Positions 1 through 64,000 of a stretch of DNA of 64,000 nt are shown piece by piece. The position numbers and the translations under genes were made by a program. Within the stretch, counting starts at the first letter, position 1; the number at the start of each line of letters is the position of its first letter. This DNA comes from Atlantibacter subterraneus (GTDB taxonomy: Bacteria; Pseudomonadota; Gammaproteobacteria; Enterobacterales; Enterobacteriaceae). Where the stretch lies: positions 992,001 through 1,056,000 of the forward strand of contig NZ_VLPS01000001.1 in assembly GCF_007570865.1 (NCBI RefSeq), read 5' to 3'. The notes beneath the pieces were generated by a model. The model ran no database searches, was not told the DNA's origin, and saw only the letters and a program-made list of their open reading frames with translations.

Positions 1-25
1 CGGCTAACGCCGGTGCGCTTTTTTT
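1..25 (+). terminator. Right half of a rho-independent terminator
   Basis: Bases 10-18 (CCGGTGCGC) followed by a seven-T run look like the 3' arm and tail of a terminator hairpin. The loop would be bases 4-9 and the rest of the 5' arm lies outside the window. It would end a plus-strand gene located left of the window. Inferred because only half the stem is visible. Confidence 0.55.
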
Positions 26-323
26 ATGCCCGAATGTCTTCCATCAAAATTTTTGCCTGCCTGAGTAAATAAACCAGCTGATGGTTTTCCTTACAGATCA
101 GCATCTCAATCGCCACGTTCTGCAACTCCTGCTTGCCGTAGGTCATCCCGATAAACTGAATATCCGCGCCGAGCTGCAAGCGCAGTAAATAGGGCGGCTT
201 TCCGGCATCAAACCGATGTACTTCCTGAAGCGCGATTTGAGTTTCATGACTTAACAAGGTGAAATCACCTGACTGATACAGGCAAAGCAATAACTGCGCA
301 CAGCGGGGAGGGCGCGTATCCAT
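24..323 (-). CDS. Uncharacterised small protein (99 aa)
   Basis: I do not recognise this protein. It is cytosolic by appearance: no signal peptide or membrane segment, mixed charge, leucine-rich, three cysteines. The ATG at 323 is preferred over the in-frame TTG six bases upstream, because an AAGGG ribosome-binding site sits six bases before the ATG. It lies downstream of the FidL-like gene on the same strand but about 100 bases away, so it may or may not be cotranscribed with the membrane-regulator pair. Its stop codon sits in the T tail of the terminator at the window edge, so the gene to the left is convergent. Function unknown. Confidence 0.6.
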   Translation of the reverse strand: MDTRPPRCAQLLLCLYQSGDFTLLSHETQIALQEVHRFDAGKPPYLLRLQLGADIQFIGMTYGKQELQNVAIEMLICKENHQLVYLLRQAKILMEDIRA

Positions 324-427
324 TTTCAACCCTTCGCTTTACGTTAACGGGATTAGGGCAACGATTTTAGCCTGATGAATTGTCACATGAAACTTAAGGT
401 TAATTTTTCAGAAAATTATATAAATCG

Positions 428-895
428 CTAACCGGTTTTTTTGCAGAAGAATACCGGGGCATCATTGCGTAAAAACAGGTAGGCTTCAGGGTTAATTTTT
501 ATCAGCGTTAACGCGATAGCCATATCCCGGTGAAAAATCACGTCAGGGAGAAAAAGCGGAATGCGATCGTAGGCAGGAGAATGATGACTCTCTTCATTGG
601 CGACAATGACTAATTTTTTATCTACGTTCCAGAAGTAAAATCCGAAGGTATTGTTAACGGTTTGCTCATCCCGATCGCGACGACTAAATTTTCCGGTAGC
701 ACTGTATTTTCCAAGCTGCCCCTCAAATTCGAAGGCATTATCACTTACCAGTGCGCCATTCTGGTTAAAAACAGTGATTTTATTCTGGCAGGAAAAATGG
801 GTTTGTTGGTAATGGGCTTCCAGAGCCAGGAATCCGGTTATTGCGCCTAATAACGCTGCCACGCCCCAGAGCGCTTTTGACACATTAATTTTCAT
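428..895 (-). CDS. FidL-like single-pass membrane protein, partner of the ToxR-like regulator
   Basis: A 155-residue protein with one N-terminal hydrophobic segment (about residues 5-24) followed by a soluble, presumably periplasmic domain with two cysteines (near residues 35 and 150) that could form a disulfide. Size, topology and position directly after a membrane winged-helix regulator match FidL/ToxS-type partners, which in ToxR-like systems stabilise or tune the periplasmic sensor domain. The start at 895 was chosen because the longer frame (to 961) would lie wholly inside the upstream gene; from 895 the overlap is 11 bases, implying translational coupling. FidL sits beside marT and the autotransporter misL in Salmonella SPI-3, so the association with an adhesin is consistent. 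Function is by family analogy. Confidence 0.7.
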   Translation of the reverse strand: MKINVSKALWGVAALLGAITGFLALEAHYQQTHFSCQNKITVFNQNGALVSDNAFEFEGQLGKYSATGKFSRRDRDEQTVNNTFGFYFWNVDKKLVIVANEESHHSPAYDRIPLFLPDVIFHRDMAIALTLIKINPEAYLFLRNDAPVFFCKKTG

Positions 896-1754
896 TGTCT
901 GAAGCCTCTTCGTACAAGAAATTCTGGCAAACCGCATTTTTATCGGCAATCTGTTTATCACATTTTATCAACATACTCATTTCGTACTGGCGATTAAAAG
1001 TAAGCCAGGCCATTTCGCCCGGTTGACAGGTCATGCCACTTAACCTTGCCATGGTTTCAAATTTGGCTTTGCTAATGTCTACGCCATGGTAGGACGAAAA
1101 CACCTGGCAATTATTTATCTTACCGATGTCCATATAATCCTTGAAAAATGCATTGCCATGCCCCTGAGAGCCATAAAATACACAAAGCCAGTAAACAAAA
1201 AAAACGCTTATCAGGCCAGGCAGGATAAAGAAAAAAAATTTATTGCGAATCAGCTTGTGTAAAACAGAGGGGGAAGAGGTTAAACGATTTTCTGGTTTGT
1301 GTTCTTCAACCGTAAAGGGTTCAAGAGAAAAGGGCGGCGCTGCTTTTAATGTGGAGGTTAAATGAGAATGGGGATTGTTTTCAAATTCCGTTAAATCGCC
1401 TAACTCTTTTTGGGTATTAACAATCAGGCGCGCCGCTATTTTTACACCTTGTTTAGGAATGGTCTTAATGACTTCTTCTTCCAGTCCTGCCGATTTAAAT
1501 GCCTTTCTGATTAAGGCAATATTCTGATAAAGCGTATTGGGCGTAACCAGTGCGCCATTCTTTTCCCATATCTCTTCGAATAAAACCTTTTGGCTCACCA
1601 CCTGATTATTGTTTTGCAATAACAGAAGCAAACACTGGCTGCTTGGGGTATGCAGAACAACAGGCTTAGTGTTGTCATTAACGGGACAGAGAGTGTTACT
1701 GTCCGGCGTGAAGATCACTTTATCATTAATGATATAAATGGCGTTATCACTCAT
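885..1754 (-). CDS. ToxR/CadC/MarT-like membrane-anchored winged-helix regulator
   Basis: A 289-residue one-component regulator. Residues about 1-110 form an OmpR/PhoB-type winged helix (hydrophobic helix around LLLLLQNNN, then VLFEEIWEK, then a recognition helix near NTLYQNIALIRKAF and the wing TIPKQGVKI). A variable linker (110-170) leads to one transmembrane helix (about 173-193, FFFILPGLISVFFVYWL) and a roughly 95-residue periplasmic domain with four cysteines. This layout is that of ToxR, CadC and Salmonella MarT, which sense the periplasm and bind DNA from the membrane. A FidL-like gene overlaps its 3' end. A sigma70-like promoter is visible 33-61 bases upstream. The likely target is the adhesin operon at 3-12 kb (inference from position). 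Confidence 0.82.
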   Translation of the reverse strand: MSDNAIYIINDKVIFTPDSNTLCPVNDNTKPVVLHTPSSQCLLLLLQNNNQVVSQKVLFEEIWEKNGALVTPNTLYQNIALIRKAFKSAGLEEEVIKTIPKQGVKIAARLIVNTQKELGDLTEFENNPHSHLTSTLKAAPPFSLEPFTVEEHKPENRLTSSPSVLHKLIRNKFFFFILPGLISVFFVYWLCVFYGSQGHGNAFFKDYMDIGKINNCQVFSSYHGVDISKAKFETMARLSGMTCQPGEMAWLTFNRQYEMSMLIKCDKQIADKNAVCQNFLYEEASDNEN

Positions 1755-1786
1755 AACTGTATATTTCTAAATAAAAAATTACTTTG

Positions 1787-1815
1787 AGCATAGCTAACAA
1801 AAGCGTCAGATTCAA
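1787..1815 (-). promoter_or_regulatory. Sigma70-like promoter of the ToxR-like gene
   Basis: On the minus strand TTGAAT (1815-1810) and TATGCT (1792-1787) are separated by exactly 17 bases. The predicted transcript would start near 1780, giving a leader of about 25 bases to the ATG at 1754. Confidence 0.55.
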
Positions 1816-2379
1816 TATCGGGTAAAAATCTGAATAAGATTTTTTTAATATAAAAATCATGTAGTTATGAGATTTGAACGGTTTGCAAATATGCAGCAAT
1901 CAGCCCTGGTAATTTAAATTATTATTTATCAATGGGTTAGGTGTGATTCAGTTTAAATCAAATAACTTCACTCACGGAATATTCCCGTTAACGTTAGGGT
2001 GTGCTCGTCGACTCGATGGCTAACTTTATAGTCGTTGAGACGCCAACAGGTATCTGGAAACAAGGTGATTGTAATGCTGGCGGGACCTTAACACGCTGAG
2101 CAAGCAAACCCATCAAACCGGTTGCATAAGATTTTTACCGATAATCAGGAGGTGTTTACTGGCAAAAACAAATGCTTAAAACAAATATAAGTTTTAAAAA
2201 CTGCAAGAAGCGCTTATTTCGTTAGTAACGGTTGATGACGACGATAATGACGAAATTTAGTGTTTTTCACTATAGGGATAGTGGCGGGTGGTTTTTTTAA
2301 CTGGACAGACTGAAAGGTCAAGGGGAAGTGCGCAAAAAAAGCATATGAAAGGGAGGGGTTACAGATATTACCGCCTGTA
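1816..2379. other. AT-rich intergenic region between two regulator genes
   Basis: Together with the flanking promoters this is part of a 729-base gap between divergently transcribed regulators. It is AT-rich, with A/T runs near 1840-1860 and 1910-1930, as is typical for H-NS-silenced accessory DNA. I see no convincing ORF, RNA gene or strong hairpin. Binding sites for one or both regulators are likely here but cannot be assigned. Confidence 0.5.
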
Positions 2380-2407
2380 TTGAAACTGAATGTTCGGGAT
2401 CTATAAT
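2380..2407 (+). promoter_or_regulatory. Sigma70-like promoter of the winged-helix regulator at 2484
   Basis: TTGAAA (2380-2385), a 16-base spacer and a consensus TATAAT (2402-2407). The predicted start near 2414 gives a leader of about 70 bases before the ATG at 2484. Confidence 0.6.
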
Positions 2408-2483
2408 CGCCCAATAAAAAGTGAGGTTTTAATTGAGTAGGCTTGAACACCTTTACTGGATTAATACACCAGGGAAAACTGTT

Positions 2484-2900
2484 ATGAACTATCAACTTTA
2501 TGGCTTCCTGATCGGCAGAGACATTCACTTCGATATTGAGAATAGATGTCTTTATCGCTTATCTGCAAGCGGCGCAGAAAAGAATCTCATCTTTGGGACG
2601 ATTTACTTTAACGACACCATGATGAATTTATTTCTTTATCTGTTGAGCCATGCGCGCCAGAAAGAGGTATCCAAGGACGAGTTGCTAAAAAAAATCTGGG
2701 AAGATCACGATCTCAGTCCATCAACGCAACGTTTGTGGCAGGTGCTTAACGGCTTAAATAAAAAATTGAGCTTGTTGGGTATTCCTGAGGGCTTTATCCA
2801 TTACGTAAAAGGTAAAGGATATGTCATTGAGCATCGTGATATTACGCCGCTTTATTATAAAAAGAGTTCTGAATATATAGATGATAAGAGCATCGCATAA
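2484..2900 (+). CDS. Cytosolic winged-helix (OmpR/ToxR-type) transcriptional regulator
   Basis: A 138-residue protein. Residues about 40-115 match the OmpR/PhoB winged-helix fold: NLFLYLLSHARQ, then DELLKKIWEDHDLSPSTQRLWQVLNGLNKKL as helices 2-3, and a wing ending IHYVKGKGYVI. Unlike the regulator at 885-1754 it has no transmembrane helix and no periplasmic domain. The start at 2484 is preferred to the upstream in-frame TTG at 2433, which has no adjacent ribosome-binding site; the protein then begins MNYQLYGFLIG. The N-terminal 35 residues are unassigned. It lies just before the adhesin operon on the same strand and is the best candidate for its local activator or antagonist; that role is inferred. 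Confidence 0.78.
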   Translation: MNYQLYGFLIGRDIHFDIENRCLYRLSASGAEKNLIFGTIYFNDTMMNLFLYLLSHARQKEVSKDELLKKIWEDHDLSPSTQRLWQVLNGLNKKLSLLGIPEGFIHYVKGKGYVIEHRDITPLYYKKSSEYIDDKSIA

Positions 2901-2983
2901 GCGGGTTTGGCATCAGAATAGACATTAATACGTTAGCACAACCATTTGGCTTTATCTTTTTGCGACCTTGTCGCTGAAACGGA

Positions 2984-3019
2984 TTGAATACGCACGCCAT
3001 GATTTTTTAAAAAATCATG
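2984..3019 (+). promoter_or_regulatory. Perfect 22-bp palindrome overlapping a candidate promoter
   Basis: Bases 2998-3019 are a perfect inverted repeat (left half CATGATTTTTT, right half its complement) with no spacer. A TTGAAT at 2984-2989 is 17 bases upstream of a weak TTAAAA (3007-3012) inside the palindrome, so a dimeric regulator bound there would sit on the -10 region. The next gene begins at 3056. Alternatively the hairpin with its T run could act as a weak terminator of the upstream regulator gene. The palindrome is direct observation; the operator role is inferred. Confidence 0.5.
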
Positions 3020-3055
3020 TGGAGCACTATTTTCTTCTGACAGGTATTTGATTAT

Positions 3056-3820
3056 ATGAATAAGGCATTTAATACAGTGCCTTCTCTCCGCTCGCCCTAT
3101 GGCTGCGTGAAGAAGGCGTTAAGCGTAATGCTGGTGAGCTCACTGGCAATATTTAGTCATTGCGCGTTAGCTTCAGATCAAACCAGTAATAAACCATCGG
3201 TAACACAGGTTATCGATACGAAAGCTATTTATGCTCAAGCGATTAATGATTTTTTTGCTGGGCGTAACCGTGAAGCCCAAAAGGGTTACGAACGTCTGGG
3301 CAATACTGAATATGCCGCCATCAGTGCCGTGCCTGCCGCCGTTAATCTGGTTGCGCTGGGGCAATATTCCGAGGCGCAAAAAGCCTTTGCGAATATAAAA
3401 AATAGCTCAAGTGTGCGCGACAGAGAATATGCGCAACTTTGGGATTTATGGCTAACCGCTAAACAGTGGAAAGGTAGCGATAAAGAATTAAACAAGGAAT
3501 TAAAACGCCTGGTGTATTCGCAAACCTGGCATCTTCCCTTCGAAAAATCCATCGCCGGGTTATACGCCGGGCGAGAGACCGTGGATAGCGTGTTTAGCGC
3601 GGTATCCGCATTTAATGCCGACGCAGCGCAGCAGCAGGACGCGCGGGCGGAAGCAACCTTCTTTGCAGGGGGATACCTGCAAAACGTTAAGCATAACAGC
3701 GCGTCAGCAAAGCAACTGTTTAACGACAATCTCAGCAAGCTTAATAGCGTCTCGCTTGAACGACCGTTTATCGATCGCGAATGCGCCTCGTTAAACAAGC
3801 TTACCCATCAAAGTAAATAA
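3056..3820 (+). CDS. Exported helical-repeat (TPR-like) protein encoded before the adhesin
   Basis: A 254-residue protein with a long N-terminal export signal: basic region to KK near residue 20, hydrophobic core MLVSSLAIFSHC, and a probable signal peptidase I site after ALA near residue 40. The mature part is alpha-helical with TPR-like pairs (AINDFFAGRNREAQKGYERL, then VNLVALGQYSEAQKAFANI), so a periplasmic scaffold or chaperone is plausible. I do not recognise a named family. It ends 38 bases before the adhesin ORF with no terminator between and is probably cotranscribed with it. A helper role in adhesin export is inferred from position only. Confidence 0.65.
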   Translation: MNKAFNTVPSLRSPYGCVKKALSVMLVSSLAIFSHCALASDQTSNKPSVTQVIDTKAIYAQAINDFFAGRNREAQKGYERLGNTEYAAISAVPAAVNLVALGQYSEAQKAFANIKNSSSVRDREYAQLWDLWLTAKQWKGSDKELNKELKRLVYSQTWHLPFEKSIAGLYAGRETVDSVFSAVSAFNADAAQQQDARAEATFFAGGYLQNVKHNSASAKQLFNDNLSKLNSVSLERPFIDRECASLNKLTHQSK

Positions 3821-3858
3821 GGAAATGGCTTTTCCGAAAGGAATGGCAGGAGTTTGAT

Positions 3859-6800
3859 ATGAATAAAATTTATCGGATTGTCTGGAATCCCGCTTTGCAG
3901 GCGTGGGTTGCGGTCAGCGAATTCGCGAAAGCGAAAGGGAAAGGGAAAGTGGGGCGCACCGGTTTAAGCGCGACGGCGGCAGGTGTTATTGGCGCGGTTG
4001 CGCTTTCAATGACGCCAGTTGAAGATGCCCGAGCGTATACGGCGGCGGGGGGTAATGACAGTGCAGTAGGTGGCAACATTGCTATCGGTGGTGGAACAAT
4101 TGCAGCAGCAGTTCCAAATGCATGGTCAATGGGGGCTAACCTGGCGATTGGTGAAAATGCTATTGCAGGTGATGGATCTTTATATACCAGCGCAACTAAC
4201 CCCGCTAACACCCAAGCTGGTGGTTCCATTGCTTTGGGGACCGCGGCTCAGGCAAAAGGGGTTCATGCTGTTGCTATCGGTTTAGATTCTAAGGCAGCGG
4301 GTAACTGGTCGGCAGCATTGGGGCCTCATGCTATCGCAACAGGATCAAGTTCTGTGGCCTTAGGTGACTATACAAACTCTACTGGCTGGAGCTCGTCGGC
4401 TATAGGGGCCTATGCTAACGCTTCTTCGGAAGGTAGCGTTGCATTGGGTTATTTGTCCAGTGCAGTGGGAAATTCAGGTATAGCAGTTGGCACCAACTCT
4501 AAAGCTAATTCAACAAACTCAGTATCAATAGGTAATGCATCCTCAGTTTCCGCTGTGGATGGCGTAGCAATTGGTTCATTTTCGAATTCTTCACGCGGTG
4601 CAGGTTCTGCGGGCTATGCTCCTTCCGAAGCATCTTCAGCACAGAAAGCAGCGATCGCAGCCACTACTTCCACTCGCGGTGCAGTAGATATTGGTAGCCG
4701 TCAGATCACCAGCGTTGCCGCAGGCACAATGGATAATGATGCAGTCAACGTCGCGCAACTGAAGTCCGTTGAAGGCCTGGCCACCTCAGGTTGGAACGTG
4801 ACAGACGCGGCTGGCAATACGGCAAACATTGGACCTAATGGCAAAGTCACCTTTAAAGGCGATACCAATATTGCCGTAGCACAAGCCGGTGCGACTGATG
4901 CCGGTGTGGTAAATGTCCAGTTGAACAAAAATCTGGATCTAACCGCTACAGGTAGCGTAACGACCGGTAACAGCAAGCTGGATAATTCTGGTCTGGTCAT
5001 TACGGGCGGCCCGAGCGTTACTACGGCTGGTGTTAACGCTGGCGGTAAGAAAATCACCAACGTGGCTCCGGGCACCATTTCTTCCACCAGTACGGATGCC
5101 ATCAACGGCAGCCAGCTGAAAGATCTGGCTGACACCCCGCTGAACTTTGCCGGTAACACAGGCTCCACGGCAAAAGTTCTTGGCAGCACCATGACCATTA
5201 AAGGCGGTAAAACCACAGCAGGTACCTATTCTGACAAGAATATGAACACTGTGGTGGATGCATCCGGTAACCTGAATATTCAGATGGCGGATAATCCGGT
5301 GTTTACCAGCGTGGTGGCTACCGATGGTACCAACACAACCACAATGGCGGCGAACGGCTTGACCGTAACGGGTGGCCCGAGCGTAACTACTACCGGCATT
5401 AACGCTGGCGGTAAGAAAATCACCAACGTGGCTCCGGGCACCATTTCTTCCACCAGTATGGATGCCATCAACGGCAGCCAGCTGAAAGATCTGGCCGACA
5501 CCCCGCTGAACTTTGCCGGTAACACGGGCACCACGGCAAAAGTTCTCGGCAGCACCATGACCATTAAAGGCGGTAAAACCACAGCAGGTACCTATTCTGA
5601 CAAGAATATGAACACCGTGGTGGATGCATCCGGCAACCTGAATATTCAGATGGCGGATAACCCGGTATTCAACACTATCATTGCTACCGATGGTACCAAC
5701 ACCACTACCGTTGCAGCCGATGGTGTGACTGTGGCTGGCGGCCCAAGTATGACCACTGGTGGCATCAATGGTGGCGGTAAAAAAGCAAGAAATATCGCTG
5801 CTGGCGACATATCTTCCACCAGTATGGATGCCATCAACGGTAGCCAACTGTGGGAAACTAACGAAAACGTCACCAATATCACCAACACTGTGAATCACTT
5901 CGCGGGCGATCAGAGCGATTCCTATACCGAAATCAATGGTCGCGGGATTCGTTATGTTCGTACCAATGACAAAGGTCTGCCGGTACTGGATGCCTTCGCC
6001 AACGGTCAGGGCAGCACGGCGGTGGGTTACAACGCCCGTTCAAAAGGCCTGAACAGCCTGGCGCTGGGTCGTGACGCACAGTCTATCAATAATGGTGATG
6101 TGGCATTGGGTTCTGGTTCCGTAACTGATGTTGCTGTGGCCACTGCTGGCGTAAAAATCAACGATAAGGATTATGCCTTTGCCGGTGTTAATCCGTTGAG
6201 CACCGTCTCTGTGGGCAGCGTGGGTAAAGAGCGCACCATCACCAATGTGGCGGCGGGGCGTATCCTGGCAGACAGCACTGACGCGATTAACGGTTCACAA
6301 CTGTTCGCCACCAACTCAGCTATCGATACGCTGGATAAAGGCGCGGTGAAATATGATGTGATCATCAATGCGGACGGTTCCAAAACCGTTAACTACAACA
6401 GCGTAACCCTGGGCGGCGATACCTACGACAACTCCACCCATACTGGCGGTACCACTATCACTAACGTGGCTTACGGTGTTGAAGGTGACGACGCGGTTAA
6501 CGTCGACCAACTGGAAGAAACGGTCGAAGCTGCGAAAACCCGTTACTACAGCGTGAACGATAACGGCGTAATCGGCGCAAACTACTACAACGACGGCGCG
6601 ACAGGTGTCAATGCGCTTGCTGCTGGCGTAGGGGCTTCTGCTACCGGTAGCGGTTCTATTGCAATGGGTAGTGCTGCCAAAGCGGCAGCCGGGCGTGATG
6701 CGATTGCTTTAGGCACCAATGCGACTGTTGATGTTCCGGTCTGGACTTCAGGTATTGCTATTGGTCCAAATGCGCAAACTAAAATTGCTTTCGGCGTGTC

Positions 6801-9800
6801 GATGGGTGAAAACGCATCAGTTACTGTCGCTGATGGCCAACCGGCTGCCGATGGCGGTGTAGCAATTGGTCACAATGCTAAGTCGCTGAACAGTCGCTTT
6901 GCGGAAAATGGATCTACTACGTCTACTGCCGTTGGTAATGGCGCTGAAGCTGATGCGGGTTCTTCATCCTTCGGCGAATGGGCGCGCGCGCATTCCTTAA
7001 TGGGTACTGCTATTGGTTCCGGCACTACCGTTAATGGTGACCGTTCTACTGCTGTTGGTGCGACGGCTTCTACTGATGCTGCTGATGCTACCGCTTTGGG
7101 TTACGGAGCAAAAGCAAACATCGCCGGTGGCGTTGCGCTGGGTACCGGGTCGGTAGCGAAAACCGCTGCGGATAAAGCTGGCTATTTACCTGAAGGTATC
7201 TCGGAAGCTGCGGCTCTGGCAATTAATGCCACAACCAGCACTCTGGGTGCGGTCAGCGTGGGCGATGCGGAAACCGGCAAATTCCGTCAAATCACCGGTG
7301 TTGCAGCAGGTACGGAAGATTCTGACGCGGTTAACGTCGCGCAGCTCTCTGCACTGTCGCAAAAAACCACCGTTCTTGACGATCGCGCTGTGAAATATGA
7401 CGAGATCGTAAACCCGGACGGTTCCAAAACCGTTAACTACAACAACGTGACCATGGGCGGGGATACCTACGACAACTCCACTCATATCGGCGGCACCACC
7501 ATCACTAACGTGGCGGACGGTAAAGCGCCTAGCGATGCGGTTAACTTCTCTCAGCTGACGGAAACTAACAACAACGTTACCAATATCACCAACACCGTGA
7601 ATCACTTCGCGGGCGATCAGACCGAGGATTACACCATAATCAACGGTCGCGGCATTCGCTATGTTCGTACCAACGATGCAGATCTGCCATTACTGGACGC
7701 GTTTGCCAACGGTCAGGGCAGCACGGCGGTGGGTTACAACGCCCGTTCAAAAGGCCTGAACAGCCTGGCGCTGGGTCGTGACGCACAGTCTCTCAATGAT
7801 GGTGACGTGGCATTGGGTTCTGGTTCCGTAACTGATGTTGCTGTGGCTACCGCCAGCGTAAAAATCAACGATAAAGATTATGCCTTTGCGGGTGTAAATC
7901 CGTTGAGTACCGTCTCCGTGGGTAGCCTGGGTAACGAGCGCACCATCACCAACGTGGCAGCGGGTCGTATCCTGGCAGACAGCACTGACGCGATTAACGG
8001 TTCACAACTGTTCGCCACCAACTCAGCTATCGATACGCTGGATAAAGGCGCGGTGAAATATGATGTGATCATTAATGCGGACGGCTCCAAAACCGTTAAC
8101 TACAACAGCGTGACCATGGGTGGGGACACCTACAACAACGAGACGCACATCGGCGGCACCACCATCACTAACGTGGCGGACGGTGTGGCTCCGAGCGATG
8201 CGGTTAACTTCTCGCAGTTGACTGAAACTAATAACACCATCAACAACATCTACACCACGGGTACCAAGTACTTCCACGCCAATTCAACCGGGGATGACTC
8301 TCAGGCTGTAGGGCTGGATTCCGTAGCCATCGGTATGGGCGCCGTGTCTAACCACGCGAATGATATCGCGCTGGGCGCTGGCTCTGTTACCGAAGCGGCG
8401 GTTGGCACCAGCAGCGTGACCATCAACGGCCTGGGCTATCACTTTGCCGGTGTTGATCCGCTGAGCACCGTTTCTGTGGGTAGCCGTGGTAAAGAACGCA
8501 CCATTACCAATGTGGCTGCGGGACGTATCACTAGCGACAGCACCGATGCGATTAACGGTTCACAACTCTACGCAACCAACTCCGCTATTGAAGTGCTGGA
8601 TAAAGGTTCCGTGAAATATGATGTGAACGTTGACGGTTCTGTGAACTACAACAGCGTTACCATGGGTGGCGATACTTACAACAGCATCACCAAAACCGGC
8701 GGTACCCGTATTAAGAACGTTGCTTACGGTATTGATATGGGGGATGCGGTGAACGTTCAGCAACTGACTGACGCGACCACCAACATCTATAACAACGGGA
8801 CCAAATACTTCCACGCGACCTCCGAAAAAGCGGATTCCGTGGCAACCGGCATGGACTCTATTGCAGTAGGACCGAATGCGCAGTCTCTGGGTAACGGCTC
8901 CATCGCCATGGGCGATGAAGCTAAATCCACTGGCGCAGGCAGTGCGGCGATTGGTCAGGGTGCTCAAACCCTGGGTGACAACAGCGTGGCCATGGGTACT
9001 GGCGCTATTGCTAACAATGCTAACGATGTGGCATTGGGCGCAGGCTCGGTTACTCAGGCAGCGGTCGCCACCACCAGCGTAACCATTAACGGTGATACCT
9101 ATGCTGTGGCGGGTAATAACCCAACCAGCACGGTGAGCGTAGGCAGCGAAGGCAACGAACGTACTATCACTAACGTCGCGGCGGGCCGTATCACGGCTGA
9201 CAGCACCGACGCAGTGAACGGTTCCGAGCTGTACGCGACCAACCAGTCCATCGAGAAGATCTCCGGTGATGTCTACAACTTGGATCAGGGTAGCGTGAAG
9301 TACGAAACCAACGTTGACGGTTCCGTGAACTACAACAAAGTCATTATGGGCGGGGATACCTACGACAACTCTACCCATACTGGTGGTACCACCATCACTA
9401 ACGTTGCCAACGGCGTTGACCCGAGCGACGCAGTGAACAAGTACCAGTTGGATCAGGTTGATCAGCACGTGACCAATATCTCTAACGGCACTGACGGTAT
9501 GTTCCAGGTGAATAACACCAGCGATCTGCCGAAACCAACGCCGACCGGTAAAGATTCAACTGCCGGTGGTGCGGGCGCGATTGCCAGCGGGGATTACAGC
9601 ACCTCTATCGGAGCTAACTCGAAGTCTACCCATAACAACTCTGTTGCGCTGGGTTACAACTCGGTTACCGATCGTGATAACAGTGTCTCGATGGGCTCTG
9701 CCGGTAATGAACGTCAGGTCACTAACGTTGCTGCCGGTACGGCGGACACCGATGCTGCTAACGTTGGCCAGCTGAAACAGGGTGTAAACAACTCTTATCA

Positions 9801-10086
9801 GTACACCAACAAGAAGTTCAACGATCTGAAAAACATGGTTGATGACCAGAAAGATAAGTTGAGCGCGGGTATTGCCGGTGCGATGGCGACAGCGGGCTTG
9901 CCGCAACCGTACCAGCCAGGTGCCAGCATGGTTGGCCTGGCGGGCGGTACTTACCAGGGTGAGTCTGCAATTGCACTGGGTGTGTCCACTATCTCCGATA
10001 ACGGCAAGTGGGTAACGAAGATTGCTGGTACCACCAACAGCCAGGGCGATGTCGGCGCGGCGGTTGGCGTAGGCTACCAGTTCTAA
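3859..10086 (+). CDS. Trimeric autotransporter adhesin (YadA/SadA/AtaA family), 2075 aa
   Basis: A type Vc secreted adhesin. Residues 1-24 (MNKIYRIVWNPALQAWVAVS...) are the ESPR extension, followed by a hydrophobic signal to about residue 59 (ARA). Residues about 65-250 carry YadA-head repeats of the form (S/A)xAIG/ALG. A second head-like region lies near 915-1100 and shorter head patches near 1650-1720 and 1905-1940. Between them is a long stalk with many neck/HANS-type motifs (TNVAAG...DAxNxxQL) and four copies of a (N/D)PxSTVSVGS module. The last 75-80 residues are the YadA anchor (KLSAGIAGAMATAGLPQPYQPG...), ending in an outer-membrane type C-terminal F. The anchor trimerises into a beta-barrel and exports the passenger. 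An AGGAG site precedes the ATG. The TpgA-like lipoprotein downstream probably assists the anchor. Ligand unknown. Internal DNA repeats make length variation or misassembly possible. Confidence 0.95.
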   Translation: MNKIYRIVWNPALQAWVAVSEFAKAKGKGKVGRTGLSATAAGVIGAVALSMTPVEDARAYTAAGGNDSAVGGNIAIGGGTIAAAVPNAWSMGANLAIGENAIAGDGSLYTSATNPANTQAGGSIALGTAAQAKGVHAVAIGLDSKAAGNWSAALGPHAIATGSSSVALGDYTNSTGWSSSAIGAYANASSEGSVALGYLSSAVGNSGIAVGTNSKANSTNSVSIGNASSVSAVDGVAIGSFSNSSRGAGSAGYAPSEASSAQKAAIAATTSTRGAVDIGSRQITSVAAGTMDNDAVNVAQLKSVEGLATSGWNVTDAAGNTANIGPNGKVTFKGDTNIAVAQAGATDAGVVNVQLNKNLDLTATGSVTTGNSKLDNSGLVITGGPSVTTAGVNAGGKKITNVAPGTISSTSTDAINGSQLKDLADTPLNFAGNTGSTAKVLGSTMTIKGGKTTAGTYSDKNMNTVVDASGNLNIQMADNPVFTSVVATDGTNTTTMAANGLTVTGGPSVTTTGINAGGKKITNVAPGTISSTSMDAINGSQLKDLADTPLNFAGNTGTTAKVLGSTMTIKGGKTTAGTYSDKNMNTVVDASGNLNIQMADNPVFNTIIATDGTNTTTVAADGVTVAGGPSMTTGGINGGGKKARNIAAGDISSTSMDAINGSQLWETNENVTNITNTVNHFAGDQSDSYTEINGRGIRYVRTNDKGLPVLDAFANGQGSTAVGYNARSKGLNSLALGRDAQSINNGDVALGSGSVTDVAVATAGVKINDKDYAFAGVNPLSTVSVGSVGKERTITNVAAGRILADSTDAINGSQLFATNSAIDTLDKGAVKYDVIINADGSKTVNYNSVTLGGDTYDNSTHTGGTTITNVAYGVEGDDAVNVDQLEETVEAAKTRYYSVNDNGVIGANYYNDGATGVNALAAGVGASATGSGSIAMGSAAKAAAGRDAIALGTNATVDVPVWTSGIAIGPNAQTKIAFGVSMGENASVTVADGQPAADGGVAIGHNAKSLNSRFAENGSTTSTAVGNGAEADAGSSSFGEWARAHSLMGTAIGSGTTVNGDRSTAVGATASTDAADATALGYGAKANIAGGVALGTGSVAKTAADKAGYLPEGISEAAALAINATTSTLGAVSVGDAETGKFRQITGVAAGTEDSDAVNVAQLSALSQKTTVLDDRAVKYDEIVNPDGSKTVNYNNVTMGGDTYDNSTHIGGTTITNVADGKAPSDAVNFSQLTETNNNVTNITNTVNHFAGDQTEDYTIINGRGIRYVRTNDADLPLLDAFANGQGSTAVGYNARSKGLNSLALGRDAQSLNDGDVALGSGSVTDVAVATASVKINDKDYAFAGVNPLSTVSVGSLGNERTITNVAAGRILADSTDAINGSQLFATNSAIDTLDKGAVKYDVIINADGSKTVNYNSVTMGGDTYNNETHIGGTTITNVADGVAPSDAVNFSQLTETNNTINNIYTTGTKYFHANSTGDDSQAVGLDSVAIGMGAVSNHANDIALGAGSVTEAAVGTSSVTINGLGYHFAGVDPLSTVSVGSRGKERTITNVAAGRITSDSTDAINGSQLYATNSAIEVLDKGSVKYDVNVDGSVNYNSVTMGGDTYNSITKTGGTRIKNVAYGIDMGDAVNVQQLTDATTNIYNNGTKYFHATSEKADSVATGMDSIAVGPNAQSLGNGSIAMGDEAKSTGAGSAAIGQGAQTLGDNSVAMGTGAIANNANDVALGAGSVTQAAVATTSVTINGDTYAVAGNNPTSTVSVGSEGNERTITNVAAGRITADSTDAVNGSELYATNQSIEKISGDVYNLDQGSVKYETNVDGSVNYNKVIMGGDTYDNSTHTGGTTITNVANGVDPSDAVNKYQLDQVDQHVTNISNGTDGMFQVNNTSDLPKPTPTGKDSTAGGAGAIASGDYSTSIGANSKSTHNNSVALGYNSVTDRDNSVSMGSAGNERQVTNVAAGTADTDAANVGQLKQGVNNSYQYTNKKFNDLKNMVDDQKDKLSAGIAGAMATAGLPQPYQPGASMVGLAGGTYQGESAIALGVSTISDNGKWVTKIAGTTNSQGDVGAAVGVGYQF
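5003..5734 (+). repeat. Tandem 366-bp repeat (two units) in the adhesin stalk
   Basis: Two adjacent units offset by exactly 366 bases (122 codons) are nearly identical, for example the stretch beginning GGCGGTAAGAAAATC at 5041 and again at 5407. A third, partial and diverged copy starts near 5735. The period is a multiple of three, so copy-number changes keep the reading frame. Unit edges are approximate. Confidence 0.85.
5862..6510 (+). repeat. Long direct repeat, copy 1 (second copy at 7569-8217)
   Basis: About 650 bases of the stalk are repeated 1707 bases (569 codons) downstream with very high identity over most of the length (for example the segment around 6001-6090 versus 7708-7797). 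It encodes the GRGIRYVRTND...GVNPLSTVSVGS...GGDTYDN module. Recombination between copies would delete or duplicate 569 residues in frame. Confidence 0.8.
7569..8217 (+). repeat. Long direct repeat, copy 2 (first copy at 5862-6510)
   Basis: The downstream copy of the 1707-base-offset duplication in the adhesin gene. It is followed by two more diverged copies of the PxSTVSVGS/HANS module, spaced 663 bases apart (around 8362 and 9025). Confidence 0.8.
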
Positions 10087-10102
10087 TTATCACATTAATC
10101 CT

Positions 10103-10140
10103 GTCCCCGGTAATAACCGGGGACTGTTACCCCTTTTTTT
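10103..10140 (+). terminator. Hairpin with offset T run between adhesin and tpgA-like gene (possible attenuator)
   Basis: GTCCCCGG (10103-10110) and CCGGGGAC (10117-10124) form a perfect 8-bp stem with a 6-base loop. A seven-T run starts only at 10134. The GGGG of the 3' arm could instead pair with CCCC at 10130-10133, placing a small hairpin directly before the T run. The two stems are mutually exclusive. Partial termination would keep the lipoprotein and third gene at a lower level than the adhesin. Alternatively it is a simple transcript-stabilising hairpin. Confidence 0.5.
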
Positions 10141-10152
10141 AGAGAATTGACT

Positions 10153-10962
10153 ATGAACTATTTTAAATTGGCTCGTCTGGCGCTGGTTGTAGGTGGCATG
10201 ACGTTATTATCCGCTTGTACTCACTCTATTAGCGATGTGGATTCCCAGGGCAAAACCGCTAACCCGGTATTCCCCGAACAATCCAGCGCAGTAAGAGACG
10301 AGGGCAGCTTCGTTAATCTTGATAACCTGAAACAAATGCGTCCGGGTTTAACCAAAGCACAGGTCTACGAATTAATCGGTGTGCCGCACTTTAAAGAGGG
10401 CGCGATTCGTGTGAAAGAGTGGGATTATATTTTCCATTTCACGCAGCCGGATAAAACCGTATTAACCTGTCAGTATAAAGTGTTATTTGATACTGATATG
10501 ACCGCGCAGAGTTTCTATTTTATGCCGGAAGATTGCCTGTCACGTCTGAAAGCGCCAGCCGTACCGCAGGTTAAAGCACCGGTTCACAAAGAACTGAGCG
10601 GCTCCAGCCTGTTTGCCTTTGCCAGTGCGGCACTGAGCGCGGAAGGCGTGTCTCACGTAACCCAACTGGCGAATGAACTGAAAAGCGAATCGCTGGAAGG
10701 TAAACACGTTGTGGTAACGGGTCATACCGATCGCATCGGCAATCCGATGAAAAATCAGCAGCTCTCTTTAGCGCGTGCCGAATCCGTTAAAGATATGCTG
10801 GTTCAGAACGGCATTCCGGTTTCAATTATTGAAACTCGCGGAATGGGTGATGCAATGCCGCGCGTAAATTGCCCGGGCAAAAAATCTCCAGCTGTAATTG
10901 AGTGTCTGGCACCTAACCGCCGTATGACGCTTGATGTAGTAGATATTAATTCAGGTAAATAA
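10153..10962 (+). CDS. TpgA-like lipoprotein: BamE/SmpA domain plus OmpA C-terminal peptidoglycan-binding domain
   Basis: A 269-residue lipoprotein: signal peptide with lipobox LLSAC (Cys near residue 22), a BamE/SmpA-OmlA-like domain (about 50-130, containing MRPGLTKAQVYELIGVPH), then an OmpA_C domain (about 155-265, containing VVVTGHTDRIGN and QLSLARAESVKDML, with the CLAPNRRMTLDV end). This two-domain order is that of TpgA of Acinetobacter sp. Tol 5, which binds peptidoglycan and helps its trimeric adhesin AtaA to integrate and present on the surface. The gene follows the adhesin directly, as tpgA follows ataA. The start is the ATG at 10153; an in-frame TTG at 10147 lacks support. It is translationally close (3-base gap) to the next gene. 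It anchors in the outer membrane by its lipid, facing the periplasm. Confidence 0.85.
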   Translation: MNYFKLARLALVVGGMTLLSACTHSISDVDSQGKTANPVFPEQSSAVRDEGSFVNLDNLKQMRPGLTKAQVYELIGVPHFKEGAIRVKEWDYIFHFTQPDKTVLTCQYKVLFDTDMTAQSFYFMPEDCLSRLKAPAVPQVKAPVHKELSGSSLFAFASAALSAEGVSHVTQLANELKSESLEGKHVVVTGHTDRIGNPMKNQQLSLARAESVKDMLVQNGIPVSIIETRGMGDAMPRVNCPGKKSPAVIECLAPNRRMTLDVVDINSGK

Positions 10963-10965
10963 GTC

Positions 10966-11949
10966 ATGTCCGTGTCACACGTAATTAAGACCGCCGTAGG
11001 CGGTCTTCTTCTCCTGGCGGTTGACCAGGCTGTAGCCGCTCCACAGGATCTGCCGGTTAAAACCATTAGCGTTCCGGCATACAATATGATCACCGATACA
11101 TTGCAGGCCATCGCGCCAACAATTAACGGTCAGCGAAATGATTTCGCCATGCAACAAATATGCGCCCTGGCGCGGGGAGATAAAACTCAGCAGGAAGTCA
11201 ACACTCTGTTAAAACAGCAGGGCGTTGATACCACGAAGCTGCCAAAAAGCGGTAGCGTGGCATCTCTGCTCATAAATGGTGATAAAGAACAGCAGCAAAT
11301 GACCTGCGCAGTTTATCTGGCAACGTCAGTATTTGAGCCGGTTAACAACGGGATCTACTTCTCTAAACAGCAGAGTAATGCAAAAGCTGATACTGAGAAA
11401 AAAGCTTCCGGCTGGAGTTTCTGGAAATCTGACAAGAAAGAAGAAACCAAACCGCAAACCGAACAGGTGGTATTTAATCAACCCCAGTTCCTGAACGACG
11501 CGCAGGTAAAAATGGCCGTGGTACAGGCCACCGCGCAGATGTATGCCGTAATCGCGGAAAACATTCAGGGCGAGAAAAACAAATACTGGGCCGATTACCA
11601 GCAGCGTATCGCCAGCGTGGTTTATAACTACGCACCGGAATATCTGCGCAAAATTACGGTTTTCTATAAAAGCGGCGTCGCCAAACCGTTAATGCCGGTG
11701 AACGTATCGTTAAACAGCTTTACTGTGGCTAACGAGGCGGGCGACGTATTAACCCAGCAGGCTGGGAATGTGATGTTTACTGCTAAAGGCGTGCCATGGT
11801 TTGGCAATGGCAAAATTTTAGGTAAAGATTACTTTTCCGATGTGACGGTAATTAATTCCGTCAAACCGCAAGCACAACCTCAGGAAGTGCCTAAGAAGGA
11901 CGTAACCGAAAGTCCCGCAGCAAATAAGAAAAATAGCAGTAAGAAGTAG
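10966..11949 (+). CDS. Unrecognised periplasmic protein, third gene of the adhesin operon
   Basis: A 327-residue protein with a cleavable signal peptide (hydrophobic GGLLLLAV, probable cleavage after AVA near residue 24). The mature chain has two cysteines in the N-terminal half (near residues 66 and 112), a charged low-complexity linker (about 135-170, rich in K/E/S) and a C-terminal domain with VNVSLNSFTVANEAGDV and a lysine/serine-rich tail. No family comes to mind. It starts three bases after the TpgA-like gene and precedes a terminator, so it is the last gene of the adhesin operon. A role in adhesin biogenesis or turnover is inferred from the operon. Confidence 0.75.
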   Translation: MSVSHVIKTAVGGLLLLAVDQAVAAPQDLPVKTISVPAYNMITDTLQAIAPTINGQRNDFAMQQICALARGDKTQQEVNTLLKQQGVDTTKLPKSGSVASLLINGDKEQQQMTCAVYLATSVFEPVNNGIYFSKQQSNAKADTEKKASGWSFWKSDKKEETKPQTEQVVFNQPQFLNDAQVKMAVVQATAQMYAVIAENIQGEKNKYWADYQQRIASVVYNYAPEYLRKITVFYKSGVAKPLMPVNVSLNSFTVANEAGDVLTQQAGNVMFTAKGVPWFGNGKILGKDYFSDVTVINSVKPQAQPQEVPKKDVTESPAANKKNSSKK

Positions 11950-11957
11950 CCCCCCTT

Positions 11958-11994
11958 AGCGCCTGTAATTGCCTGTCTAATTCAGGCGCTCTTT
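11958..11994 (+). terminator. Terminator of the adhesin operon
   Basis: AGCGCCTG (11958-11965) pairs perfectly with CAGGCGCT (11983-11990), loop 17 bases, followed by CTTTT. The tail is short, so termination may be incomplete and the LuxR-like gene at 12012 could receive read-through. Confidence 0.6.
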
Positions 11995-12011
11995 TATCAC
12001 CAGGAAAAATT

Positions 12012-12758
12012 ATGACACTCTCCTTAACACCTGCGGTGCAACCGCAACCGGTCGATGGAAAACCTGTCAATATTATTATTGATGAGTGTTTCCATAGCAG
12101 AATGGGGATGATTTCACTCTATGAGCAAGCTGGCACTCCCTTTGAAATCATTGGCTTTTCCAGCGTAATGGAATTTATTAGCTGGCGCGAATTCCATCAT
12201 AACCGTATTTGCTCGCTCATTATTTATATTCACGACCGATTGGTCTCGGTTCCCGAACAGATCGCGCAATTTTTAGTGACGGGTATTGAGAAAAATAATA
12301 TTTCCAAAAGAAATGTTATTGTCGTTTGTGATGTCCTTAACAATTTTATGCATCTTTGTACCAATAAATTAAACATCTACAATCTGTTGGATGGGCTGGA
12401 TAGCTTATACTTGCTGCGCCTTCAGTTAAAGGAGTATGTTGATACAGGATGCATTAATCCGTTATTTGTTAAGCGTTGCTTTTTACAGAAAAAGAATCGA
12501 TACGCAAAAACAACCGGCGATCTCTCACCGGCAGAAATTTTTGCTATTTCGAATGTTTTAACAGGGCGCGGGGTCAAAGAAACCAGTAAGTTTTATAAGG
12601 GGCATTTTAAAACTTTATATAACCAAAGAATGTCGGCAATCAAAAAACTGGGGATGCACAGCGTGCAGGACGTTATTAAATATCGGCACCTTATCGACGC
12701 GCTATATCTGGAGGACAATACCATTGTCAACGGTGATTATCTCGAGGTACTGTGTTGA
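12012..12758 (+). CDS. LuxR-type (atypical) transcriptional regulator
   Basis: A 248-residue protein. The C-terminal region (about 173-235, DLSPAEIFAISNVLTGRGVKETSKFY...MSAIKKLGMHSVQDVI) has the layout of a LuxR/FixJ helix-turn-helix: LSPxE start, gly-containing turn, and KLGMxxxQDV end. The usual recognition-helix pattern (S.xTVxxHxxxI) is replaced by HFKTLYNQRMSAI. The N-terminal 170 residues resemble a degenerate receiver or other sensory domain; I see no classic phosphoacceptor aspartate motif. Such orphan LuxR-like proteins often control fimbriae or adhesins in enterics. It sits just after the adhesin operon terminator and converges on a second LuxR-type gene seven bases away. Confidence 0.7.
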   Translation: MTLSLTPAVQPQPVDGKPVNIIIDECFHSRMGMISLYEQAGTPFEIIGFSSVMEFISWREFHHNRICSLIIYIHDRLVSVPEQIAQFLVTGIEKNNISKRNVIVVCDVLNNFMHLCTNKLNIYNLLDGLDSLYLLRLQLKEYVDTGCINPLFVKRCFLQKKNRYAKTTGDLSPAEIFAISNVLTGRGVKETSKFYKGHFKTLYNQRMSAIKKLGMHSVQDVIKYRHLIDALYLEDNTIVNGDYLEVLC

Positions 12759-12764
12759 ATAAAT

Positions 12765-13349
12765 TTAGTTGTGTTTATGAAATAAAAATTCAATAAAGTT
12801 TTTAGGCAAACCTACCACATTGCGCGGTTTAGTCATGCCAATTTTATTGAGCGCATTGCGTTGATGTTGATAAATCGTTTTCTCCGATATATCAAGATAT
12901 TTGCTCATATCGCTGACTGAGTGGCCTTTAGACGTATAGAACAACACTTTTTTTTCTTGCCGAGTAAAGCGAGGGTATTGAGCATAATAGCAATTTTTGT
13001 TTTTTGAGTGTATCGCCAGTAACAGATCGCTCAGGTAAAATTTGCAGTTCATCATCACAAAATTGAACATGATGTTAAGCAACCAGTTTTGCTCACTGCT
13101 TGCCATAATCACCTTGCAATTGCACTTGCAAAGATTAATTAAAAAATAAAAATCAATAACGTTTGTTTCTGTGAGAAGGATGACGATATCCTGCGGTTGT
13201 ATTTCCTGTAACAGTTGGGTTTTATTGCTGTCAATGTCTTTGATCCAAACGAAGTGGCAGTTCAGGCGCTCCGATAGAGAACATACCACCCCTTTATACA
13301 GGTAGTAGTTTTCAGTACAAATAAAAACTTTGATTAATAATTCATCCAT
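12765..13349 (-). CDS. LuxR-type transcriptional regulator (FimZ/BglJ-like size)
   Basis: A 194-residue protein with a C-terminal LuxR helix-turn-helix (about 128-185: FTRQEKKVLFYTSKGHSVSDMSKYLDISEKTIYQHQRNALNKIGM). This is a much better match than the convergent neighbour, with the canonical ISEKTIYQHQ recognition helix. The N-terminal part is receiver-like in size, with strands IKVFICTE, DIVILLTE and CKVIMASS, but without a clear acceptor aspartate, so phosphorylation is doubtful. Seven cysteines are unusual for this size. It is AT-rich relative to the rest of the window. A role in adhesin or signalling control is inferred from its position. Confidence 0.8.
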   Translation of the reverse strand: MDELLIKVFICTENYYLYKGVVCSLSERLNCHFVWIKDIDSNKTQLLQEIQPQDIVILLTETNVIDFYFLINLCKCNCKVIMASSEQNWLLNIMFNFVMMNCKFYLSDLLLAIHSKNKNCYYAQYPRFTRQEKKVLFYTSKGHSVSDMSKYLDISEKTIYQHQRNALNKIGMTKPRNVVGLPKNFIEFLFHKHN

Positions 13350-13863
13350 AGTAAATCCATTTTACCGATCCAGAATAAATGCCGACACGCTATCGAGTGA
13401 ATGTGCCTGATGTTCGTTTTTAAGTAAAACTCCGCCTTACATAGCGCTGATTTATTATAAGTTTTCTCAATGCGATTACAATCAGCCAAAAAACAAAAGC
13501 AAATGAGTGGTTTTATCGCGATGCCGCTACAACGTAGGGCATTAGCATGAATGGCAATATTTTGTGCTTAATAATTAGTAAAGCAGGCATTTTGTTTGGT
13601 AAAGGTGTGAGTTTTTTCAACTCAACTTTTTGTTATCTTCATTTTTAGATACTGGTGTAATTATCTGTCAATGGCAGATTTTTAATTTAAAAAACTTGAG
13701 GCCTGTTTAATGAGTGTAATAATTTGATGTTGCCTGATGCCAGTAATTTATTTTGCGGGCGAGTCACGTTTAATGGAAATTTGTATCATTCCGGTACAGC
13801 AAATAATTGCCCTGAAGTAGTCTTCCCCTGCGATTTTCGCACAACGTAAAATAAGGAAAGACT
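13350..13863. other. AT-rich divergent intergenic region between luxR-type gene and rpfF-like gene
   Basis: A 514-base gap with promoters expected in both directions. A small hairpin (TGAGTT 13608-13613 with AACTCA 13619-13624, then five T) and an imperfect symmetric A/T stretch at 13680-13694 are visible. A possible but poorly spaced promoter (TTGAGG 13696-13701, TAATAA 13717-13722) precedes the rpfF-like gene. A clear AAGGAA ribosome-binding site lies at 13853-13858. No RNA gene recognised. Confidence 0.5.
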
Positions 13864-14733
13864 ATGACGATTATTACTCATCCCGATTGCCGTTTATTTA
13901 CTAATAGCGCGCAATACACTCAACTCTCGGCCTGGTATGAGGAAAAACGCAAAACCATCTGGATGATGTTAAATGCGCAGCCCCGGCCTTCGTTTAATCA
14001 TCAGTTAATCGAGGAAATAATGAATCTGCAATATCTGGTTCAGAAAACCGGGTTTGCGGTTAATTTCTGGGTAACCGGATCGCTGGTTGCTGGTTTGTAC
14101 AATGCCGGGGGCGACTTAGCGTTTTTTGTCGAGGCGATAAAAAATGGCCGTCGGGAGGCGTTACGGGCCTATGCGCGCGCCTGCGTCGACTGTGTTCACG
14201 CTGCGTCTCGTGGGTTTGACACGGGCGCGATCAGCCTCGCCATGGTGGAAGGCAGCGCGCTGGGCGGTGGGTTCGAAGCCGCGCTGGCGCACCATTTCAT
14301 TCTGGCGCAGCATGATGTCCGGCTCGGCTTCCCGGAAATCGCCTTTAATTTATTCCCCGGTATGGGGGCTTATTCCCTGGTGGCGCGGCGCTCGGGCATG
14401 AGGCTCGCAGAAGAATTGATCTACAAGGGCGAGGCTCATACCGCACAGTGGCATGAGCAGCAGGGGCTGGTGGACGTGTTGTTTGAACCGGGGCAGGGAA
14501 CCGTAGCGACCCGCACGTTTATTGATTCGCTGGCGCTTAAGCTGAACGGCGTCAGGGCCATGCTGCGTACCCGGCAGCGGGTGCTGAGCCTGCCGCGCGC
14601 GGAACTGATGGAAATCACTGAAGACTGGGTCGAAGCGGCATTCTGCCTGGAACCAAAAGACGTGGCTTATATGGAGCGGCTGGTGTTATTGCAGCAGCGC
14701 CATATGGCAAGTTCAACGCGTAAAACAGGTTAA
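13864..14733 (+). CDS. rpfF: RpfF-type DSF-family signal synthase (crotonase fold)
   Basis: A 289-residue crotonase-family protein with the same length and layout as Xanthomonas RpfF, the enoyl-CoA hydratase/thioesterase that makes cis-2-unsaturated fatty acid signals (DSF/BDSF) from acyl-ACP. Matching landmarks: the YNAGGDLAFF oxyanion-hole segment (79-88), EGSALGGGFEAAL (129-141) and GFPEIAFNLFPGMGAYS (155-171). Glu138 and Glu158 are 20 residues apart and correspond to the two catalytic glutamates of RpfF (Glu141 and Glu161 in Xanthomonas). Ordinary enoyl-CoA hydratases lack the FPGMGAYS segment. The gene stands alone: neither a PAS-GGDEF-EAL receptor (RpfR) nor RpfC/G is adjacent. It ends in a perfect terminator and is preceded by a divergent LuxR-type gene, which may regulate it. 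Confidence 0.85.
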   Translation: MTIITHPDCRLFTNSAQYTQLSAWYEEKRKTIWMMLNAQPRPSFNHQLIEEIMNLQYLVQKTGFAVNFWVTGSLVAGLYNAGGDLAFFVEAIKNGRREALRAYARACVDCVHAASRGFDTGAISLAMVEGSALGGGFEAALAHHFILAQHDVRLGFPEIAFNLFPGMGAYSLVARRSGMRLAEELIYKGEAHTAQWHEQQGLVDVLFEPGQGTVATRTFIDSLALKLNGVRAMLRTRQRVLSLPRAELMEITEDWVEAAFCLEPKDVAYMERLVLLQQRHMASSTRKTG

Positions 14734-14742
14734 TCGTAAATC

Positions 14743-14769
14743 ACCCGTCCTGTAGCAGGACGGGTTTTT
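14743..14769 (+). terminator. Rho-independent terminator of the rpfF-like gene
   Basis: CCCGTCCTG (14744-14752), loop TAG, CAGGACGGG (14756-14764), then five T: a perfect 9-bp stem. The T run overlaps the stop codon of the convergent ascG gene at 14768-14770. Confidence 0.9.
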
Positions 14770-15781
14770 AGCGATGCGGCCCGTCCTGCACCGAATCACG
14801 CTCCAGCAGCCGCGAAGAAAACAGGCTTTTGGTCGACAGATATCCGCCGTCCAGCATCGAAATCAGCCGCTCGATCACTTCGTTAATCATCTCGCTGACC
14901 GGATCTTTAATGCTCGACAGCGCAGGCTGCAGGAACGGCGCAGTGGCAATGTTATCGAAGCCGATAATCGAGACATCCCCCGGCACCGTCAGCCCGGCAC
15001 TGTTCAGGGTTTTCATCGCGCCAATCGCCATATCATCGTTACTGACCACCAGCCCGCTAAAGGGTAACGTTGCGCTCAGCAATTTCTCCGCCGCTTCCGC
15101 GCCGCTGGCCGGGGACCACTTGCCAAACGCAATCAGCGCATCGCGCACCGGCAACCCACTGGCGGTCAGCGCCGCTTTATAACCCGCCAGACGGTCAATC
15201 GCCGTCGGGGAGTCCATCGAGCCGGTGATAAACGCGATATCGCGGTGCCCGCGTTCAATCAGATGTGTGGTGGCCATAAAACTTGCGCCGTGGTGGTCGC
15301 AGCAGATGCAGTGGCTGTGATGCTTACGCAGCTTGCGGTTCATCACCATAATCGGCTGCTTATGCTTTTCAACGATGGCGTCCATCTCGTCGACGTTGAG
15401 AAAACGCGGGTAGATGATGATGGCGTCACAGCGCAGGTCGAGCAGGAAATCAATGGCGGCTTTTTCTTCTTCGGCGCTGTGCTTACCATCAACCAGAATC
15501 AGCTGTCGCCCGTTGGCTTCGAGCCTTTTCGCCGCCTGGGAGAGCAGTTCGCTAAAGTAGCTGCCGGTATACAGGGTGTTAGTCACCACCAGGCCGATGC
15601 ATTGCGATTTACTGGTCGCCAGATTGCGCGCCAGCAGGTTAGGGCGATAGCCGGTTTCCTCAATCGCTTTGTACACCAGCTCTTTGGTTTCTTCACTGGT
15701 ATAGCCCTTGCCAGAGAGTACCCGCGACACTGTCGCCTTTGATACGCCAGCTTTTTTCGCCACTTCCTGCATTGTAGACAT
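14768..15781 (-). CDS. ascG: LacI-family repressor of the beta-glucoside operon, AscG
   Basis: A 337-residue LacI/GalR regulator. Residues 1-60 are the DNA-binding head (MQEVAKKAGVSKATVSRVLSGKGY, hinge ETGYRPNLLARNL), followed by a periplasmic-binding-protein-like sugar domain (GLVVTNTLYTGSYFSELL; AFITGSMDSPTAIDRLAGY; VVSNDDMAIGAM). The sequence follows E. coli AscG closely as I recall it, and the gene is divergent from ascFB exactly as in E. coli. The start at 15781 was chosen because the longer frame to 15868 has a non-homologous leader. It represses ascFB until a beta-glucoside is present. Two operator-like palindromes lie in the intergenic region. Confidence 0.93.
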   Translation of the reverse strand: MSTMQEVAKKAGVSKATVSRVLSGKGYTSEETKELVYKAIEETGYRPNLLARNLATSKSQCIGLVVTNTLYTGSYFSELLSQAAKRLEANGRQLILVDGKHSAEEEKAAIDFLLDLRCDAIIIYPRFLNVDEMDAIVEKHKQPIMVMNRKLRKHHSHCICCDHHGASFMATTHLIERGHRDIAFITGSMDSPTAIDRLAGYKAALTASGLPVRDALIAFGKWSPASGAEAAEKLLSATLPFSGLVVSNDDMAIGAMKTLNSAGLTVPGDVSIIGFDNIATAPFLQPALSSIKDPVSEMINEVIERLISMLDGGYLSTKSLFSSRLLERDSVQDGPHR

Positions 15782-16115
15782 GAATCGATCCCGGACGGTG
15801 AGTACGCCAGCCATTCTACACAGTTTTAACCGAATGGCAGCGGCAGTTTTTACCAACCAGCGGCCCATACGCGTGGTTTTCGGCGATCTGAATCACAGAT
15901 TCAAAATCGTTTTTATTTTTGTGTTGAAAACAACACCTGATTTAACCACCCTTATGTGGAACCGGTTACCTATGCTGTTTCACTGAAAACGGCTTTTCAT
16001 GAAGTTATTATCTAACCCTATGAAAGTAATGACCTTACCCGGATAAATGCGCTGATTTTGTCGGCCAACAAGCACGGCGATAAAAAGACGGCAGGGCATT
16101 ACGCGAGAATCAGTC
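15782..16115. promoter_or_regulatory. Divergent ascG / ascFB control region with two AscG operators
   Basis: A 334-base region. Two LacI-family palindromes stand out: AACCGGTT at the centre of 15957-15970, and TGAAAACGGCTTTTCA at 15984-15999. Both resemble the AscG consensus I recall, TGAAACCGGTTTCA. Two other inverted repeats are present: TGAATC-N3-GATTCA (15889-15903) and GTGTTG-N4-CAACAC (15921-15936). The operators lie 117-159 bases upstream of the ascF start at 16116, consistent with blocking the ascF promoter. The repeats are direct observation; the binding assignment is by family. Confidence 0.65.
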
Positions 16116-17573
16116 ATGTCAAAAAATTATGCAGCAGTATCCCGCTCGATAGTGGATGCCATTGGCGGTGCGGACAATATCGCGTCGGTGACGCACTGCA
16201 TGACCCGTCTGCGCTTCGTGCTGAAAGACGATAGCGCGGCGGACATCGCAAAACTGAAAAGCATCAGCGGCGTGCTGGGGGTGGTGAACAACGATACCCA
16301 GTGCCAGGTGATCATCGGCAACACCGTGTCTCAGGCCTACGCCGAAGTGCTGAAACTGCTGCCGGAAGGCGCAGTCGCGCATAAGGCATTGCCGCAGAAA
16401 AATAAACTCACCCTGCGTCGCATCGGCGCGGGCATTCTCGATGCGCTGATCGGCACCATGTCGCCGTTAATCCCGGCGATTATCGGCGGCTCGATGCTGA
16501 AACTGCTGGCGATGATCCTCGACATGACCGGCGTGTTTGAAAAGGGCTCCTCAACGCTGATTATCCTCAACACCATCGGCGACGGCGCGTTCTTCTTCCT
16601 GCCGATCATGGTCGCGGCCTCGGCGGCGCTGAAATTCAAAACCAACATGTCGCTGGCGATTGCCATCGCAGGCGTGCTGGTACACCCGAACTTTATCGAC
16701 TTAATGGCGAAAGCCGCCCAGGGCCAGCACGTTGAATTTATGGGCCTGACGGTCACGGCGGTGAAATACACCTACACCGTGATCCCGGCACTGTGCATGA
16801 CTTGGATACTGTCGTACATCGAACGCTGGGTCGACAGAATTACCCCGGCGGTCACCAAAAACTTCCTTAAACCAATGCTGATTGTGCTGATTGCCGCGCC
16901 GATCGCGATTATGTTTATCGGCCCGGTAGGCATCTGGATCGGCAGCGGGATTTCTAAACTGGTGTACACCATTCACAGCCATCTGGGCTGGCTGTCGGTG
17001 GCGATTATGGGCGCTATCTGGCCGTTGCTGGTAATGACCGGGATGCACCGCGTGTTTACCCCCACCATTATTCAGACCATCGCCGAAACCGGCAAAGAGG
17101 GCATGGTGATGCCGTCGGAAATCGGTGCCAACCTGTCGCTGGGCGGTTCGTCGCTGGCGGTGGCCTGGCGTACCAAAAACCCGGAACTGCGCCAGACGGC
17201 GCTGGCCGCAGCGGCGTCCGCTATTGTCGCCGGGATCTCCGAACCGGCGCTGTACGGCGTGGCGCTGCGCCTTAAGCGTCCGCTGATCGCCTGCTTAATC
17301 ACCGGCTTTATTTGCGGCGCGGTGGCGGGTATCGGCGGGCTGGCCAGCCATTCCATGGCGTCGCCGGGGCTGTTCACCAGCGTCCAGTTCTTTGACCCGG
17401 CCAATCCGATGAGTATTGCCTGGGTGGTGGGCGTGATGATCCTGTCGGTGGTGATCTCTTTCTTCGTGACGCTGCTGCTGGGCTTTGAAGATATCCCGGT
17501 AGAAAAGTCGGCGGAAGCCGAACAACCCGCGTCTGCCAACCCGCAGATTGAACCGGCAGTAAAAGTTAATTAA
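16116..17573 (+). CDS. ascF: PTS beta-glucoside (cellobiose/arbutin/salicin) permease EIIBC, AscF
   Basis: A 485-residue phosphotransferase permease that imports and phosphorylates aryl-beta-glucosides. The N-terminal EIIB domain (1-90) has the phosphocysteine in SVTHCMTRLRF (Cys28). The EIIC membrane domain (about 105-465) has about ten hydrophobic segments, including GISEPALYGVALRLK. It has no EIIA domain, so phosphate must come from a glucose-type EIIA (Crr), as for E. coli AscF, which has the same domain plan. It is followed after 18 bases by ascB. Confidence 0.93.
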   Translation: MSKNYAAVSRSIVDAIGGADNIASVTHCMTRLRFVLKDDSAADIAKLKSISGVLGVVNNDTQCQVIIGNTVSQAYAEVLKLLPEGAVAHKALPQKNKLTLRRIGAGILDALIGTMSPLIPAIIGGSMLKLLAMILDMTGVFEKGSSTLIILNTIGDGAFFFLPIMVAASAALKFKTNMSLAIAIAGVLVHPNFIDLMAKAAQGQHVEFMGLTVTAVKYTYTVIPALCMTWILSYIERWVDRITPAVTKNFLKPMLIVLIAAPIAIMFIGPVGIWIGSGISKLVYTIHSHLGWLSVAIMGAIWPLLVMTGMHRVFTPTIIQTIAETGKEGMVMPSEIGANLSLGGSSLAVAWRTKNPELRQTALAAAASAIVAGISEPALYGVALRLKRPLIACLITGFICGAVAGIGGLASHSMASPGLFTSVQFFDPANPMSIAWVVGVMILSVVISFFVTLLLGFEDIPVEKSAEAEQPASANPQIEPAVKVN

Positions 17574-19022
<1,449 letters not shown>

Positions 19023-19029
19023 CGCTGCC

Positions 19030-19060
19030 AACCGGGGATGCACCTGCCGCATTCCCGGTT
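19030..19060 (+). terminator. Terminator hairpin after ascB
   Basis: AACCGGGGATG (19030-19040) pairs with CATTCCCGGTT (19050-19060) over 11 positions with one G-T pair and a 9-base loop. Only three T follow, so it may be a weak terminator. The rest of the gap to 19287 should hold the promoter of the next operon; a TTGACC at 19224-19229 is a possible -35 but no convincing -10 follows. Confidence 0.6.
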
Positions 19061-19287
19061 AACTTTCCCTGCCCATACCGCCCAATTTCCGTGGCTTGTT
19101 TTTACTCCCACGCGCTCGCAATCTTTGCAGTCACTTTTCACGACTTATCAACATTTCCTATGAAACTGTGCGATGCCTCGCAGCAATACGCTTTTTGCTG
19201 GTTGTTTTGCGACCATGATCACTTGACCAGTCAGGTAGACAAGTTCTAAGTTGAATACACCAACTCACTGATAACAGGGCGTATCGT

Positions 19288-20259
19288 ATGGGGTTTATTC
19301 GCACACTCACCGGTGACATCGCACCGCAGCAGCTCGGGGTGACCTACAGTCACGACCATCTTTACTGCATCCCGCCGTACTGGCAGGAGCGCAACGAAGA
19401 GGATCTGCTGCTCGACGATAAAGCCGCTTCCGAACGCGAACTGGCAGACTTCCGCGCCGCAGGCGGGAAGTCGATTTATGACGCTACCGCGCCGGACTAT
19501 GGCCGTCACGTTGAGGTGGTGGCGGAGATTGCCAGCCGTCAGCAGGTGCAAATCATAGCCACCGCCGGGTTTAATAAAGGCTTCCTGTGGAGCTCGAAGC
19601 GTCCGGGCACCGATCAGACCTTCGCCGACTGGATTGCCAACACCCCCCTCGATGCGCTGGTTGAACACGTCAGCCGGGAAGTAACCGACGGTATCGACGG
19701 CACCGCATACCGCGCCGGGATGGTGAAGTGCGGCACTGGTTATAACGCCATTTCGCCGCTGGAGCGTAAAACCATGGAAGTGGTGGTGCGCGCCCAACAG
19801 GCCACCCACGCGCCGATGCACAGCCATACGGAAATGGGCACCATGGCCCTGGAGCAGGCCGCGATTTTTAAACAACTGGGCCTTGATTTGTCCCGCATCT
19901 GCTTTGCACATATGGATCGCAATCCCGATCCCTGGCTACACCGTCAACTTGCCAACACCGGGGCATTTATCTCGTTTGACGGTATCAGCCGGATCAAATA
20001 TTTCCCCGAGCACGTCCGCACCGAGGCCATTCTGGCGCTGTGCAAGAAGGGGTATCAAAAACAGATCCTGATCGGCGGCGATTTCGCCCGCAAAAGCATG
20101 AGCGCCCATTATGGAAAAGGCGGGCTGGGATTGAAATTTATCCTGGCGGACTGGCGCCCACGGTTTCTTGAAGAAGCGCGGGAAGCGGGTTTTGACGGCG
20201 AAGCGCTGCTGCATGATTTCTTCGTCGAAAACCCGGCGCGCTACTTCAGCTTTGGTTAA
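19288..20259 (+). CDS. Phosphotriesterase-family (COG1735) metal-dependent hydrolase
   Basis: A 323-residue amidohydrolase-superfamily protein of the phosphotriesterase-homology type. Metal ligands are readable: HxH at His22/His24 (YSHDHLY), a bridging Lys near 148 (GMVKCGTGY), His in HSHTEMGTMAL near 178, His in FAHMDRNPD near 209, and Asp in LIGGDFARKS near 266. Known members of COG1735 include lactonases acting on phosphorylated sugar lactones, rather than true organophosphate hydrolases. First gene of a seven-gene operon with an ascorbate-type PTS, so a phosphorylated lactone or cyclic sugar derivative is a sensible guess for its substrate (inference). Confidence 0.85.
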   Translation: MGFIRTLTGDIAPQQLGVTYSHDHLYCIPPYWQERNEEDLLLDDKAASERELADFRAAGGKSIYDATAPDYGRHVEVVAEIASRQQVQIIATAGFNKGFLWSSKRPGTDQTFADWIANTPLDALVEHVSREVTDGIDGTAYRAGMVKCGTGYNAISPLERKTMEVVVRAQQATHAPMHSHTEMGTMALEQAAIFKQLGLDLSRICFAHMDRNPDPWLHRQLANTGAFISFDGISRIKYFPEHVRTEAILALCKKGYQKQILIGGDFARKSMSAHYGKGGLGLKFILADWRPRFLEEAREAGFDGEALLHDFFVENPARYFSFG

Positions 20260-20267
20260 GGCAGCCT

Positions 20268-20999
20268 ATGAAACTGCATCAGCTTAACGAGCAGCAGGCG
20301 AAAGCGGCCCTTCCCAGGGCCAGAATCGCGCTGCTGCCGCTGGGGGCGGTGGAGCCGCACGGCGATCACCTGCCGCTGGATACCGATAACCTGTTAGCAG
20401 AACGCTTTTGCGAACGGCTGGACAGCGCGCTGGGCGAGGATGCCATCACCCTGCCGGTGATCTCCTACAGCCAGGTGTGGTCGCTGCGCGGTCACGCCGG
20501 GGCGATTGATATCGGCAACGCGCTGCTGGGGGATCTGCTGGTCAGCCTGGCACGCAATATGGCGGGCTACGGCATTACCACCACGGCGGTGATCAACGCC
20601 CATTACGGCAATTTCGACGCCATCAAAGCGGCGGCCCGCCAGCTTCGCGAGGAGGGCATTACGCTGCTGAGTTACAGCTGGGCGGGGATGGACGGCTGCG
20701 TGGCGAAGCTGCGCGAATCGGCGGTGGCCTATCCTGGCTATATGCATGCCGATGAAATTGAAACGTCATTAATGCTGGCGCTCGCGCCGGAGGCGGTGGA
20801 TATGACCCAGGCCCGCGAGCATTACCCCGCGTTTCCGGAAGATTTCCGCTACCGCCCTGAGCCCTGGACCGCGTTTTCCGATTACTCGGTGCTCGGCGAC
20901 CCGCGCTGCGCCAGCGCGGAAAAAGGCGAGGCCTTTGTTCAACAGGCGCTGGAAACCACCTTAGCGTCCATCACGCGCATAATCAGGGAGGCGCAATGA
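20268..20999 (+). CDS. Creatininase-family amidohydrolase
   Basis: A 243-residue creatininase/MftE-type protein. Metal-binding signatures: GAVEPHGDHLPLDTDN (residues about 26-41), NAHYGNFDAI near 110, and HADEIETSLML near 158. Family members hydrolyse cyclic amides or formamide-type bonds (creatinine, FAPy intermediates), cleaving C-N bonds with a binuclear metal site. It overlaps the next gene by four bases (ATGA), so it is translationally coupled to the PTS genes. Two hydrolases of different folds beside a sugar PTS suggest a substrate with both a sugar part and an amide or lactone bond. Substrate unknown. Confidence 0.85.
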   Translation: MKLHQLNEQQAKAALPRARIALLPLGAVEPHGDHLPLDTDNLLAERFCERLDSALGEDAITLPVISYSQVWSLRGHAGAIDIGNALLGDLLVSLARNMAGYGITTTAVINAHYGNFDAIKAAARQLREEGITLLSYSWAGMDGCVAKLRESAVAYPGYMHADEIETSLMLALAPEAVDMTQAREHYPAFPEDFRYRPEPWTAFSDYSVLGDPRCASAEKGEAFVQQALETTLASITRIIREAQ

Positions 21000-21430
21000 T
21001 TAGCCCAAACGCAATCCATCTGGATTACCCGGCCACGTCTGCCGACGAGGCGATTCGTAAATCCGGGGATGCGCTGTGCGCCGCCGGAGCCTGTAGCGAG
21101 CAGTACACCCAGGCGATGATCGACAGCTATCACCAGTTCGGCCCCTATTTTGTGATTGCGCCGGGGCTGGCGATGCCCCACGCGCGGCCAGAGAACGGGG
21201 CGATTGCGCCGCAAATCAGCCTGGTGCGGCTGCGCGAGCCGGTGGAGTTTGGCCACGCGGAAAACGACCCGGTGCAGCTGGTGCTGGGGCTGTCCGCCAC
21301 CAACAGCGATCAGCATATTCAGTTAATTCAAAAAATCGTCACCCTGCTGGGTGATGAGGAAAACCTGCAAACCTTAATGAATTCCCATGATGCGCAGCAG
21401 ATTTACCGTCTGATGATCGATGCGGAATAA
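20996..21430 (+). CDS. PTS EIIA component (mannitol/fructose/ascorbate type)
   Basis: A 144-residue EIIA of the PtsN/UlaC fold. The phosphorylated histidine is His62 in GLAMPHARPE. It receives phosphate from HPr and passes it to the EIIB encoded next. Separate EIIA, EIIB and EIIC genes in this order, with a UlaA-like EIIC, mark it as an ascorbate/galactitol-superfamily PTS. Confidence 0.9.
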   Translation: MISPNAIHLDYPATSADEAIRKSGDALCAAGACSEQYTQAMIDSYHQFGPYFVIAPGLAMPHARPENGAIAPQISLVRLREPVEFGHAENDPVQLVLGLSATNSDQHIQLIQKIVTLLGDEENLQTLMNSHDAQQIYRLMIDAE

Positions 21431-21458
21431 ACCACTACGTCCGTCTGGAGAAATAACA

Positions 21459-21737
21459 ATGAAAATACTCACTGTCTGCGGTTTGGGAATGGGGTCGAGC
21501 TTAATTTTACGTATGAACGTGGAAACGGTGCTGAAAAAGCACGGCGTGGAAGCGAACGTCGAGCATATGGACGTCTCCGCCGCCGCGTCGGCGAATGCCG
21601 ATCTGGTGATCACCAACGCCGAGCTGGTGGGCAATTTACAGCATTTATCCTGCCCGGTGGTGGTGGTGAATAACTACATCGACACCAACGAAATCACCCA
21701 GGCGCTGGTTAACGCAGGCATTCTTACTCAGGGGTAA
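21459..21737 (+). CDS. PTS EIIB component (ascorbate type, UlaB-like)
   Basis: A 92-residue EIIB with the phosphocysteine Cys7 in the loop VCGLGMGSSL. The start at 21459 was chosen because it follows a GGAG site and begins directly at the first strand (MKILTVCG); the longer frame from 21420 overlaps the EIIA gene and adds an unrelated leader. Acts between EIIA and the EIIC permease. Confidence 0.9.
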   Translation: MKILTVCGLGMGSSLILRMNVETVLKKHGVEANVEHMDVSAAASANADLVITNAELVGNLQHLSCPVVVVNNYIDTNEITQALVNAGILTQG

Positions 21738-21741
21738 GACC

Positions 21742-23052
21742 ATGAACGAATTTATCGGCGTACTGCGTTGGATCACCGTCAATATCTTCGGCGAAGCGTC
21801 CATCCTGATTGGCCTGATCGTGCTGCTCGGGCTGGTGCTGCAAAACAAACCGCTGGCGGATATTGTCTCCGGCACCCTGAAGGGGATTTTAGGCTTTTTG
21901 ATTATTGGTGCCGGGGCGGGGATTATCGTCTCCGCGCTGCTGATCTTCCAGCCAATCTGGACCGAAGTGTTCGGCTTAAGCTCCATGAATCTGACCAACA
22001 TTATCGGCCAGGTGAAGTTCAGCGAGCGCTACGGCAGCAGCGTCACCATCGCTATCGCGGGCGGGTTCGCCTTCAACCTGCTGCTGGCGCGCCTGACGCG
22101 CTTTAAGTATATCTACCTGACCGGGCACATGATGTTCTGGACCACCATGATCTTCGCGGGCGTGATGGTTAACAGCAACCCGGCGATCTCCGGCTGGCAG
22201 TTAACGTTAATGCTCACCGTGATCATGGGCCTGTACTGGACGCTGCAACCGGCGCTGGTGCAGCCGTGGGTGCGCAAAATTACCGGCAACGACAATATTG
22301 CGCTCGGCCATACCTCGGCGTCGGTGGCGCTGCTGGGGGCGATTTTCGGCAAACTGTTTTCCCGCAACAGCATCAGTTCGGAAGATATCCAGGTGCCGAA
22401 AAAGCTCGGCTTCCTGCGTGATTCTAACGTGGTGACCGCCCTGACAATGACGCTGCTGTTCTTTATCGGCACCTTTATTCTGCAAATCAAAGGCACCCCG
22501 AAAGCGGCGGAGATCCTGGCGCAGTCCGGCGATTTAAGTTTTTACATCTACGCCCTCAAGCAGTCGCTGATGTTTACCGGCGGGATTGCGGTGGTGCTGC
22601 TCGGTGTGCGGATGTTTATCGGTGAAATGGTGCCGGCGTTTAACGGCATCGGCTCGCGACTGGTTCCCGGCGCGCGCCCCGCGCTGGACTGCCCGATCCT
22701 GTTTAACTTCGCGCCGAACGCGGTGGTGCTGGGTTTTGTGGGGGCATTTGTCGGCTCGCTGCTGTGGCTGACGCTGATCGGGCATTACACCGGCTACGTG
22801 TTTATCCCCAGCATGATCGTGATTTTCTTCCATGCGGGCACCGCCGGTGTATTTGGCAACGTCACGGGCGGCTATAAGGGCGCGCTGCTGGCGGGCTTTA
22901 TCACCTCGACGGTGGTGGCCTGGGGCCAATACTTCTGCGTCAGCTACTTCATCAATAACACCGTGCCGGATACCGCGCTGTGGGCCGGAGACAGCGATAT
23001 GTTCGTACTGTCGCCGCTGATTAGCGCCTTAACCCGTCTGCTGACGTTCTGA
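21742..23052 (+). CDS. PTS EIIC permease (ascorbate family, UlaA/SgaT-like)
   Basis: A 436-residue membrane protein with about 10-11 hydrophobic segments of the UlaA family (ILIGLIVLLGLVLQ; GILGFLIIGAGAG; the GEMVPAFNGIGSRLVPGARPALDCPILF motif near 295-325). UlaA itself carries L-ascorbate. The neighbouring genes are not the ula catabolic genes, so the sugar is probably different. Gap to EIIB is four bases. Confidence 0.9.
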   Translation: MNEFIGVLRWITVNIFGEASILIGLIVLLGLVLQNKPLADIVSGTLKGILGFLIIGAGAGIIVSALLIFQPIWTEVFGLSSMNLTNIIGQVKFSERYGSSVTIAIAGGFAFNLLLARLTRFKYIYLTGHMMFWTTMIFAGVMVNSNPAISGWQLTLMLTVIMGLYWTLQPALVQPWVRKITGNDNIALGHTSASVALLGAIFGKLFSRNSISSEDIQVPKKLGFLRDSNVVTALTMTLLFFIGTFILQIKGTPKAAEILAQSGDLSFYIYALKQSLMFTGGIAVVLLGVRMFIGEMVPAFNGIGSRLVPGARPALDCPILFNFAPNAVVLGFVGAFVGSLLWLTLIGHYTGYVFIPSMIVIFFHAGTAGVFGNVTGGYKGALLAGFITSTVVAWGQYFCVSYFINNTVPDTALWAGDSDMFVLSPLISALTRLLTF

Positions 23053-23063
23053 GGGAGATCACC

Positions 23064-23804
23064 ATGAGTCAGGCAGTTAACGCTTATTTTGAGCAGATCC
23101 AGCAAAAACTGGCCCAGCTGGCGGCGCAGCAGGAGACGCTCGACCGCGCCGCCCGGGCGATGCTCGACACGGTGCTGAAGGGCCGCAATCTGTTTGTGTT
23201 TGGCGCCAGCCACGCCGGGATTCTGGCGGAGGAGATGAGCTATCGCGCAGGCGGCCTGGCAATCGTCAACCCGCTGTTTTCCCCGGCGCTGATGCTCAAC
23301 GTGCGCCCGCTTACGCTCACCAGCGCAGTAGAAAATGTCGAAGGGCTGGGGAAAGTGATGGTGGAAAGCTCCCCGCTGGAGGCGGGGGACACGCTGATTA
23401 TCCATTCGGTCTCGGGGCGCAACGCCATCACCCTCGACGTGGCGCTGGCGGCCAAAGCCTGCGGTGCGACGGTGATCGCCATTACCAGCCTGGAAACCGC
23501 GAAGCGCGTTACCTCGCGCCACTCCAGCGGCAAACTGCTGGCCGGGACAGCGGACATCACGCTGGATAACCAGTGCGACTACGGCGACGCGGCGGTTAGC
23601 CTGCCGGGCCTGGCGCAGAAAGCCGCGCCGCTGTCGACCATTATGGGGGCGACCATCGCCAACAGCCTGGTGCTGCGCTTGTGCGAGCTGATGCAGGAAA
23701 ACGGCGTGGAGCCGCCGATCCTTGCCAGCGCAAACATAGACGGCAATCAGCAGATAAATCGGGATATAATGGACGCTTACCGGAGCCGAATCTTCTACCT
23801 CTGA
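23064..23804 (+). CDS. SIS-domain sugar-phosphate-binding protein
   Basis: A 246-residue protein of the sugar isomerase (SIS) fold (UPF0309-type). The phosphosugar loop is near residues 50-75 (FVFGASHAGILAEEMSYRAGG) and the second SIS motif near 110-120 (LIIHSVSGRNAITLDVAL). SIS proteins isomerise, deaminate or bind phosphosugars; the enzyme activity here is not evident. Its place after the PTS genes suggests it acts on the imported phosphosugar after the hydrolases. Confidence 0.8.
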   Translation: MSQAVNAYFEQIQQKLAQLAAQQETLDRAARAMLDTVLKGRNLFVFGASHAGILAEEMSYRAGGLAIVNPLFSPALMLNVRPLTLTSAVENVEGLGKVMVESSPLEAGDTLIIHSVSGRNAITLDVALAAKACGATVIAITSLETAKRVTSRHSSGKLLAGTADITLDNQCDYGDAAVSLPGLAQKAAPLSTIMGATIANSLVLRLCELMQENGVEPPILASANIDGNQQINRDIMDAYRSRIFYL

Positions 23805-23817
23805 GTGGAGCAACCGT

Positions 23818-24570
23818 ATGTTCGAGTCTGATGGACTCCCGCTTTATCTCAAAATCAAAAACATCATTTTGCAGCGTATTTTGTCGTGTACCTATACCGA
23901 CAGGCTGCCCGGCGAGTTGATCCTGGCCGATGAGTTTAATGTGGCGCGCGGCACCATTAAGCAGGCGATCGATTCACTGGTCAGCGGCGGGATGGTGTAT
24001 CGCGAGCAGGGGAAGGGCACGTTCATCAACCGCGACGCGCTGCTCAAGCACTATACCGATCTACCGGATGTGCTGGTGGCCTTCGGCACGCCTCAGCCGG
24101 TCCAGGCTGAGGTGATTTCCCTGCTGGCAACCATGGCGGACCACGATGTTGCCCGGCAGATGGGGCTGGAGGTCGGTAGCCAGCTGATGCGGCTGGAGCG
24201 GCGTATGCTGCAGGGCGACCGCATCGTTGGCCATTCCCTGAGCTGGTTGAATAGCCGCTTTTATAACGATCTCAGCCATATTGATGATGAAGGCACGCTC
24301 TACTCCCAACTGCGCGAAGCCTTTGGTTATTCGCCGACCCACGCCCGGGAAAACTTTGCGCCGGTGGTCTGCGATCCGCGCCTGGCGCGCCTGCTGGGCT
24401 GTGAGCCGGGTGAGGCACTGTTCAAAATCGAACGTATCGCACGCAATCCCGATGATGTGGTGCTGGAATACAGCATTACCTACGTTAAAAACGCCACGCT
24501 GTCGCTGGAGATTGCCGCTAACCAGAATGCGGCGGACGCGCACTGGAACTGTAAAATCGTTGCCCGCTAA
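23818..24570 (+). CDS. GntR/HutC-family (UTRA) regulator of the PTS-hydrolase operon
   Basis: A 250-residue regulator. The N-terminal GntR winged helix (about 5-70: LPLYLKIKNIILQRI, LPGELILADEFNVARGTIKQAIDSL, YREQGKGTFI) is followed by a UTRA ligand-binding domain (about 90-245: MRLERRMLQGDRIVGHS, LFKIERIARNPDDVVLEYSITYV). UTRA domains normally bind a phosphorylated sugar. Last gene of the operon, so it probably regulates it by autogenous control with the imported phosphosugar as inducer. Confidence 0.9.
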   Translation: MFESDGLPLYLKIKNIILQRILSCTYTDRLPGELILADEFNVARGTIKQAIDSLVSGGMVYREQGKGTFINRDALLKHYTDLPDVLVAFGTPQPVQAEVISLLATMADHDVARQMGLEVGSQLMRLERRMLQGDRIVGHSLSWLNSRFYNDLSHIDDEGTLYSQLREAFGYSPTHARENFAPVVCDPRLARLLGCEPGEALFKIERIARNPDDVVLEYSITYVKNATLSLEIAANQNAADAHWNCKIVAR

Positions 24571-24807
24571 GCGCGGTGTTGAGTGCGATCGTTTGGTTGC
24601 ACACCAACACAAACGGACACGGGTTAGGGGTTGATTTGTTAACATTCAGAATAAAATCCTAATTTAGTTAATAAGAATTATCATTCCATTCCGAAAAATA
24701 CCTCTTAATTTCCGTTAATCCGTTATTTGCTGCGTTACATCAAACTTCCTGCCGCATGGCTCTCCAAAAATACACACTTTCTCAATGCCAATGAAGAGAG
24801 TGATGTC

Positions 24808-27195
24808 ATGCCAATCATGGAAGACGAAAGCGGAATAACGACGGTTAGCCGTCGTCGCTTTATCCAGGCCAGCGCCGCACTGGCAGCCGTACCCCTGGTG
24901 GTGCCGCAGTTTGTTTCTGCGGCAACCGAAACGCCAACCCCCTCTGCATCACCCGCTGCTGAGCAGGACACCGGGCGCGTGGTGCCCACCTGTAGCACTT
25001 TCGACTGCGGCGGCAAATGCGATATTCGCGCCCACGTCGATCAGGGTATTGTTACGCGCATCACCACATTGCCGGACGGTGAACTGGACGAGGCGATGCC
25101 GATTATGCGCGCCTGTATTCGCGGGCGCGGCTACCGTAAATTTGTCTATCATCCGGACCGCCTGAAATACCCGATGAAGCGCGTCGGCAAGCGCGGCGAA
25201 GGGAAGTTTGAAAAAATCAGCTGGGATGAGGCTACCACGCTCATTGCCGACAATCTGAAGCGGATCACGGCCAAATATGGCCCGGCCTCGCGCTACGTAC
25301 ACGTCGGCACCGCTGTCAGCGGCGGCACCTTCTCCGGGGATAAAATGGTGCGCCGCCTGCTGAACCTGACCGGCGGCTACCTTGAGTACTATCACTCCGT
25401 GAGTATGGGCAACACCGCTGCCGCCACGCCGTATACCTACGGCACGCCCGCCACCGGTAGCTCGCTGGATACGCTGCTGGAAACCCCGCTGGTAATTTTG
25501 TGGGGCCACAACACCAACGAAACCATCTTTGGCCATGCCAATCACTACTTCCAGCAGATGAAACGCAACGGCACGCGCTTTATCGTTATCGATCCGCGTT
25601 ATTCCGATACCGTCGCTTCGCTGGCGGATCAGTGGATCCCGCTGCTGCCCACCACCGATAACGCGCTGATGGACGCGATGATGTACGTCATCATCACTGA
25701 GAATCTGCACGATAAAGATTTTATTGCCTGTTATACCCTCGGTTTTGACGAAGCCAGCATGCCGGAAGGCGTCCCGGCCAACGAATCACTGGTGGCGTAC
25801 CTGACCGGCGCGAAAGATGGCGTGGCAAAAACCCCGGAGTGGGCAGAGCCAATCACCAAAGTACCGGCCAATACCATTCGCCAGCTGGCGCGGGAATACG
25901 CGACCGCCAAACCGGCGGCGCTGATCCAGGGCTGGGGGCCGCAGCGCCATATCTGCGGCGAGCGCACCGCGCGCGGCTCTACGCTGCTGGCCACCATCAC
26001 CGGCAACGTCGGTAAAAAAGGCAGCTGGGCGGCAGGCTACGGCGGTATCGGTAACCGCAAATTTATGAGCGAGCCGGAAAGCATTGAAAACCCGATCGCG
26101 GCGAAAATTTCGGTGATGAACTGGATGCAGGCGGCGGAAGACGCCAGCAAAGTGACGCCGGAGCAGGGTCTGAAAGGAGCTGACAAGCTAGACAGCAATA
26201 TCCGTATGCTGTTTACCCTGGCGGGTAACTACCTGGCGAACCAGAACCCGGACATCAATAAGGCGGCGAAGCTGCTGGAAGACGAGTCGAAAATCGAGTT
26301 TATCGTCGCCAGCGATCTGTACCTGACGCCCAGCGCCAGATATGCCGATCTGCTGCTGCCGGAAACCAGCTTTATGGAGCGCTGGAACATCGGCGAAACC
26401 TGGGGCACCGGCAACTACGTGATCCTGTCAGAAAAACTGGTCGAGCCGGAATTTGAGCGCCGTTCAGACTACGAGTGGCTGCGTGAAGTCGCCGCGAAAC
26501 TGGGCGTGGAGCAAGCCTTCAGCGAAGGGCGCGATGAAAAACAGTGGATCGAACATATTGTCGAAACCACGCGCGCCGCGATGCCAGCGGAAAATATGCC
26601 GAGCTTTGCGCAGTTGCAGGTTCAGCGCCGTCACCTGTTCAAGAGCGAGCCGTACGTGGCGTTCGCCGATAACATCCGCGACCCGCAGAACAATCCGTTT
26701 AAGACCCCGTCCGGGAAAATCGAAATCTTCTCGAAACGGCTGTACGACATGAACAACCCGGAAATTCCGGCGTTGTCCCACTACGTGCCCGCGCATGAAG
26801 GGCCGCAGGATGCGCTGACCGGGAAATATCCGCTACAGCTGATCACCTGGAAAGGGAAGAACCGCGCCAACTCCACGCAGTACGCTAACCCGTGGTTGCA
26901 GGAAGCCCAGACCCAGAAACTGTGGATTAACCCGCAGGATGCCGCCCGTCGTGGTATCGCGCAGGGCGACAACGTGCGCATCCATAACGATCGCGGCATC
27001 AGCATGGTGCCCGCGGAAGTGACGCCGCGCATTATCCCCGGCGTAGTGGCGCTTCAGGCAGGTGCCTGGTGGCAGCCGGACGCGTCGGGCGTGGATCGCG
27101 GCGGCTGCGCCAACGTGCTGAGTTCCACCCGCATCACCCCCCTGGCAAAAGGGAATTCGCATCAAACTATGCTGGTTGAGGTTGAGAAAGCATGA
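24808..27195 (+). CDS. DmsA/YnfE-like molybdopterin oxidoreductase, catalytic subunit
   Basis: A 795-residue Tat-exported bis-MGD enzyme of the DMSO reductase family. The Tat signal has SRRRFIQ near residue 15 and a hydrophobic core ending near VSA. An Fe-S cysteine cluster follows: CX4CX3C (CSTFDCGGKC) plus a fourth Cys in RACIRGRG. The DmsA-type pattern RLKYPMKRVGKRGEGKFE is present. A serine in GGYLEYYHSVSMGN is at the expected position of the Mo ligand, which points to S-/N-oxide or related reduction. The substrate cannot be read; DMSO, biotin sulfoxide or selenate are all known in this clade. Start at 24808, eight bases after AAGAGAG; the ORF to 24727 adds an untypical leader. It overlaps the B subunit gene by four bases. 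Confidence 0.88.
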   Translation: MPIMEDESGITTVSRRRFIQASAALAAVPLVVPQFVSAATETPTPSASPAAEQDTGRVVPTCSTFDCGGKCDIRAHVDQGIVTRITTLPDGELDEAMPIMRACIRGRGYRKFVYHPDRLKYPMKRVGKRGEGKFEKISWDEATTLIADNLKRITAKYGPASRYVHVGTAVSGGTFSGDKMVRRLLNLTGGYLEYYHSVSMGNTAAATPYTYGTPATGSSLDTLLETPLVILWGHNTNETIFGHANHYFQQMKRNGTRFIVIDPRYSDTVASLADQWIPLLPTTDNALMDAMMYVIITENLHDKDFIACYTLGFDEASMPEGVPANESLVAYLTGAKDGVAKTPEWAEPITKVPANTIRQLAREYATAKPAALIQGWGPQRHICGERTARGSTLLATITGNVGKKGSWAAGYGGIGNRKFMSEPESIENPIAAKISVMNWMQAAEDASKVTPEQGLKGADKLDSNIRMLFTLAGNYLANQNPDINKAAKLLEDESKIEFIVASDLYLTPSARYADLLLPETSFMERWNIGETWGTGNYVILSEKLVEPEFERRSDYEWLREVAAKLGVEQAFSEGRDEKQWIEHIVETTRAAMPAENMPSFAQLQVQRRHLFKSEPYVAFADNIRDPQNNPFKTPSGKIEIFSKRLYDMNNPEIPALSHYVPAHEGPQDALTGKYPLQLITWKGKNRANSTQYANPWLQEAQTQKLWINPQDAARRGIAQGDNVRIHNDRGISMVPAEVTPRIIPGVVALQAGAWWQPDASGVDRGGCANVLSSTRITPLAKGNSHQTMLVEVEKA

Positions 27196-27812
27196 GCCAA
27201 TACATGGAGTTTCCCCCGGTAAGCGATAAGCAACTGGGTTTTTATATCGATTCGTCGCGCTGCTCCGGGTGCAAAGCCTGCCAGGTTGCCTGTAAGGACA
27301 AAAATAATCTGGAGCCGGGCCGTCGTTTCCGCCGGGTATATGAAGTCAACGGCGGCGGATTTACCCCGACCGGCAGCGGCGGGCTGGAAAACAACGTCTA
27401 CGCCTACACCTTGTCGATTTCCTGCAACCACTGCGCGGACCCGATCTGCACCAAAAACTGCCCGACCACGGCGATGCATAAGCGTCCGGGCGACGGCATC
27501 GTGCGGGTCGATACCAATAAATGCATCGGCTGCGGCTACTGCGCCTGGTCGTGCCCTTACGGCGCGCCGCAGTTTGATAAAGAAGCCGGGCAGATGTCGA
27601 AGTGCGATTTCTGCGTCGATTTGCAGGCAAAAGGCGAAGATCCGATTTGCGTGGCGACCTGTCCGCTGGGCGCGATTAAGTTCGGCCCGATTGATGAACT
27701 GCGTAAGCAGTACGGCACGCTGTGTGACGTCCAGGGACTGCCGGATTCGGCGATCACCCACCCGAACCTGGTGGTGAAACCGCATCAGGGCGCTGAGAAG
27801 GGAAGTAACTAA
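27192..27812 (+). CDS. DmsB/YnfG-like 4x[4Fe-4S] electron-transfer subunit
   Basis: A 206-residue ferredoxin subunit with four cysteine clusters: CSGCKACQVACKD (near 20-32), CNHCADPICTKNCP (near 79-92), CIGCGYCAWSCPYG (near 112-125) and CDFCVDLQAKGEDPICVATCP (near 137-157). It wires electrons from the membrane subunit to the molybdenum subunit. It has no signal peptide, so it is expected to travel with the Tat-exported catalytic subunit as in DmsAB. Confidence 0.93.
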   Translation: MSQYMEFPPVSDKQLGFYIDSSRCSGCKACQVACKDKNNLEPGRRFRRVYEVNGGGFTPTGSGGLENNVYAYTLSISCNHCADPICTKNCPTTAMHKRPGDGIVRVDTNKCIGCGYCAWSCPYGAPQFDKEAGQMSKCDFCVDLQAKGEDPICVATCPLGAIKFGPIDELRKQYGTLCDVQGLPDSAITHPNLVVKPHQGAEKGSN

Positions 27813-27814
27813 TT

Positions 27815-28639
27815 ATGCATGAATGGCCATTATTGATTTTTACTCTGCTGGTGCAGGCGTCGGTGGGTCTGACGCTGTTCACCGCCGTTAACGCCTTTAA
27901 CCGCCAGGCAAACAGCCAGCCGCTGCGCGTGGCGCTGGTTGCCAGCTGTGTAATGGGCGGCGTGGGGCTGATCGCATCGGTGGCGCATCTGGGTTATCCG
28001 CTCAACGCGTTTAATTCGCTGCGCCATATCGCCAGCTCCTGGCTGAGCCGTGAAATCGTCTTTGCCGCGCTGTATCTGGGCGTGCTTGGCATTACGACGC
28101 TGCTGGCGCTATTCGCTAAACGTGTCGTGCCGTTACTGGTGCTGCTGGCGGGGCTTATCGGGCTGGTGGATGTGTATTGCATGAGCAATATCTATATCAG
28201 CGCGTCGGTCGTCACCTGGATGCACATTAACACTTTCTTTATGTTCTACGGCTCGGTGCTGATCCTCGGCGCGGTGCTGGTGATGCTGATGCTGGTGCCG
28301 CATGGGCGTAACGGTGAAATGCGCGACCTCGCGAAGCTGGCGGTGGCCGCGGTGGTGGTCGCCGTGGCGGCACGCCTGGTAGAACAACCGGCGTATATGA
28401 GCTTCCTGGCGCAGGCATACGCGAGTGACGTTGTCACGTTCCCGCTGCAGGCGCTGGCGGCTTTTGATGCGCTGGCTGGCGTGCGTATCGCCGCGTGGTG
28501 CCTGATGGCGGTGGGGGCGGCGCTGTTTGCGCTTTCCCTGCGCCAGCCGCGCATCGTCCGTGGTATCGCCATGACCGGCAGCGTATTGCTGGTGGTGGCG
28601 GAGATCATGGCGCGCTATGCCTTTTTTAGCCTGAGTTGA
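27815..28639 (+). CDS. DmsC/YnfH-like membrane anchor subunit
   Basis: A 274-residue protein with eight hydrophobic segments, beginning MHEWPLLIFTLLVQASVG in the style of DmsC. It anchors the AB complex in the inner membrane and oxidises menaquinol. It starts two bases after the B gene and is followed one base later by the polyferredoxin gene. Confidence 0.9.
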   Translation: MHEWPLLIFTLLVQASVGLTLFTAVNAFNRQANSQPLRVALVASCVMGGVGLIASVAHLGYPLNAFNSLRHIASSWLSREIVFAALYLGVLGITTLLALFAKRVVPLLVLLAGLIGLVDVYCMSNIYISASVVTWMHINTFFMFYGSVLILGAVLVMLMLVPHGRNGEMRDLAKLAVAAVVVAVAARLVEQPAYMSFLAQAYASDVVTFPLQALAAFDALAGVRIAAWCLMAVGAALFALSLRQPRIVRGIAMTGSVLLVVAEIMARYAFFSLS

Positions 28640-28640
28640 T

Positions 28641-29504
28641 ATGTCGCTGCTGTCGTTAAATCTCAACCCTGCGCCGCCTGGCGCAGGGTTGTTATGCGTT
28701 CGCCGGAAGGTAAAGAAAAACCCCTGTCGGGCCTGTATTGACGCCTGCCCACTGGCTGCCATCTCGCTGACTGAAGACAACATCGTTATCGATGAAGCCC
28801 AGTGCAATCAGTGCGGTCGCTGCCTGTTTGCCTGCCCAACCGACGCCCTGGAAAATATCCACCCGGTTAAACGTCACTGGCATCAGGATCGCCTGACCGC
28901 GCCGCTCAGCGCCCAGCCAGCCTGCGTTGACGAGCTGCTGATGTGGCATTTTCACTACGGCATTCGGGCCATTGAGCTGGATACGCCGGATGAAGGGTGG
29001 CTGCGGGCGATTGCCGAACTTAATCTTACGCTCAGCGCGCTCGAGCAGCCGGTATGGCGGCTGGCGCAGCCAGCGGCGAATCCGGTGAATACCGGGCGTC
29101 GCCAGTGGCTGAGAATGGCTAACGACACTGACAGCGGGTCGGTGCCAGCGGGTCGCCGCGCGCTGCGTGACGCTGTCACTTTCGTTAATCAGTATTCAAT
29201 TAATTTTAACGTCGACCTGTGCTACCTGTGTGGTGCCTGTGGGCGTATCTGCCCGGAACAGGCGATTCGCCTGGAGGCCGACCATATCGCGCTGGATAAC
29301 GCCCGCTGCACCGGCTGCGGCCAGTGTACGGCGGTCTGTTTCCCGGACGCCATTCACAGCGTAAAGGCGCTTAACAACCATGCCGGGCAGCGTCTACCGG
29401 TAATTCAACAGCGTTGCGACACCTGTGGCCAGCTGTTTAGCGCCTGGACTGCTGAACGCTCCACCTGCCCATTTTGCCGACAACACACCATCGGCATGCG
29501 ATAA
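28641..29504 (+). CDS. Polyferredoxin with C-terminal CxxC pair (NapF/maturation-type)
   Basis: A 287-residue soluble iron-sulfur protein with four 4Fe-4S-type cysteine sets: CRACIDACP (29-37), CNQCGRCLFACP (55-66), CYLCGACGRICP (near 194-205) and CTGCGQCTAVCFP (near 223-235). A C-terminal CDTC...CPFC pair looks like a zinc ribbon. The middle (70-185) is unrelated to ferredoxins. No signal peptide, so probably cytosolic. E. coli dms and ynf operons have no such gene. Similar NapF-like proteins help load Fe-S clusters or pass electrons during maturation of molybdoenzymes; that role is inferred. Confidence 0.8.
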   Translation: MSLLSLNLNPAPPGAGLLCVRRKVKKNPCRACIDACPLAAISLTEDNIVIDEAQCNQCGRCLFACPTDALENIHPVKRHWHQDRLTAPLSAQPACVDELLMWHFHYGIRAIELDTPDEGWLRAIAELNLTLSALEQPVWRLAQPAANPVNTGRRQWLRMANDTDSGSVPAGRRALRDAVTFVNQYSINFNVDLCYLCGACGRICPEQAIRLEADHIALDNARCTGCGQCTAVCFPDAIHSVKALNNHAGQRLPVIQQRCDTCGQLFSAWTAERSTCPFCRQHTIGMR

Positions 29505-29513
29505 GGAATCATC

Positions 29514-30116
29514 ATGAAAGCGGATTTAGCCCACTGGGCCCAGTTGCTGAACCTGCTGGCGAGCGCGTACCGTACCGCGCCGCAGTCAGACGCGTTTACG
29601 CCCATAGGCGAATTTTTCCAGACGCCGGACTGGCCGGAACTCTGGCCCGCGCAGCGCGCTGACATCGTCGCTCTGCAACCTGAGCTGGCGCAGCGGGACA
29701 GGGCGTTGCTCCAGCAACAGTGGCAGTGGCAGTTCGTCGGCCCGGCAAGTTTGCCCGCGCCGCCGTGGGGATCGGTATGGCTCGATCCGGAACACGTTTT
29801 ACAGGGCGACTCCACGCTGCGGCTGAGGGATTTTCTTAACCAGCAGCGCATCACGCTGAATACCGATCATCCGGAACCGGCGGATCATATCGGGCTGATG
29901 CTGTTTCAGGCGTCATGGCTGGCGATGGCCAACCAGCCCAGGGCATTGCTGGAACTGTTGAGCCAGCATTTCCTGACGTGGCTGCCGCTGTACCTACAGG
30001 CGCTGAACAACGCCCATCCGCAGGGCTTTTATCGCGCGCTCGGCGAACTGACGTTGATTACCCTGCGGCAATTACATCAGGCACTTAATGATGGCCAGCC
30101 CGAGAGGATTTTATAA
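29514..30116 (+). CDS. TorD/DmsD-family molybdoenzyme chaperone
   Basis: A 200-residue all-helical protein of the TorD/NarJ superfamily (LLNLLASAYRTAP; DHPEPADHIGLMLFQASWLA; LSQHFLTWLPLYLQAL, the last matching the HxxxWxP pattern of these chaperones). It should bind the Tat signal of the catalytic subunit and hold it until cofactor insertion. Last gene of the dms-like cluster, with an AAGGA site before the ATG. Confidence 0.88.
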   Translation: MKADLAHWAQLLNLLASAYRTAPQSDAFTPIGEFFQTPDWPELWPAQRADIVALQPELAQRDRALLQQQWQWQFVGPASLPAPPWGSVWLDPEHVLQGDSTLRLRDFLNQQRITLNTDHPEPADHIGLMLFQASWLAMANQPRALLELLSQHFLTWLPLYLQALNNAHPQGFYRALGELTLITLRQLHQALNDGQPERIL

Positions 30117-30473
30117 TCCCCGATTTTTATTTTTGGTTATTTTCCCGGCAACACGCTGCCGCTGCGAATTAAGTTGAATTTAGCGCCACGCAACAGGGCG
30201 GTTATTAACGAAGCGACAGAGCACTCTATTTATCCATTCCTGTCACTCTGGCCGATAAATATATTTGCGCAGACACTGCGTTCTTGCCTTGTGGCTGGCG
30301 GGGCGCTCTGTGCAAGTCGTCATCAATCAGAAAATAATTCCTGCAACGCCCGCCGCTATTTTCTCTGCCTGCTCAGGCTTATCCGTTATCTTCATTTTCT
30401 GCGTCTATACTCAAGGCGTTAAATAACTTACTGCCGGTTGGTTTAATACCGGTTTGTCGATGATGAGGCAGCC
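30117..30473. other. Intergenic region before the cytochrome bd operon
   Basis: A 357-base gap. A TATACT at 30406-30411 could be a -10 but no good -35 is correctly spaced. CCGGT-N9-ACCGG (30434-30452) is a small inverted repeat just before the ribosome-binding site (GAGG). No clear terminator follows the TorD-type gene. An 82-codon frame here is not convincing. Confidence 0.45.
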
Positions 30474-31877
30474 ATGTTTGGTTTAGACGCGTTTATTCTT
30501 GCCAGGATACAGTTTGCCTTCACCGTATCCTTTCACATTATTTTTCCGGCGATCACCATTGGGCTGGCCAGCTATCTGGTGGTGCTGGAAGGGATGTGGC
30601 TGAAGACCCACAATCCGCTGTGGCGCTCGCTGTATAAATTCTGGCTGAAAATTTTTGCCGTTAACTTCGGTATGGGGGTGGTGTCCGGTCTGGTGATGGC
30701 CTATCAGTTCGGCACTAACTGGAGCGGATTTTCGCAGTTCGCCGGGAGCATTACCGGCCCGCTGCTGACGTATGAAGTGCTGACCGCGTTCTTCCTCGAA
30801 GCCGGTTTCCTCGGCGTGATGCTGTTCGGCTGGAACAAAGTCGGCCCCGGGCTGCACTTTTTCTCAACCTGCATGGTGGCGCTGGGCACGCTGATGTCCA
30901 CTTTCTGGATCCTCGCATCCAATAGCTGGATGCACACGCCGCAGGGCCATGAAATTATCAACGGCCAGGTGGTGCCTGCCGACTGGTTCGCAGTGATCTT
31001 TAACCCGTCGTTTCCTTATCGGCTGTTCCATATGTCGGTGGCGGCCTTTTTAAGCAGTGCGATGTTCGTCGGCGCGTCCGCCGCCTGGCACCTGCTGAAA
31101 GGCAACGATACCCCGGCGGTGCGCAAAATGTTCTCCATGGCGCTGTGGATGGCGCTGCTGGTGGCACCTGTTCAGGCGGTGATCGGCGATATGCATGGCC
31201 TGAATACGCTCAAGCACCAGCCCGCAAAAATCGCCGCCATTGAAGGGCACTGGGAAAACCCGCCCGGCGAGCCGACGCCGCTGCTGCTGGTGGGCTGGCC
31301 GGATATGGAGCAGGAGCGCACCCGCTACGGGCTGGAAATCCCGGCGCTCGGTAGCCTGATCCTCACTCACAGTCTCGACCAACAGGTCCCGGCGCTGAAA
31401 GATTTCCCCAAAGACGAGCGGCCTAATTCCACCATCGTGTTCTGGTCGTTCCGCCTGATGGTCGGGATGGGCCTGCTGATGATTGGACTGGGGCTCGCGA
31501 GCCTGTGGTTGCGCTGGCGCGGGCGGCTGTACCAGTCACGGCCATTTCTTCACTTTGCGCTGTGGATGGGGCCATCGGGCTTAATCGCCATTCTGGCCGG
31601 CTGGGTGACCACCGAGGTGGGGCGTCAGCCGTGGGTGGTATATGGGCTGATGCGCACCCGGGATGCGGTCTCGGCCCATAGCGATCTGCAAATGTCGATC
31701 AGCCTGCTGGTGTTTATCGTGGTGTATAGCCTGGTGTTTGGCGTCGGGTATCTGTACCTGATCCGGCTGATTAAAGTGGGCCCGCAGCCCGAAGACGATC
31801 TGTCGTCGAAAACCGATGGCCGACCTGCGCGGCCCATTTCCGCCGTGGGCGAGCGTCTGGAAGAGGAGAAAAGATAA
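30474..31877 (+). CDS. cioA: Cytochrome bd-type quinol oxidase subunit I (CioA-like, short Q-loop)
   Basis: A 467-residue, roughly nine-helix subunit that carries the haems and oxidises quinol in the inner membrane. Visible: ARIQFAFTVSFHIIFP with the high-spin haem b595 ligand His near residue 19-20, FHMSVAAFL with the b558 ligand near 186, and the Q-loop region LKHQPAKIAAIEGHW. The length is below that of E. coli CydA (522 aa as I recall) because the Q-loop is short, which places it in the CioA (cyanide-insensitive) or AppC-like branch. It shares one base with cioB. Chosen name reflects the subfamily, not proven properties. Confidence 0.88.
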   Translation: MFGLDAFILARIQFAFTVSFHIIFPAITIGLASYLVVLEGMWLKTHNPLWRSLYKFWLKIFAVNFGMGVVSGLVMAYQFGTNWSGFSQFAGSITGPLLTYEVLTAFFLEAGFLGVMLFGWNKVGPGLHFFSTCMVALGTLMSTFWILASNSWMHTPQGHEIINGQVVPADWFAVIFNPSFPYRLFHMSVAAFLSSAMFVGASAAWHLLKGNDTPAVRKMFSMALWMALLVAPVQAVIGDMHGLNTLKHQPAKIAAIEGHWENPPGEPTPLLLVGWPDMEQERTRYGLEIPALGSLILTHSLDQQVPALKDFPKDERPNSTIVFWSFRLMVGMGLLMIGLGLASLWLRWRGRLYQSRPFLHFALWMGPSGLIAILAGWVTTEVGRQPWVVYGLMRTRDAVSAHSDLQMSISLLVFIVVYSLVFGVGYLYLIRLIKVGPQPEDDLSSKTDGRPARPISAVGERLEEEKR

Positions 31878-32887
31878 TGAATATCGACCTGTCGGTAGTG
31901 TGGTTCGTCATTATTGTTTTCTCGACGCTGATGTACATCGTGATGGACGGCTTCGACCTGGGGATTGGCGTGCTGTTTCCGTTTATCCGCGACCCGCACG
32001 ATCGTGACGTGATGGTCAACAGCGTCGCGCCGGTTTGGGACGGCAATGAAACCTGGCTGGTGCTGGGCGGTGCCGGGCTGTTCGGCGCATTTCCGCTGGC
32101 CTACGCGGTGATTGCCGATGCTCTGACCATTCCGATTACCCTGATGCTGATCGGCCTGATTTTCCGCGGTGTGGCGTTTGAGTTTCGCTTTAAAGCCACC
32201 GAATCGCACCGCCCCTGGTGGGACGTGGCCTTTCTGGCCGGCTCGATCCTGGCGACATTTTGCCAGGGTATTATCGTCGGCGCGGTGATTAACGGCTTTC
32301 CGGTGGAAGGGCGCACCTTCGCTGGCGGCGCGCTGGACTGGTTAACCGCGTTTAATCTGTTCTGCGGGCTGGGGCTGGTGGTGACCTACGCGCTGCTGGC
32401 CGCCACCTGGCTGATCATGAAAAGCGAAGATCCGCTGTTTACCCGGATGCGCCAGCTGACGCCGCCGCTGTTAATCATGCTGTTAATTGTGATGGCGATT
32501 GTCAGCGCCTGGACGCCGCTTACCCATGACGATATCGCCCAGCGCTGGTTCTCGCTGCCTAATCTGTGGTTCTTCCTGCCGGTGCCCGTGCTGGTGCTGA
32601 TTTGCAGCCTGGCGCTGTGGAAAACCGTCTCGCGGCCAGGCCACCACGCCACGGCGTTTATCCTGACCCTGGCGCTGGTGTTCCTCGGCTTTAGCGGGCT
32701 GGGGATCAGCATCTGGCCAAACATCATCCCGCCGGATATCTCGCTGTGGGAAGCCGCCGCGCCGCCAGCCAGCCAGGGCTTTATGCTGGTGGGCGCGCTG
32801 CTGATTATCCCGGTGATCCTCGCGTATACCTTCTGGAGCTATTACGTGTTTCGCGGCAAAGTGCGCCACGGGGAGGGCTATCACTGA
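31877..32887 (+). CDS. cioB: Cytochrome bd-type quinol oxidase subunit II (CioB-like)
   Basis: A 336-residue membrane subunit with the CydB N-terminal pattern (VWFVIIVFSTLMYIVMDGFDLGIGVL) and WDGNETWLVLGGAGLFGAFP. It pairs with subunit I; the ATG of cioB overlaps the TAA of cioA. Followed immediately by a miniprotein gene. Confidence 0.92.
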   Translation: MNIDLSVVWFVIIVFSTLMYIVMDGFDLGIGVLFPFIRDPHDRDVMVNSVAPVWDGNETWLVLGGAGLFGAFPLAYAVIADALTIPITLMLIGLIFRGVAFEFRFKATESHRPWWDVAFLAGSILATFCQGIIVGAVINGFPVEGRTFAGGALDWLTAFNLFCGLGLVVTYALLAATWLIMKSEDPLFTRMRQLTPPLLIMLLIVMAIVSAWTPLTHDDIAQRWFSLPNLWFFLPVPVLVLICSLALWKTVSRPGHHATAFILTLALVFLGFSGLGISIWPNIIPPDISLWEAAAPPASQGFMLVGALLIIPVILAYTFWSYYVFRGKVRHGEGYH

Positions 32888-33021
32888 TGGAAAAACGGCA
32901 AAGCAAACTGAGCCAGATTGTCTGGCTGGTGGTGATATGGGCCGCCAGCATCCTGGCGCTCGGTGCGGTGAGTATGGTATTGCGTTTGTTGATGACCTCG
33001 GCAGGACTGAAATCCAGCTAG
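32887..33021 (+). CDS. DUF2474-type single-helix miniprotein of the cytochrome bd operon
   Basis: A 44-residue protein with a basic N terminus and one transmembrane helix (IVWLVVIWAASILALGAV). Its ATG overlaps the cioB stop by one base. Small proteins of this kind (DUF2474, analogous to CydX/CydH) accompany cioAB genes and probably stabilise the oxidase. It is the 3' part of a longer out-of-context frame; the coupling and composition support the short form. Confidence 0.75.
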   Translation: MEKRQSKLSQIVWLVVIWAASILALGAVSMVLRLLMTSAGLKSS

Positions 33022-33060
33022 CGGCGATTAATGAGCTGCGTTCATAACACCATCCCGGTT

Positions 33061-33270
33061 TTATGCATGGATGTGGATGCCGGGCATACCCATCCGCTCT
33101 TCCAGCCCGCGCATCGAGTGGCTCAGGGCTGACTGCGACAGACCGAGCTTAGCGGCGGCGCGTGTAAAACTGCGCTCCTGCGCCACCACCAGAAAGGCAA
33201 TCAGATCGTTAAAGTTCTCTTTGAGCAAGGGAATGTCCTGGAGGGAGGTGTTGGAGCCAGTATAAACCAT
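33061..33270 (-). pseudogene. Truncated LysR-family regulator (DNA-binding head only)
   Basis: A 69-codon frame whose residues 18-60 are a typical LysR helix-turn-helix (NDLIAFLVVAQERSFTRAAAKLGLSQSALSH, then SMRGLEERMG). After LEERMG the sequence departs from the family (GMPGIHIHA) and stops, so the roughly 230-residue effector domain is missing. The remainder is not found on either side. Looks like the remnant of a deleted LysR gene left beside the cytochrome bd operon. Confidence 0.75.
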
Positions 33271-33387
33271 CGCTGGCTCCGCTTACGATTAACGCCCGAC
33301 GCACGCCTGTAAAGCGGCGCAAGAGTTAATGAATGGAATTCATTAAAGCACCCTTTGTGGCATAAGCGGATACGGTTTACAAGCGTA

Positions 33388-34023
33388 TTACCTATTGTCG
33401 CGCACCGTGTTCGCCATTTCATCCATCAACTGTTTGAGATTGTGACTTACACAATATACCGGTCTGTCGCGCTCAAAACGCCAGCCCTCGGAAAGGGGGC
33501 CTGTATCACACACATCAAAACCAAATTCATCCAGTAAAGTCGCAACAATAGCTTTACTTTCCGGGTCATCACCTGCAATGGGAAGTGCCCGCCGGTTTGG
33601 TGTTCCTGGCGGAAGTCCATCCGTTTCGAGATCGTTCATCGTAATGGCATTGAATGCCTTGACGATATATGACGATGGCAAATGTTCGGCAAGCAGTTCA
33701 CTGGTGGTAGTAGAGTGATTATCTAACTCAGCGATATGACCATCCCGTTCAGGATAATAATTGTTTGCATCAACAACAATTTTCCCGGCCAGTGGCTCAA
33801 CAGGTACGCTATACAAGGCAGATAATGGAATCGCAACGACCGTGATATCACTAAATGCGATAGCGTCCTCAACGGTGCCAATCTGACACCCTGTTGCATG
33901 AGGTAAGCTAAACAGAGATTGAGGGCCTCGTGAATTACTCAACATCACCTGATGGCCCAATGATGTGGCCAGTTTTCCGATGGTGCGCCCTACAAATCCT
34001 GCACCGATAATGCCAATTTTCAT
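33388..34023 (-). CDS. NAD(P)-binding oxidoreductase (F420-dependent NADP reductase-like)
   Basis: A 211-residue protein with an N-terminal Rossmann fold (MKIGIIGAGFVGRTIGKLA, GxGxxG at 7-12; DITVVAIPLSAL; KIVVDANNYYPERDG). The family is annotated as NADPH-dependent F420 reductase, but enterics lack F420, so the real partner is unknown and flavin or quinone reduction is possible. Start at 34023 (ATGAAAATTGG); the longer frame lacks support. Divergent from a LysR gene across a 99-base region, so probably controlled by it. The segment is lower in GC than its neighbours and may be a transferred unit. Confidence 0.8.
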   Translation of the reverse strand: MKIGIIGAGFVGRTIGKLATSLGHQVMLSNSRGPQSLFSLPHATGCQIGTVEDAIAFSDITVVAIPLSALYSVPVEPLAGKIVVDANNYYPERDGHIAELDNHSTTTSELLAEHLPSSYIVKAFNAITMNDLETDGLPPGTPNRRALPIAGDDPESKAIVATLLDEFGFDVCDTGPLSEGWRFERDRPVYCVSHNLKQLMDEMANTVRDNR

Positions 34024-34047
34024 TTTTACTCTCCATGGTTTGACCGA

Positions 34048-34072
34048 TAAAGAGAGTATGATTCTCTCCATA
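34048..34072. promoter_or_regulatory. Candidate LysR operator between divergent genes
   Basis: GAGAG (34052-34056), seven bases, CTCTC (34064-34068): an inverted repeat midway between the divergent start codons at 34023 and 34123, the usual place for a LysR binding site. Function inferred. Confidence 0.45.
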
Positions 34073-34122
34073 AGAAGGATAAATAGTGTTTTATTAGCTT
34101 AACTAACAACTCACAGTGGGCA

Positions 34123-35022
34123 ATGATGGATAAACTGACAAGTATGCGTGTTTTTGTTAAGGCAACCGATCTGGGTTCCTTTGCCGCTGCTGCTGACGCG
34201 TTACAAATGTCACCGCAAATGGTCGCCAAACATATTGCATCATTAGAAACCCAGTTGGGCATCGTGCTGCTCAATCGCACCACACGACGACAGAGCCTCA
34301 CAGATGTTGGCCGGGGGTATTACGACAGATGCAAAATTGTGCTGGCTGAAGTAGAGGCGGCAGATTCATTAGCCTTTGATATGCATACTCAACCCAGAGG
34401 GACACTCAAGGTCAGTGCGCCCGTCACGTTTGGTACTTTTTGCCTGCCTCAGTTTGTTACGCGTTTTTTATCCGCTTACCCAGACATGAGCATTGATTTG
34501 TCTCTGAGCGATCGCTTTATCGATCCTCTTGAGAAGGGAATCGAAGTCATGATCAGAATAGGCGAGTTAGAAGACTCTTCTCTGATAGCCCGACCATTAG
34601 CGCCTTATCGATTGATAGCCTGCGCTTCGCCGGATTATCTGGCGAAGCGAGGGACTCCCGCTAACGTACAAGAATTAGCAAAACATGATTGCCTCATTTA
34701 TGCCAGTTGGACGGCTGCAACCCAATGCCGTTGGCGTTTTACTCGCAATGGTAAGAGTGAAGAAGTGATAATTGATGGCCGTTTTCGTTGCAATGACTGG
34801 AAAGCGCTGTTGCATGCAGCCAGAGCGGGCTTAGGGATTACACTTGGCCCAGAGTCTGTTCTCAGTAGCGAAATCAAAGCGGGGCGACTCATTCCTGTAT
34901 TGCAGGAGTATCAGGGGCCAGCGCGCCCTATGCATGTTCTGTATCCATCATTACGTAACCCGACGATTAAACTACGAAGCTTTGTTGATGAGTTAATTGC
35001 TGAGTTTGGAATAGCCCAATAA
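34123..35022 (+). CDS. LysR-family transcriptional regulator
   Basis: A 299-residue LTTR. Residues 4-62 are the winged helix (MRVFVKATDLGSFAAAADALQMSPQMVAKHIASLE) and 90-295 the effector domain (GTLKVSAPVTFGTFCLPQFV; GLGITLGPESVLSSEI). It resembles the CrgA/YafC-type subgroup that controls a divergent oxidoreductase. The target is most likely the F420-reductase-like gene at 33388-34023. It ends in a terminator shared with the region before ttrA. Confidence 0.88.
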   Translation: MMDKLTSMRVFVKATDLGSFAAAADALQMSPQMVAKHIASLETQLGIVLLNRTTRRQSLTDVGRGYYDRCKIVLAEVEAADSLAFDMHTQPRGTLKVSAPVTFGTFCLPQFVTRFLSAYPDMSIDLSLSDRFIDPLEKGIEVMIRIGELEDSSLIARPLAPYRLIACASPDYLAKRGTPANVQELAKHDCLIYASWTAATQCRWRFTRNGKSEEVIIDGRFRCNDWKALLHAARAGLGITLGPESVLSSEIKAGRLIPVLQEYQGPARPMHVLYPSLRNPTIKLRSFVDELIAEFGIAQ

Positions 35023-35065
35023 CCTTATGCGCCAATGCGCGCCTGTATACACATCTTCAGAGATA

Positions 35066-35097
35066 CGCCGCTGTATTGCACAGCGGCGCAGATTTTT
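35066..35097 (+). terminator. Terminator of the lysR gene
   Basis: CGCCGCTGT (35066-35074), loop ATTGC, ACAGCGGCG (35080-35088): a perfect 9-bp stem followed by CAGATTTTT. The T run reaches the stop codon of the convergent ttrA gene (35096-35098). Confidence 0.85.
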
Positions 35098-38000
35098 AAA
35101 TGCGCTCTATCTTCGCCGGTAATCCCTGGCGCACCGCCGAGCCGGATACCCAGTCCAGCCAGCTGTTCGGCACCGTGCGGGTCGGGTCGGCGAAGCCCAA
35201 ATCGTTCTGATTGATTCCGGAACCATTTTGCGGCGCGACCGCCAGCGGTTCGCCGTCCAGCGTGTGCTGACTGGCACCCATTTCCCGGTGGCCATAGCCG
35301 TGCTCGATGGCAATCACGCCGGGCATTACGCCTTCCAGCAGGCTAATACGCGCGGTAGTGCTGCCACCCGGCGTGGTAATGCGCACTTCATCGCCGTGCT
35401 TCACGCCAAAGCGCTTGCCGTCCTGCGGATTAAGCGCCACCAGATTCACCGGCTTCACGTGATGCAGGCGCGGGATCACGATGGTAGAACTGCTCATCAC
35501 GTTGGACTTAAACGAAATCATCTTCAACGGCCAGGCGTCGGGCTGATATACCTCGTCCAGCGCTTTGCCGTCGGACAACCGCGCCGGATACCAGGCCGGA
35601 CAGCCGCTGTAGCGTTCGCCGGTTATGGCGTGGCGATGCTTCGCCACCTCGGCGTTCCAGATTTGCAGCGGTTTATCCCAGCGGTTACCGATGCCGCCGT
35701 TTTCCCGCCCCGACTGATGCGGCGCGAACCGTCCGCCGCGGGTAAAGATAAACGCCACCCGCCGGGCTTCGTCCGGTTTAAGCGTCTGGTTGATGGCGGG
35801 CATCAGCCGGTCGACGCCGGTCAGACGGATATCCTCGTCACTGGCGGCGGGCGCGGGAGCTTTCCCGGCCCAGGCGATGTTGGCTGCCACCCGCAGGTAA
35901 TAATCACTGGCGTGATGAATGGCCAGGGCGTTGCCGTCGCTGTCCTGCATGGCGTTATCCCCGAAGCCGGGCAGGCCGATGCGATGCGCCACGGCGATGC
36001 AAAACGCCTCCATGGAAATCGGTTCGCCCTGGGCGGTGCGGGCGGTCGCGGGATTAACCACCGGCCAGCGCGCGGTGGTGGCTTTACTGGCGACGCCCGC
36101 CCAGGGGGCGCTGAATCCCCAGCTTTCAAAGTTATGGGTATCCGGCATCAGATAATCCGCCAGGGCGGTGGTTTCATTAATAAATGCGTCGATGGCGATA
36201 AACAGCGGCAGCCGCGCCGGGTCTTTCAGCTGTTCTTCCGCCACGGCCCGGAACCCGGCGATGCCGTATACCGGGTTGGTCATATTGGAAATCCACGCCT
36301 TCAGTGGGTAAGGGTAGCCGTTGAGCGCCGAGGGCAGCAGTTCGGTAAGCTGACCGGCCACAAACGGATACCACGGTGCTTTGGCGGGCCACGGCGACTG
36401 CCCGGCGGCGACTTTCTGACGGTATTCATCGGAGCTTTCATAAGCCGCTTTGCTGCGGCCAATGTTCAGCCCTTTGGGTTTGACCATGCCGGGGAAGCTT
36501 GCCAGGTTATAGCGCGGCCCGTCGGTGACGCCGTTAAACTTGCCGCCGCCGACAAACACGCCGCCTTCCAGGCTAAGGTTGCCGATCAGCGCGTTAAGCA
36601 TCATCACCGCCCAGGCATTATAGAAGCCGTTGCCGGACATCATCCCGCCGTGAGTAATCACCGCCGCTTTGCGCCCGTGGCGGGTAAAGGCATCCGCCAG
36701 CTGTTCGATCCGCGCCACCGGCACGCCGCACTGGCGGCTGTATTCTTCCAGCGACAGTTTCCCGGCGCTCTCTTTTAACAGTTGATACGCGCTTTTCACC
36801 GTTACCTCGCTGCCATCCTGCAAGGTCAGGGTGCGGGAAACCCACAGCGTGGCGGCAGGGCAGCTTTCCGCCGGCACCAGTTCACCCGTTTGATCGACCA
36901 CCAGCACGCTGTCGCCGCCGCCGTTCAGCAGCGCGGCGGTAAGGTGTTGCCCGGCCTGGGGATGATCGTCGCTGGCAATCACCAGATGGGTGGCGTTGGT
37001 CCAGCTCTTTTCACCCGCCTGCTGCATCGCCGCCGCGCCCGGCAGGGAAAGATAGCTTTCGTTAGCGCGCTGATTGTCGATAATCCAGCGGATCATGCCC
37101 ATCGCCAGCGCTGAATCCGCGCCCGGTACTACCGGCAGCCACTGGCCGCGCGGGTCGGCCATCACCGTGGTAAGCGGTAGCGCAGGGGCCACCACCACGT
37201 AGCTGAAGTTATCCCGCAGCCGCGCAGTGGCCAACTGGCTGGCCTGGCGCTTAAACGGGTTGCCGGACTGCGCCGGGGAGGTGCCCATAAACAGCGCAAA
37301 CTCCACGTGTTCCCAGTCGGGCTTTACGTGCGGGTTTTTATCGAGATCGTTCATCAATGCGCCCGACCCGGCGCGGTACGACAACCCGCAGTACGCCCCG
37401 TGCGCCCCAAAGTTTTTACTGCCGAAACTGTTCTGGGCGAAGCGGCGCATAAAGGCATCGCGCCCGTCATCGCTGGTATTGGTAACCAGCAGCTGGTTGG
37501 CCCTGGGACCCAAACCCGGATGCGCCGGGTCGATAGGGGTTTGCAGATCGCGAATGGCGCGTAAACCGTCGACATGCCCTTCGCCAAACAGATCGCCGCC
37601 GTCCACCACTTCGGCAATCAGCTGCTCGAAACTGATGCGCTGCCATTTGCCTTCGCCGCGTTTCCCGACGCGCTTCATCGGCTCGAGGATGCGCAGCGGG
37701 CTGTACAGCGCCTCCAGGGTGGTCGCGCCACGGGAACAGACGGTGGAGCGGGCGTCGAGACCGCTTTCGCCGCCCATTTGCGCCAGTGCCTGGGCTACCG
37801 GGATTTTGGCGTCAACGTGCTGCTCCTGGGAGAGCGGATGATACGGATTACCGGCGATGCGGATCACCTTGTCGGTTTGCCGATCGACGCGCACCCGGAT
37901 ACCGCACTGGGTCCAGCAGCCGAAGCACTGGGTCATCGACACCGCCTGCTGCGGATTGGCCTGCCAGCCCGGAGCGGCATGGCCTTCCGGGATCAGCGCG

Positions 38001-38158
38001 TTACCGTAGATGCGGTGTAGCGTCACTTTGCCGGATGTGCCGTTGACCAGCCCGTCAAAGGTTCTTTTGATCACGTCCCGGTAGCTCAGCCCAAACGCGC
38101 CAACCCCTCCGAGTACCAGCCCCACTTTAAGCCACTGACGACGGGTTAATTCAGGCAT
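35096..38158 (-). CDS. ttrA: Tetrathionate reductase catalytic subunit TtrA
   Basis: A 1020-residue Tat-exported bis-MGD enzyme that reduces tetrathionate to thiosulfate in the periplasm. The signal has LTRRQWLKVG at residues 4-13. The Fe-S site is CFGCWTQC plus STVCSRG. The cysteine in FGAHGAYCGLSYR is at the position of the Mo ligand. The length and the order B-C-A on the minus strand match Salmonella ttrBCA. It overlaps ttrC by eight bases. Confidence 0.95.
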   Translation of the reverse strand: MPELTRRQWLKVGLVLGGVGAFGLSYRDVIKRTFDGLVNGTSGKVTLHRIYGNALIPEGHAAPGWQANPQQAVSMTQCFGCWTQCGIRVRVDRQTDKVIRIAGNPYHPLSQEQHVDAKIPVAQALAQMGGESGLDARSTVCSRGATTLEALYSPLRILEPMKRVGKRGEGKWQRISFEQLIAEVVDGGDLFGEGHVDGLRAIRDLQTPIDPAHPGLGPRANQLLVTNTSDDGRDAFMRRFAQNSFGSKNFGAHGAYCGLSYRAGSGALMNDLDKNPHVKPDWEHVEFALFMGTSPAQSGNPFKRQASQLATARLRDNFSYVVVAPALPLTTVMADPRGQWLPVVPGADSALAMGMIRWIIDNQRANESYLSLPGAAAMQQAGEKSWTNATHLVIASDDHPQAGQHLTAALLNGGGDSVLVVDQTGELVPAESCPAATLWVSRTLTLQDGSEVTVKSAYQLLKESAGKLSLEEYSRQCGVPVARIEQLADAFTRHGRKAAVITHGGMMSGNGFYNAWAVMMLNALIGNLSLEGGVFVGGGKFNGVTDGPRYNLASFPGMVKPKGLNIGRSKAAYESSDEYRQKVAAGQSPWPAKAPWYPFVAGQLTELLPSALNGYPYPLKAWISNMTNPVYGIAGFRAVAEEQLKDPARLPLFIAIDAFINETTALADYLMPDTHNFESWGFSAPWAGVASKATTARWPVVNPATARTAQGEPISMEAFCIAVAHRIGLPGFGDNAMQDSDGNALAIHHASDYYLRVAANIAWAGKAPAPAASDEDIRLTGVDRLMPAINQTLKPDEARRVAFIFTRGGRFAPHQSGRENGGIGNRWDKPLQIWNAEVAKHRHAITGERYSGCPAWYPARLSDGKALDEVYQPDAWPLKMISFKSNVMSSSTIVIPRLHHVKPVNLVALNPQDGKRFGVKHGDEVRITTPGGSTTARISLLEGVMPGVIAIEHGYGHREMGASQHTLDGEPLAVAPQNGSGINQNDLGFADPTRTVPNSWLDWVSGSAVRQGLPAKIERI

Positions 38159-39155
38159 GATGATTTCTCCGCATTAAGCCATTCACAATTTCACGCGCGA
38201 TGATAAGCAACGCCATCCATAGCCCGAAGGTGCCGACAATCGCCAGCAGCCCGTCGGTACCCATCGGCAGCGAGTAAGGATTAAACAGCGCGTTATATTT
38301 CGGGAGGGTTTGCCCCTCGATGAGTAAGGTCCAGCGTATCAGCCAGCTAAGCGCCATCGACGCCAGAGCAATCAGGATGCCACCCGCCAGCGGTAGCGGA
38401 CGCGTAACAGCAAACAGTGCCGCGATGATGGTTAACAACCACAGTGCCGCCCAACCGGTGGCCAGCGTTTGTGCCTGGGGCCACGCCAGCCAGTGGCGCA
38501 GCGCCGCGCCGGACAAGGTATCGCCGGAAATCCACATCGCTACCGTGATGCCCAATAACCCCAGGGTAACCAGCAGGCCGCGTGCCAGCTTCTGTTGCAA
38601 TGGTGGCGTGCGGGTAGCGGCAATCAGCAGCGCCAGCAGGGTCTGGAACGCGCTCAGGAACATCGCCAGCGGGAACCACCAGCTGAACCAGATCGGGCGG
38701 GCGTGCACCACCGACACTTCGCGCCCGGTGTACAGCAGCAGGCCAATCGCGGTCAGCGCGCAGGCATACGACATCCAGCGTGTCCAGGCGAACGTTTTGC
38801 CGTAAATGTTTTCTATGGTCGCGGCGATAAACCACAGGCCGATAAAGCCGGTAAACAGCGGTAAAAACAGCGCGCCCCAGGGCATCCACGACCACGGCGT
38901 CGGCCAGGCGTAGAAGTGCCACACCCGGGCGGTTTGATGGAGATCGGCCGTCAGCGCCAGCGGGGCGGCGATGGCGCAGGTCAGGCCGATCAGCAGCGTC
39001 AGCCGTTCCAGCGCGGCATGGCGACCTCGCAATCCGCAGGCCAGTAGCGCCGAGCAGGCCGCAATGCCGATAAAGAAGAAATACTGCACTGCCCAGGGGA
39101 GCCAGCTCACGTCCTGCGGATGGGCGAGCACTTCATTAATCATAAGCGGCGACAT
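38151..39155 (-). CDS. ttrC: Tetrathionate reductase membrane anchor TtrC
   Basis: A 334-residue NrfD/PsrC-type membrane protein with about nine hydrophobic helices. It should oxidise menaquinol and feed electrons through TtrB to TtrA. The start codon is immediately after the ttrB stop (no gap). Confidence 0.93.
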   Translation of the reverse strand: MSPLMINEVLAHPQDVSWLPWAVQYFFFIGIAACSALLACGLRGRHAALERLTLLIGLTCAIAAPLALTADLHQTARVWHFYAWPTPWSWMPWGALFLPLFTGFIGLWFIAATIENIYGKTFAWTRWMSYACALTAIGLLLYTGREVSVVHARPIWFSWWFPLAMFLSAFQTLLALLIAATRTPPLQQKLARGLLVTLGLLGITVAMWISGDTLSGAALRHWLAWPQAQTLATGWAALWLLTIIAALFAVTRPLPLAGGILIALASMALSWLIRWTLLIEGQTLPKYNALFNPYSLPMGTDGLLAIVGTFGLWMALLIIAREIVNGLMRRNHHA

Positions 39156-39893
39156 TTACACCTCCTGCCACAGCGCGGGCTGGCTGCGGCCCATCAGCGG
39201 GGAAACAAACGCCTCGTCGAGGCCCAGATAAAACACCTGCGGCGAGGTGTTATCGTCCGGTTTCAGCACCCGGATCGCGTCCTTATGCTCATCAAGCAGC
39301 TGGCGCAGACGGCTTTGCGGATTGTGCAAATCGCCGATAATGCGCGCGCCGCCAACGCAGGACTCCACGCAGGCGGGCAGCAATCCCGCTTCCAGACGGT
39401 GAACGCAGAAGGTGCATTTATCGGCGGTCTGGGTGTCATGGTTGATAAAGCGCGCGTCATAGGGACAGGCCTGGACGCAGTAAGCGCAGCCGACGCAGCG
39501 CTGGTTATCAATCACCACAATGCCGTCCTCGCGCTGGAAGGTGGCCTGCACCGGGCAAACCGGCACGCAGGGCGGGTTATCGCAGTGGTTGCACAGGCGC
39601 GGCAGTAACACATTGGTGACAACGTCACTGTTTTCCCGTCGAACCTGGTACTGGTTCACCGTGGTACGGAACTCGCCCTGCGGCGTCTGGTTCTCAATCG
39701 CGCAACTGACGGTGCAGGACTGGCAGCCGATACAGCGGCGTAAATCGATCAACATGGCATAGCGGTGGTCGGCGGACCCTTCCCGGCGCGTCGGGCTGAA
39801 AGAGAGTTTGGCCTGCGCCAGCGGAAGGGTGGCTGCGCCTGCCGCCGCCGTCACCCCCAGCTGTGTGAGAAAAATGCGTTTACTGATATCCAT
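39156..39893 (-). CDS. ttrB: Tetrathionate reductase Fe-S subunit TtrB (KR-type Tat signal)
   Basis: A 245-residue periplasmic ferredoxin-type subunit with four cysteine sets: CIGCQSCTVSC, CNHCDNPPCVPVCP, CVGCAYCVQACP, and CTFC...CVESC. The N-terminal signal reads SKRIFLTQLG: a lysine-arginine pair in place of the twin arginine. TtrB of Salmonella is the known natural example of a functional Tat signal lacking one of the two arginines, and this copy keeps that feature. First gene of ttrBCA. Confidence 0.95.
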   Translation of the reverse strand: MDISKRIFLTQLGVTAAAGAATLPLAQAKLSFSPTRREGSADHRYAMLIDLRRCIGCQSCTVSCAIENQTPQGEFRTTVNQYQVRRENSDVVTNVLLPRLCNHCDNPPCVPVCPVQATFQREDGIVVIDNQRCVGCAYCVQACPYDARFINHDTQTADKCTFCVHRLEAGLLPACVESCVGGARIIGDLHNPQSRLRQLLDEHKDAIRVLKPDDNTSPQVFYLGLDEAFVSPLMGRSQPALWQEV

Positions 39894-40069
39894 ACATATC
39901 TCCGTGGACGCCGTTACAATCCATGCGTCACAGTGTTGTTAACAGCGTGATGAATAAACAATCTGTATGATTTACAGTGTAAAAATGGGCGAGGGGCAGG
40001 GACTATTGTGGTAAACCACATTCCCGGCGGGTTGTTGATCTAACGCAATCTGACGTGGTGGGAGACGGT
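39894..40069. promoter_or_regulatory. Divergent ttrBCA / ttrSR control region
   Basis: Contains the inverted repeat CTGTA-N5-TACAG at 39963-39977, a plausible response-regulator (TtrR) site 70-84 bases from the ttrB start. It also contains TTGAT-CTAA-CGCAA at 40035-40048, an 8 of 10 match to the FNR consensus. Anaerobic FNR control plus TtrRS induction is established for the Salmonella operon; which of these bases are used here is inferred. Confidence 0.5.
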
Positions 40070-41785
40070 GTGAAAAGGGCGTTATTACTGATTTTTTGCC
40101 TCGGTTTCGGCTCGCTGGCCGTGGCCGGGGAATGGACTATCGGCGTGCTGGCGATGCGCGGTGATGCCGCGACCCTGCGGCACTGGCAGCCGCTGGCCGA
40201 TTCCCTGAATCAGCAGGTGCCGGGCGAGCATTTTCGCATTCAGCCGCTCGATCTCAGTCAGATGCGCGAGGCGGTGAATCAAAAATCCATCCAGTTTGTG
40301 GTTACCAATCCGGCGCAGTTTGTCCAGCTTAACAGCCACTACCATTTGCGCTGGCTGGCGTCGCTGCGTACCCGGGATGGCAACAACATTATTGGCAGCG
40401 TTATCCTGGTGAACCGTGAAAGTAACTTACAGGATCCTCAGGATCTGACTAATAAAACTGTCGGCGCTATCGATCCGCTGGCTTTCGGCGGTTATCTCAC
40501 CGGGTATAAAGCGCTGGCCGATCGCGGTATCCAGCCCGAGAAAGATTTCAGGCTGCGCTTCACTGGCTTTCCCGGCGACGCGTTGCTCTATCTGCTGCGC
40601 GAGAAAGCCATCCAGGCGGCGATTGTCCCGGTATGCTTGCTGGAACAGATGGATGCCGAGGGCTTAATTGATAAAACCGCATTTCGCCCGTTGATGGTGA
40701 ATCCGGTTGCCGCGCCGTGCGTCACCAGTACGCCACTGTACCCAAACTGGTCGTTTGCCGCACTGCCGGACGTCGATAACGCGCTGGCGGATAACGTGGC
40801 CCGCGCGTTACTCAATAACCAGCAGCCACCGTTCCTCTGGGGGGCGCCGGTCTCTACCAGCGATGTCGAGAGCCTGCTGCGGGCGGTGAACCAGCACCCG
40901 GAACAGCGGCGGCTGTGGCAGGACGTGCGTAGCTGGCTGATGCAGAATCAGTTTGCGGTCGGCGTCTCGATACTGGTCCTGCTGTTGTTGACGGTCAATC
41001 ACATCTGGATCGCCCTGCTGGTGCGCCGACGCGGGCGACAGCTGGCAAAAGCCAGCGAAACGCTGCGCCAGCAGGAGAAAGCGCTGGAGAATGCCCGTCA
41101 GCTCAGCGTGCTGGGCGAGATGGCATCGGGGTTTGCCCACGAACTCAACCAGCCGCTATCGGCCATTCGCCATTATTCCCAGGGTTGCCTGGTGCGGCTG
41201 CGTAAAACCGATGAAAACCATTTTCTGATCCCGGCGCTGGAGCATATTGACGCCCAGGCCCAGCGCGGCGGCGAGACGCTGCGTAATCTTCGTCACTGGG
41301 TGCAACAGCCATCGGCGTTTGATGCCGATGAACGCGAGTCGGTTAGGGTTCCCGTAAGGGAAACGGCCCAGCGTGTCACGGATCTGCTGCGGCTCGGGCA
41401 ACATTATCCAACGCTGGCGCTGTTTAACCAGCTACCGGTCTCCCTGACTCTGACGTTGCCGCCGATGGTGCTGGATCAGCTGCTCGCTAACCTGATTCTT
41501 AACGCCGCGCAGGCGGGAGCCAGCGCCGTCTGGCTAACCGAACAGGAGGGCGGGCTTGTAGTGCAGGACAATGCGGGTGGAATAGAGGACAAACAGCTGC
41601 TCCATGCCTTTCGGCCTTTCAACACCACCAAACCCGACGGCATGGGGCTGGGGCTGGCAATTTGCCAGCGGCTGATCCGCGATGCTTACGGCGAAATTAC
41701 GCTGGATAATCATCCCGCGCCAGACGGTAAAACCGGGCTGCGGGTGGTACTGCAATTACCCATTACTGAATCTGAGGATGCCTGA
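40070..41785 (+). CDS. ttrS: Tetrathionate sensor histidine kinase TtrS
   Basis: A 571-residue sensor kinase. A signal peptide (KRALLLIFCLGFGSLAVA) is followed by a PhnD-type periplasmic binding domain (about 20-275), a transmembrane helix (near 300-320, VSILVLLLLTVNHIWIALL) and a HisKA-HATPase core: the H box with the phospho-His in GFAHELNQPLSAIR, the N box LILNAAQAG, G1 DNAGGIED and G2 MGLGLAICQ. The start is taken as GTG 40070, five bases after GGAG; upstream in-frame GTGs at 40055 and 40058 would bury the signal peptide. Shares one base with ttrR. Confidence 0.93.
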   Translation: MKRALLLIFCLGFGSLAVAGEWTIGVLAMRGDAATLRHWQPLADSLNQQVPGEHFRIQPLDLSQMREAVNQKSIQFVVTNPAQFVQLNSHYHLRWLASLRTRDGNNIIGSVILVNRESNLQDPQDLTNKTVGAIDPLAFGGYLTGYKALADRGIQPEKDFRLRFTGFPGDALLYLLREKAIQAAIVPVCLLEQMDAEGLIDKTAFRPLMVNPVAAPCVTSTPLYPNWSFAALPDVDNALADNVARALLNNQQPPFLWGAPVSTSDVESLLRAVNQHPEQRRLWQDVRSWLMQNQFAVGVSILVLLLLTVNHIWIALLVRRRGRQLAKASETLRQQEKALENARQLSVLGEMASGFAHELNQPLSAIRHYSQGCLVRLRKTDENHFLIPALEHIDAQAQRGGETLRNLRHWVQQPSAFDADERESVRVPVRETAQRVTDLLRLGQHYPTLALFNQLPVSLTLTLPPMVLDQLLANLILNAAQAGASAVWLTEQEGGLVVQDNAGGIEDKQLLHAFRPFNTTKPDGMGLGLAICQRLIRDAYGEITLDNHPAPDGKTGLRVVLQLPITESEDA

Positions 41786-42369
41786 TGTCTGTTGTTCATC
41801 TGGTCGATGATGATGTCGCCGTAACCGAAGCCTGTCAGTTTTTGCTGGAAGGGTTTGGGTATCGCGTTCAGAGCTGGAACGAGAGCCAGACGTTTCTGGC
41901 GCAGGCCGCGCTGCATGAACAGGGCGTGGCGCTGCTCGATTTGCGGATGCCGCATCTCGACGGCCACGGGCTGTACGGTGAACTGCTTAAGCGACACAGC
42001 ACGCTGGCGGTGATTTTTCTCACCGGGCACGGCGATTTGCCGGTCGCGGTAGAGCAAATGAAGCGCGGCGCGGTGGATTTCCTGCAAAAACCGGTATCCG
42101 CTGAAGCGCTGGTCGCGGCGATTGAACGGGCGCAGGCAATTTCCGCTGTGGCCTGTGAGCGCCGTTGTATTCGCCAGTGTTATGAGAGCCTGACGCCGAA
42201 AGAGCGGGAAATCGCCCAGTTTATCGTGCAGGGCCTGATGAACCGTGAAATCGCCGGACGGCTCAACGTGGCGCTAAGGACGGTGGAAGTGCATCGCGCC
42301 AGGGTGATGGAAAAGATGATGGCGGTGAATATCGCCGAGCTGGTGGGGAAGATGCGGGCAATGGAGTAA
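41785..42369 (+). CDS. ttrR: Tetrathionate response regulator TtrR
   Basis: A 194-residue FixJ/LuxR-type regulator. The receiver domain has DDD at residues 7-9 and the phosphoacceptor in LLDLRMPHLDG (Asp near 52). The C-terminal helix-turn-helix is LTPKEREIAQFIVQGLMNREIA, with recognition helix VALRTVEVHRARVMEKM. It activates ttrBCA when TtrS detects tetrathionate. Confidence 0.94.
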   Translation: MSVVHLVDDDVAVTEACQFLLEGFGYRVQSWNESQTFLAQAALHEQGVALLDLRMPHLDGHGLYGELLKRHSTLAVIFLTGHGDLPVAVEQMKRGAVDFLQKPVSAEALVAAIERAQAISAVACERRCIRQCYESLTPKEREIAQFIVQGLMNREIAGRLNVALRTVEVHRARVMEKMMAVNIAELVGKMRAME

Positions 42370-42387
42370 CAGGCCCGGACGGGCCTG
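42370..42387. terminator. Hairpin between convergent ttrR and hcxB
   Basis: CAGGCCC (42370-42376), loop GGAC, GGGCCTG (42381-42387): a perfect 7-bp GC-rich stem. Followed by AAATATTT on the plus strand, so it is weak in U content. It could terminate either direction. Confidence 0.6.
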
Positions 42388-42393
42388 AAATAT

Positions 42394-43476
42394 TTACGCC
42401 AGCTGCGCCTTAAACCGCGCCAGCTCCGCGTCCGGCATGCCCGCCTCGCGCGCCGCCTGGCAAATGGCGTTCCAGCTGCTTTCATCCAGCGGGATGCCCT
42501 GGGCGAGGCGCGTTTCGCGGTTATGCATTTCCCATTCACCCGGCACCTGCACCGGCTGCGCCGGATCGTGCGGTGACTGTTTTACCCACTCCACAAACGC
42601 ATCGGTTTGCTGCTGCATATCCGGGGCGTCGAACAGTTCCGGGTTGAGGATAATCGTGGTCATGCAGTTGAAGATGGCGTCCACGCTCGCCTGAAGCGTC
42701 TCCTGATGGGTGGTTTTGCCGCCCGACAGCGCGCCGCCGAGGATTTCGCACATTGCCGCCAGCGCGTAGCCCTTATGCTGGGCAAAGGTAAGCAGGGAAC
42801 CCAGCGGCGCGACGTGCATTACCGCCGGATCGTTGGTCGGCAGACCCTGTTCATCAATCAAACAGCCATCCGCCACCGGCTCGCCTTTATGCCAGGCGAC
42901 GCGGGTTTTGCCAAAGGCTATGGCGCTGGTGGCGTAATCCAGCAGCAGCGGTGGCGCATCCTTGCGTGGGAACACCACGCACAGCGGATTAGTGCCGAAA
43001 CGGCTGTCTTTGCCGCCGAACGGCGCGACCATCGGGTCGCCAACCACATTCACAAAGTGAATGGAAATAAATCCTGCCGCCGCGCATTTTTCTGCCCAGT
43101 AGCCAATCCGGCCTATATGGTGGGAGTTATGCAACGCCACGGCGGCCAGCCCGAACTGGCGCGCTTTTTCAATGCCCAACTGGATGGCCTCATGCGCCGC
43201 TACCTGGCCGAAAGCGGCGTTACCTTCCAGCGTAACCACCGCACCGGCGTCTTTCACCACGCTGGCATGTTGATTGAGCTGTAAATAGCCCTGCGCCAGC
43301 GAGCGGATATAGCTGGGGATCATCCCTACGCCGTGGGAATCGTGGCCCGCCAGGTTGGCGGATACCAGATGATCGGCCACCAGCCGCGCCTCCTGCGGCT
43401 CACTGCCCGCATAGCCCAGCAGCGCCTCGACAAACTCCTGAAGCTTTGCCGCCTGAAAACGTAACCCTGTCTGCAT
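42394..43476 (-). CDS. hcxB: Ldh2/YbiC-type hydroxycarboxylate dehydrogenase
   Basis: A 360-residue NAD(P)-dependent oxidoreductase of the malate/L-lactate dehydrogenase (type II, non-Rossmann) family. It follows E. coli YbiC (HcxB) closely: VADHLVSANLAGHDSHGVGMIPSY, AVALHNSHHIGRIGYWAEKCAAAGF with the catalytic His, LLDYATSAIAFGKTRVAWHKG and HKGYALAAMCEILGGALSGG. It interconverts 2-hydroxy and 2-oxo acids. In E. coli it is not next to ttr, so the neighbourhood is different here. Confidence 0.92.
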   Translation of the reverse strand: MQTGLRFQAAKLQEFVEALLGYAGSEPQEARLVADHLVSANLAGHDSHGVGMIPSYIRSLAQGYLQLNQHASVVKDAGAVVTLEGNAAFGQVAAHEAIQLGIEKARQFGLAAVALHNSHHIGRIGYWAEKCAAAGFISIHFVNVVGDPMVAPFGGKDSRFGTNPLCVVFPRKDAPPLLLDYATSAIAFGKTRVAWHKGEPVADGCLIDEQGLPTNDPAVMHVAPLGSLLTFAQHKGYALAAMCEILGGALSGGKTTHQETLQASVDAIFNCMTTIILNPELFDAPDMQQQTDAFVEWVKQSPHDPAQPVQVPGEWEMHNRETRLAQGIPLDESSWNAICQAAREAGMPDAELARFKAQLA

Positions 43477-43545
43477 TATTGTTCTCCGTTATAGGTTGTG
43501 TGCGTTTTCATGCTGCGCTTTGCGGGAAGTGAGGTCAAGCCGCTG

Positions 43546-43962
43546 CTATTTACCTCGGTTTTCAAGCCACTGGAAAATTAGCATTCCGGCAATCATCGCC
43601 GCCACGAACACCATGCCCTTGCCGATCCCCGCGCCGAGCAGGACCAGGCCTGGGCCGGGGCAGATCCCCGCCAGCCCCCAGCCAACGCCAAACAGCACCG
43701 AGCCGCCAATCAGCCGTTTATCAATTTGTTGGGAATTTGGCAGCTGCATTTCCGTTGCGCAGACGGGCCGCGCGCGCTTTTTCGCGCTCCGAAAGGCAAA
43801 GAAGCCGACGCCGATTGCGCCGCCCATCACGAATGCCAGCGACGGGTCCCAGAGACGGGTGATATCCAGAAAGCCCAGCACTTTCGCGGGGTCGGCCATG
43901 CCGCTGACAATCAGGCCGATACCGAAAATCAGCCCGGCGAGCAGGGAAACGATAATATTCAT
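43546..43962 (-). CDS. YeeE/YedE-family half-transporter, C-terminal partner (DUF6691-type)
   Basis: A 138-residue membrane protein with four hydrophobic segments and the family hallmark GVGWGLAGICPGPGLV with a conserved cysteine. With its upstream partner it makes up one YeeE/YedE (PmpA/PmpB-type) sulfur-compound transporter. An AGGAG site is six bases before the ATG; the gap to the partner gene is ten bases. Confidence 0.85.
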   Translation of the reverse strand: MNIIVSLLAGLIFGIGLIVSGMADPAKVLGFLDITRLWDPSLAFVMGGAIGVGFFAFRSAKKRARPVCATEMQLPNSQQIDKRLIGGSVLFGVGWGLAGICPGPGLVLLGAGIGKGMVFVAAMIAGMLIFQWLENRGK

Positions 43963-43972
43963 GTTGCTCTCC

Positions 43973-44401
43973 TTAACGCCACAAGCCGGTTAGCCAGACG
44001 GTGACAAACGCCACGCCCATAAAGGTGGCGGTGGCCGCCAGCGAACGGCGCGACAGCCGCGACAATCCGCAGACGCCGTGCCCGCTGGTGCAGCCGGAAG
44101 CGTAGCGGGTGCCGATACCCACCAGCAGACCGGCGAGTATCAGTAGCCACCATGGCGTGGCGACGGTAATGACCGGGAGCGGGGCAACCAGCCGGTACAG
44201 CCACGGCGCGAGCAATAATCCCGCCAGAAACGCCAGCCGCCAGCCTTTATCCGGGGTTTTCAGGTTTAACACTCCGCCCAGAATGCCGCTGATCCCGGCA
44301 ATACGTCCACAAAACACAATTAATACCCACGCCGCGCCGCCGATCAGCAATCCGCCGATCAAACTCGCCAGCGGGGTAAAGTTCGCCATATCGATATCCA
44401 C
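43973..44401 (-). CDS. YeeE/YedE-family half-transporter, N-terminal partner
   Basis: A 142-residue membrane protein with four hydrophobic segments and the hallmark [21 protein letters not shown], whose cysteines carry the sulfur compound in the related thiosulfate transporter YeeE (TsuA). The start is read as GTG 44401, because AAGGAG lies six bases before it. The ATG at 44419 is upstream of that site and the ATG at 44386 is too far away. Placed next to ttr genes that make thiosulfate, uptake of the product is an attractive guess. Confidence 0.82.
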
Positions 44402-44561
44402 GTTTATCTCCTTATTCATTCGCGTTGCTTATCAGGGCTATCAGGATTTAAGAATAATCCTGCCGCCAGTGCTGACTATGCTTAATGTTCAAAAACTTCC
44501 AAAACAATTGCGGTAAGCGCCCATTCTTACCCGTTTATTTTTTTATTACTGGAGGCCTGGT

Positions 44562-45245
44562 ATGAGCAACCAAGGCAATAACGAGCCACAAGCCCATTCT
44601 GACGACGATCGCCATCATTTTAACCTCACGCGGCGTGATCTTTTAAAAGTTGGTGCGGCGACGGCTGCAACAGCGGCGGTGCCTTCGGGCGTGGCGCTGG
44701 CCAGCGAACCGCCGGTTACGCCGCCGCCGGAAATCACTGCAGTGCGCTTTACCGTTAATGGCGAAGTCCGGGAGCTGGATGTGGATACCCGCACCACCTT
44801 GCTGGATGCGCTGCGCGAAAATCTGCATCTCACCGGCACCAAGAAGGGCTGCGACCACGGTCAGTGCGGTGCCTGTACTGTGATTGTCGACGGTCGACGC
44901 GTTAATTCCTGCCTGACGCTGGCGGTGATGCATCAGGATGCCGACATCACCACCATTGAGGGGCTGGGTACGCCAGATAATTTGCATCCGATGCAGGCGG
45001 CGTTCGTCAAACACGACGGCTACCAGTGCGGTTACTGTACGCCTGGGCAAATCTGCTCGTCGGTAGCGATGCTGGAGGAGATCAAAGCGGGGATCCCGAG
45101 CCACGTCACGCTGGATTTAGTTTCGCCGCCGTCGATGGACGCCGATGAAATCCGCGAGCGGATGAGCGGTAACATCTGCCGCTGCGGGGCCTATTCCAAC
45201 ATTCTCGCTGCGATTGAGGATGTCGCCGGAGGGCAGAAATCATGA
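44562..45245 (+). CDS. paoA: Aldehyde oxidoreductase 2Fe-2S subunit PaoA
   Basis: A 227-residue small subunit of a periplasmic xanthine-oxidase-family aldehyde oxidoreductase. The Tat signal has [10 protein letters not shown] near residues 23-32. Two [2Fe-2S] clusters follow: [15 protein letters not shown]...C (near 98-120) and [11 protein letters not shown]...CRCGAY (near 151-210). It matches E. coli PaoA (YagT) in order and length. A GGAGG site precedes the ATG. Overlaps paoB by four bases. Confidence 0.94.
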
Positions 45246-46192
45246 AGGCGTTTACCTATCAGCGCGTGAATACCCCTGGCGAAGCGGCGTCCAGCGCCCA
45301 GGGACATACCGGTGCCAAATTTATCGCGGGCGGCACTAATCTGCTCGACCTGATGAAGCTGGAAATCGAAACCCCAACCCATCTTATCGACGTTAACGGG
45401 CTGGGGCTGGATAATATCGAACCGACCCCGGAAGGGGGCTTGCGCATCGGCGCGCTAGTGCGCAACACCGATCTGGCGGCGGACCAACGGGTACGGCGCG
45501 ATTACGCGGTACTATCGCGCGCGCTGCTGGCCGGGGCGTCTGGTCAGTTGCGCAACCGGGCGACCACGGCGGGAAATCTGCTGCAACGCACCCGGTGCCC
45601 CTATTTTTACGATACCAACCAGCCCTGTAATAAACGCCTGCCGGGCAGCGGGTGCGCCGCGCTGGAAGGCTTTAGCCGCCAGCATGCTGTTGTGGGGGCC
45701 AGCGAAGCTTGTATCGCCACCCATCCCAGCGATATGGCGGTGGCCATGCGGTTGCTGGATGCGGTAGTCGAAACGGTGAAGCCGGACGGCAGCGAACGAA
45801 AAATCCCGCTGGCGGAGTTTTATCGCGCGCCGGGCAAAACGCCGCACCTGGAAACCGTGCTGACTGGCGGAGAGTTGATCACCGCCGTGACGCTGCCTGC
45901 GCCGCTCGGCGGAACCCATATCTACCGTAAAGTGCGCGATCGCGCCTCCTATGCGTTTGCTCTGGTCTCAGTGGCGGCGGTGGTGCAAGCCGATGGCACC
46001 GGTCGCGTGGCGCTGGGCGGCGTGGCCCATAAGCCGTGGCGAATGGAAGAGGCCGATGCGCAGTTAACTCACGGTGCACAGGCGGTTTACGACACGCTGT
46101 TTGCCAGCGCACAACCCACTGCTGAAAACGAATACAAGCTGATCCTGGCGAAGCGCACGCTCGCCTCGGTACTGACGGAAGCGAGGGCATAA
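45242..46192 (+). CDS. paoB: Aldehyde oxidoreductase FAD subunit PaoB
   Basis: A 316-residue medium subunit: FAD-binding region ([20 protein letters not shown] near 27-46; [16 protein letters not shown]). It also has a cysteine-rich insert ([20 protein letters not shown], near 120-139), which in E. coli PaoB holds an extra [4Fe-4S] cluster unusual for this family. Transfers electrons between PaoA and the flavin. Confidence 0.94.
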
Positions 46193-46196
46193 GCTG

Positions 46197-48386
46197 ATGA
46201 AATTTGAAAATCCGGCTCAGGATAACCCTATCGACCAGCTTAAGGTGGTTGGCCGCGCGCACGATCGTATCGATGGCCCGCTAAAAACTACCGGCACCGC
46301 GCCTTATGCCTATGAATGGCATGATGAAGCCCCCAATGCGGCCTATGGCTATGTGGTCGGTTCCGCTATCGCCAAAGGGCGTATAACCTCAATGAATGTC
46401 CAGGCCGCGAAAAAGGCCCCGGGCGTGCTGGCGGTGATCACCGCTGAGAATGCCGGGAAGCTGGGCAAAGGCGAAAAGAATGCCGCCACGCTGCTCGGCG
46501 GCCCGAAGATTGAACATTATCACCAGGCGATTGCCGTGGTAGTGGCCGAAACCTTTGAACAGGCGCGGGCGGCAGCGGAACTGGTTCAGGTGGAATACCA
46601 GCGCGAGCGCGGCGCTTACGATCTGGCAGAGGAAAAGCCCTCCGTCACTACGCCACCGGAAGATACCCCGGATAAAAAAGTGGGCGAATTCGACAGCGCC
46701 TTCGCGTCCGCTGAGGTCAAGTTTGACGCCACCTATACCACGCCGGATCAGAGCCATATGGCGATGGAGCCGCATGCATCGATGGCAGCGTGGGAGGGCG
46801 ATAAGCTGACACTCTGGACCTCTAATCAGATGATCAACTGGTGTCAGACCGATCTGGCGAAGACCCTGAATATTCCCGAAGAAAATGTCCATGTGCGTTC
46901 GCCGTATATCGGCGGCGGCTTTGGCGGCAAACTGTTTTTGCGCAGCGATGCGCTGCTGGCGGCCCTTGGCGCGCGGGCCATCAAGCGCCCGGTGAAAGTA
47001 ATGCTCATCCGGCCGCTGATCCCCAACAATACGACCCATCGACCAGCGACCATCCAGCTGGTGCGCATCGGCGCGGATAAAGAGGGGAAAATCACCGCCA
47101 TCGCCCATGAAAGCTGGAACGGCAACGTGCCGGGCGGGCCGACGGAGACCGCCACCAACCAGACCGAGTTTCTGTATGCCGGGGCCAACCGGCTGACCGG
47201 GTTACGGCTGGCGAAGCTCGATTTACCAGAGGGCAACGCCATGCGCGCCCCTGGCGAAGCGCCGGGCATGATGGTGCTGGAAATCGCCATTGACGAGATG
47301 GCTGAAAAGCTGGGGATGGACCCGGTGGCGTTTCGCATACTCAACGATACCCAGGTGGACCCCGCCGATCCGCAGCGCAAGTTCTCGCAGCGCCAGTTGG
47401 TGGAGTGCCTGCGCCAGGGCGCGGAGCATTTCGGCTGGAGCCAGCGTAACCCGAAGCCTGGCCAGGTACGTGAAGGCCGCTGGCTGGTGGGCATGGGGAT
47501 GGCGGCGGGCTTTCGTAACAATCTGGTGATGAAATCCGGCGCGCGAGTGCATCTGGATCCGCAGGGCGGGGTAACGGTGGAGACGGATATGACCGATATC
47601 GGTACCGGTAGCTATACCATCATTGCCCAGACTGCGGCGGAGATGATGGGCGTGCCGCTGGACAAAGTAGTGGTTAAACTCGGCGACTCGGCCTTCCCGA
47701 TTTCCGCCGGATCTGGCGGGCAGTGGGGCGCAAACAGCTCGACCGCAGGCGTCTATGCGGCCTGCGTGAAGCTGCGCGAAGCGGTCGCGAACAAGCTGGG
47801 CTTCAATCCCGATACGGCAGAGTTTGCCGAAGGGCAGATTCGCGAAGGGGATCGCAGCGTCGCGCTCACCGATGCCGGGGCGCTGAGTGCCGAAGACAGC
47901 ATTGAGTTTGGCGATCTCGATAAAAAATATCAGCAGTCCACTTTTGCCGGGCATTTCATCGAAGTGGGCGTGGACAGGGCGACCTGCGAAGTGCGCGTGC
48001 GCCGAATGCTGGCGGTTTGCGCGGCGGGCCGCATTCTTAACCCGAAAACCGCGCGTAGCCAGGTGATTGGCGCGATGACCATGGGGCTTGGCGCGGCGCT
48101 GATGGAGGAGTTAGCCATTGATACCCGGCTGGGCTATTTCGTTAACCACGATATGGCGGCCTATGAAGTGCCGGTTCATGCCGATGTTCCGCGTCAGGAG
48201 GTGATATTCCTTGATGAAACCGACCCGATCTCCTCGCCGATGAAAGCCAAAGGCGTGGGCGAACTGGGGATTTGCGGCGTCAGCGCGGCTATCGCCAATG
48301 CCATCTATAACGCCACGGGCGTCAGGGTGCGTGATTATCCCATCACGCTGGATAAGCTGCTGAAAGGCCTGCCCGAGCTGGTGTAA
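46197..48386 (+). CDS. paoC: Aldehyde oxidoreductase molybdenum subunit PaoC
   Basis: A 729-residue large subunit binding the molybdenum cofactor (MCD in E. coli). Visible: SPYIGGGFGGKLF, MRAPGEAPGMMVLE, GSGGQWGANSSTAG and the active-site glutamate in the GVGELGICGVSAAIANAI segment near the C terminus. It oxidises aromatic and other aldehydes in the periplasm, probably for detoxification. No signal of its own; it is exported with PaoA. Confidence 0.95.
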   Translation: MKFENPAQDNPIDQLKVVGRAHDRIDGPLKTTGTAPYAYEWHDEAPNAAYGYVVGSAIAKGRITSMNVQAAKKAPGVLAVITAENAGKLGKGEKNAATLLGGPKIEHYHQAIAVVVAETFEQARAAAELVQVEYQRERGAYDLAEEKPSVTTPPEDTPDKKVGEFDSAFASAEVKFDATYTTPDQSHMAMEPHASMAAWEGDKLTLWTSNQMINWCQTDLAKTLNIPEENVHVRSPYIGGGFGGKLFLRSDALLAALGARAIKRPVKVMLIRPLIPNNTTHRPATIQLVRIGADKEGKITAIAHESWNGNVPGGPTETATNQTEFLYAGANRLTGLRLAKLDLPEGNAMRAPGEAPGMMVLEIAIDEMAEKLGMDPVAFRILNDTQVDPADPQRKFSQRQLVECLRQGAEHFGWSQRNPKPGQVREGRWLVGMGMAAGFRNNLVMKSGARVHLDPQGGVTVETDMTDIGTGSYTIIAQTAAEMMGVPLDKVVVKLGDSAFPISAGSGGQWGANSSTAGVYAACVKLREAVANKLGFNPDTAEFAEGQIREGDRSVALTDAGALSAEDSIEFGDLDKKYQQSTFAGHFIEVGVDRATCEVRVRRMLAVCAAGRILNPKTARSQVIGAMTMGLGAALMEELAIDTRLGYFVNHDMAAYEVPVHADVPRQEVIFLDETDPISSPMKAKGVGELGICGVSAAIANAIYNATGVRVRDYPITLDKLLKGLPELV

Positions 48387-48398
48387 GGATGGTGAACC

Positions 48399-49313
48399 GT
48401 GTTGCAACACGCGTCTTTGATTGAACCTGGCCTGCTCAATCCCGAGCAGGCGTTTTTAACCGACGATAGCCGGGAGATCCTGCGCTTCGCCGCCGATGCC
48501 CTGACGGCAGGGATGACGGCGGCGCTGGTGACCCTGGTGGAGATCCGTGGCGGCGCGGCGCGTCCGCTGGGCGCGCAGATGGCGGTTCGCGGGGATGGGC
48601 AGTATTGCGGCTTTGTCTCCGGCGGCTGCGTGGAGTCTGCGGTCGCCTGGGAGGCGCTGGAAGCCATGCTCGACGGGGAGGATCGCACGGTGGTGTATGG
48701 TGAAGGTTCGCCGTATTTCGATATTGTGCTGCCGTGCGGCGGAGGAATTACGCTGACCGTTCATATTTTACGCGCGGTGCAGCCGCTACTGGCGGTGCTT
48801 AACAGTCTGGAGCAGCGTCAAACGAGGGGGCTGCGCTATAGCCCGGGATCACAAACTCTGGCCAGTAGCCAGCATCAGCCAACTGGCTGGCACGGCGAGG
48901 ATTTTGTGGTGAACTATCGCCCGTGCGTGCGGGTGATGATACCAGGACATTCACTGGAGGCTCAGGTGACGGCCCGGATGGCGCAGGCCGCAGGGTTCGA
49001 CGTGCATACCTGCGACAGTTTCAATTCCAAGATGTTTGATGCTGATACGGCTGTACTGCTGCTTTATCACGATCTGCATCGCGAGCTGCCGCTATTGCAG
49101 GCCGCGTTGGCGGCTCAGCCGTTTTATATCGGCGCGCTGGGCAGCCGTCGTACCCATGAAAAGCGGGTAGCGGCGCTGGTTGAGGCCGGCTGGAGCCAGC
49201 AGGATATCGCGCGAATTAAAGCACCCATCGGCATCTTCCCGAAAGCCCGCGATGCCCATTCGCTGGCGCTTTCGGTGCTGGCCGACGTGGCGGCGGCGCG
49301 CCATGCCGTTTGA
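48399..49313 (+). CDS. paoD: XdhC-family molybdenum cofactor insertion chaperone PaoD
   Basis: A 304-residue XdhC/CoxI-type protein (residues about 25-100: ADALTAGMTAALVTLVEIRGGAARPLG, FVSGGCVESAV; C-terminal Rossmann-like domain 165-300: GALGSRRTHEKRV, IKAPIGIFPKARD). It binds and loads sulfurated cofactor into PaoC in the cytosol before export. The start codon is GTG at 48399, preceded by AAGGATGG. Confidence 0.92.
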   Translation: MLQHASLIEPGLLNPEQAFLTDDSREILRFAADALTAGMTAALVTLVEIRGGAARPLGAQMAVRGDGQYCGFVSGGCVESAVAWEALEAMLDGEDRTVVYGEGSPYFDIVLPCGGGITLTVHILRAVQPLLAVLNSLEQRQTRGLRYSPGSQTLASSQHQPTGWHGEDFVVNYRPCVRVMIPGHSLEAQVTARMAQAAGFDVHTCDSFNSKMFDADTAVLLLYHDLHRELPLLQAALAAQPFYIGALGSRRTHEKRVAALVEAGWSQQDIARIKAPIGIFPKARDAHSLALSVLADVAAARHAV

Positions 49314-49881
49314 GGGTATTACCACGCCGCCGGTGGTGATTATTCTCGCCGCCGGAAAAGGGCAGCGGTTTCGTGATTCCGGCGGTCAAGAACATAAGCT
49401 GGATGCGCTGTTTGATGGCAAAACGGTGCTGGGGCACGTGCTGGAGGCGGTGAAAACTGCGGGTTTGCCGTGGCATCTCGTCAGGCCGCCAGGCGGAACC
49501 GGCGGTATGGGAGAGTCTATCGCCCTGGGCGTAACGGCGACGACGGATGCCTCCGGGTGGCTGATCCTGCCGGGGGATTTACCGCTTATTCGGCCCGATT
49601 CGTTGCGGCGGGTTGCGCTGGCGCTAAACGAAAAGCCGGTCGTGGTGCCGTATTATCAGTCGCATCACGGTCATCCGGTGGGGTTTCATCGCAGTTACTT
49701 GAAGGTATTGAGTGCATTGCAGGGGGATAAGGGGGCTGGCAGCATCGTGCAAATCGCGCATAAGCGCGGCGAGGTTTTACCCCTCGCGCTGAGCGACCGG
49801 GGCATCATTGATGATGTTGATACCACCGGGGATTTGCGTGCCCTACAGCACAGGCACGCCTCAAAAATCGGTATCGCATGA
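49303..49881 (+). CDS. MocA/MobA-like nucleotidyltransferase
   Basis: A 192-residue NTP transferase with the nucleotide loop VIILAAGKGQRF (residues about 12-23), GGMGESIALGV and LILPGDLPLIRPD (metal-binding DxP). Such proteins (MocA) attach CMP to molybdopterin for xanthine-oxidase-type enzymes; PaoC uses the CMP form. The start at 49303 overlaps paoD by 11 bases; the longer frame from 49180 lies inside paoD. Encoded as the fifth gene of the pao operon, not found in the E. coli pao operon as I recall it. Confidence 0.88.
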   Translation: MPFEGITTPPVVIILAAGKGQRFRDSGGQEHKLDALFDGKTVLGHVLEAVKTAGLPWHLVRPPGGTGGMGESIALGVTATTDASGWLILPGDLPLIRPDSLRRVALALNEKPVVVPYYQSHHGHPVGFHRSYLKVLSALQGDKGAGSIVQIAHKRGEVLPLALSDRGIIDDVDTTGDLRALQHRHASKIGIA

Positions 49882-49885
49882 CAAC

Positions 49886-49912
49886 AAACCCGGCTTACTG
49901 CGCCGGGTTTTT
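49886..49912. terminator. Terminator between the pao operon and the GNAT gene
   Basis: AAACCCGGC (49886-49894) and GCCGGGTTT (49902-49910): a perfect 9-bp stem, 7-base loop and T run on the plus strand. AAA at the left side makes it usable from the minus strand as well, so it probably serves both convergent units. Confidence 0.85.
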
Positions 49913-49914
49913 CA

Positions 49915-50379
49915 TTATCTCACCGGCATACGATATTCAATCATGCCGCTTTTCCTGGCGACCCAGTCATACAACCGCTGGCCGCGCAGGTTGGTTTCAT
50001 GAGTATGCCAGTAGAGATGGGCAGAGTGGCGCTTGCGGGCCTGCTGCTGCACATACTCAATAAGCTGCTTGCCAATCTGCTTACCGCGAACCTCTTCGCT
50101 GACAAATAAATCCTCCAGATAGCAGTAATCCGTGTCTGCCCAGGTAGAACGATGGAACAGATAGTGGACCAGACCGACGACTTTGCCATCGCATTTGGCC
50201 ACTGCGCCGAATATCGGCTCAATCGGATTGAGAAAGCGGCTCCACGTCAGGCGAGTGACATCCTCTGAAATATCGACGCGATAAAACACCTGATAGTTTT
50301 TCCATAGCGGGAGCCAGTCGGTGTAGTCCTGCTGGGTAACAGGCTCAATCGTGACGCGGGAATTTTGCGGGTTATTCAT
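49915..50379 (-). CDS. GNAT-family N-acetyltransferase
   Basis: A 154-residue acetyltransferase. Acetyl-CoA-binding motif A is EDLFVSEEVRGKQIGKQLIEYV (near 87-110, RGKQIG as the pyrophosphate loop), and motif B is near HTHETNLRGQRLYDW. The acceptor is unknown; members of this size acetylate amines or protein N termini. Divergent from a MocR-type regulator gene. Confidence 0.85.
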   Translation of the reverse strand: MNNPQNSRVTIEPVTQQDYTDWLPLWKNYQVFYRVDISEDVTRLTWSRFLNPIEPIFGAVAKCDGKVVGLVHYLFHRSTWADTDYCYLEDLFVSEEVRGKQIGKQLIEYVQQQARKRHSAHLYWHTHETNLRGQRLYDWVARKSGMIEYRMPVR

Positions 50380-50484
50380 GGTTATCCTTTTATTTCATTG
50401 CTGTGATAACGGCTATGTTAATGGCGATTGTGGTTCCAAATAAGTGACACTTTTTGTATTTTTAACAGATCCACTTTTATCTAT

Positions 50485-51924
50485 ATGAGCTTCGCCATGA
50501 AAAAAACGGTCGCTCCGGTGTTTCACGAGCTATTGCTGGAAAAAGGCGTCATTAAAGACCAGGTCTATCATGCGTTGCGTAATGCCATCCTTGACGGACG
50601 GCTTGCTGGCGGCTCGAAGATCCCCTCAAGCCGCGCCATGGCGGAAATGATGGCGATTTCCCGTAACTCGGTGATTGCCGGATTCGATCGGTTAATGGAT
50701 GAAGGATATCTTGAGACCCGCAAAGGGGCAGGGACGTTTGTTGCCCGCAGTATTCCGGATCGGCTAACTAACGAACATTTTCCGAGAGTGCCCCGGAACA
50801 CGGTAACTCACGGGGAACACACGCCGGTCAGCGACGGCGGAATGGAGCGGCTTTTTGCGGTTGGGGTAGGCTGTACCGATCTCTTCCCCCATGATCTGTG
50901 GGGAAGGTTGCTTGGCCGGGTATGGCGGCAATCTCGACGGGAACTGAGTTTACACACCAGCCCGTATGGCTACCTGCCGCTGCGTCGGGCAATCACCCGC
51001 TATATCCAGGCATCCCGGGGCGTTAATTGCCAGGAGGATCAGGTGATTATCGTTAATGGTATCCAGCAGGCGCTGGATATCGCCGCTCGCTCCTTATTAA
51101 CCGCGGGGGATGAAGTCTGGCTGGACGATCCGGGTTATAACGGCGCGCGCGGAGTCTTCGCCTCTGTGGGCGCAACGGTCTGCCCGGTCAGGGTCGATAG
51201 CGATGGTATGGATATCGACGACGGCATTCAGCATTACCCTCAGGCAAAGCTGGTGTATACCGCACCGTCGCACCAGTTTCCGTTAAGCGGGACGCTTAGC
51301 CTGCCGAGGCGTCTGACGCTGCTGGAGTGGGCGCATTCGCATAATGCATGGATATTCGAGGATGATTACAACAGCGAGTTTCGCTATGCAGCGCGGCCAT
51401 TGCCGGCATTGCAGGGGCTGGATGCGCATCAGCGAGTCATCTACGCCGGCACCTTCTCTAAAATGATGTACCCGGCGTTCCGGGTAGGGTTTTTAGTGGT
51501 TCCCCGGGCGTTACGCGACCGTTTTATTACCACCCGCTATTACGCCGACCTCTGCAATGGCTATCTCGAACAGGCGGTATTGGCGCGGTTTATTGAAGAA
51601 GGACACTACGCCGCCCATGTGCGGCGGATCCGCAAAGCCTGTTATGAACGTAAATCCGCGCTGGTGGCCGCAATCGAACACTATTTCCCACAGCAGATGA
51701 CGGTACATCCCACGGATTCCGGCGTACATATGGTGTGTTGGTTAGCTGGTGGACTGACGGCTCAGACAGTACAGGAAAAGGCGCAGCAGCTGGGGATGGG
51801 CATACAGACTTTTGATCGCTATTGCCAGCGGCCAATGTCTCGGGAAGGGATACTGCTCGGCTATGCGAACCATCCGCCTGAAGCGTTAAAAGAAGGCATT
51901 CGTCGTCTGGCAGAAGTAATATAG
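50485..51924 (+). CDS. MocR/PdxR-type regulator (GntR head fused to aminotransferase domain)
   Basis: A 479-residue protein. The GntR winged helix (about 20-85: DQVYHALRNAILDGRLAGGSKIPSSRAMAEMM) is fused to a fold-type I aminotransferase-like domain (about 115-475). The PLP lysine is in IYAGTFSKMMYPAFRVGF and the SPYGYLPLRRAITRYI segment is typical of PdxR/MocR. These regulators bind PLP as effector and often control vitamin B6, GABA or taurine genes. Target unknown; the divergent GNAT gene is the nearest candidate. Start taken at 50485; ATG 50497 is equally possible, as no strong ribosome-binding site is visible for either. Confidence 0.85.
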   Translation: MSFAMKKTVAPVFHELLLEKGVIKDQVYHALRNAILDGRLAGGSKIPSSRAMAEMMAISRNSVIAGFDRLMDEGYLETRKGAGTFVARSIPDRLTNEHFPRVPRNTVTHGEHTPVSDGGMERLFAVGVGCTDLFPHDLWGRLLGRVWRQSRRELSLHTSPYGYLPLRRAITRYIQASRGVNCQEDQVIIVNGIQQALDIAARSLLTAGDEVWLDDPGYNGARGVFASVGATVCPVRVDSDGMDIDDGIQHYPQAKLVYTAPSHQFPLSGTLSLPRRLTLLEWAHSHNAWIFEDDYNSEFRYAARPLPALQGLDAHQRVIYAGTFSKMMYPAFRVGFLVVPRALRDRFITTRYYADLCNGYLEQAVLARFIEEGHYAAHVRRIRKACYERKSALVAAIEHYFPQQMTVHPTDSGVHMVCWLAGGLTAQTVQEKAQQLGMGIQTFDRYCQRPMSREGILLGYANHPPEALKEGIRRLAEVI

Positions 51925-52009
51925 CATTAGTTACAACATACAGCATGACACTAACAAATAACTGAACGTTAGCTCAGTACCTTATTCGTTAAGCAGGTAA
52001 GAAAGGGCA

Positions 52010-52035
52010 GAGTGAGCCGTTTTTTGGGCTCACTC
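52010..52035. terminator. Hairpin between convergent mocR-type gene and digH
   Basis: GAGTGAGCC (52010-52018) and GGCTCACTC (52027-52035) form a perfect 9-bp stem around an 8-base T-rich loop. No T run follows on either strand, so efficiency is doubtful. Confidence 0.6.
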
Positions 52036-52048
52036 CAGAGAGGGAAAA

Positions 52049-53368
52049 TCAGCGGCTGCTCCAGCGATGTTTGAGATAATCAACGGCCTGGCGCGTTTGC
52101 GGTTGTTCCAGATAGGCTTCCCTGAACAGAATTGTGCCGTGGATATGCGGGTCAGATTCGTTCATATCGAGCTGTTTTTTTAGCTCCGGTACGCCGCCTT
52201 GTACCATCCAGTCCGGCTCGTTTTTTGACGGTTCGCCCACTTTATACAGCGCAACGCCAATATACAGGCGGGTGTTGGTCGGTTTAACCACGTCGGACCA
52301 CCATTTCGCCAGCACCCCGTAGCGGGCCGCATCGCGGGCGAAAGGCCAGTAAATCTGCGGAGCGATATAATCCAGCCAGCCTTTTTGCACCCACAGACGG
52401 GTATCGGCGAATGACTCATCATAAGCCGCTGCGCCGCGGGTATCAGAACCGGCAGGATCGTGCGAGCGGTTACGCCACACGCCCGCAGGGCTGACGCCAA
52501 ACTCGACGTTCGGGTTCAGCTGCTTAATGGTGCGGGAAACCTGCTCGATAAGCTGCGCCGTGTTATGCCGCCGCCAGTCCGCCTTCGACGCAAAGCCCTG
52601 ACCATACTGTCGCCAGGTCTGGTTATCGTTCAGGGTGGAGGCGGGCGTTTCGGTATAGAAATAGTCATCGAACTGCACGCCGTCCACCGGATAGCGCGCA
52701 ACCACTTCCGCCACGATACTGGTGATCCAGTCGCGGGCCTCCGGAATGCCGGGGTCGAGCACAAACCGGTCGCCCGAGGTGCGTATCCAGTCGCGATGCA
52801 GGACAAAAATACTGGCAGGATTTAAGGGCAGGGTGCGGTTAAGCTCATTTACTGTTGAACTGCGGATATTGGTCGACACCCGATAAGGGTTAAACCACGC
52901 GTGCACCTTCATGCCGCGCTGATGCGCTTCATCGAGAATGAACTGAAGCGGATCGTAACCGGGATCTTTACCGATTTCGCCAGTCAGCATATCTGACCAT
53001 GGCAGGATTTTTGATGGCCACAGCGCAGTAGCATCGGGTTTAACCTGAAAGAACACCGTATTGATGCCCATGCTTTTCAGATTATCCAGCTTGCTGGTCA
53101 ATGCCTGTTTTTGCTGACGGATCCGCGCGTCAGGGCTGAGATTAACCGAGTTCACCGGCGGCCAGTCGAGGCGAGACACGGTCGCCAGCCACACGCCGCG
53201 CATCGGCTGCGAGTTTTGCCCTGGCTTATCCGGCAGCGGGTGTTTTGCCACCGGCGGCAATGGCGTCACCAGTGACTTCGGCGGTTCTGAGGAACAACTG
53301 GTAAGAAACAGCGCGGCGGCAATGATTTTTGCGCTCGCGAAACGGGGAAAGCGACGAGTATTGATGAT
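52049..53368 (-). CDS. digH: DigH (YddW) divisome-associated glycosyl hydrolase lipoprotein, apparent ATC start
   Basis: A GH10-like (GHL10) hydrolase that cleaves denuded peptidoglycan glycan strands at the septum. The mature part matches E. coli YddW closely (QPMRGVWLATVSRLDWPPVNSV; MGINTVFFQVKPDATALWPSKILPWSD; PVDGVQFDDYFY; SPAGVWRNRSHDP). The first ATG/GTG/TTG codon in frame is GTG 53269, but the frame stays open upstream to 53374. It encodes a lipoprotein signal there: basic TRRFPRF, hydrophobic IIAAALFL, lipobox LTSC. A GGGAG site (53379-53375) lies six bases before an ATC codon at 53368. Initiation at that ATC gives 439 residues, about the E. coli length; GTG 53269 would remove the signal. 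Confidence 0.85.
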   Translation of the reverse strand: MINTRRFPRFASAKIIAAALFLTSCSSEPPKSLVTPLPPVAKHPLPDKPGQNSQPMRGVWLATVSRLDWPPVNSVNLSPDARIRQQKQALTSKLDNLKSMGINTVFFQVKPDATALWPSKILPWSDMLTGEIGKDPGYDPLQFILDEAHQRGMKVHAWFNPYRVSTNIRSSTVNELNRTLPLNPASIFVLHRDWIRTSGDRFVLDPGIPEARDWITSIVAEVVARYPVDGVQFDDYFYTETPASTLNDNQTWRQYGQGFASKADWRRHNTAQLIEQVSRTIKQLNPNVEFGVSPAGVWRNRSHDPAGSDTRGAAAYDESFADTRLWVQKGWLDYIAPQIYWPFARDAARYGVLAKWWSDVVKPTNTRLYIGVALYKVGEPSKNEPDWMVQGGVPELKKQLDMNESDPHIHGTILFREAYLEQPQTRQAVDYLKHRWSSR

Positions 53369-53468
53369 GAGACACTCCCTTTATTCTAATCGTCATTAAC
53401 GTGGCTTAAGGCTGTACGAAACCAGCCATGGCGAGTAAGTATATACCTGACTTAAGCGCAACGGCAGC

Positions 53469-54731
53469 TTATCGCAGCCGGTTGATATTGCTGTTCAACT
53501 GAGACTGGATATAACGCAGCGTATCGGCGGTGATTTGGCCTGGCAGGATAGTTTCGGCTATGGCTGAAAACGCTTGAGCAACTTCAGAAATGCGTTCAAC
53601 GATCCGGCGGATTTCTGATTCAGTGAGATCGGCCTCCTGAGTACCGAGCGCCAGAAGATGTTTCCGTTGAATATCTAATGCTTCACCCATCACATCCATC
53701 TGATGATATCCACCGGGCCCGTCGCACCAGGTAACATCGAAAGCAGGGGCCAGTTGCCACGCGCCGGTTGATGACATTCGGTAAGCGAAGTTTTTAGGAT
53801 GGTCGTCCCGGTTATTAAAGATGACGTTGAACACCACGCGCTCAAAGGCGCGCGCGGTTTCACGTACATCATTTGTGCAGACCCGCGTGGCACGTAAAAA
53901 ATTAATGTAATCCAGCGAACCCGCTACCTGATAGTTGGCCCCGGTAAAGGCCGCCAGGCTTTGCATCGGGACCCGCATTCCCTGTTCTCTGTCAAACCGG
54001 CGAGTGGCAAATGCGGACTGCCCGCCAGGCAGTTCAAAGTATTCACTGTCCGATGTGTCGATGCCGCACTGGCGTAAACAATGGGCATAGACCCTTTCAA
54101 TGGCGCATACTTCTGGATGTTCGTGTCTGGCAGGGAATTTAATCAGCCAGGGCTCCAGTCCTTCAGTTGATGCAGTGGTGAAGCGGCCAGTGGTGTTATC
54201 ACGGTATAACAGCGCTTTCGGGCGTGCGCCCTGTGGTGAACCGCCCATTTGTAGCAATCTGGACAAGAATTCTCCGCCTTCACCATCAAGAACTTCCTGC
54301 ACTTCGCTAGCCAGCTGGCTTAAGGGAATATCTTGCGTCGCGGTTAACGCTTCCGGCTGAACCGGAACAAAAGACATCGCCCCCATTGCATTCTCGCCAA
54401 TATAGGTGAGCCTTTCGAGCGAGCTAATTCGTGCAGGGTTTAAGCCTCGCTGCCTGAACAGGCGATCCATCAGCAACATTCCCCAGCCGTCAGGAAGTGA
54501 ATCGTAAACCGGGCCCGGCAGACCAAGCTGATGTGCAGGAAAATCGCGCCGCAAACGAGGCCCGTTTAACGGCAGAGAGAGAAGGGAGAGTTCCAGTCCT
54601 TTTTCCATCGCGGCCTGGCTGTACTCGAACATAATCAAGGGGCGGCCGGTAAGGGCGGTTGTAATTGCCAGCGTCCCCCAAAGCCATCTTTCGCCCCATC
54701 CCTGATAATAAACCTCGACGCTATTCGGCAT
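53469..54731 (-). CDS. HipA-family serine/threonine kinase (toxin-like)
   Basis: A 420-residue protein with a HipA N-terminal subdomain (residues 1-110, LSLLSLPLNGP...GLPGPVYDSLPDGWGMLLMDR) and a HipA C-terminal kinase fold. The glycine-rich loop is GGSPQGARPKALL near 163-175, the catalytic segment NNRDDHPKNFAY near 310-321 (the N-R-D-H-K-N pattern), and the metal site APAFDVTW. All kinase motifs are intact, so it is probably active. In E. coli HipA phosphorylates GltX and causes persistence; this subgroup (GARPK loop) is more distant and may have another target. It overlaps the preceding HipB-like gene by 11 bases. Confidence 0.88.
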   Translation of the reverse strand: MPNSVEVYYQGWGERWLWGTLAITTALTGRPLIMFEYSQAAMEKGLELSLLSLPLNGPRLRRDFPAHQLGLPGPVYDSLPDGWGMLLMDRLFRQRGLNPARISSLERLTYIGENAMGAMSFVPVQPEALTATQDIPLSQLASEVQEVLDGEGGEFLSRLLQMGGSPQGARPKALLYRDNTTGRFTTASTEGLEPWLIKFPARHEHPEVCAIERVYAHCLRQCGIDTSDSEYFELPGGQSAFATRRFDREQGMRVPMQSLAAFTGANYQVAGSLDYINFLRATRVCTNDVRETARAFERVVFNVIFNNRDDHPKNFAYRMSSTGAWQLAPAFDVTWCDGPGGYHQMDVMGEALDIQRKHLLALGTQEADLTESEIRRIVERISEVAQAFSAIAETILPGQITADTLRYIQSQLNSNINRLR

Positions 54732-55038
54732 CCTGGCTCCTTTTCTTTATACGCTGACGGTTAAGGCTCTCTTCATAGCGGCGCAGATCGTCAAGGCTTT
54801 CAAGGTGCGGTTGAAACAGTTGCTCCAGCTCATGAACACGCCCCAGCACCATCGCGACCCGCACCAGGCTTTCGAAGCCGATATTTTTACCGGACTCCAT
54901 GTTAGATACCGTATTGACGCCCACGCCTGCTCTTGCCGCCACTTCCGATTGGGTCATTTGCAGGGTAATGCGTTGTTGACGTAACCGTTCGCAAAGCAAT
55001 TTGACGATTTCGCTGGGTTTCTTTAAGTATAAATCCAT
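54721..55038 (-). CDS. HipB-like XRE-family antitoxin/repressor
   Basis: A 105-residue DNA-binding protein with an XRE helix-turn-helix (about 10-68: LRQQRITLQMTQSEVAARAGVGVNTVSNMESGKN). Start at 55038 (ATGGATTTATACTTA); the frame to 55077 adds a leader lacking a ribosome-binding site. Upstream of and overlapping the HipA gene, as in hipBA; it should both repress the operon and neutralise the kinase. The C-terminal half is charged helical. A GTTA-N5-TAAC repeat at 55097-55109 is a possible operator. Confidence 0.88.
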   Translation of the reverse strand: MDLYLKKPSEIVKLLCERLRQQRITLQMTQSEVAARAGVGVNTVSNMESGKNIGFESLVRVAMVLGRVHELEQLFQPHLESLDDLRRYEESLNRQRIKKRSQDAE

Positions 55039-55205
55039 AATAATAGGTGTTAATGGGCTTTTAAGGAGATAACACACATTATAATAGTTTTATCACGTTA
55101 TGGCGTAACTGAAAACGACGTTAGTTGCCTGGTTGGTAAAAATTCTTCTGGCGGCAGCGCGGGAGTGTACTACGTTCAGTAAAGCGACTTTTATGGGATA
55201 AATTC

Positions 55206-56006
55206 ATGAAACCTACATTGATTGTACTGATAACCAGCCTGTCCTTAGCGGGCTGTGGTGCCAATAATACGCCTCCTGAAACTCCCATTCCCGGTGAGAA
55301 AACGTCTTCTGGAATGCGCACGCTGGAAACCGGTGCTCAGCTTATTCAATCCCGTCCGCCGGTGGAGGCGATCAGCACCTATCTTGACGGCTTTCATTTT
55401 TACAACGGTGACAAAAATGGCCAAATGGAAGCCCATCACTATGTAACAGTACTCAACGAAGACGTTATGCAGGCCGTGATTTACGACGGTAATACCAAAG
55501 ATGCCCGGTTAATGGGCGTAGAGTACATTATCAGCGAACGCCTGTTTAACACGCTACCCGCGGAAGAAAAAAAGCTGTGGCACAGTCATCAGTATGAAGT
55601 GAAATCCGGAAGTCTCATTGCACCCGGATTGCCTGCGGCGGCGGATAAAGCCCTGATGAGCAAAATTGTGAATACCTACGGCAAGACCTGGCATACCTGG
55701 CACACTGACCGGGATAAAACGCTGCCGCTCGGTATTCCGGCGCTGATGATGGGCTTTACCGGGGAAGGGCAGTTGGATCCACAACTATTGGCCGACCGGG
55801 ATCGACGATTTGATGTGAACACTCACGTCATCAAACAGCAACGAACAGATATCGTGGCGCATCCAGTCGCCGAAGGTGCCAACGCCTGGCAGAGCGGTGA
55901 AGTTATTCAGCTTAAGCGGGTTAAGGGTTCAGGTGAGCATGGTCGCGGCGACACCCGTCATTTCGGGACATCGGAGCAAACCAGAGATGCAAGCAAGCGC
56001 GATTGA
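55206..56006 (+). CDS. DUF1264-family lipoprotein
   Basis: A 266-residue protein with a lipoprotein signal (LITSLSLAGC, Cys near residue 17) and a DUF1264 domain (about 40-225: IYLDGFHFYNGDKNGQMEAHHYV-like start, YDGNTKDARLMGVEYIISERLF, WHSHQYEVKSGSLIAPGLP, GKTWHTWHTD). The family is shared with plant oil-body-associated proteins (OBAP); the bacterial function is not known. Many histidines (HH, WHSHQY, WHTWHTD) could bind metal. The C-terminal 40 residues are charged and not part of the domain. Divergent from hipBA. Confidence 0.82.
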   Translation: MKPTLIVLITSLSLAGCGANNTPPETPIPGEKTSSGMRTLETGAQLIQSRPPVEAISTYLDGFHFYNGDKNGQMEAHHYVTVLNEDVMQAVIYDGNTKDARLMGVEYIISERLFNTLPAEEKKLWHSHQYEVKSGSLIAPGLPAAADKALMSKIVNTYGKTWHTWHTDRDKTLPLGIPALMMGFTGEGQLDPQLLADRDRRFDVNTHVIKQQRTDIVAHPVAEGANAWQSGEVIQLKRVKGSGEHGRGDTRHFGTSEQTRDASKRD

Positions 56007-56054
56007 TGGCATTTGACTTTGTGGACATGGATGATTTAACAAACCCAAAGCAAG

Positions 56055-56077
56055 CCCGCCACAAAGGCGGGTTTTTT
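56055..56077 (+). terminator. Terminator of the DUF1264 gene
   Basis: CCCGCC (56055-56060), loop ACAAA, GGCGGG (56066-56071), then six T. A textbook rho-independent terminator. Confidence 0.92.
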
Positions 56078-56382
56078 ATTGCCCAACGGTAATGCAGCAA
56101 CAGGGGACAGAGCAGAGGATTGATGCCGGGCCGCCTGAGAACCGCCGGCAACAGGTATAAATTCAATTTAACATAATATACATTATGCGCACCAACATAG
56201 AACCCGATAAAATCTGCCATTTCGCCACGCTACATTGTCCCAGCTAATCAACGCCACCACACCATTTCAAATCCCAGCCTGTATTTCTTCTTTCCGGATA
56301 AGCTTTCCATAAATCGTTAGTTCACGCAGCCAGACGCACACTGGATGATTGATGAGATCTAATAACAAAGGAATTCATCATC
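56078..56382 (+). promoter_or_regulatory. Upstream region of the M20 gene with a CATAAT-N4-ATTATG repeat
   Basis: 305 bases after the terminator. Bases 56172-56187 are a perfect inverted repeat CATAAT-ATAC-ATTATG, about 195 bases upstream of the M20 start codon; a regulator site or a promoter core. AAAGGAATT precedes the ATG. No gene recognised in the gap. Confidence 0.45.
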
Positions 56383-57519
56383 ATGCACCTGTACGGCACC
56401 GAGCAACTGATTAACTGGCGACGTGAATTGCATCAGAACCCGGAACTCTCCAACCAGGAATTTGCCACCACACAACGCATCACCCGCTGGCTCCAGCAAG
56501 GCAATATTCGGTTACTGCCCCTGAAACTGAAAACCGGCGTGGTTGCAGAAATTGGCCAAGGCGAGCCGCTTATCGCGCTGCGCGCGGATATCGACGCCTT
56601 GCCCATCGACGAAAAAACTCAGCGCCCGTGGGCATCGCAAACCCCCGGCGTGATGCATGCTTGCGGTCATGACGTCCATACCACCGTTATGCTCGGCGTA
56701 GCTCATCGTCTGAAGCAGCAGGAAGCGCGTCTGCCTGGCCGGGTGCGAATTCTGTTCCAGCCCGCCGAAGAAACCTTTAATGGCGCACAGCAGTTAATTG
56801 ATGCTGGCGCGCTGGATGGCGTACAGGCAATTTTTGGGATGCACAACGCACCGGACCTGCCGCTGGGCGAATTTCGCACCTGCGGCGGCGCGCTGTATGC
56901 CAATGTCGAGCGCTTCGTTATCCGCATTCAGGGTAAAGGCGCTCACGCCGCGCGTCCACATGATGGCGTGGATACCATTGTGATCGGCAGCCAGATTGTC
57001 ACGGCGCTGCAAACCCTGCCTTCGCGCATGTTCAGCTCGCTGGATTCGGTGATCGTCAGCGTAACGCGTTTCACCGCGGGCAATACCTGGAACGTGCTGC
57101 CGCACAACATTGAACTGGAAGGCACCGTGCGCACCCACGACGCCGGCATTCGTGACGCGGTACCGGAGAAGATCCGCACGCTGATCCAGGGCATCGCCTC
57201 TGGCTTTGGCGCAAATGCCGATCTGGAGTGGATTGCCGGGCCGCCGGCGCTGATTAACACCCCGCAGTGGGCCGAGTTTGCCCTTGAACTGGCCCAGCGC
57301 AGCGGCTATCGCACTGCCCTCGCCTCACCGCAAATGGGCGGCGAAGATTTCGCTTTTTACTTACACCACGTACCGGGCGTTTTCATTAATGTAGGCAGCG
57401 CCAGCGATGCGGGCCTGCACCATCCGGCGTTCGATCCCGATGAAAGTCTGATCGAACCGGCGGTTAATTACTTCACCCAACTCGCCCCCCGCGCCCTGAG
57501 CGCGGTGGCTGGCCTTTGA
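56383..57519 (+). CDS. M20D-family metal-dependent amidohydrolase (N-acyl-amino-acid hydrolase type)
   Basis: A 378-residue zinc peptidase/aminoacylase. M20D signatures: RRELHQNPELSNQEFATT (residues 14-31), ALRADIDALPI (66-76), MHACGHDVHTTVML (91-104) with metal-binding Cys/His, the QPAEETFNGAQ glutamate (near 127), and QMGGEDFAFYL near the C terminus. The dimerisation domain is 170-280. Such enzymes (hippuricase, IAA-amino acid hydrolase, AbgA/B relatives) split an acyl group from an amino acid. No signal peptide, so cytosolic. The acyl-CoA ligase and peptide-type ABC importer nearby suggest an imported N-acyl conjugate as substrate (inference). Confidence 0.88.
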   Translation: MHLYGTEQLINWRRELHQNPELSNQEFATTQRITRWLQQGNIRLLPLKLKTGVVAEIGQGEPLIALRADIDALPIDEKTQRPWASQTPGVMHACGHDVHTTVMLGVAHRLKQQEARLPGRVRILFQPAEETFNGAQQLIDAGALDGVQAIFGMHNAPDLPLGEFRTCGGALYANVERFVIRIQGKGAHAARPHDGVDTIVIGSQIVTALQTLPSRMFSSLDSVIVSVTRFTAGNTWNVLPHNIELEGTVRTHDAGIRDAVPEKIRTLIQGIASGFGANADLEWIAGPPALINTPQWAEFALELAQRSGYRTALASPQMGGEDFAFYLHHVPGVFINVGSASDAGLHHPAFDPDESLIEPAVNYFTQLAPRALSAVAGL

Positions 57520-57536
57520 GAAAAAGGATATTCGTC

Positions 57537-58379
57537 ATGACGTTTCCCGTTCCCGTACTCGACCACGTGGTGATTAATGTCGCCAGCCAGCTTGATGATG
57601 CCAGCGCATTGTACCGTCGCCTGGGTTTCCAGCTCTCAGAGCGCGGCCACCATACCCTCGGCTCCAGCAACCATTTAGCGATTTTTGATGAAAACTACCT
57701 TGAGCTGCTCGGTTTTGAGCCTGGCCGTGGCGATAAGCGTAAAGATCTCTGGGAAGCGCCGCTCGGTCTGACGGGCCTGGTATGGAAAACCCAGAGCGCG
57801 GATGATGAGTTTACCCACCTGGTACAGCAAGGGCTGGATGGCGAACCGCCTGCCGCGTTTCATCGCCCGGTCCGTCTGCCCGATGGCCAGCAAACGGAAG
57901 CGCGATTCAAAACGGTGCGCCTGCGTCCGTCCCTGATCCCCAATGGCCGCAGTTTCTTCTGCCAACATCAAACGCCGCACGCCGTCTGGCAACCAGCCTG
58001 GCAAGAACATCCGAACGGAGTGAAACACATCAGCGAGTTTGTGATTGTCGCCCAGGATCCTGCCGGTTCGGCGCTGGTTTACAGCCGGTTGTTTGGCGAG
58101 GAGCGCTTTCAGGCCACCCATGACGGTGCGCTGGTTCTCAAAGCTGGTAAAGCGACGGTGCGAATCGCCTCTGAAGAGTATGCCCGCCGCCGTTTCGGCG
58201 CGTTGCCGGAAGATTACAACGGCACGCCGCGCATGGCGGGCCTGAGTTTTTTGACGGCAGATTTAGCACAGGTGAAAGCCAGTTTGCAGCATGGAGATAT
58301 CCCTTTCCGCGAGGAGCCGGATGCCATCATTGTCGAACCTGAACGCGCCTTTAACGTAGCGCTACGTTTCCATCGCTAA
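57537..58379 (+). CDS. Glyoxalase/VOC-like domain protein
   Basis: A 280-residue protein of the glyoxalase-like_3 type: paired beta-alpha-beta modules (LDHVVINVASQLDDASALYRRLGFQL; NHLAIFDENYLELLGFEPG; HISEFVIVAQDPAGSALVYSRLFG). His at residue 10 and Glu at 56 region are the usual metal ligands. Start at ATG 57537 after AAAAAGGA; the frame from 57516 overlaps the M20 stop. Cotranscribed with the M20 gene (18-base gap). Substrate unknown; VOC proteins act in lyase, dioxygenase or resistance reactions. Confidence 0.8.
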   Translation: MTFPVPVLDHVVINVASQLDDASALYRRLGFQLSERGHHTLGSSNHLAIFDENYLELLGFEPGRGDKRKDLWEAPLGLTGLVWKTQSADDEFTHLVQQGLDGEPPAAFHRPVRLPDGQQTEARFKTVRLRPSLIPNGRSFFCQHQTPHAVWQPAWQEHPNGVKHISEFVIVAQDPAGSALVYSRLFGEERFQATHDGALVLKAGKATVRIASEEYARRRFGALPEDYNGTPRMAGLSFLTADLAQVKASLQHGDIPFREEPDAIIVEPERAFNVALRFHR

Positions 58380-58385
58380 CCAATG

Positions 58386-58413
58386 AAAAAGCGGGATAAT
58401 TATCCCGCCTTTT
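58386..58413. terminator. Bidirectional terminator
   Basis: GCGGGAT (58391-58397), loop AATT, ATCCCGC (58402-58408), with AAAAA before and CTTTT after. Works for the VOC gene (plus) and the acyl-CoA ligase gene (minus), which converge here. Confidence 0.9.
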
Positions 58414-58416
58414 CAT

Positions 58417-59928
58417 TTACGCTTCCCAGCGTTGTTCCTGCTCCAGCGTACTCGCCAGCAGGCGCAGCGACTGGCGGTCCACTTTATTGGTCGCCGCCCA
58501 GGGCAACTCCGCCAGAAACGCGATGCGTCGCGGATGCTGATACGCCGGGCCGTGCGCCAGAGTGTGCTGCTTCAGCGCTTCCCGGGTTACGCTTTCGCCT
58601 TCCTGCAATACCACAAACGCCACCGGCACCTGGCTGCGTTCTTCATCCGGCAGCGGGACCACGCTGGCCTGGCGTACCGCAGGATGGGATTCGAGCAGTT
58701 TTTCCACCTCGCCCGGATAGATATTCTCCCCGGAGCAAACAAACATATCGTCCGCGCGACCAATAAAGAAATAGAAGCCGTTCTCGTCGCGGCGCATCAC
58801 GTCGCCGCTGTAGTACCAGCCATCCTGCAACACCTGAGCGCTTTTCTCCGGCAGACGATGGTAGCCAGGCGTGACCGCCGGGTTGCGCATCATCAGTACG
58901 CCTTCATCCCCGCTATGGCCGTCGGCAAATTTCAGCTCGCCCGCCGCCAGCGGATAACCCAGCGACAGCGGCGGCGTCGGCAATCCATCGGGATGTGGGC
59001 CAAATACCGCCGGTCCCGCCTCGGTGGTGCCGTAGCCGTGAGTGATCTCCACGCCGGGAAACGCCGCTTTTATTCGGTTGAGCAGCCCGAGAGTGATCGG
59101 CGCGGAGCCCAGCATCACTTTTCGTAACGCACTTAAATCATAGCGATTGATATCAGGGTCGCGCAGCAGGCGGGCAAACATGGTCGGCACGGCGGTGACG
59201 ATATTAATGCGGTAATGCGCCAGCGCGTGCAGATAGCTATCGATGCTGAAGGACGGCAGCACGACCAGCAATCCATTGCTGGCAAACACCCGTTTCGCCA
59301 GGAACAGACCATTCATATGGAACAGTGGTTGGGCGACAATATAGCGCGACTGGGCATCATCCGGCTCCACGCCGCCGACCCGCGTCACGTCCAGCGCCCA
59401 GTACTGGCCGTAATGCGTTAGCGGCACGCCTTTCGGTCGCCCGGTACTGCCCGAGGTATACAGCATCATCGCCAGTTCGTCTTTTTCGGGGATCACGGCT
59501 TCAAACGCCTGCGGGGTAACGATCTGGCTGAAATCGCCATCAAAATCTACCACCGCCACCCTGTCCTTCAGCAGTTCGCCACGGGCCTGATCGGCAAAAA
59601 CCAGCTGGATTGCGGCGTCCTCAATAAAGTAGTGCAGCGTCTCCTGCGGCACTTTGATATTAAGCGGTACCGCGACCAGGCCCGCGCGCATAATGCCAAA
59701 GTACGCCGCCAGATATTCGGCGCGGTTCAGTGCAGCGATGCCGATAGCGCTGCCCCTCGGGTAGCCGCGCTGCTGAAGATAATGCGCCACGCCGCCGGCC
59801 AGCTCGTCAATCTGCTGATGAGTGTATTCGCGCGGGTGTTCCGGTTCGCGCAGGTCGATAATCGCCAGCCGCGACTGGGGTAAAGCGCGATCGGTCAGAT
59901 CGCCCAGGTTACGAAGTGTTTGACTCAT
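58417..59928 (-). CDS. AMP-forming acyl-CoA synthetase (ANL superfamily)
   Basis: A 503-residue adenylate-forming ligase. Motifs: LYTSGSTGRPKGVP (near 166-179), HGYGTTEAGPA (near 297), YYSGDVMRRDENGFYFFIGRADDM (near 385-408), GENIYPGEVEKLL, and the catalytic lysine in WAATNKVDRQSL near 490. It activates a carboxylic acid to its CoA thioester; the acid cannot be deduced from sequence. Last gene of the minus-strand transporter operon (15-base gap after the ATP-binding subunit), so the acid is likely derived from the imported compound. Confidence 0.9.
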   Translation of the reverse strand: MSQTLRNLGDLTDRALPQSRLAIIDLREPEHPREYTHQQIDELAGGVAHYLQQRGYPRGSAIGIAALNRAEYLAAYFGIMRAGLVAVPLNIKVPQETLHYFIEDAAIQLVFADQARGELLKDRVAVVDFDGDFSQIVTPQAFEAVIPEKDELAMMLYTSGSTGRPKGVPLTHYGQYWALDVTRVGGVEPDDAQSRYIVAQPLFHMNGLFLAKRVFASNGLLVVLPSFSIDSYLHALAHYRINIVTAVPTMFARLLRDPDINRYDLSALRKVMLGSAPITLGLLNRIKAAFPGVEITHGYGTTEAGPAVFGPHPDGLPTPPLSLGYPLAAGELKFADGHSGDEGVLMMRNPAVTPGYHRLPEKSAQVLQDGWYYSGDVMRRDENGFYFFIGRADDMFVCSGENIYPGEVEKLLESHPAVRQASVVPLPDEERSQVPVAFVVLQEGESVTREALKQHTLAHGPAYQHPRRIAFLAELPWAATNKVDRQSLRLLASTLEQEQRWEA

Positions 59929-59943
59929 GAATATGCTCCGACG

Positions 59944-60885
59944 TCAGCTCAGATGAAAATGACAGGCCACCTGTCGCTCAGAAGTAAGGGATTGCAGCGG
60001 CGGCCGCTGCTGTTGGCACAGCGGCTGCGCATAAGGACAACGGGTATGAAAGGCGCAGCCGGACGGCGGCGCAAGCGGGCTGGGCAGTTCGCCTTCCAGC
60101 AGGCATTCTCCGCGCGGATGACGCGGATCGGCCACCGGCGCGGCGGCCAGCAGAGCCTGAGTATAAGGATGCGCGGGCGCGGCCCAGATTTGCGCCGTCG
60201 GGCCGCTCTCCACCACCCGGCCCAGGTACATCACCATCACCCGGTGGGCGATATACTCCACCACCGACAGATCGTGGGAAATAAACAGATACGCCACGTG
60301 GGACTGCTGCTGGATATCGCGCATCAGGTTGATCACCTGCGCGCGTACCGACACGTCCAGCGCCGAAACCGGCTCGTCGCAGATCACAATGCTCGGTTCC
60401 AGCGCCAGCGCCCTGGCGATACCGATGCGCTGGCGCTGGCCGCCGGAAAACTCGTGAGGGAAGCGCGTTGCCGCCGATGCGGGCAGCCCTACCACTTCCA
60501 GCAGTTCGGCGATGCGCACCTGAATGGCGTCGCGTGACCACCCCGCTACCTCCAGCGGCCTGGCAATAGATGTCCCGACGCGCTGGCGCGGATTGAGCGA
60601 ACCCTGCGGATCCTGAAACATCATCTGGACGTGGCGACGGAAAGGCAGCAGCTGGCGACCCTGACGCGACAGTACATCGTCGCCGTTGAGCCGCAGCTGG
60701 CCTTGCGCCGGGATCAGCCGCATCAGGGCTTTGCCGAGCGTTGACTTACCGCAGCCGGATTCCCCCACCAGGCCGACGGTCTCCCCGGCGCGCAGTTGCA
60801 GATCGACTTCTGTCACCGCGTGCACCCATCCTCCTTTCACCGGATAACGGACCGATAAGCCTTCAGCCTCAAGAAGCGTGTTCAT
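59944..60885 (-). CDS. Dipeptide/oligopeptide-type ABC importer ATPase (DppF/OppF-like)
   Basis: A 313-residue ATPase: Walker [10 protein letters not shown] (near 40-48), Q-loop [12 protein letters not shown], signature [15 protein letters not shown], Walker [14 protein letters not shown]-loop FISHDLSVV, and the oligopeptide-type C-terminal extension with cysteines ([14 protein letters not shown]), which can bind a 4Fe-4S cluster. Overlaps the DppD-like gene by 17 bases. Confidence 0.93.
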
Positions 60886-61870
60886 GGTATTCCTCAGTAT
60901 AATTTTCCGGGGCGGTAATCAGGCAGGCCGCGCGATGGTCAGGCGCAAGTGCATTAAGAGGCGGCACCCGTTCGCTACAGGCCTCGCAGGCCAGCGGGCA
61001 GCGATTGCGAAACGCACAGCCTGACGGCAGCGCGGCAAGCGGCGGCACCCGGCCCGGAATGGCGTACAGCCGCTCGCCGGGCTGGCCGCTTTTCGGTGTA
61101 GAACGCAGCAGCCCCCGGGTATAGGGATGACCCGGTTGTTCAAACAGGGCCAGCACGTCGGCCTGTTCGACAATGCGCCCGGCGTACATCACGGCCACGC
61201 GTTGCGCCATGGCGGCTACAACTCCAAGATCGTGGGTAATCAGCAGCAGCGCCATCCCGGACTCCCGCTGGATATCGCGCAGCAGTTGCAGGATCTGCGC
61301 CTGAATCGTGACGTCCAGCGCGGTGGTCGGCTCATCGGCAATCAGCACCTGCGGCTGGCAGGCAATCGCCATGGCGATCATGACCCGCTGGGACATGCCG
61401 CCGGAAAGCTGATGGGGATAATCACCCATCCGCCGCGCCGCATCGGGGATTTTTACCCGTTCCAGCAGCGCCACCGCCCGTGGAAATGCGTCCCGACGGT
61501 TCAGGCCCAAATGCAGGCGCAGCACTTCCATCAGCTGGTCGCCAATGGTTTTCACCGGGTTCAGGGCGCTCATGGCATCCTGGAATATCATGGCGATATC
61601 CCTTCCCCGCACCTGTTGATACTGGCGGTTACTGAGCTGCATGAGGTCACGGCCTTCGAACAGGATTTGCCCCTGGGAAATGCGCGGCGAACGGCTGTTC
61701 AGCAGGCCCATAATCGCCAGCGCGGTCATAGACTTACCGCATCCCGATTCGCCAACCAGCGCCAGGGTTTCTCCGGCATGCAGATCAAACGACACCTGGT
61801 TCAGTGCTGTGACGTCCCTGCCGCCGCTGCGCAGCGTCACGCTAAGGTTATTCACTGACAGTAGCGCCAT
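60869..61870 (-). CDS. Dipeptide/oligopeptide-type ABC importer ATPase (DppD/OppD-like)
   Basis: A 333-residue ATPase: Walker [21 protein letters not shown], signature [15 protein letters not shown], Walker [14 protein letters not shown]-loop ITHDLGVVA, and the C-terminal cluster [14 protein letters not shown]. Pairs with the DppF-like ATPase. Its start codon overlaps the permease stop by one base. Confidence 0.93.
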
Positions 61871-62751
61871 TATTCACGCTCCCTGAGTTTCGGGTTGAGG
61901 GCATCGTTAAGCCCATCACCTACCAGGTTCAGCGCCAGTACCGCCAGCATGATCGCCACGCCGGGCACTGCGCAGATATACCAGGAGGAGCGGATCAGCG
62001 TGCGCCCTTCCCCAACCAACCGTCCCCAGCTGGCGAGGTTCGGGTCGCCGAGCCCGAGGAATGACACCACCGATTCATAAAGAATCGCCCCGGCGATAAC
62101 CAGCGAGGCCATCACGATCACTGGCGGCAGCACGTTGGGCAGGATCTCTTTTACTACGATTTGGTGGTCCGCCATCCCGCTGGCGCGGCAGGCCAATACA
62201 AATTCGCGGTCGCGCCACGAGAGGAACTCCGCACGGGTCAAGCGGGCAATGGGCTGCCAGGAAACCAGCGCCACGGCAATAATGATATTGCCCATATGCG
62301 GCCCCAGAACCGAGACTACCGTCAGCACAAACACCACGTTGGGGATCACCTGAAACAGCTCCGCGATGCGCATCAGGGTTTCATCCACCCAGCCGCCAAA
62401 CCAGGCGGCAGCGGCCCCGATACTGACGCCAATCAGCGTCGCAGCCAGACTGGCGGCCAGACCAATCAGTAATGTCGCCCGCGCGCCGTGAACAATCAGT
62501 GCCGCAATATCGCGCCCTAGCGAATCGGTACCCAGCGGATAGCGCCAGTCGGTAAACGGCCAGATTTCCGGCATTGCCACAATCCGTAGCGGATCTTTGG
62601 GATAAAAAATCCCGGCGGTGAGCGCCATCACCACCATCAACAGCACAATCAGCGCGCCGCACACCGCCCCGGGATGGCGCAAAAACTGCCGCAGCCAGTG
62701 CGGTAACGGAATGCGCATTGAACGCCGCAAACTTGCCAGATTTTCACTCAT
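61870..62751 (-). CDS. Dipeptide-type ABC importer permease (DppC-like)
   Basis: A 293-residue inner-membrane permease with about six helices. It has a DppC N-terminal region (RHPGAVCGALIVLLMVVMAL, YPLGTDSLGRDIAALIVHG) and the EAA loop near SWRDREFVLACRASGMADHQIVVKEILPN. Overlaps the DppB-like gene by four bases. Confidence 0.93.
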   Translation of the reverse strand: MSENLASLRRSMRIPLPHWLRQFLRHPGAVCGALIVLLMVVMALTAGIFYPKDPLRIVAMPEIWPFTDWRYPLGTDSLGRDIAALIVHGARATLLIGLAASLAATLIGVSIGAAAAWFGGWVDETLMRIAELFQVIPNVVFVLTVVSVLGPHMGNIIIAVALVSWQPIARLTRAEFLSWRDREFVLACRASGMADHQIVVKEILPNVLPPVIVMASLVIAGAILYESVVSFLGLGDPNLASWGRLVGEGRTLIRSSWYICAVPGVAIMLAVLALNLVGDGLNDALNPKLRERE

Positions 62752-63722
62752 GCGTTGCTCCTGACACGCGGATCCAGCCGTGAGTAAGTGACGTCGACAA
62801 TGATATTAATCACGATAACCAGCAGCGCGCTGAGCACCAGAATGCCGAGGATCAGCGGATAGTTACGGCTCATCACGCTATCAAGCAGCACCTGCCCGAG
62901 GCCGGGCCAGCTAAACACGGCTTCGATGACGATACTGCCGCCCAGCACGGTGCCGAGCTGCAATCCCAACAGCGTCACCACCGGCAGCAGCGCGTTGCGT
63001 AAGGTGTGGCGCACGACCACGGCGGCGCGGCTCAGCCCTTTGGCCTGCGCGGTACGCACGTAGTCCATCTGTGCCACTTCCAGCATCGAGGCGCGCATCA
63101 CCCGGGCGTAGGTGGCGGCATAAAACAGCCCGAGGGTGATCGCCGGTAGCGCCAGGTGATGGAGAATATCCAGCGCCTGCCCCCAGGGTGACAACGTCAC
63201 GCCAATCGACGCCATTCCGCCCACCGGAAACCAGCCTAACTTCACCGAAAACAAAATAATCAGCATGATGCCGAGCCAGAAACTGGGCGCTGCAAAGCAC
63301 ACCACCGCCAGTGTTGAGATCAGCGTGTCCCAGACGCTGTTGACGCGGATGGCCGCCAGCACCCCGGCACCGACGCCAACCAGCACCGCCAGCGCAATGC
63401 TGGCCAGCATCAGGATCAGTGTGGCCGGGAGATGGGCCATAATCACGTCAAACACCGGCATGTTCTGGCGAAACGAGAACCCCAGATCGAGCTGGCACAC
63501 CGACCACAGGTAGTTAAGCAGTTGGGTCAGCACCGGCTGGTCCAGCCCGTACAGATGGCGCAACCGCTCGATCATTTGCGGGTCGGTGACCTGCTGCTCC
63601 GCCGTCATCACATCCAGCAACGAGCCGGGCACCAGATTCATCAGCGCGAAGTTAATCACAATCACGCCGAACAGCAGCGGAATGCCCTGCAGGACACGCC
63701 GCAGGATCAGTCTCAGCATCAC
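62748..63722 (-). CDS. Dipeptide-type ABC importer permease (DppB-like)
   Basis: A 324-residue permease with the DppB start (MLRLILRRVLQGIPLLFGVIVINFALMNLVPG) and the EAA loop MLEVAQMDYVRTAQAKGLSRAAVVVRHTLRNALLP. Lies one base after the binding-protein gene. Confidence 0.93.
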   Translation of the reverse strand: MMLRLILRRVLQGIPLLFGVIVINFALMNLVPGSLLDVMTAEQQVTDPQMIERLRHLYGLDQPVLTQLLNYLWSVCQLDLGFSFRQNMPVFDVIMAHLPATLILMLASIALAVLVGVGAGVLAAIRVNSVWDTLISTLAVVCFAAPSFWLGIMLIILFSVKLGWFPVGGMASIGVTLSPWGQALDILHHLALPAITLGLFYAATYARVMRASMLEVAQMDYVRTAQAKGLSRAAVVVRHTLRNALLPVVTLLGLQLGTVLGGSIVIEAVFSWPGLGQVLLDSVMSRNYPLILGILVLSALLVIVINIIVDVTYSRLDPRVRSNA

Positions 63723-63723
63723 A

Positions 63724-64000
63724 TCACCCCGCCAGCCAGATATCGTTCAGCGCGGTGCCCTGCACATTCGCGTCGGTAGTGAAGTTATGAACTTCCTTGC
63801 GCGCCAGCGTGTACGACTGCATTTCAATCAGCGGCACAATCGGCACATCAGTGCTGGCGAGGCGGGCAAACTGCTGAACCAGCGCCTTACGCTTCGCTTC
63901 GTCGGTTTCGATGGTGATTGCCGCCACCAGTTGGTCCATCTCCGGGCTCTGGTAGCCGGTGGCGTTGCGGAATGCGCCGCCTTTAACAATGCCGTCCGAG
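63724..64000 (-). CDS. Extracellular solute-binding protein, family 5 (C-terminal part, runs off window)
   Basis: About 91 C-terminal codons are visible; the rest lies to the right of the window. The end is typical of DppA/OppA-type binding proteins (ATGYQSPEMDQLVAAI, ALVQQFARLASTDVPIVPLIEMQSYTLARKEVHNF). It should deliver the substrate to the permeases that follow. The start lies outside. Confidence 0.85.
   Translation of the reverse strand, partial: SDGIVKGGAFRNATGYQSPEMDQLVAAITIETDEAKRKALVQQFARLASTDVPIVPLIEMQSYTLARKEVHNFTTDANVQGTALNDIWLAG

Follow-up and report, generated by a model that had tools for sequence, protein, structure and literature searches.

Organization and predicted regulation of the operon

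The window, i.e., the whole stretch of 64,000 nucleotides of Atlantibacter subterraneus DNA that was analyzed, carries a run of seven genes, all on the + strand and each scoring above its own Pfam cut-off in a profile search. They encode, in order, a phosphotriesterase (PTE)-like hydrolase, a creatininase-family hydrolase (CRE), the PTS components EIIA, EIIB and UlaA-type EIIC, a SIS protein and a GntR/UTRA regulator, and are preceded by a palindrome:

19220..19237, + strand: palindromic operator-like site (CACTTGA-CCAG-TCAGGTA), predicted GntR/UTRA site, 50 nt before the PTE start
19288..20259, + strand: PTE-like metal hydrolase, predicted phospho-sugar lactonase (PF02126, 156 bits, cut-off 22.4)
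20268..20999, + strand: creatininase-family hydrolase, predicted amide hydrolase (PF02633, 196 bits, cut-off 31.3)
20996..21430, + strand: PTS EIIA (PF00359, PTS_EIIA_2, 113 bits, cut-off 27)
21459..21737, + strand: PTS EIIB (PF02302, PTS_IIB, 59 bits on the ORF 21420-21737, cut-off 23.6)
21742..23052, + strand: PTS EIIC, UlaA/Gat-type permease (PF03611, EIIC-GAT, 363 bits, cut-off 24.2)
23064..23804, + strand: SIS protein resembling NagS, predicted to dehydrate an aldonate phosphate across C2/C3 (PF13580, SIS_2, 130 bits, cut-off 27)
23818..24570, + strand: GntR/UTRA regulator, final gene of the operon (PF07702, 90 bits, cut-off 23.8; PF00392, 47 bits, cut-off 27)

Intergenic gaps range from -4 to 28 nt when EIIB is taken to start at 21459, an internal ATG with a stretch resembling a ribosome-binding site 5' of it as judged by eye, the longer ORF beginning at 21420. 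Coordinates, strand, Pfam scores and gaps thus bear out the tightly spaced seven-gene PTS operon described in the first-pass annotation.

Repression of the operon by the GntR/UTRA protein would be exerted at the predicted site, 19220-19237. With at most two mismatches to CACTTGAN4TCAAGTG, and 50-53 nt 5' of the start, the palindrome occurs in the window and in 12 of the 13 gammaproteobacterial loci, and was not found at the remaining one (L028, Vibrio); single-base shuffles gave it in 0/300 cases for each locus. The window by itself offers modest support, as a single site read on both strands that is equaled (three mismatches or fewer) by 4 of 100 dinucleotide shuffles. A scan of the organism's own genome returned the operon palindrome and one further site at three mismatches. 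No promoter was reported at the palindrome by the promoter scan; TTGACC can be read within it by eye, and no promoter is claimed from it. The count of GntR genes is 19, a number that takes in regulators belonging to adjoining genes.

Conservation of the gene set

The locus set comprised the best 80 of 288 confirmed matching loci, with 68 of PTS type and 11 of ABC/FGGY (kinase) type, and the fractions of 80, 68 and 11 loci given here refer to these best 80. CRE was present in 78/80 loci. Among the 68 PTS-type loci, which display two gene orders, CRE was found in 67 and SIS in 66, with PTE, CRE, EIIC and SIS occurring together in 66. The gene set is therefore recurrent beyond chance and not a one-off. 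Pairwise distances between PTE, CRE, IIC and SIS correlated with r 0.83-0.96 over 68 loci (the window, L012 and 66 others), values in which shared ancestry is included. The operon gave no megablast match in complete Escherichia coli genomes, and in a plasmid search PTE was matched by 174 records, none at 60% identity or above.

All six core genes co-occur in Listeria monocytogenes as well as in many Bacillota. The L. monocytogenes operon adjoining tuf, with a PTE 57% identical to that of the window, differs in its BglG-type regulator, its gene order (BglG, EIIA, EIIB, EIIC, PTE, creatininase family, KDGP aldolase, SIS) and the aldolase within the operon. We take it to be lmo2646-lmo2651 or so, and its PTE to be Lmo2620 (PDB 3pnz). 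Concerning other neighbors, NagA and NagB were each present in 7 of the 68 PTS-type loci, lying 3' of the operon in L059, L063, L093 and L095, and in L116 and L118 nagA shares a gene run with relatives of the SIS protein; these associations support an amino-sugar link.

The SIS gene was found in none of the 11 ABC/FGGY-type loci, whose flanks end within 9 kb, and Alicyclobacillus L014 and a second Listeria operon have none either, so it appears dispensable in some versions of the system. It is present in the kinase-type locus of Deinococcus (L111), and was also seen at loci with neither PTE nor CRE in view. In Deinococcus and two Bacteroidota loci PTE and SIS are present and CRE is not in view.

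Properties of the encoded proteins

The closest PDB relative of the PTE-like protein is 3pnz (398 bits), presumably the phospho-sugar lactonase Lmo2620 of Listeria, which reportedly acts on D-lyxono- and L-ribono-1,4-lactone-5-phosphate, i.e., N-free pentonolactone phosphates. Its putative metal ligands are H22, H24, K147, H180, H208 and D265, a pattern kept in 87 of 91 alignment rows (1/91 ORFs having been dropped by length before counting); we take HxH, Lys, His, His, Asp to be the binuclear metal-ligand pattern of the Lmo2620/NF045706 kind. The positions assumed to bind phosphate in Lmo2620 (Lys242, Lys244, Arg275, Tyr278) align with R235, K237, R268 and M271, so that two are kept and two are changed (Lys to Arg, Tyr to Met). 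Over the 91 rows this quartet reads KKRY in 61, RKRM in 25 and otherwise in 5. Since the protein misses the cut-off of the phospho-furanose lactonase equivalog NF045706 (178.7 vs 630 bits), it is not classed as that equivalog, and its sequence points to a predicted phospho-sugar lactonase.

Pfam score and modeled fold place CRE in the creatininase superfamily (PF02633), the structure model having a pLDDT of 96.7 and TM scores of 0.78 against 3a6d and 0.83 against 3lub. Residues E29, H31, D40, H112, H160, E163 and E165 are conserved in 80/80 rows of an alignment from which 4/83 ORFs were dropped by length and in which one row duplicates the window. The cut-off of the creatininase equivalog TIGR04448 is missed (98.7 vs 235 bits), and Glu122 of creatininase, which we assume to be a metal ligand, aligns with G114, a position held by Gly in 75, Ala in 4 and Ser in 1 of the 80 rows. 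Creatininases open cyclic amides, and CRE is a predicted amide hydrolase.

The SIS protein matches NCBIfam NF002805 (273 bits, cut-off 135) and, in the PDB, 9eol (SCO4393, 181 bits). Out of nine active-site positions compared with NagS of Streptomyces, a member of the same SIS family, eight correspond (H50, R61, S87, E90, S115, S117, D175, N224) and are invariant in 63/63 rows, namely 62 ORFs from a simple ORF caller plus the window; at the ninth, Ser54 in NagS, the window protein has Ala. In the NagS paper, Ala variants at H53, R64, E94 and D179 are inactive, and NagS binds the aldonate phosphate 6-phosphogluconate without turning it over (PMC12680351). These four residues correspond to H50, R61, E90 and D175, kept in 63/63 rows. 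The same paper describes three homologues of 26-36% identity with no or negligible activity on GlcNAc-6P, a kinship of NagS with MurQ, gene neighbors unlike those of the window operon, and orthologues confined to a Streptomycetaceae clade of at least 58.7% identity (PMC12680351). The closest named relatives of the window operon are Enterobacterales, outside that clade, and its SIS protein is predicted to be NagS-like in its working and is not classed as a NagS orthologue.

Proposed pathway and related systems

We propose, with a probability of roughly 40% at best (about 0.38), that the operon imports and phosphorylates an amide-N-bearing sugar lactone that would be converted to KDPG (2-keto-3-deoxy-6-phosphogluconate) and, by an aldolase encoded elsewhere, to pyruvate and glyceraldehyde-3-phosphate. 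Among substrate classes, a 2-acylamino-2-deoxy-hexonolactone, i.e., an N-acyl amino-sugar-acid lactone, is the likeliest. EIIABC would deliver the lactone phosphate, which the PTE-like enzyme would open; the SIS protein may then dehydrate the N-acyl-amino-aldonate phosphate across C2/C3, after which the creatininase-family enzyme would cleave the amide. The released enamine would break down to KDPG and ammonia, and KDPG would be split by an Eda- or DgaF-type aldolase.

The absence of known catabolic enzymes, noted in the first-pass annotation, holds for the window but is local only, since CRE and SIS flank a KDGP (DagF-like) aldolase gene in 25 of the 68 PTS-type loci (best 80 of 288); the proteins of L012 and L014, the two scanned, match PF07071. 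A second Listeria operon contains an unrelated Eda-type aldolase in two pieces between PTE and CRE, and a Deinococcus gene run reads PTE, Eda-type aldolase, SIS. These associations support an exit through KDPG. The genome of the window encodes, outside the operon, three Eda-family matches as well as DgaF, the latter next to a DgaE-family gene. An Eda-family gene was detected in 37 of 39 Bacillota genomes tested and an in-operon aldolase in 15 of the 39, including both Eda-less ones; with a chance of about 0.14 calculated by hand, this was not taken to prove the aldolase a member of the pathway.

The Klebsiella cluster L109 encodes deacetylase-like, DgaE, KDGP aldolase and lactonase-like proteins, and the filling of lactonase, deacetylase, ammonia-lyase and aldolase roles by other families there supports the pathway reading. 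Eleven further plasmid records have a PF07071-like match, and the five viewed carried DgaE (5/5) and mostly a deacetylase-like gene (4/5). This D-glucosaminate route (DgaE, DgaF) shares the DagF-family exit aldolase, but has a PLP ammonia-lyase in place of SIS, an amidohydrolase-superfamily deacetylase instead of a creatininase-family protein and a 6-phosphogluconolactonase-like beta-propeller instead of PTE. The main weakness of the reading lies in the 11 ABC/kinase-type loci that have no SIS gene, and the failure of NagS to turn over 6-phosphogluconate, the missing or negligible GlcNAc-6P activity of its three homologues, the Ser54 to Ala change, the lack of an aldolase gene in the window operon, the loci with PTE and SIS but no CRE in view, the SIS genes seen apart from PTE and CRE, the missing LPMO enrichment and the reportedly N-free substrates of Lmo2620 also count against it.

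The ong pathway for oxidized chitin in Pseudoalteromonas converts N-acetyl-glucosaminate to KDPG, acetate and ammonia, but phosphorylates after deacetylation and deamination, uses other enzyme families and has an SSS transporter rather than a PTS (PMC9537276). A link to LPMO genes was examined in 398 genomes of the class to which G063 (L037, Bacillus methanolicus) belongs, both draws of 398 being taken as identical. PTE (E <= 1e-110) was present in 19 and LPMO_10 in 48, with both in one genome (G565). In a separate set of 48 genomes that contain the loci analyzed, 9 had LPMO_10. LPMO_10 genes were not enriched with PTE (1/19 vs 47/379, Fisher p 0.71), and oxidized chitin made by the organism's own LPMO is not supported as the source.

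Alternative substrates

Ordinary uptake and use of ascorbate would fit EIIC, which clears the NCBIfam ascorbate IIC cut-off (NF006919, 471 vs 380 bits) and matches UlaA in the PDB (4rp8, 162 bits); the best NCBIfam match of EIIA is also an ascorbate IIA (PRK10372, 118 bits), under its cut-off of 187. The E. coli ula operon similarly has a UlaA-type EIIC with separate EIIA and EIIB genes, but its catabolic enzymes are absent among the seven genes. Furthermore, the sole OMPdecase-family gene of the genome reads by eye, from its sequence and neighbor, as pyrF, so UlaD (3-keto-gulonate-6-phosphate decarboxylase) was not found in the genome; ascorbate was consequently rejected as the main substrate and is very improbable. 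The first-pass interpretation is partly supported. Its suggestion of a sugar lactone or amide-linked substrate agrees with a PTE nearest to 3pnz and a second hydrolase of creatininase fold, while its ascorbate alternative is not supported and the enzyme set it considered is joined elsewhere by the aldolase.

An N-free aldonolactone (e.g., lyxono-, mannono- or gulono-1,4-lactone), opened as its phosphate by PTE and dehydrated or isomerized by SIS, is unlikely yet the strongest competitor. It accords with the reported substrates of Lmo2620, and with PTE and SIS being linked with oxidoreductases in Deinococcus and the two Bacteroidota loci. CRE might then carry out a non-amide hydrolysis like IolN, whose model it matches weakly (56 bits, cut-off 245). 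However, CRE in 78 of the best 80 of 288 loci calls for a regular second hydrolysis, and the PF07071 aldolases elsewhere adjoin DgaE in all five loci viewed, an amino-aldonate context. An Amadori or opine path, with PTS import of a fructosyl-amino-acid lactam or similar, a lactam-opening CRE and SIS as deglycase, draws on the SIS-domain deglycases of fructose-asparagine and fructoselysine operons and the action of creatininases on cyclic amides; it is improbable, given a SIS protein of the NF002805/NagS kind and an aldolase, nagA/nagB neighbors and a lactonase that would all be unexpected. Salvage of cell-wall amino sugars, with SIS as a MurQ-like etherase and CRE opening a lactam such as muramic lactam, is more improbable still, because it leaves lactonase and KDGP aldolase without a role and would give a UlaA-type EIIC an unusual cargo, despite nagA/nagB lying close by in some loci and the reported NagS-MurQ kinship (PMC12680351).

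Implications

A literature search on the gene set found no paper describing such a pathway, in line with the first-pass remark that none was known with precisely these genes, and the searches made met no assigned reaction for the SIS family or the creatininase branch in this operon setting. The single paper that came up, on the Listeria pan-genome, mentions genes of the set one at a time in tables. A broader proposal, which we regard as rather doubtful, is that N-acyl amino-sugar-acid lactones are used through a widespread, undescribed phosphorylating path. A SIS dehydratase and a creatininase-family amidase would there replace deacetylase and PLP ammonia-lyase of the glucosaminate and oxidized-chitin routes, making the path from an amino-aldonate phosphate to KDPG PLP-free. 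A gene set common to Enterobacterales, Vibrio and many Bacillota now has a definite and cheaply testable hypothesis, which, if true, would add a bacterial route using amino-sugar acids as a source of carbon and nitrogen.

Operon structure and regulation

The first-pass annotation had proposed a set of seven genes, namely those for a phosphotriesterase-like metal hydrolase (PTE), a creatininase-family hydrolase (CRE), EIIA, EIIB, a UlaA-type EIIC, a SIS-domain protein (SIS) and a GntR/UTRA regulator. This set was borne out: all genes lie on one strand in that order, each above its Pfam cut-off. The host genome is 4.6 Mb, and the nearest named relatives of the operon proteins and loci belong to Atlantibacter. 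The setting is as follows:

14768-15868, LacI-type gene, with the upstream beta-glucoside PTS/GH1-like pair (read by eye)
16116-19022, beta-glucoside PTS/GH1-like pair, immediately before the operon (read by eye)
19220..19237 (+), operator-like palindrome, predicted GntR/UTRA site
19288..24570 (+), seven-gene operon
Downstream of the operon, DMSO-reductase-like operon (read by eye)

In the window, as in 12 of 13 gammaproteobacterial loci, the palindrome is located 50-53 nt upstream of the PTE start, and it is the sole site with at most two mismatches in every one of these sequences; a search at the same limit found none in the Vibrio locus. The window alone is less striking, as 4 of 100 dinucleotide shuffles equalled its match count at up to three mismatches. 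Scanning the organism's own genome revealed one more match, with three mismatches, on a stretch whose main ORF resembles an outer-membrane assembly protein (by eye). This single further match is probably due to chance, and the regulon thus looks confined to the seven-gene operon.

Distribution and gene order

Relatives were surveyed by PTE alignment, and component searches were run on each of the best 80 of 288 confirmed loci. These comprised 68 PTS-type loci, 11 ABC/FGGY-type loci and one short locus with neither. Among the 68, EIIB was present in all, CRE in 67, SIS and EIIA in 66 each, BglG in 48, a KDGP aldolase in 25, GntR in 19, CutC in nine, and NagA and NagB in seven each. CRE and an FGGY kinase were each found in 10 of the 11 ABC/FGGY-type loci. 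The window shares its gene order with 13 gammaproteobacterial loci (L016-L028), and the Bacillota order is mostly BglG, EIIA, EIIB, EIIC, PTE, CRE, (aldolase), SIS. One core set in two gene orders argues for a function in common.

The operon is rare in its own family: at E 1e-70, CRE was matched in 5/246 genomes, a count that takes in the own genome and those of the same genus. PTE at E 1e-110 was detected in 19/398 genomes of the class of a Bacillus genome. The PTE gene seems to be decaying in places: it is split over two frames in L007 (G002, same genus) and carries internal stops in L008 (G032, same family).

Several records deserve comment. L018 is named Citrobacter freundii M-21, yet its operon has the same neighbours as in Atlantibacter and its PTE is 93% identical; the record is probably misnamed. 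The Listeria records L012, L013 and NZ_CP030101.1 are filed as plasmids and look like chromosomes or chromosome segments. In five alphaproteobacterial loci (L030-L033, L086) the operon-type PTE is divergent from a second PTE (~40% identity), together with CRE, RpiR, an ABC transporter and an FGGY kinase; the CRE proteins of L030 and the second Listeria operon share 54% identity. The Paenibacillus loci L049, L064, L079, L087 and L090 have a PTS enzyme I-like gene (by eye) close to the operon.

Enzymes of the putative pathway

The nearest solved protein to PTE is 3pnz (398 bits; runner-up 147), and PTE misses the cut-off of the NCBIfam phospho-furanose lactonase model by a wide margin (179 vs 630 bits). 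CRE is predicted to adopt the creatininase family fold in a high-confidence structure model. Seven residues are invariant in all 80 aligned CRE homologues, and the position of creatininase Glu122 aligns with Gly in the window.

The closest solved protein to SIS is SCO4393 (NagS), the Streptomyces GlcNAc-6P dehydratase. The NagS report describes H53A, R64A, E94A and D179A as inactive variants, 6-phosphogluconate as a competitive inhibitor (Ki 0.28 mM) that is not turned over, and no or negligible GlcNAc-6P activity in three distant homologues (PMC12680351). Eight of nine alignment-mapped NagS positions are invariant in 63/63 SIS homologues; at the Ser54 position 50 carry Ser and 13, including the window, Ala. 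At 26% identity, the Deinococcus SIS keeps the equivalents of H53, R64, E94 and D179 and lacks those of Ser91 and Ser121 (by eye).

Amino-sugar genes adjoin some operons. NagA and/or NagB lie downstream in L059 (with a CutC gene in between), L063, L093 and L095. In four loci from Planococcus or Planomicrobium they lie upstream, accompanied by a GntR gene. Among seven of the 42 plasmid records with a SIS relative, two had nagA in one gene run with it; the others had an amidohydrolase (one), PTE with oxidoreductases (two), PTS alone (one) or no partner (one). A CutC-family gene follows SIS by 19-442 nt in L052, L059, L061, L073, L074 and L088; in this setting its substrate may be a sugar phosphate.

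In 25 of the 68 PTS-type loci (from the best 80 of 288), a KDGP-aldolase-like gene lies between CRE and SIS. The two aldolases scanned (L012, L014) match PF07071 above its cut-off and, at 167-171 bits, fall below the DagF equivalog cut-off of 300. The second Listeria operon carries an Eda-type aldolase in two frames between PTE and CRE; a 2010 pan-genome paper lists lmo1968 as creatininase-like, lmo1969 as KDPG-aldolase-like and lmo1970 as phosphotriesterase-like (PMC2996996). In Deinococcus, a kinase and two oxidoreductases are followed consecutively by PTE, an Eda-type aldolase and SIS. Operons of one kind thus contain two unrelated aldolases named for the same reaction, which points to KDPG or a close analogue. 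Beyond these operons, five of 11 plasmid records with an aldolase match all carried DgaE, four of the five a deacetylase-like gene and one, from Klebsiella, additionally a lactonase-like gene. Three Eda-family hits came from the own genome, in which a DgaF gene also adjoins a DgaE-family gene.

It is likely that the operon imports and phosphorylates its substrate and then opens a lactone. SIS would subsequently perform a dehydration and CRE an amide hydrolysis, with KDPG as the exit. The strongest point against these later steps is that component searches of the best 80 of 288 loci found SIS in none of the 11 ABC/FGGY-type loci. A literature search covering few subscription journals found no paper on such a pathway. 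The Klebsiella plasmid cluster has the same four roles as proposed here, taken by other families.
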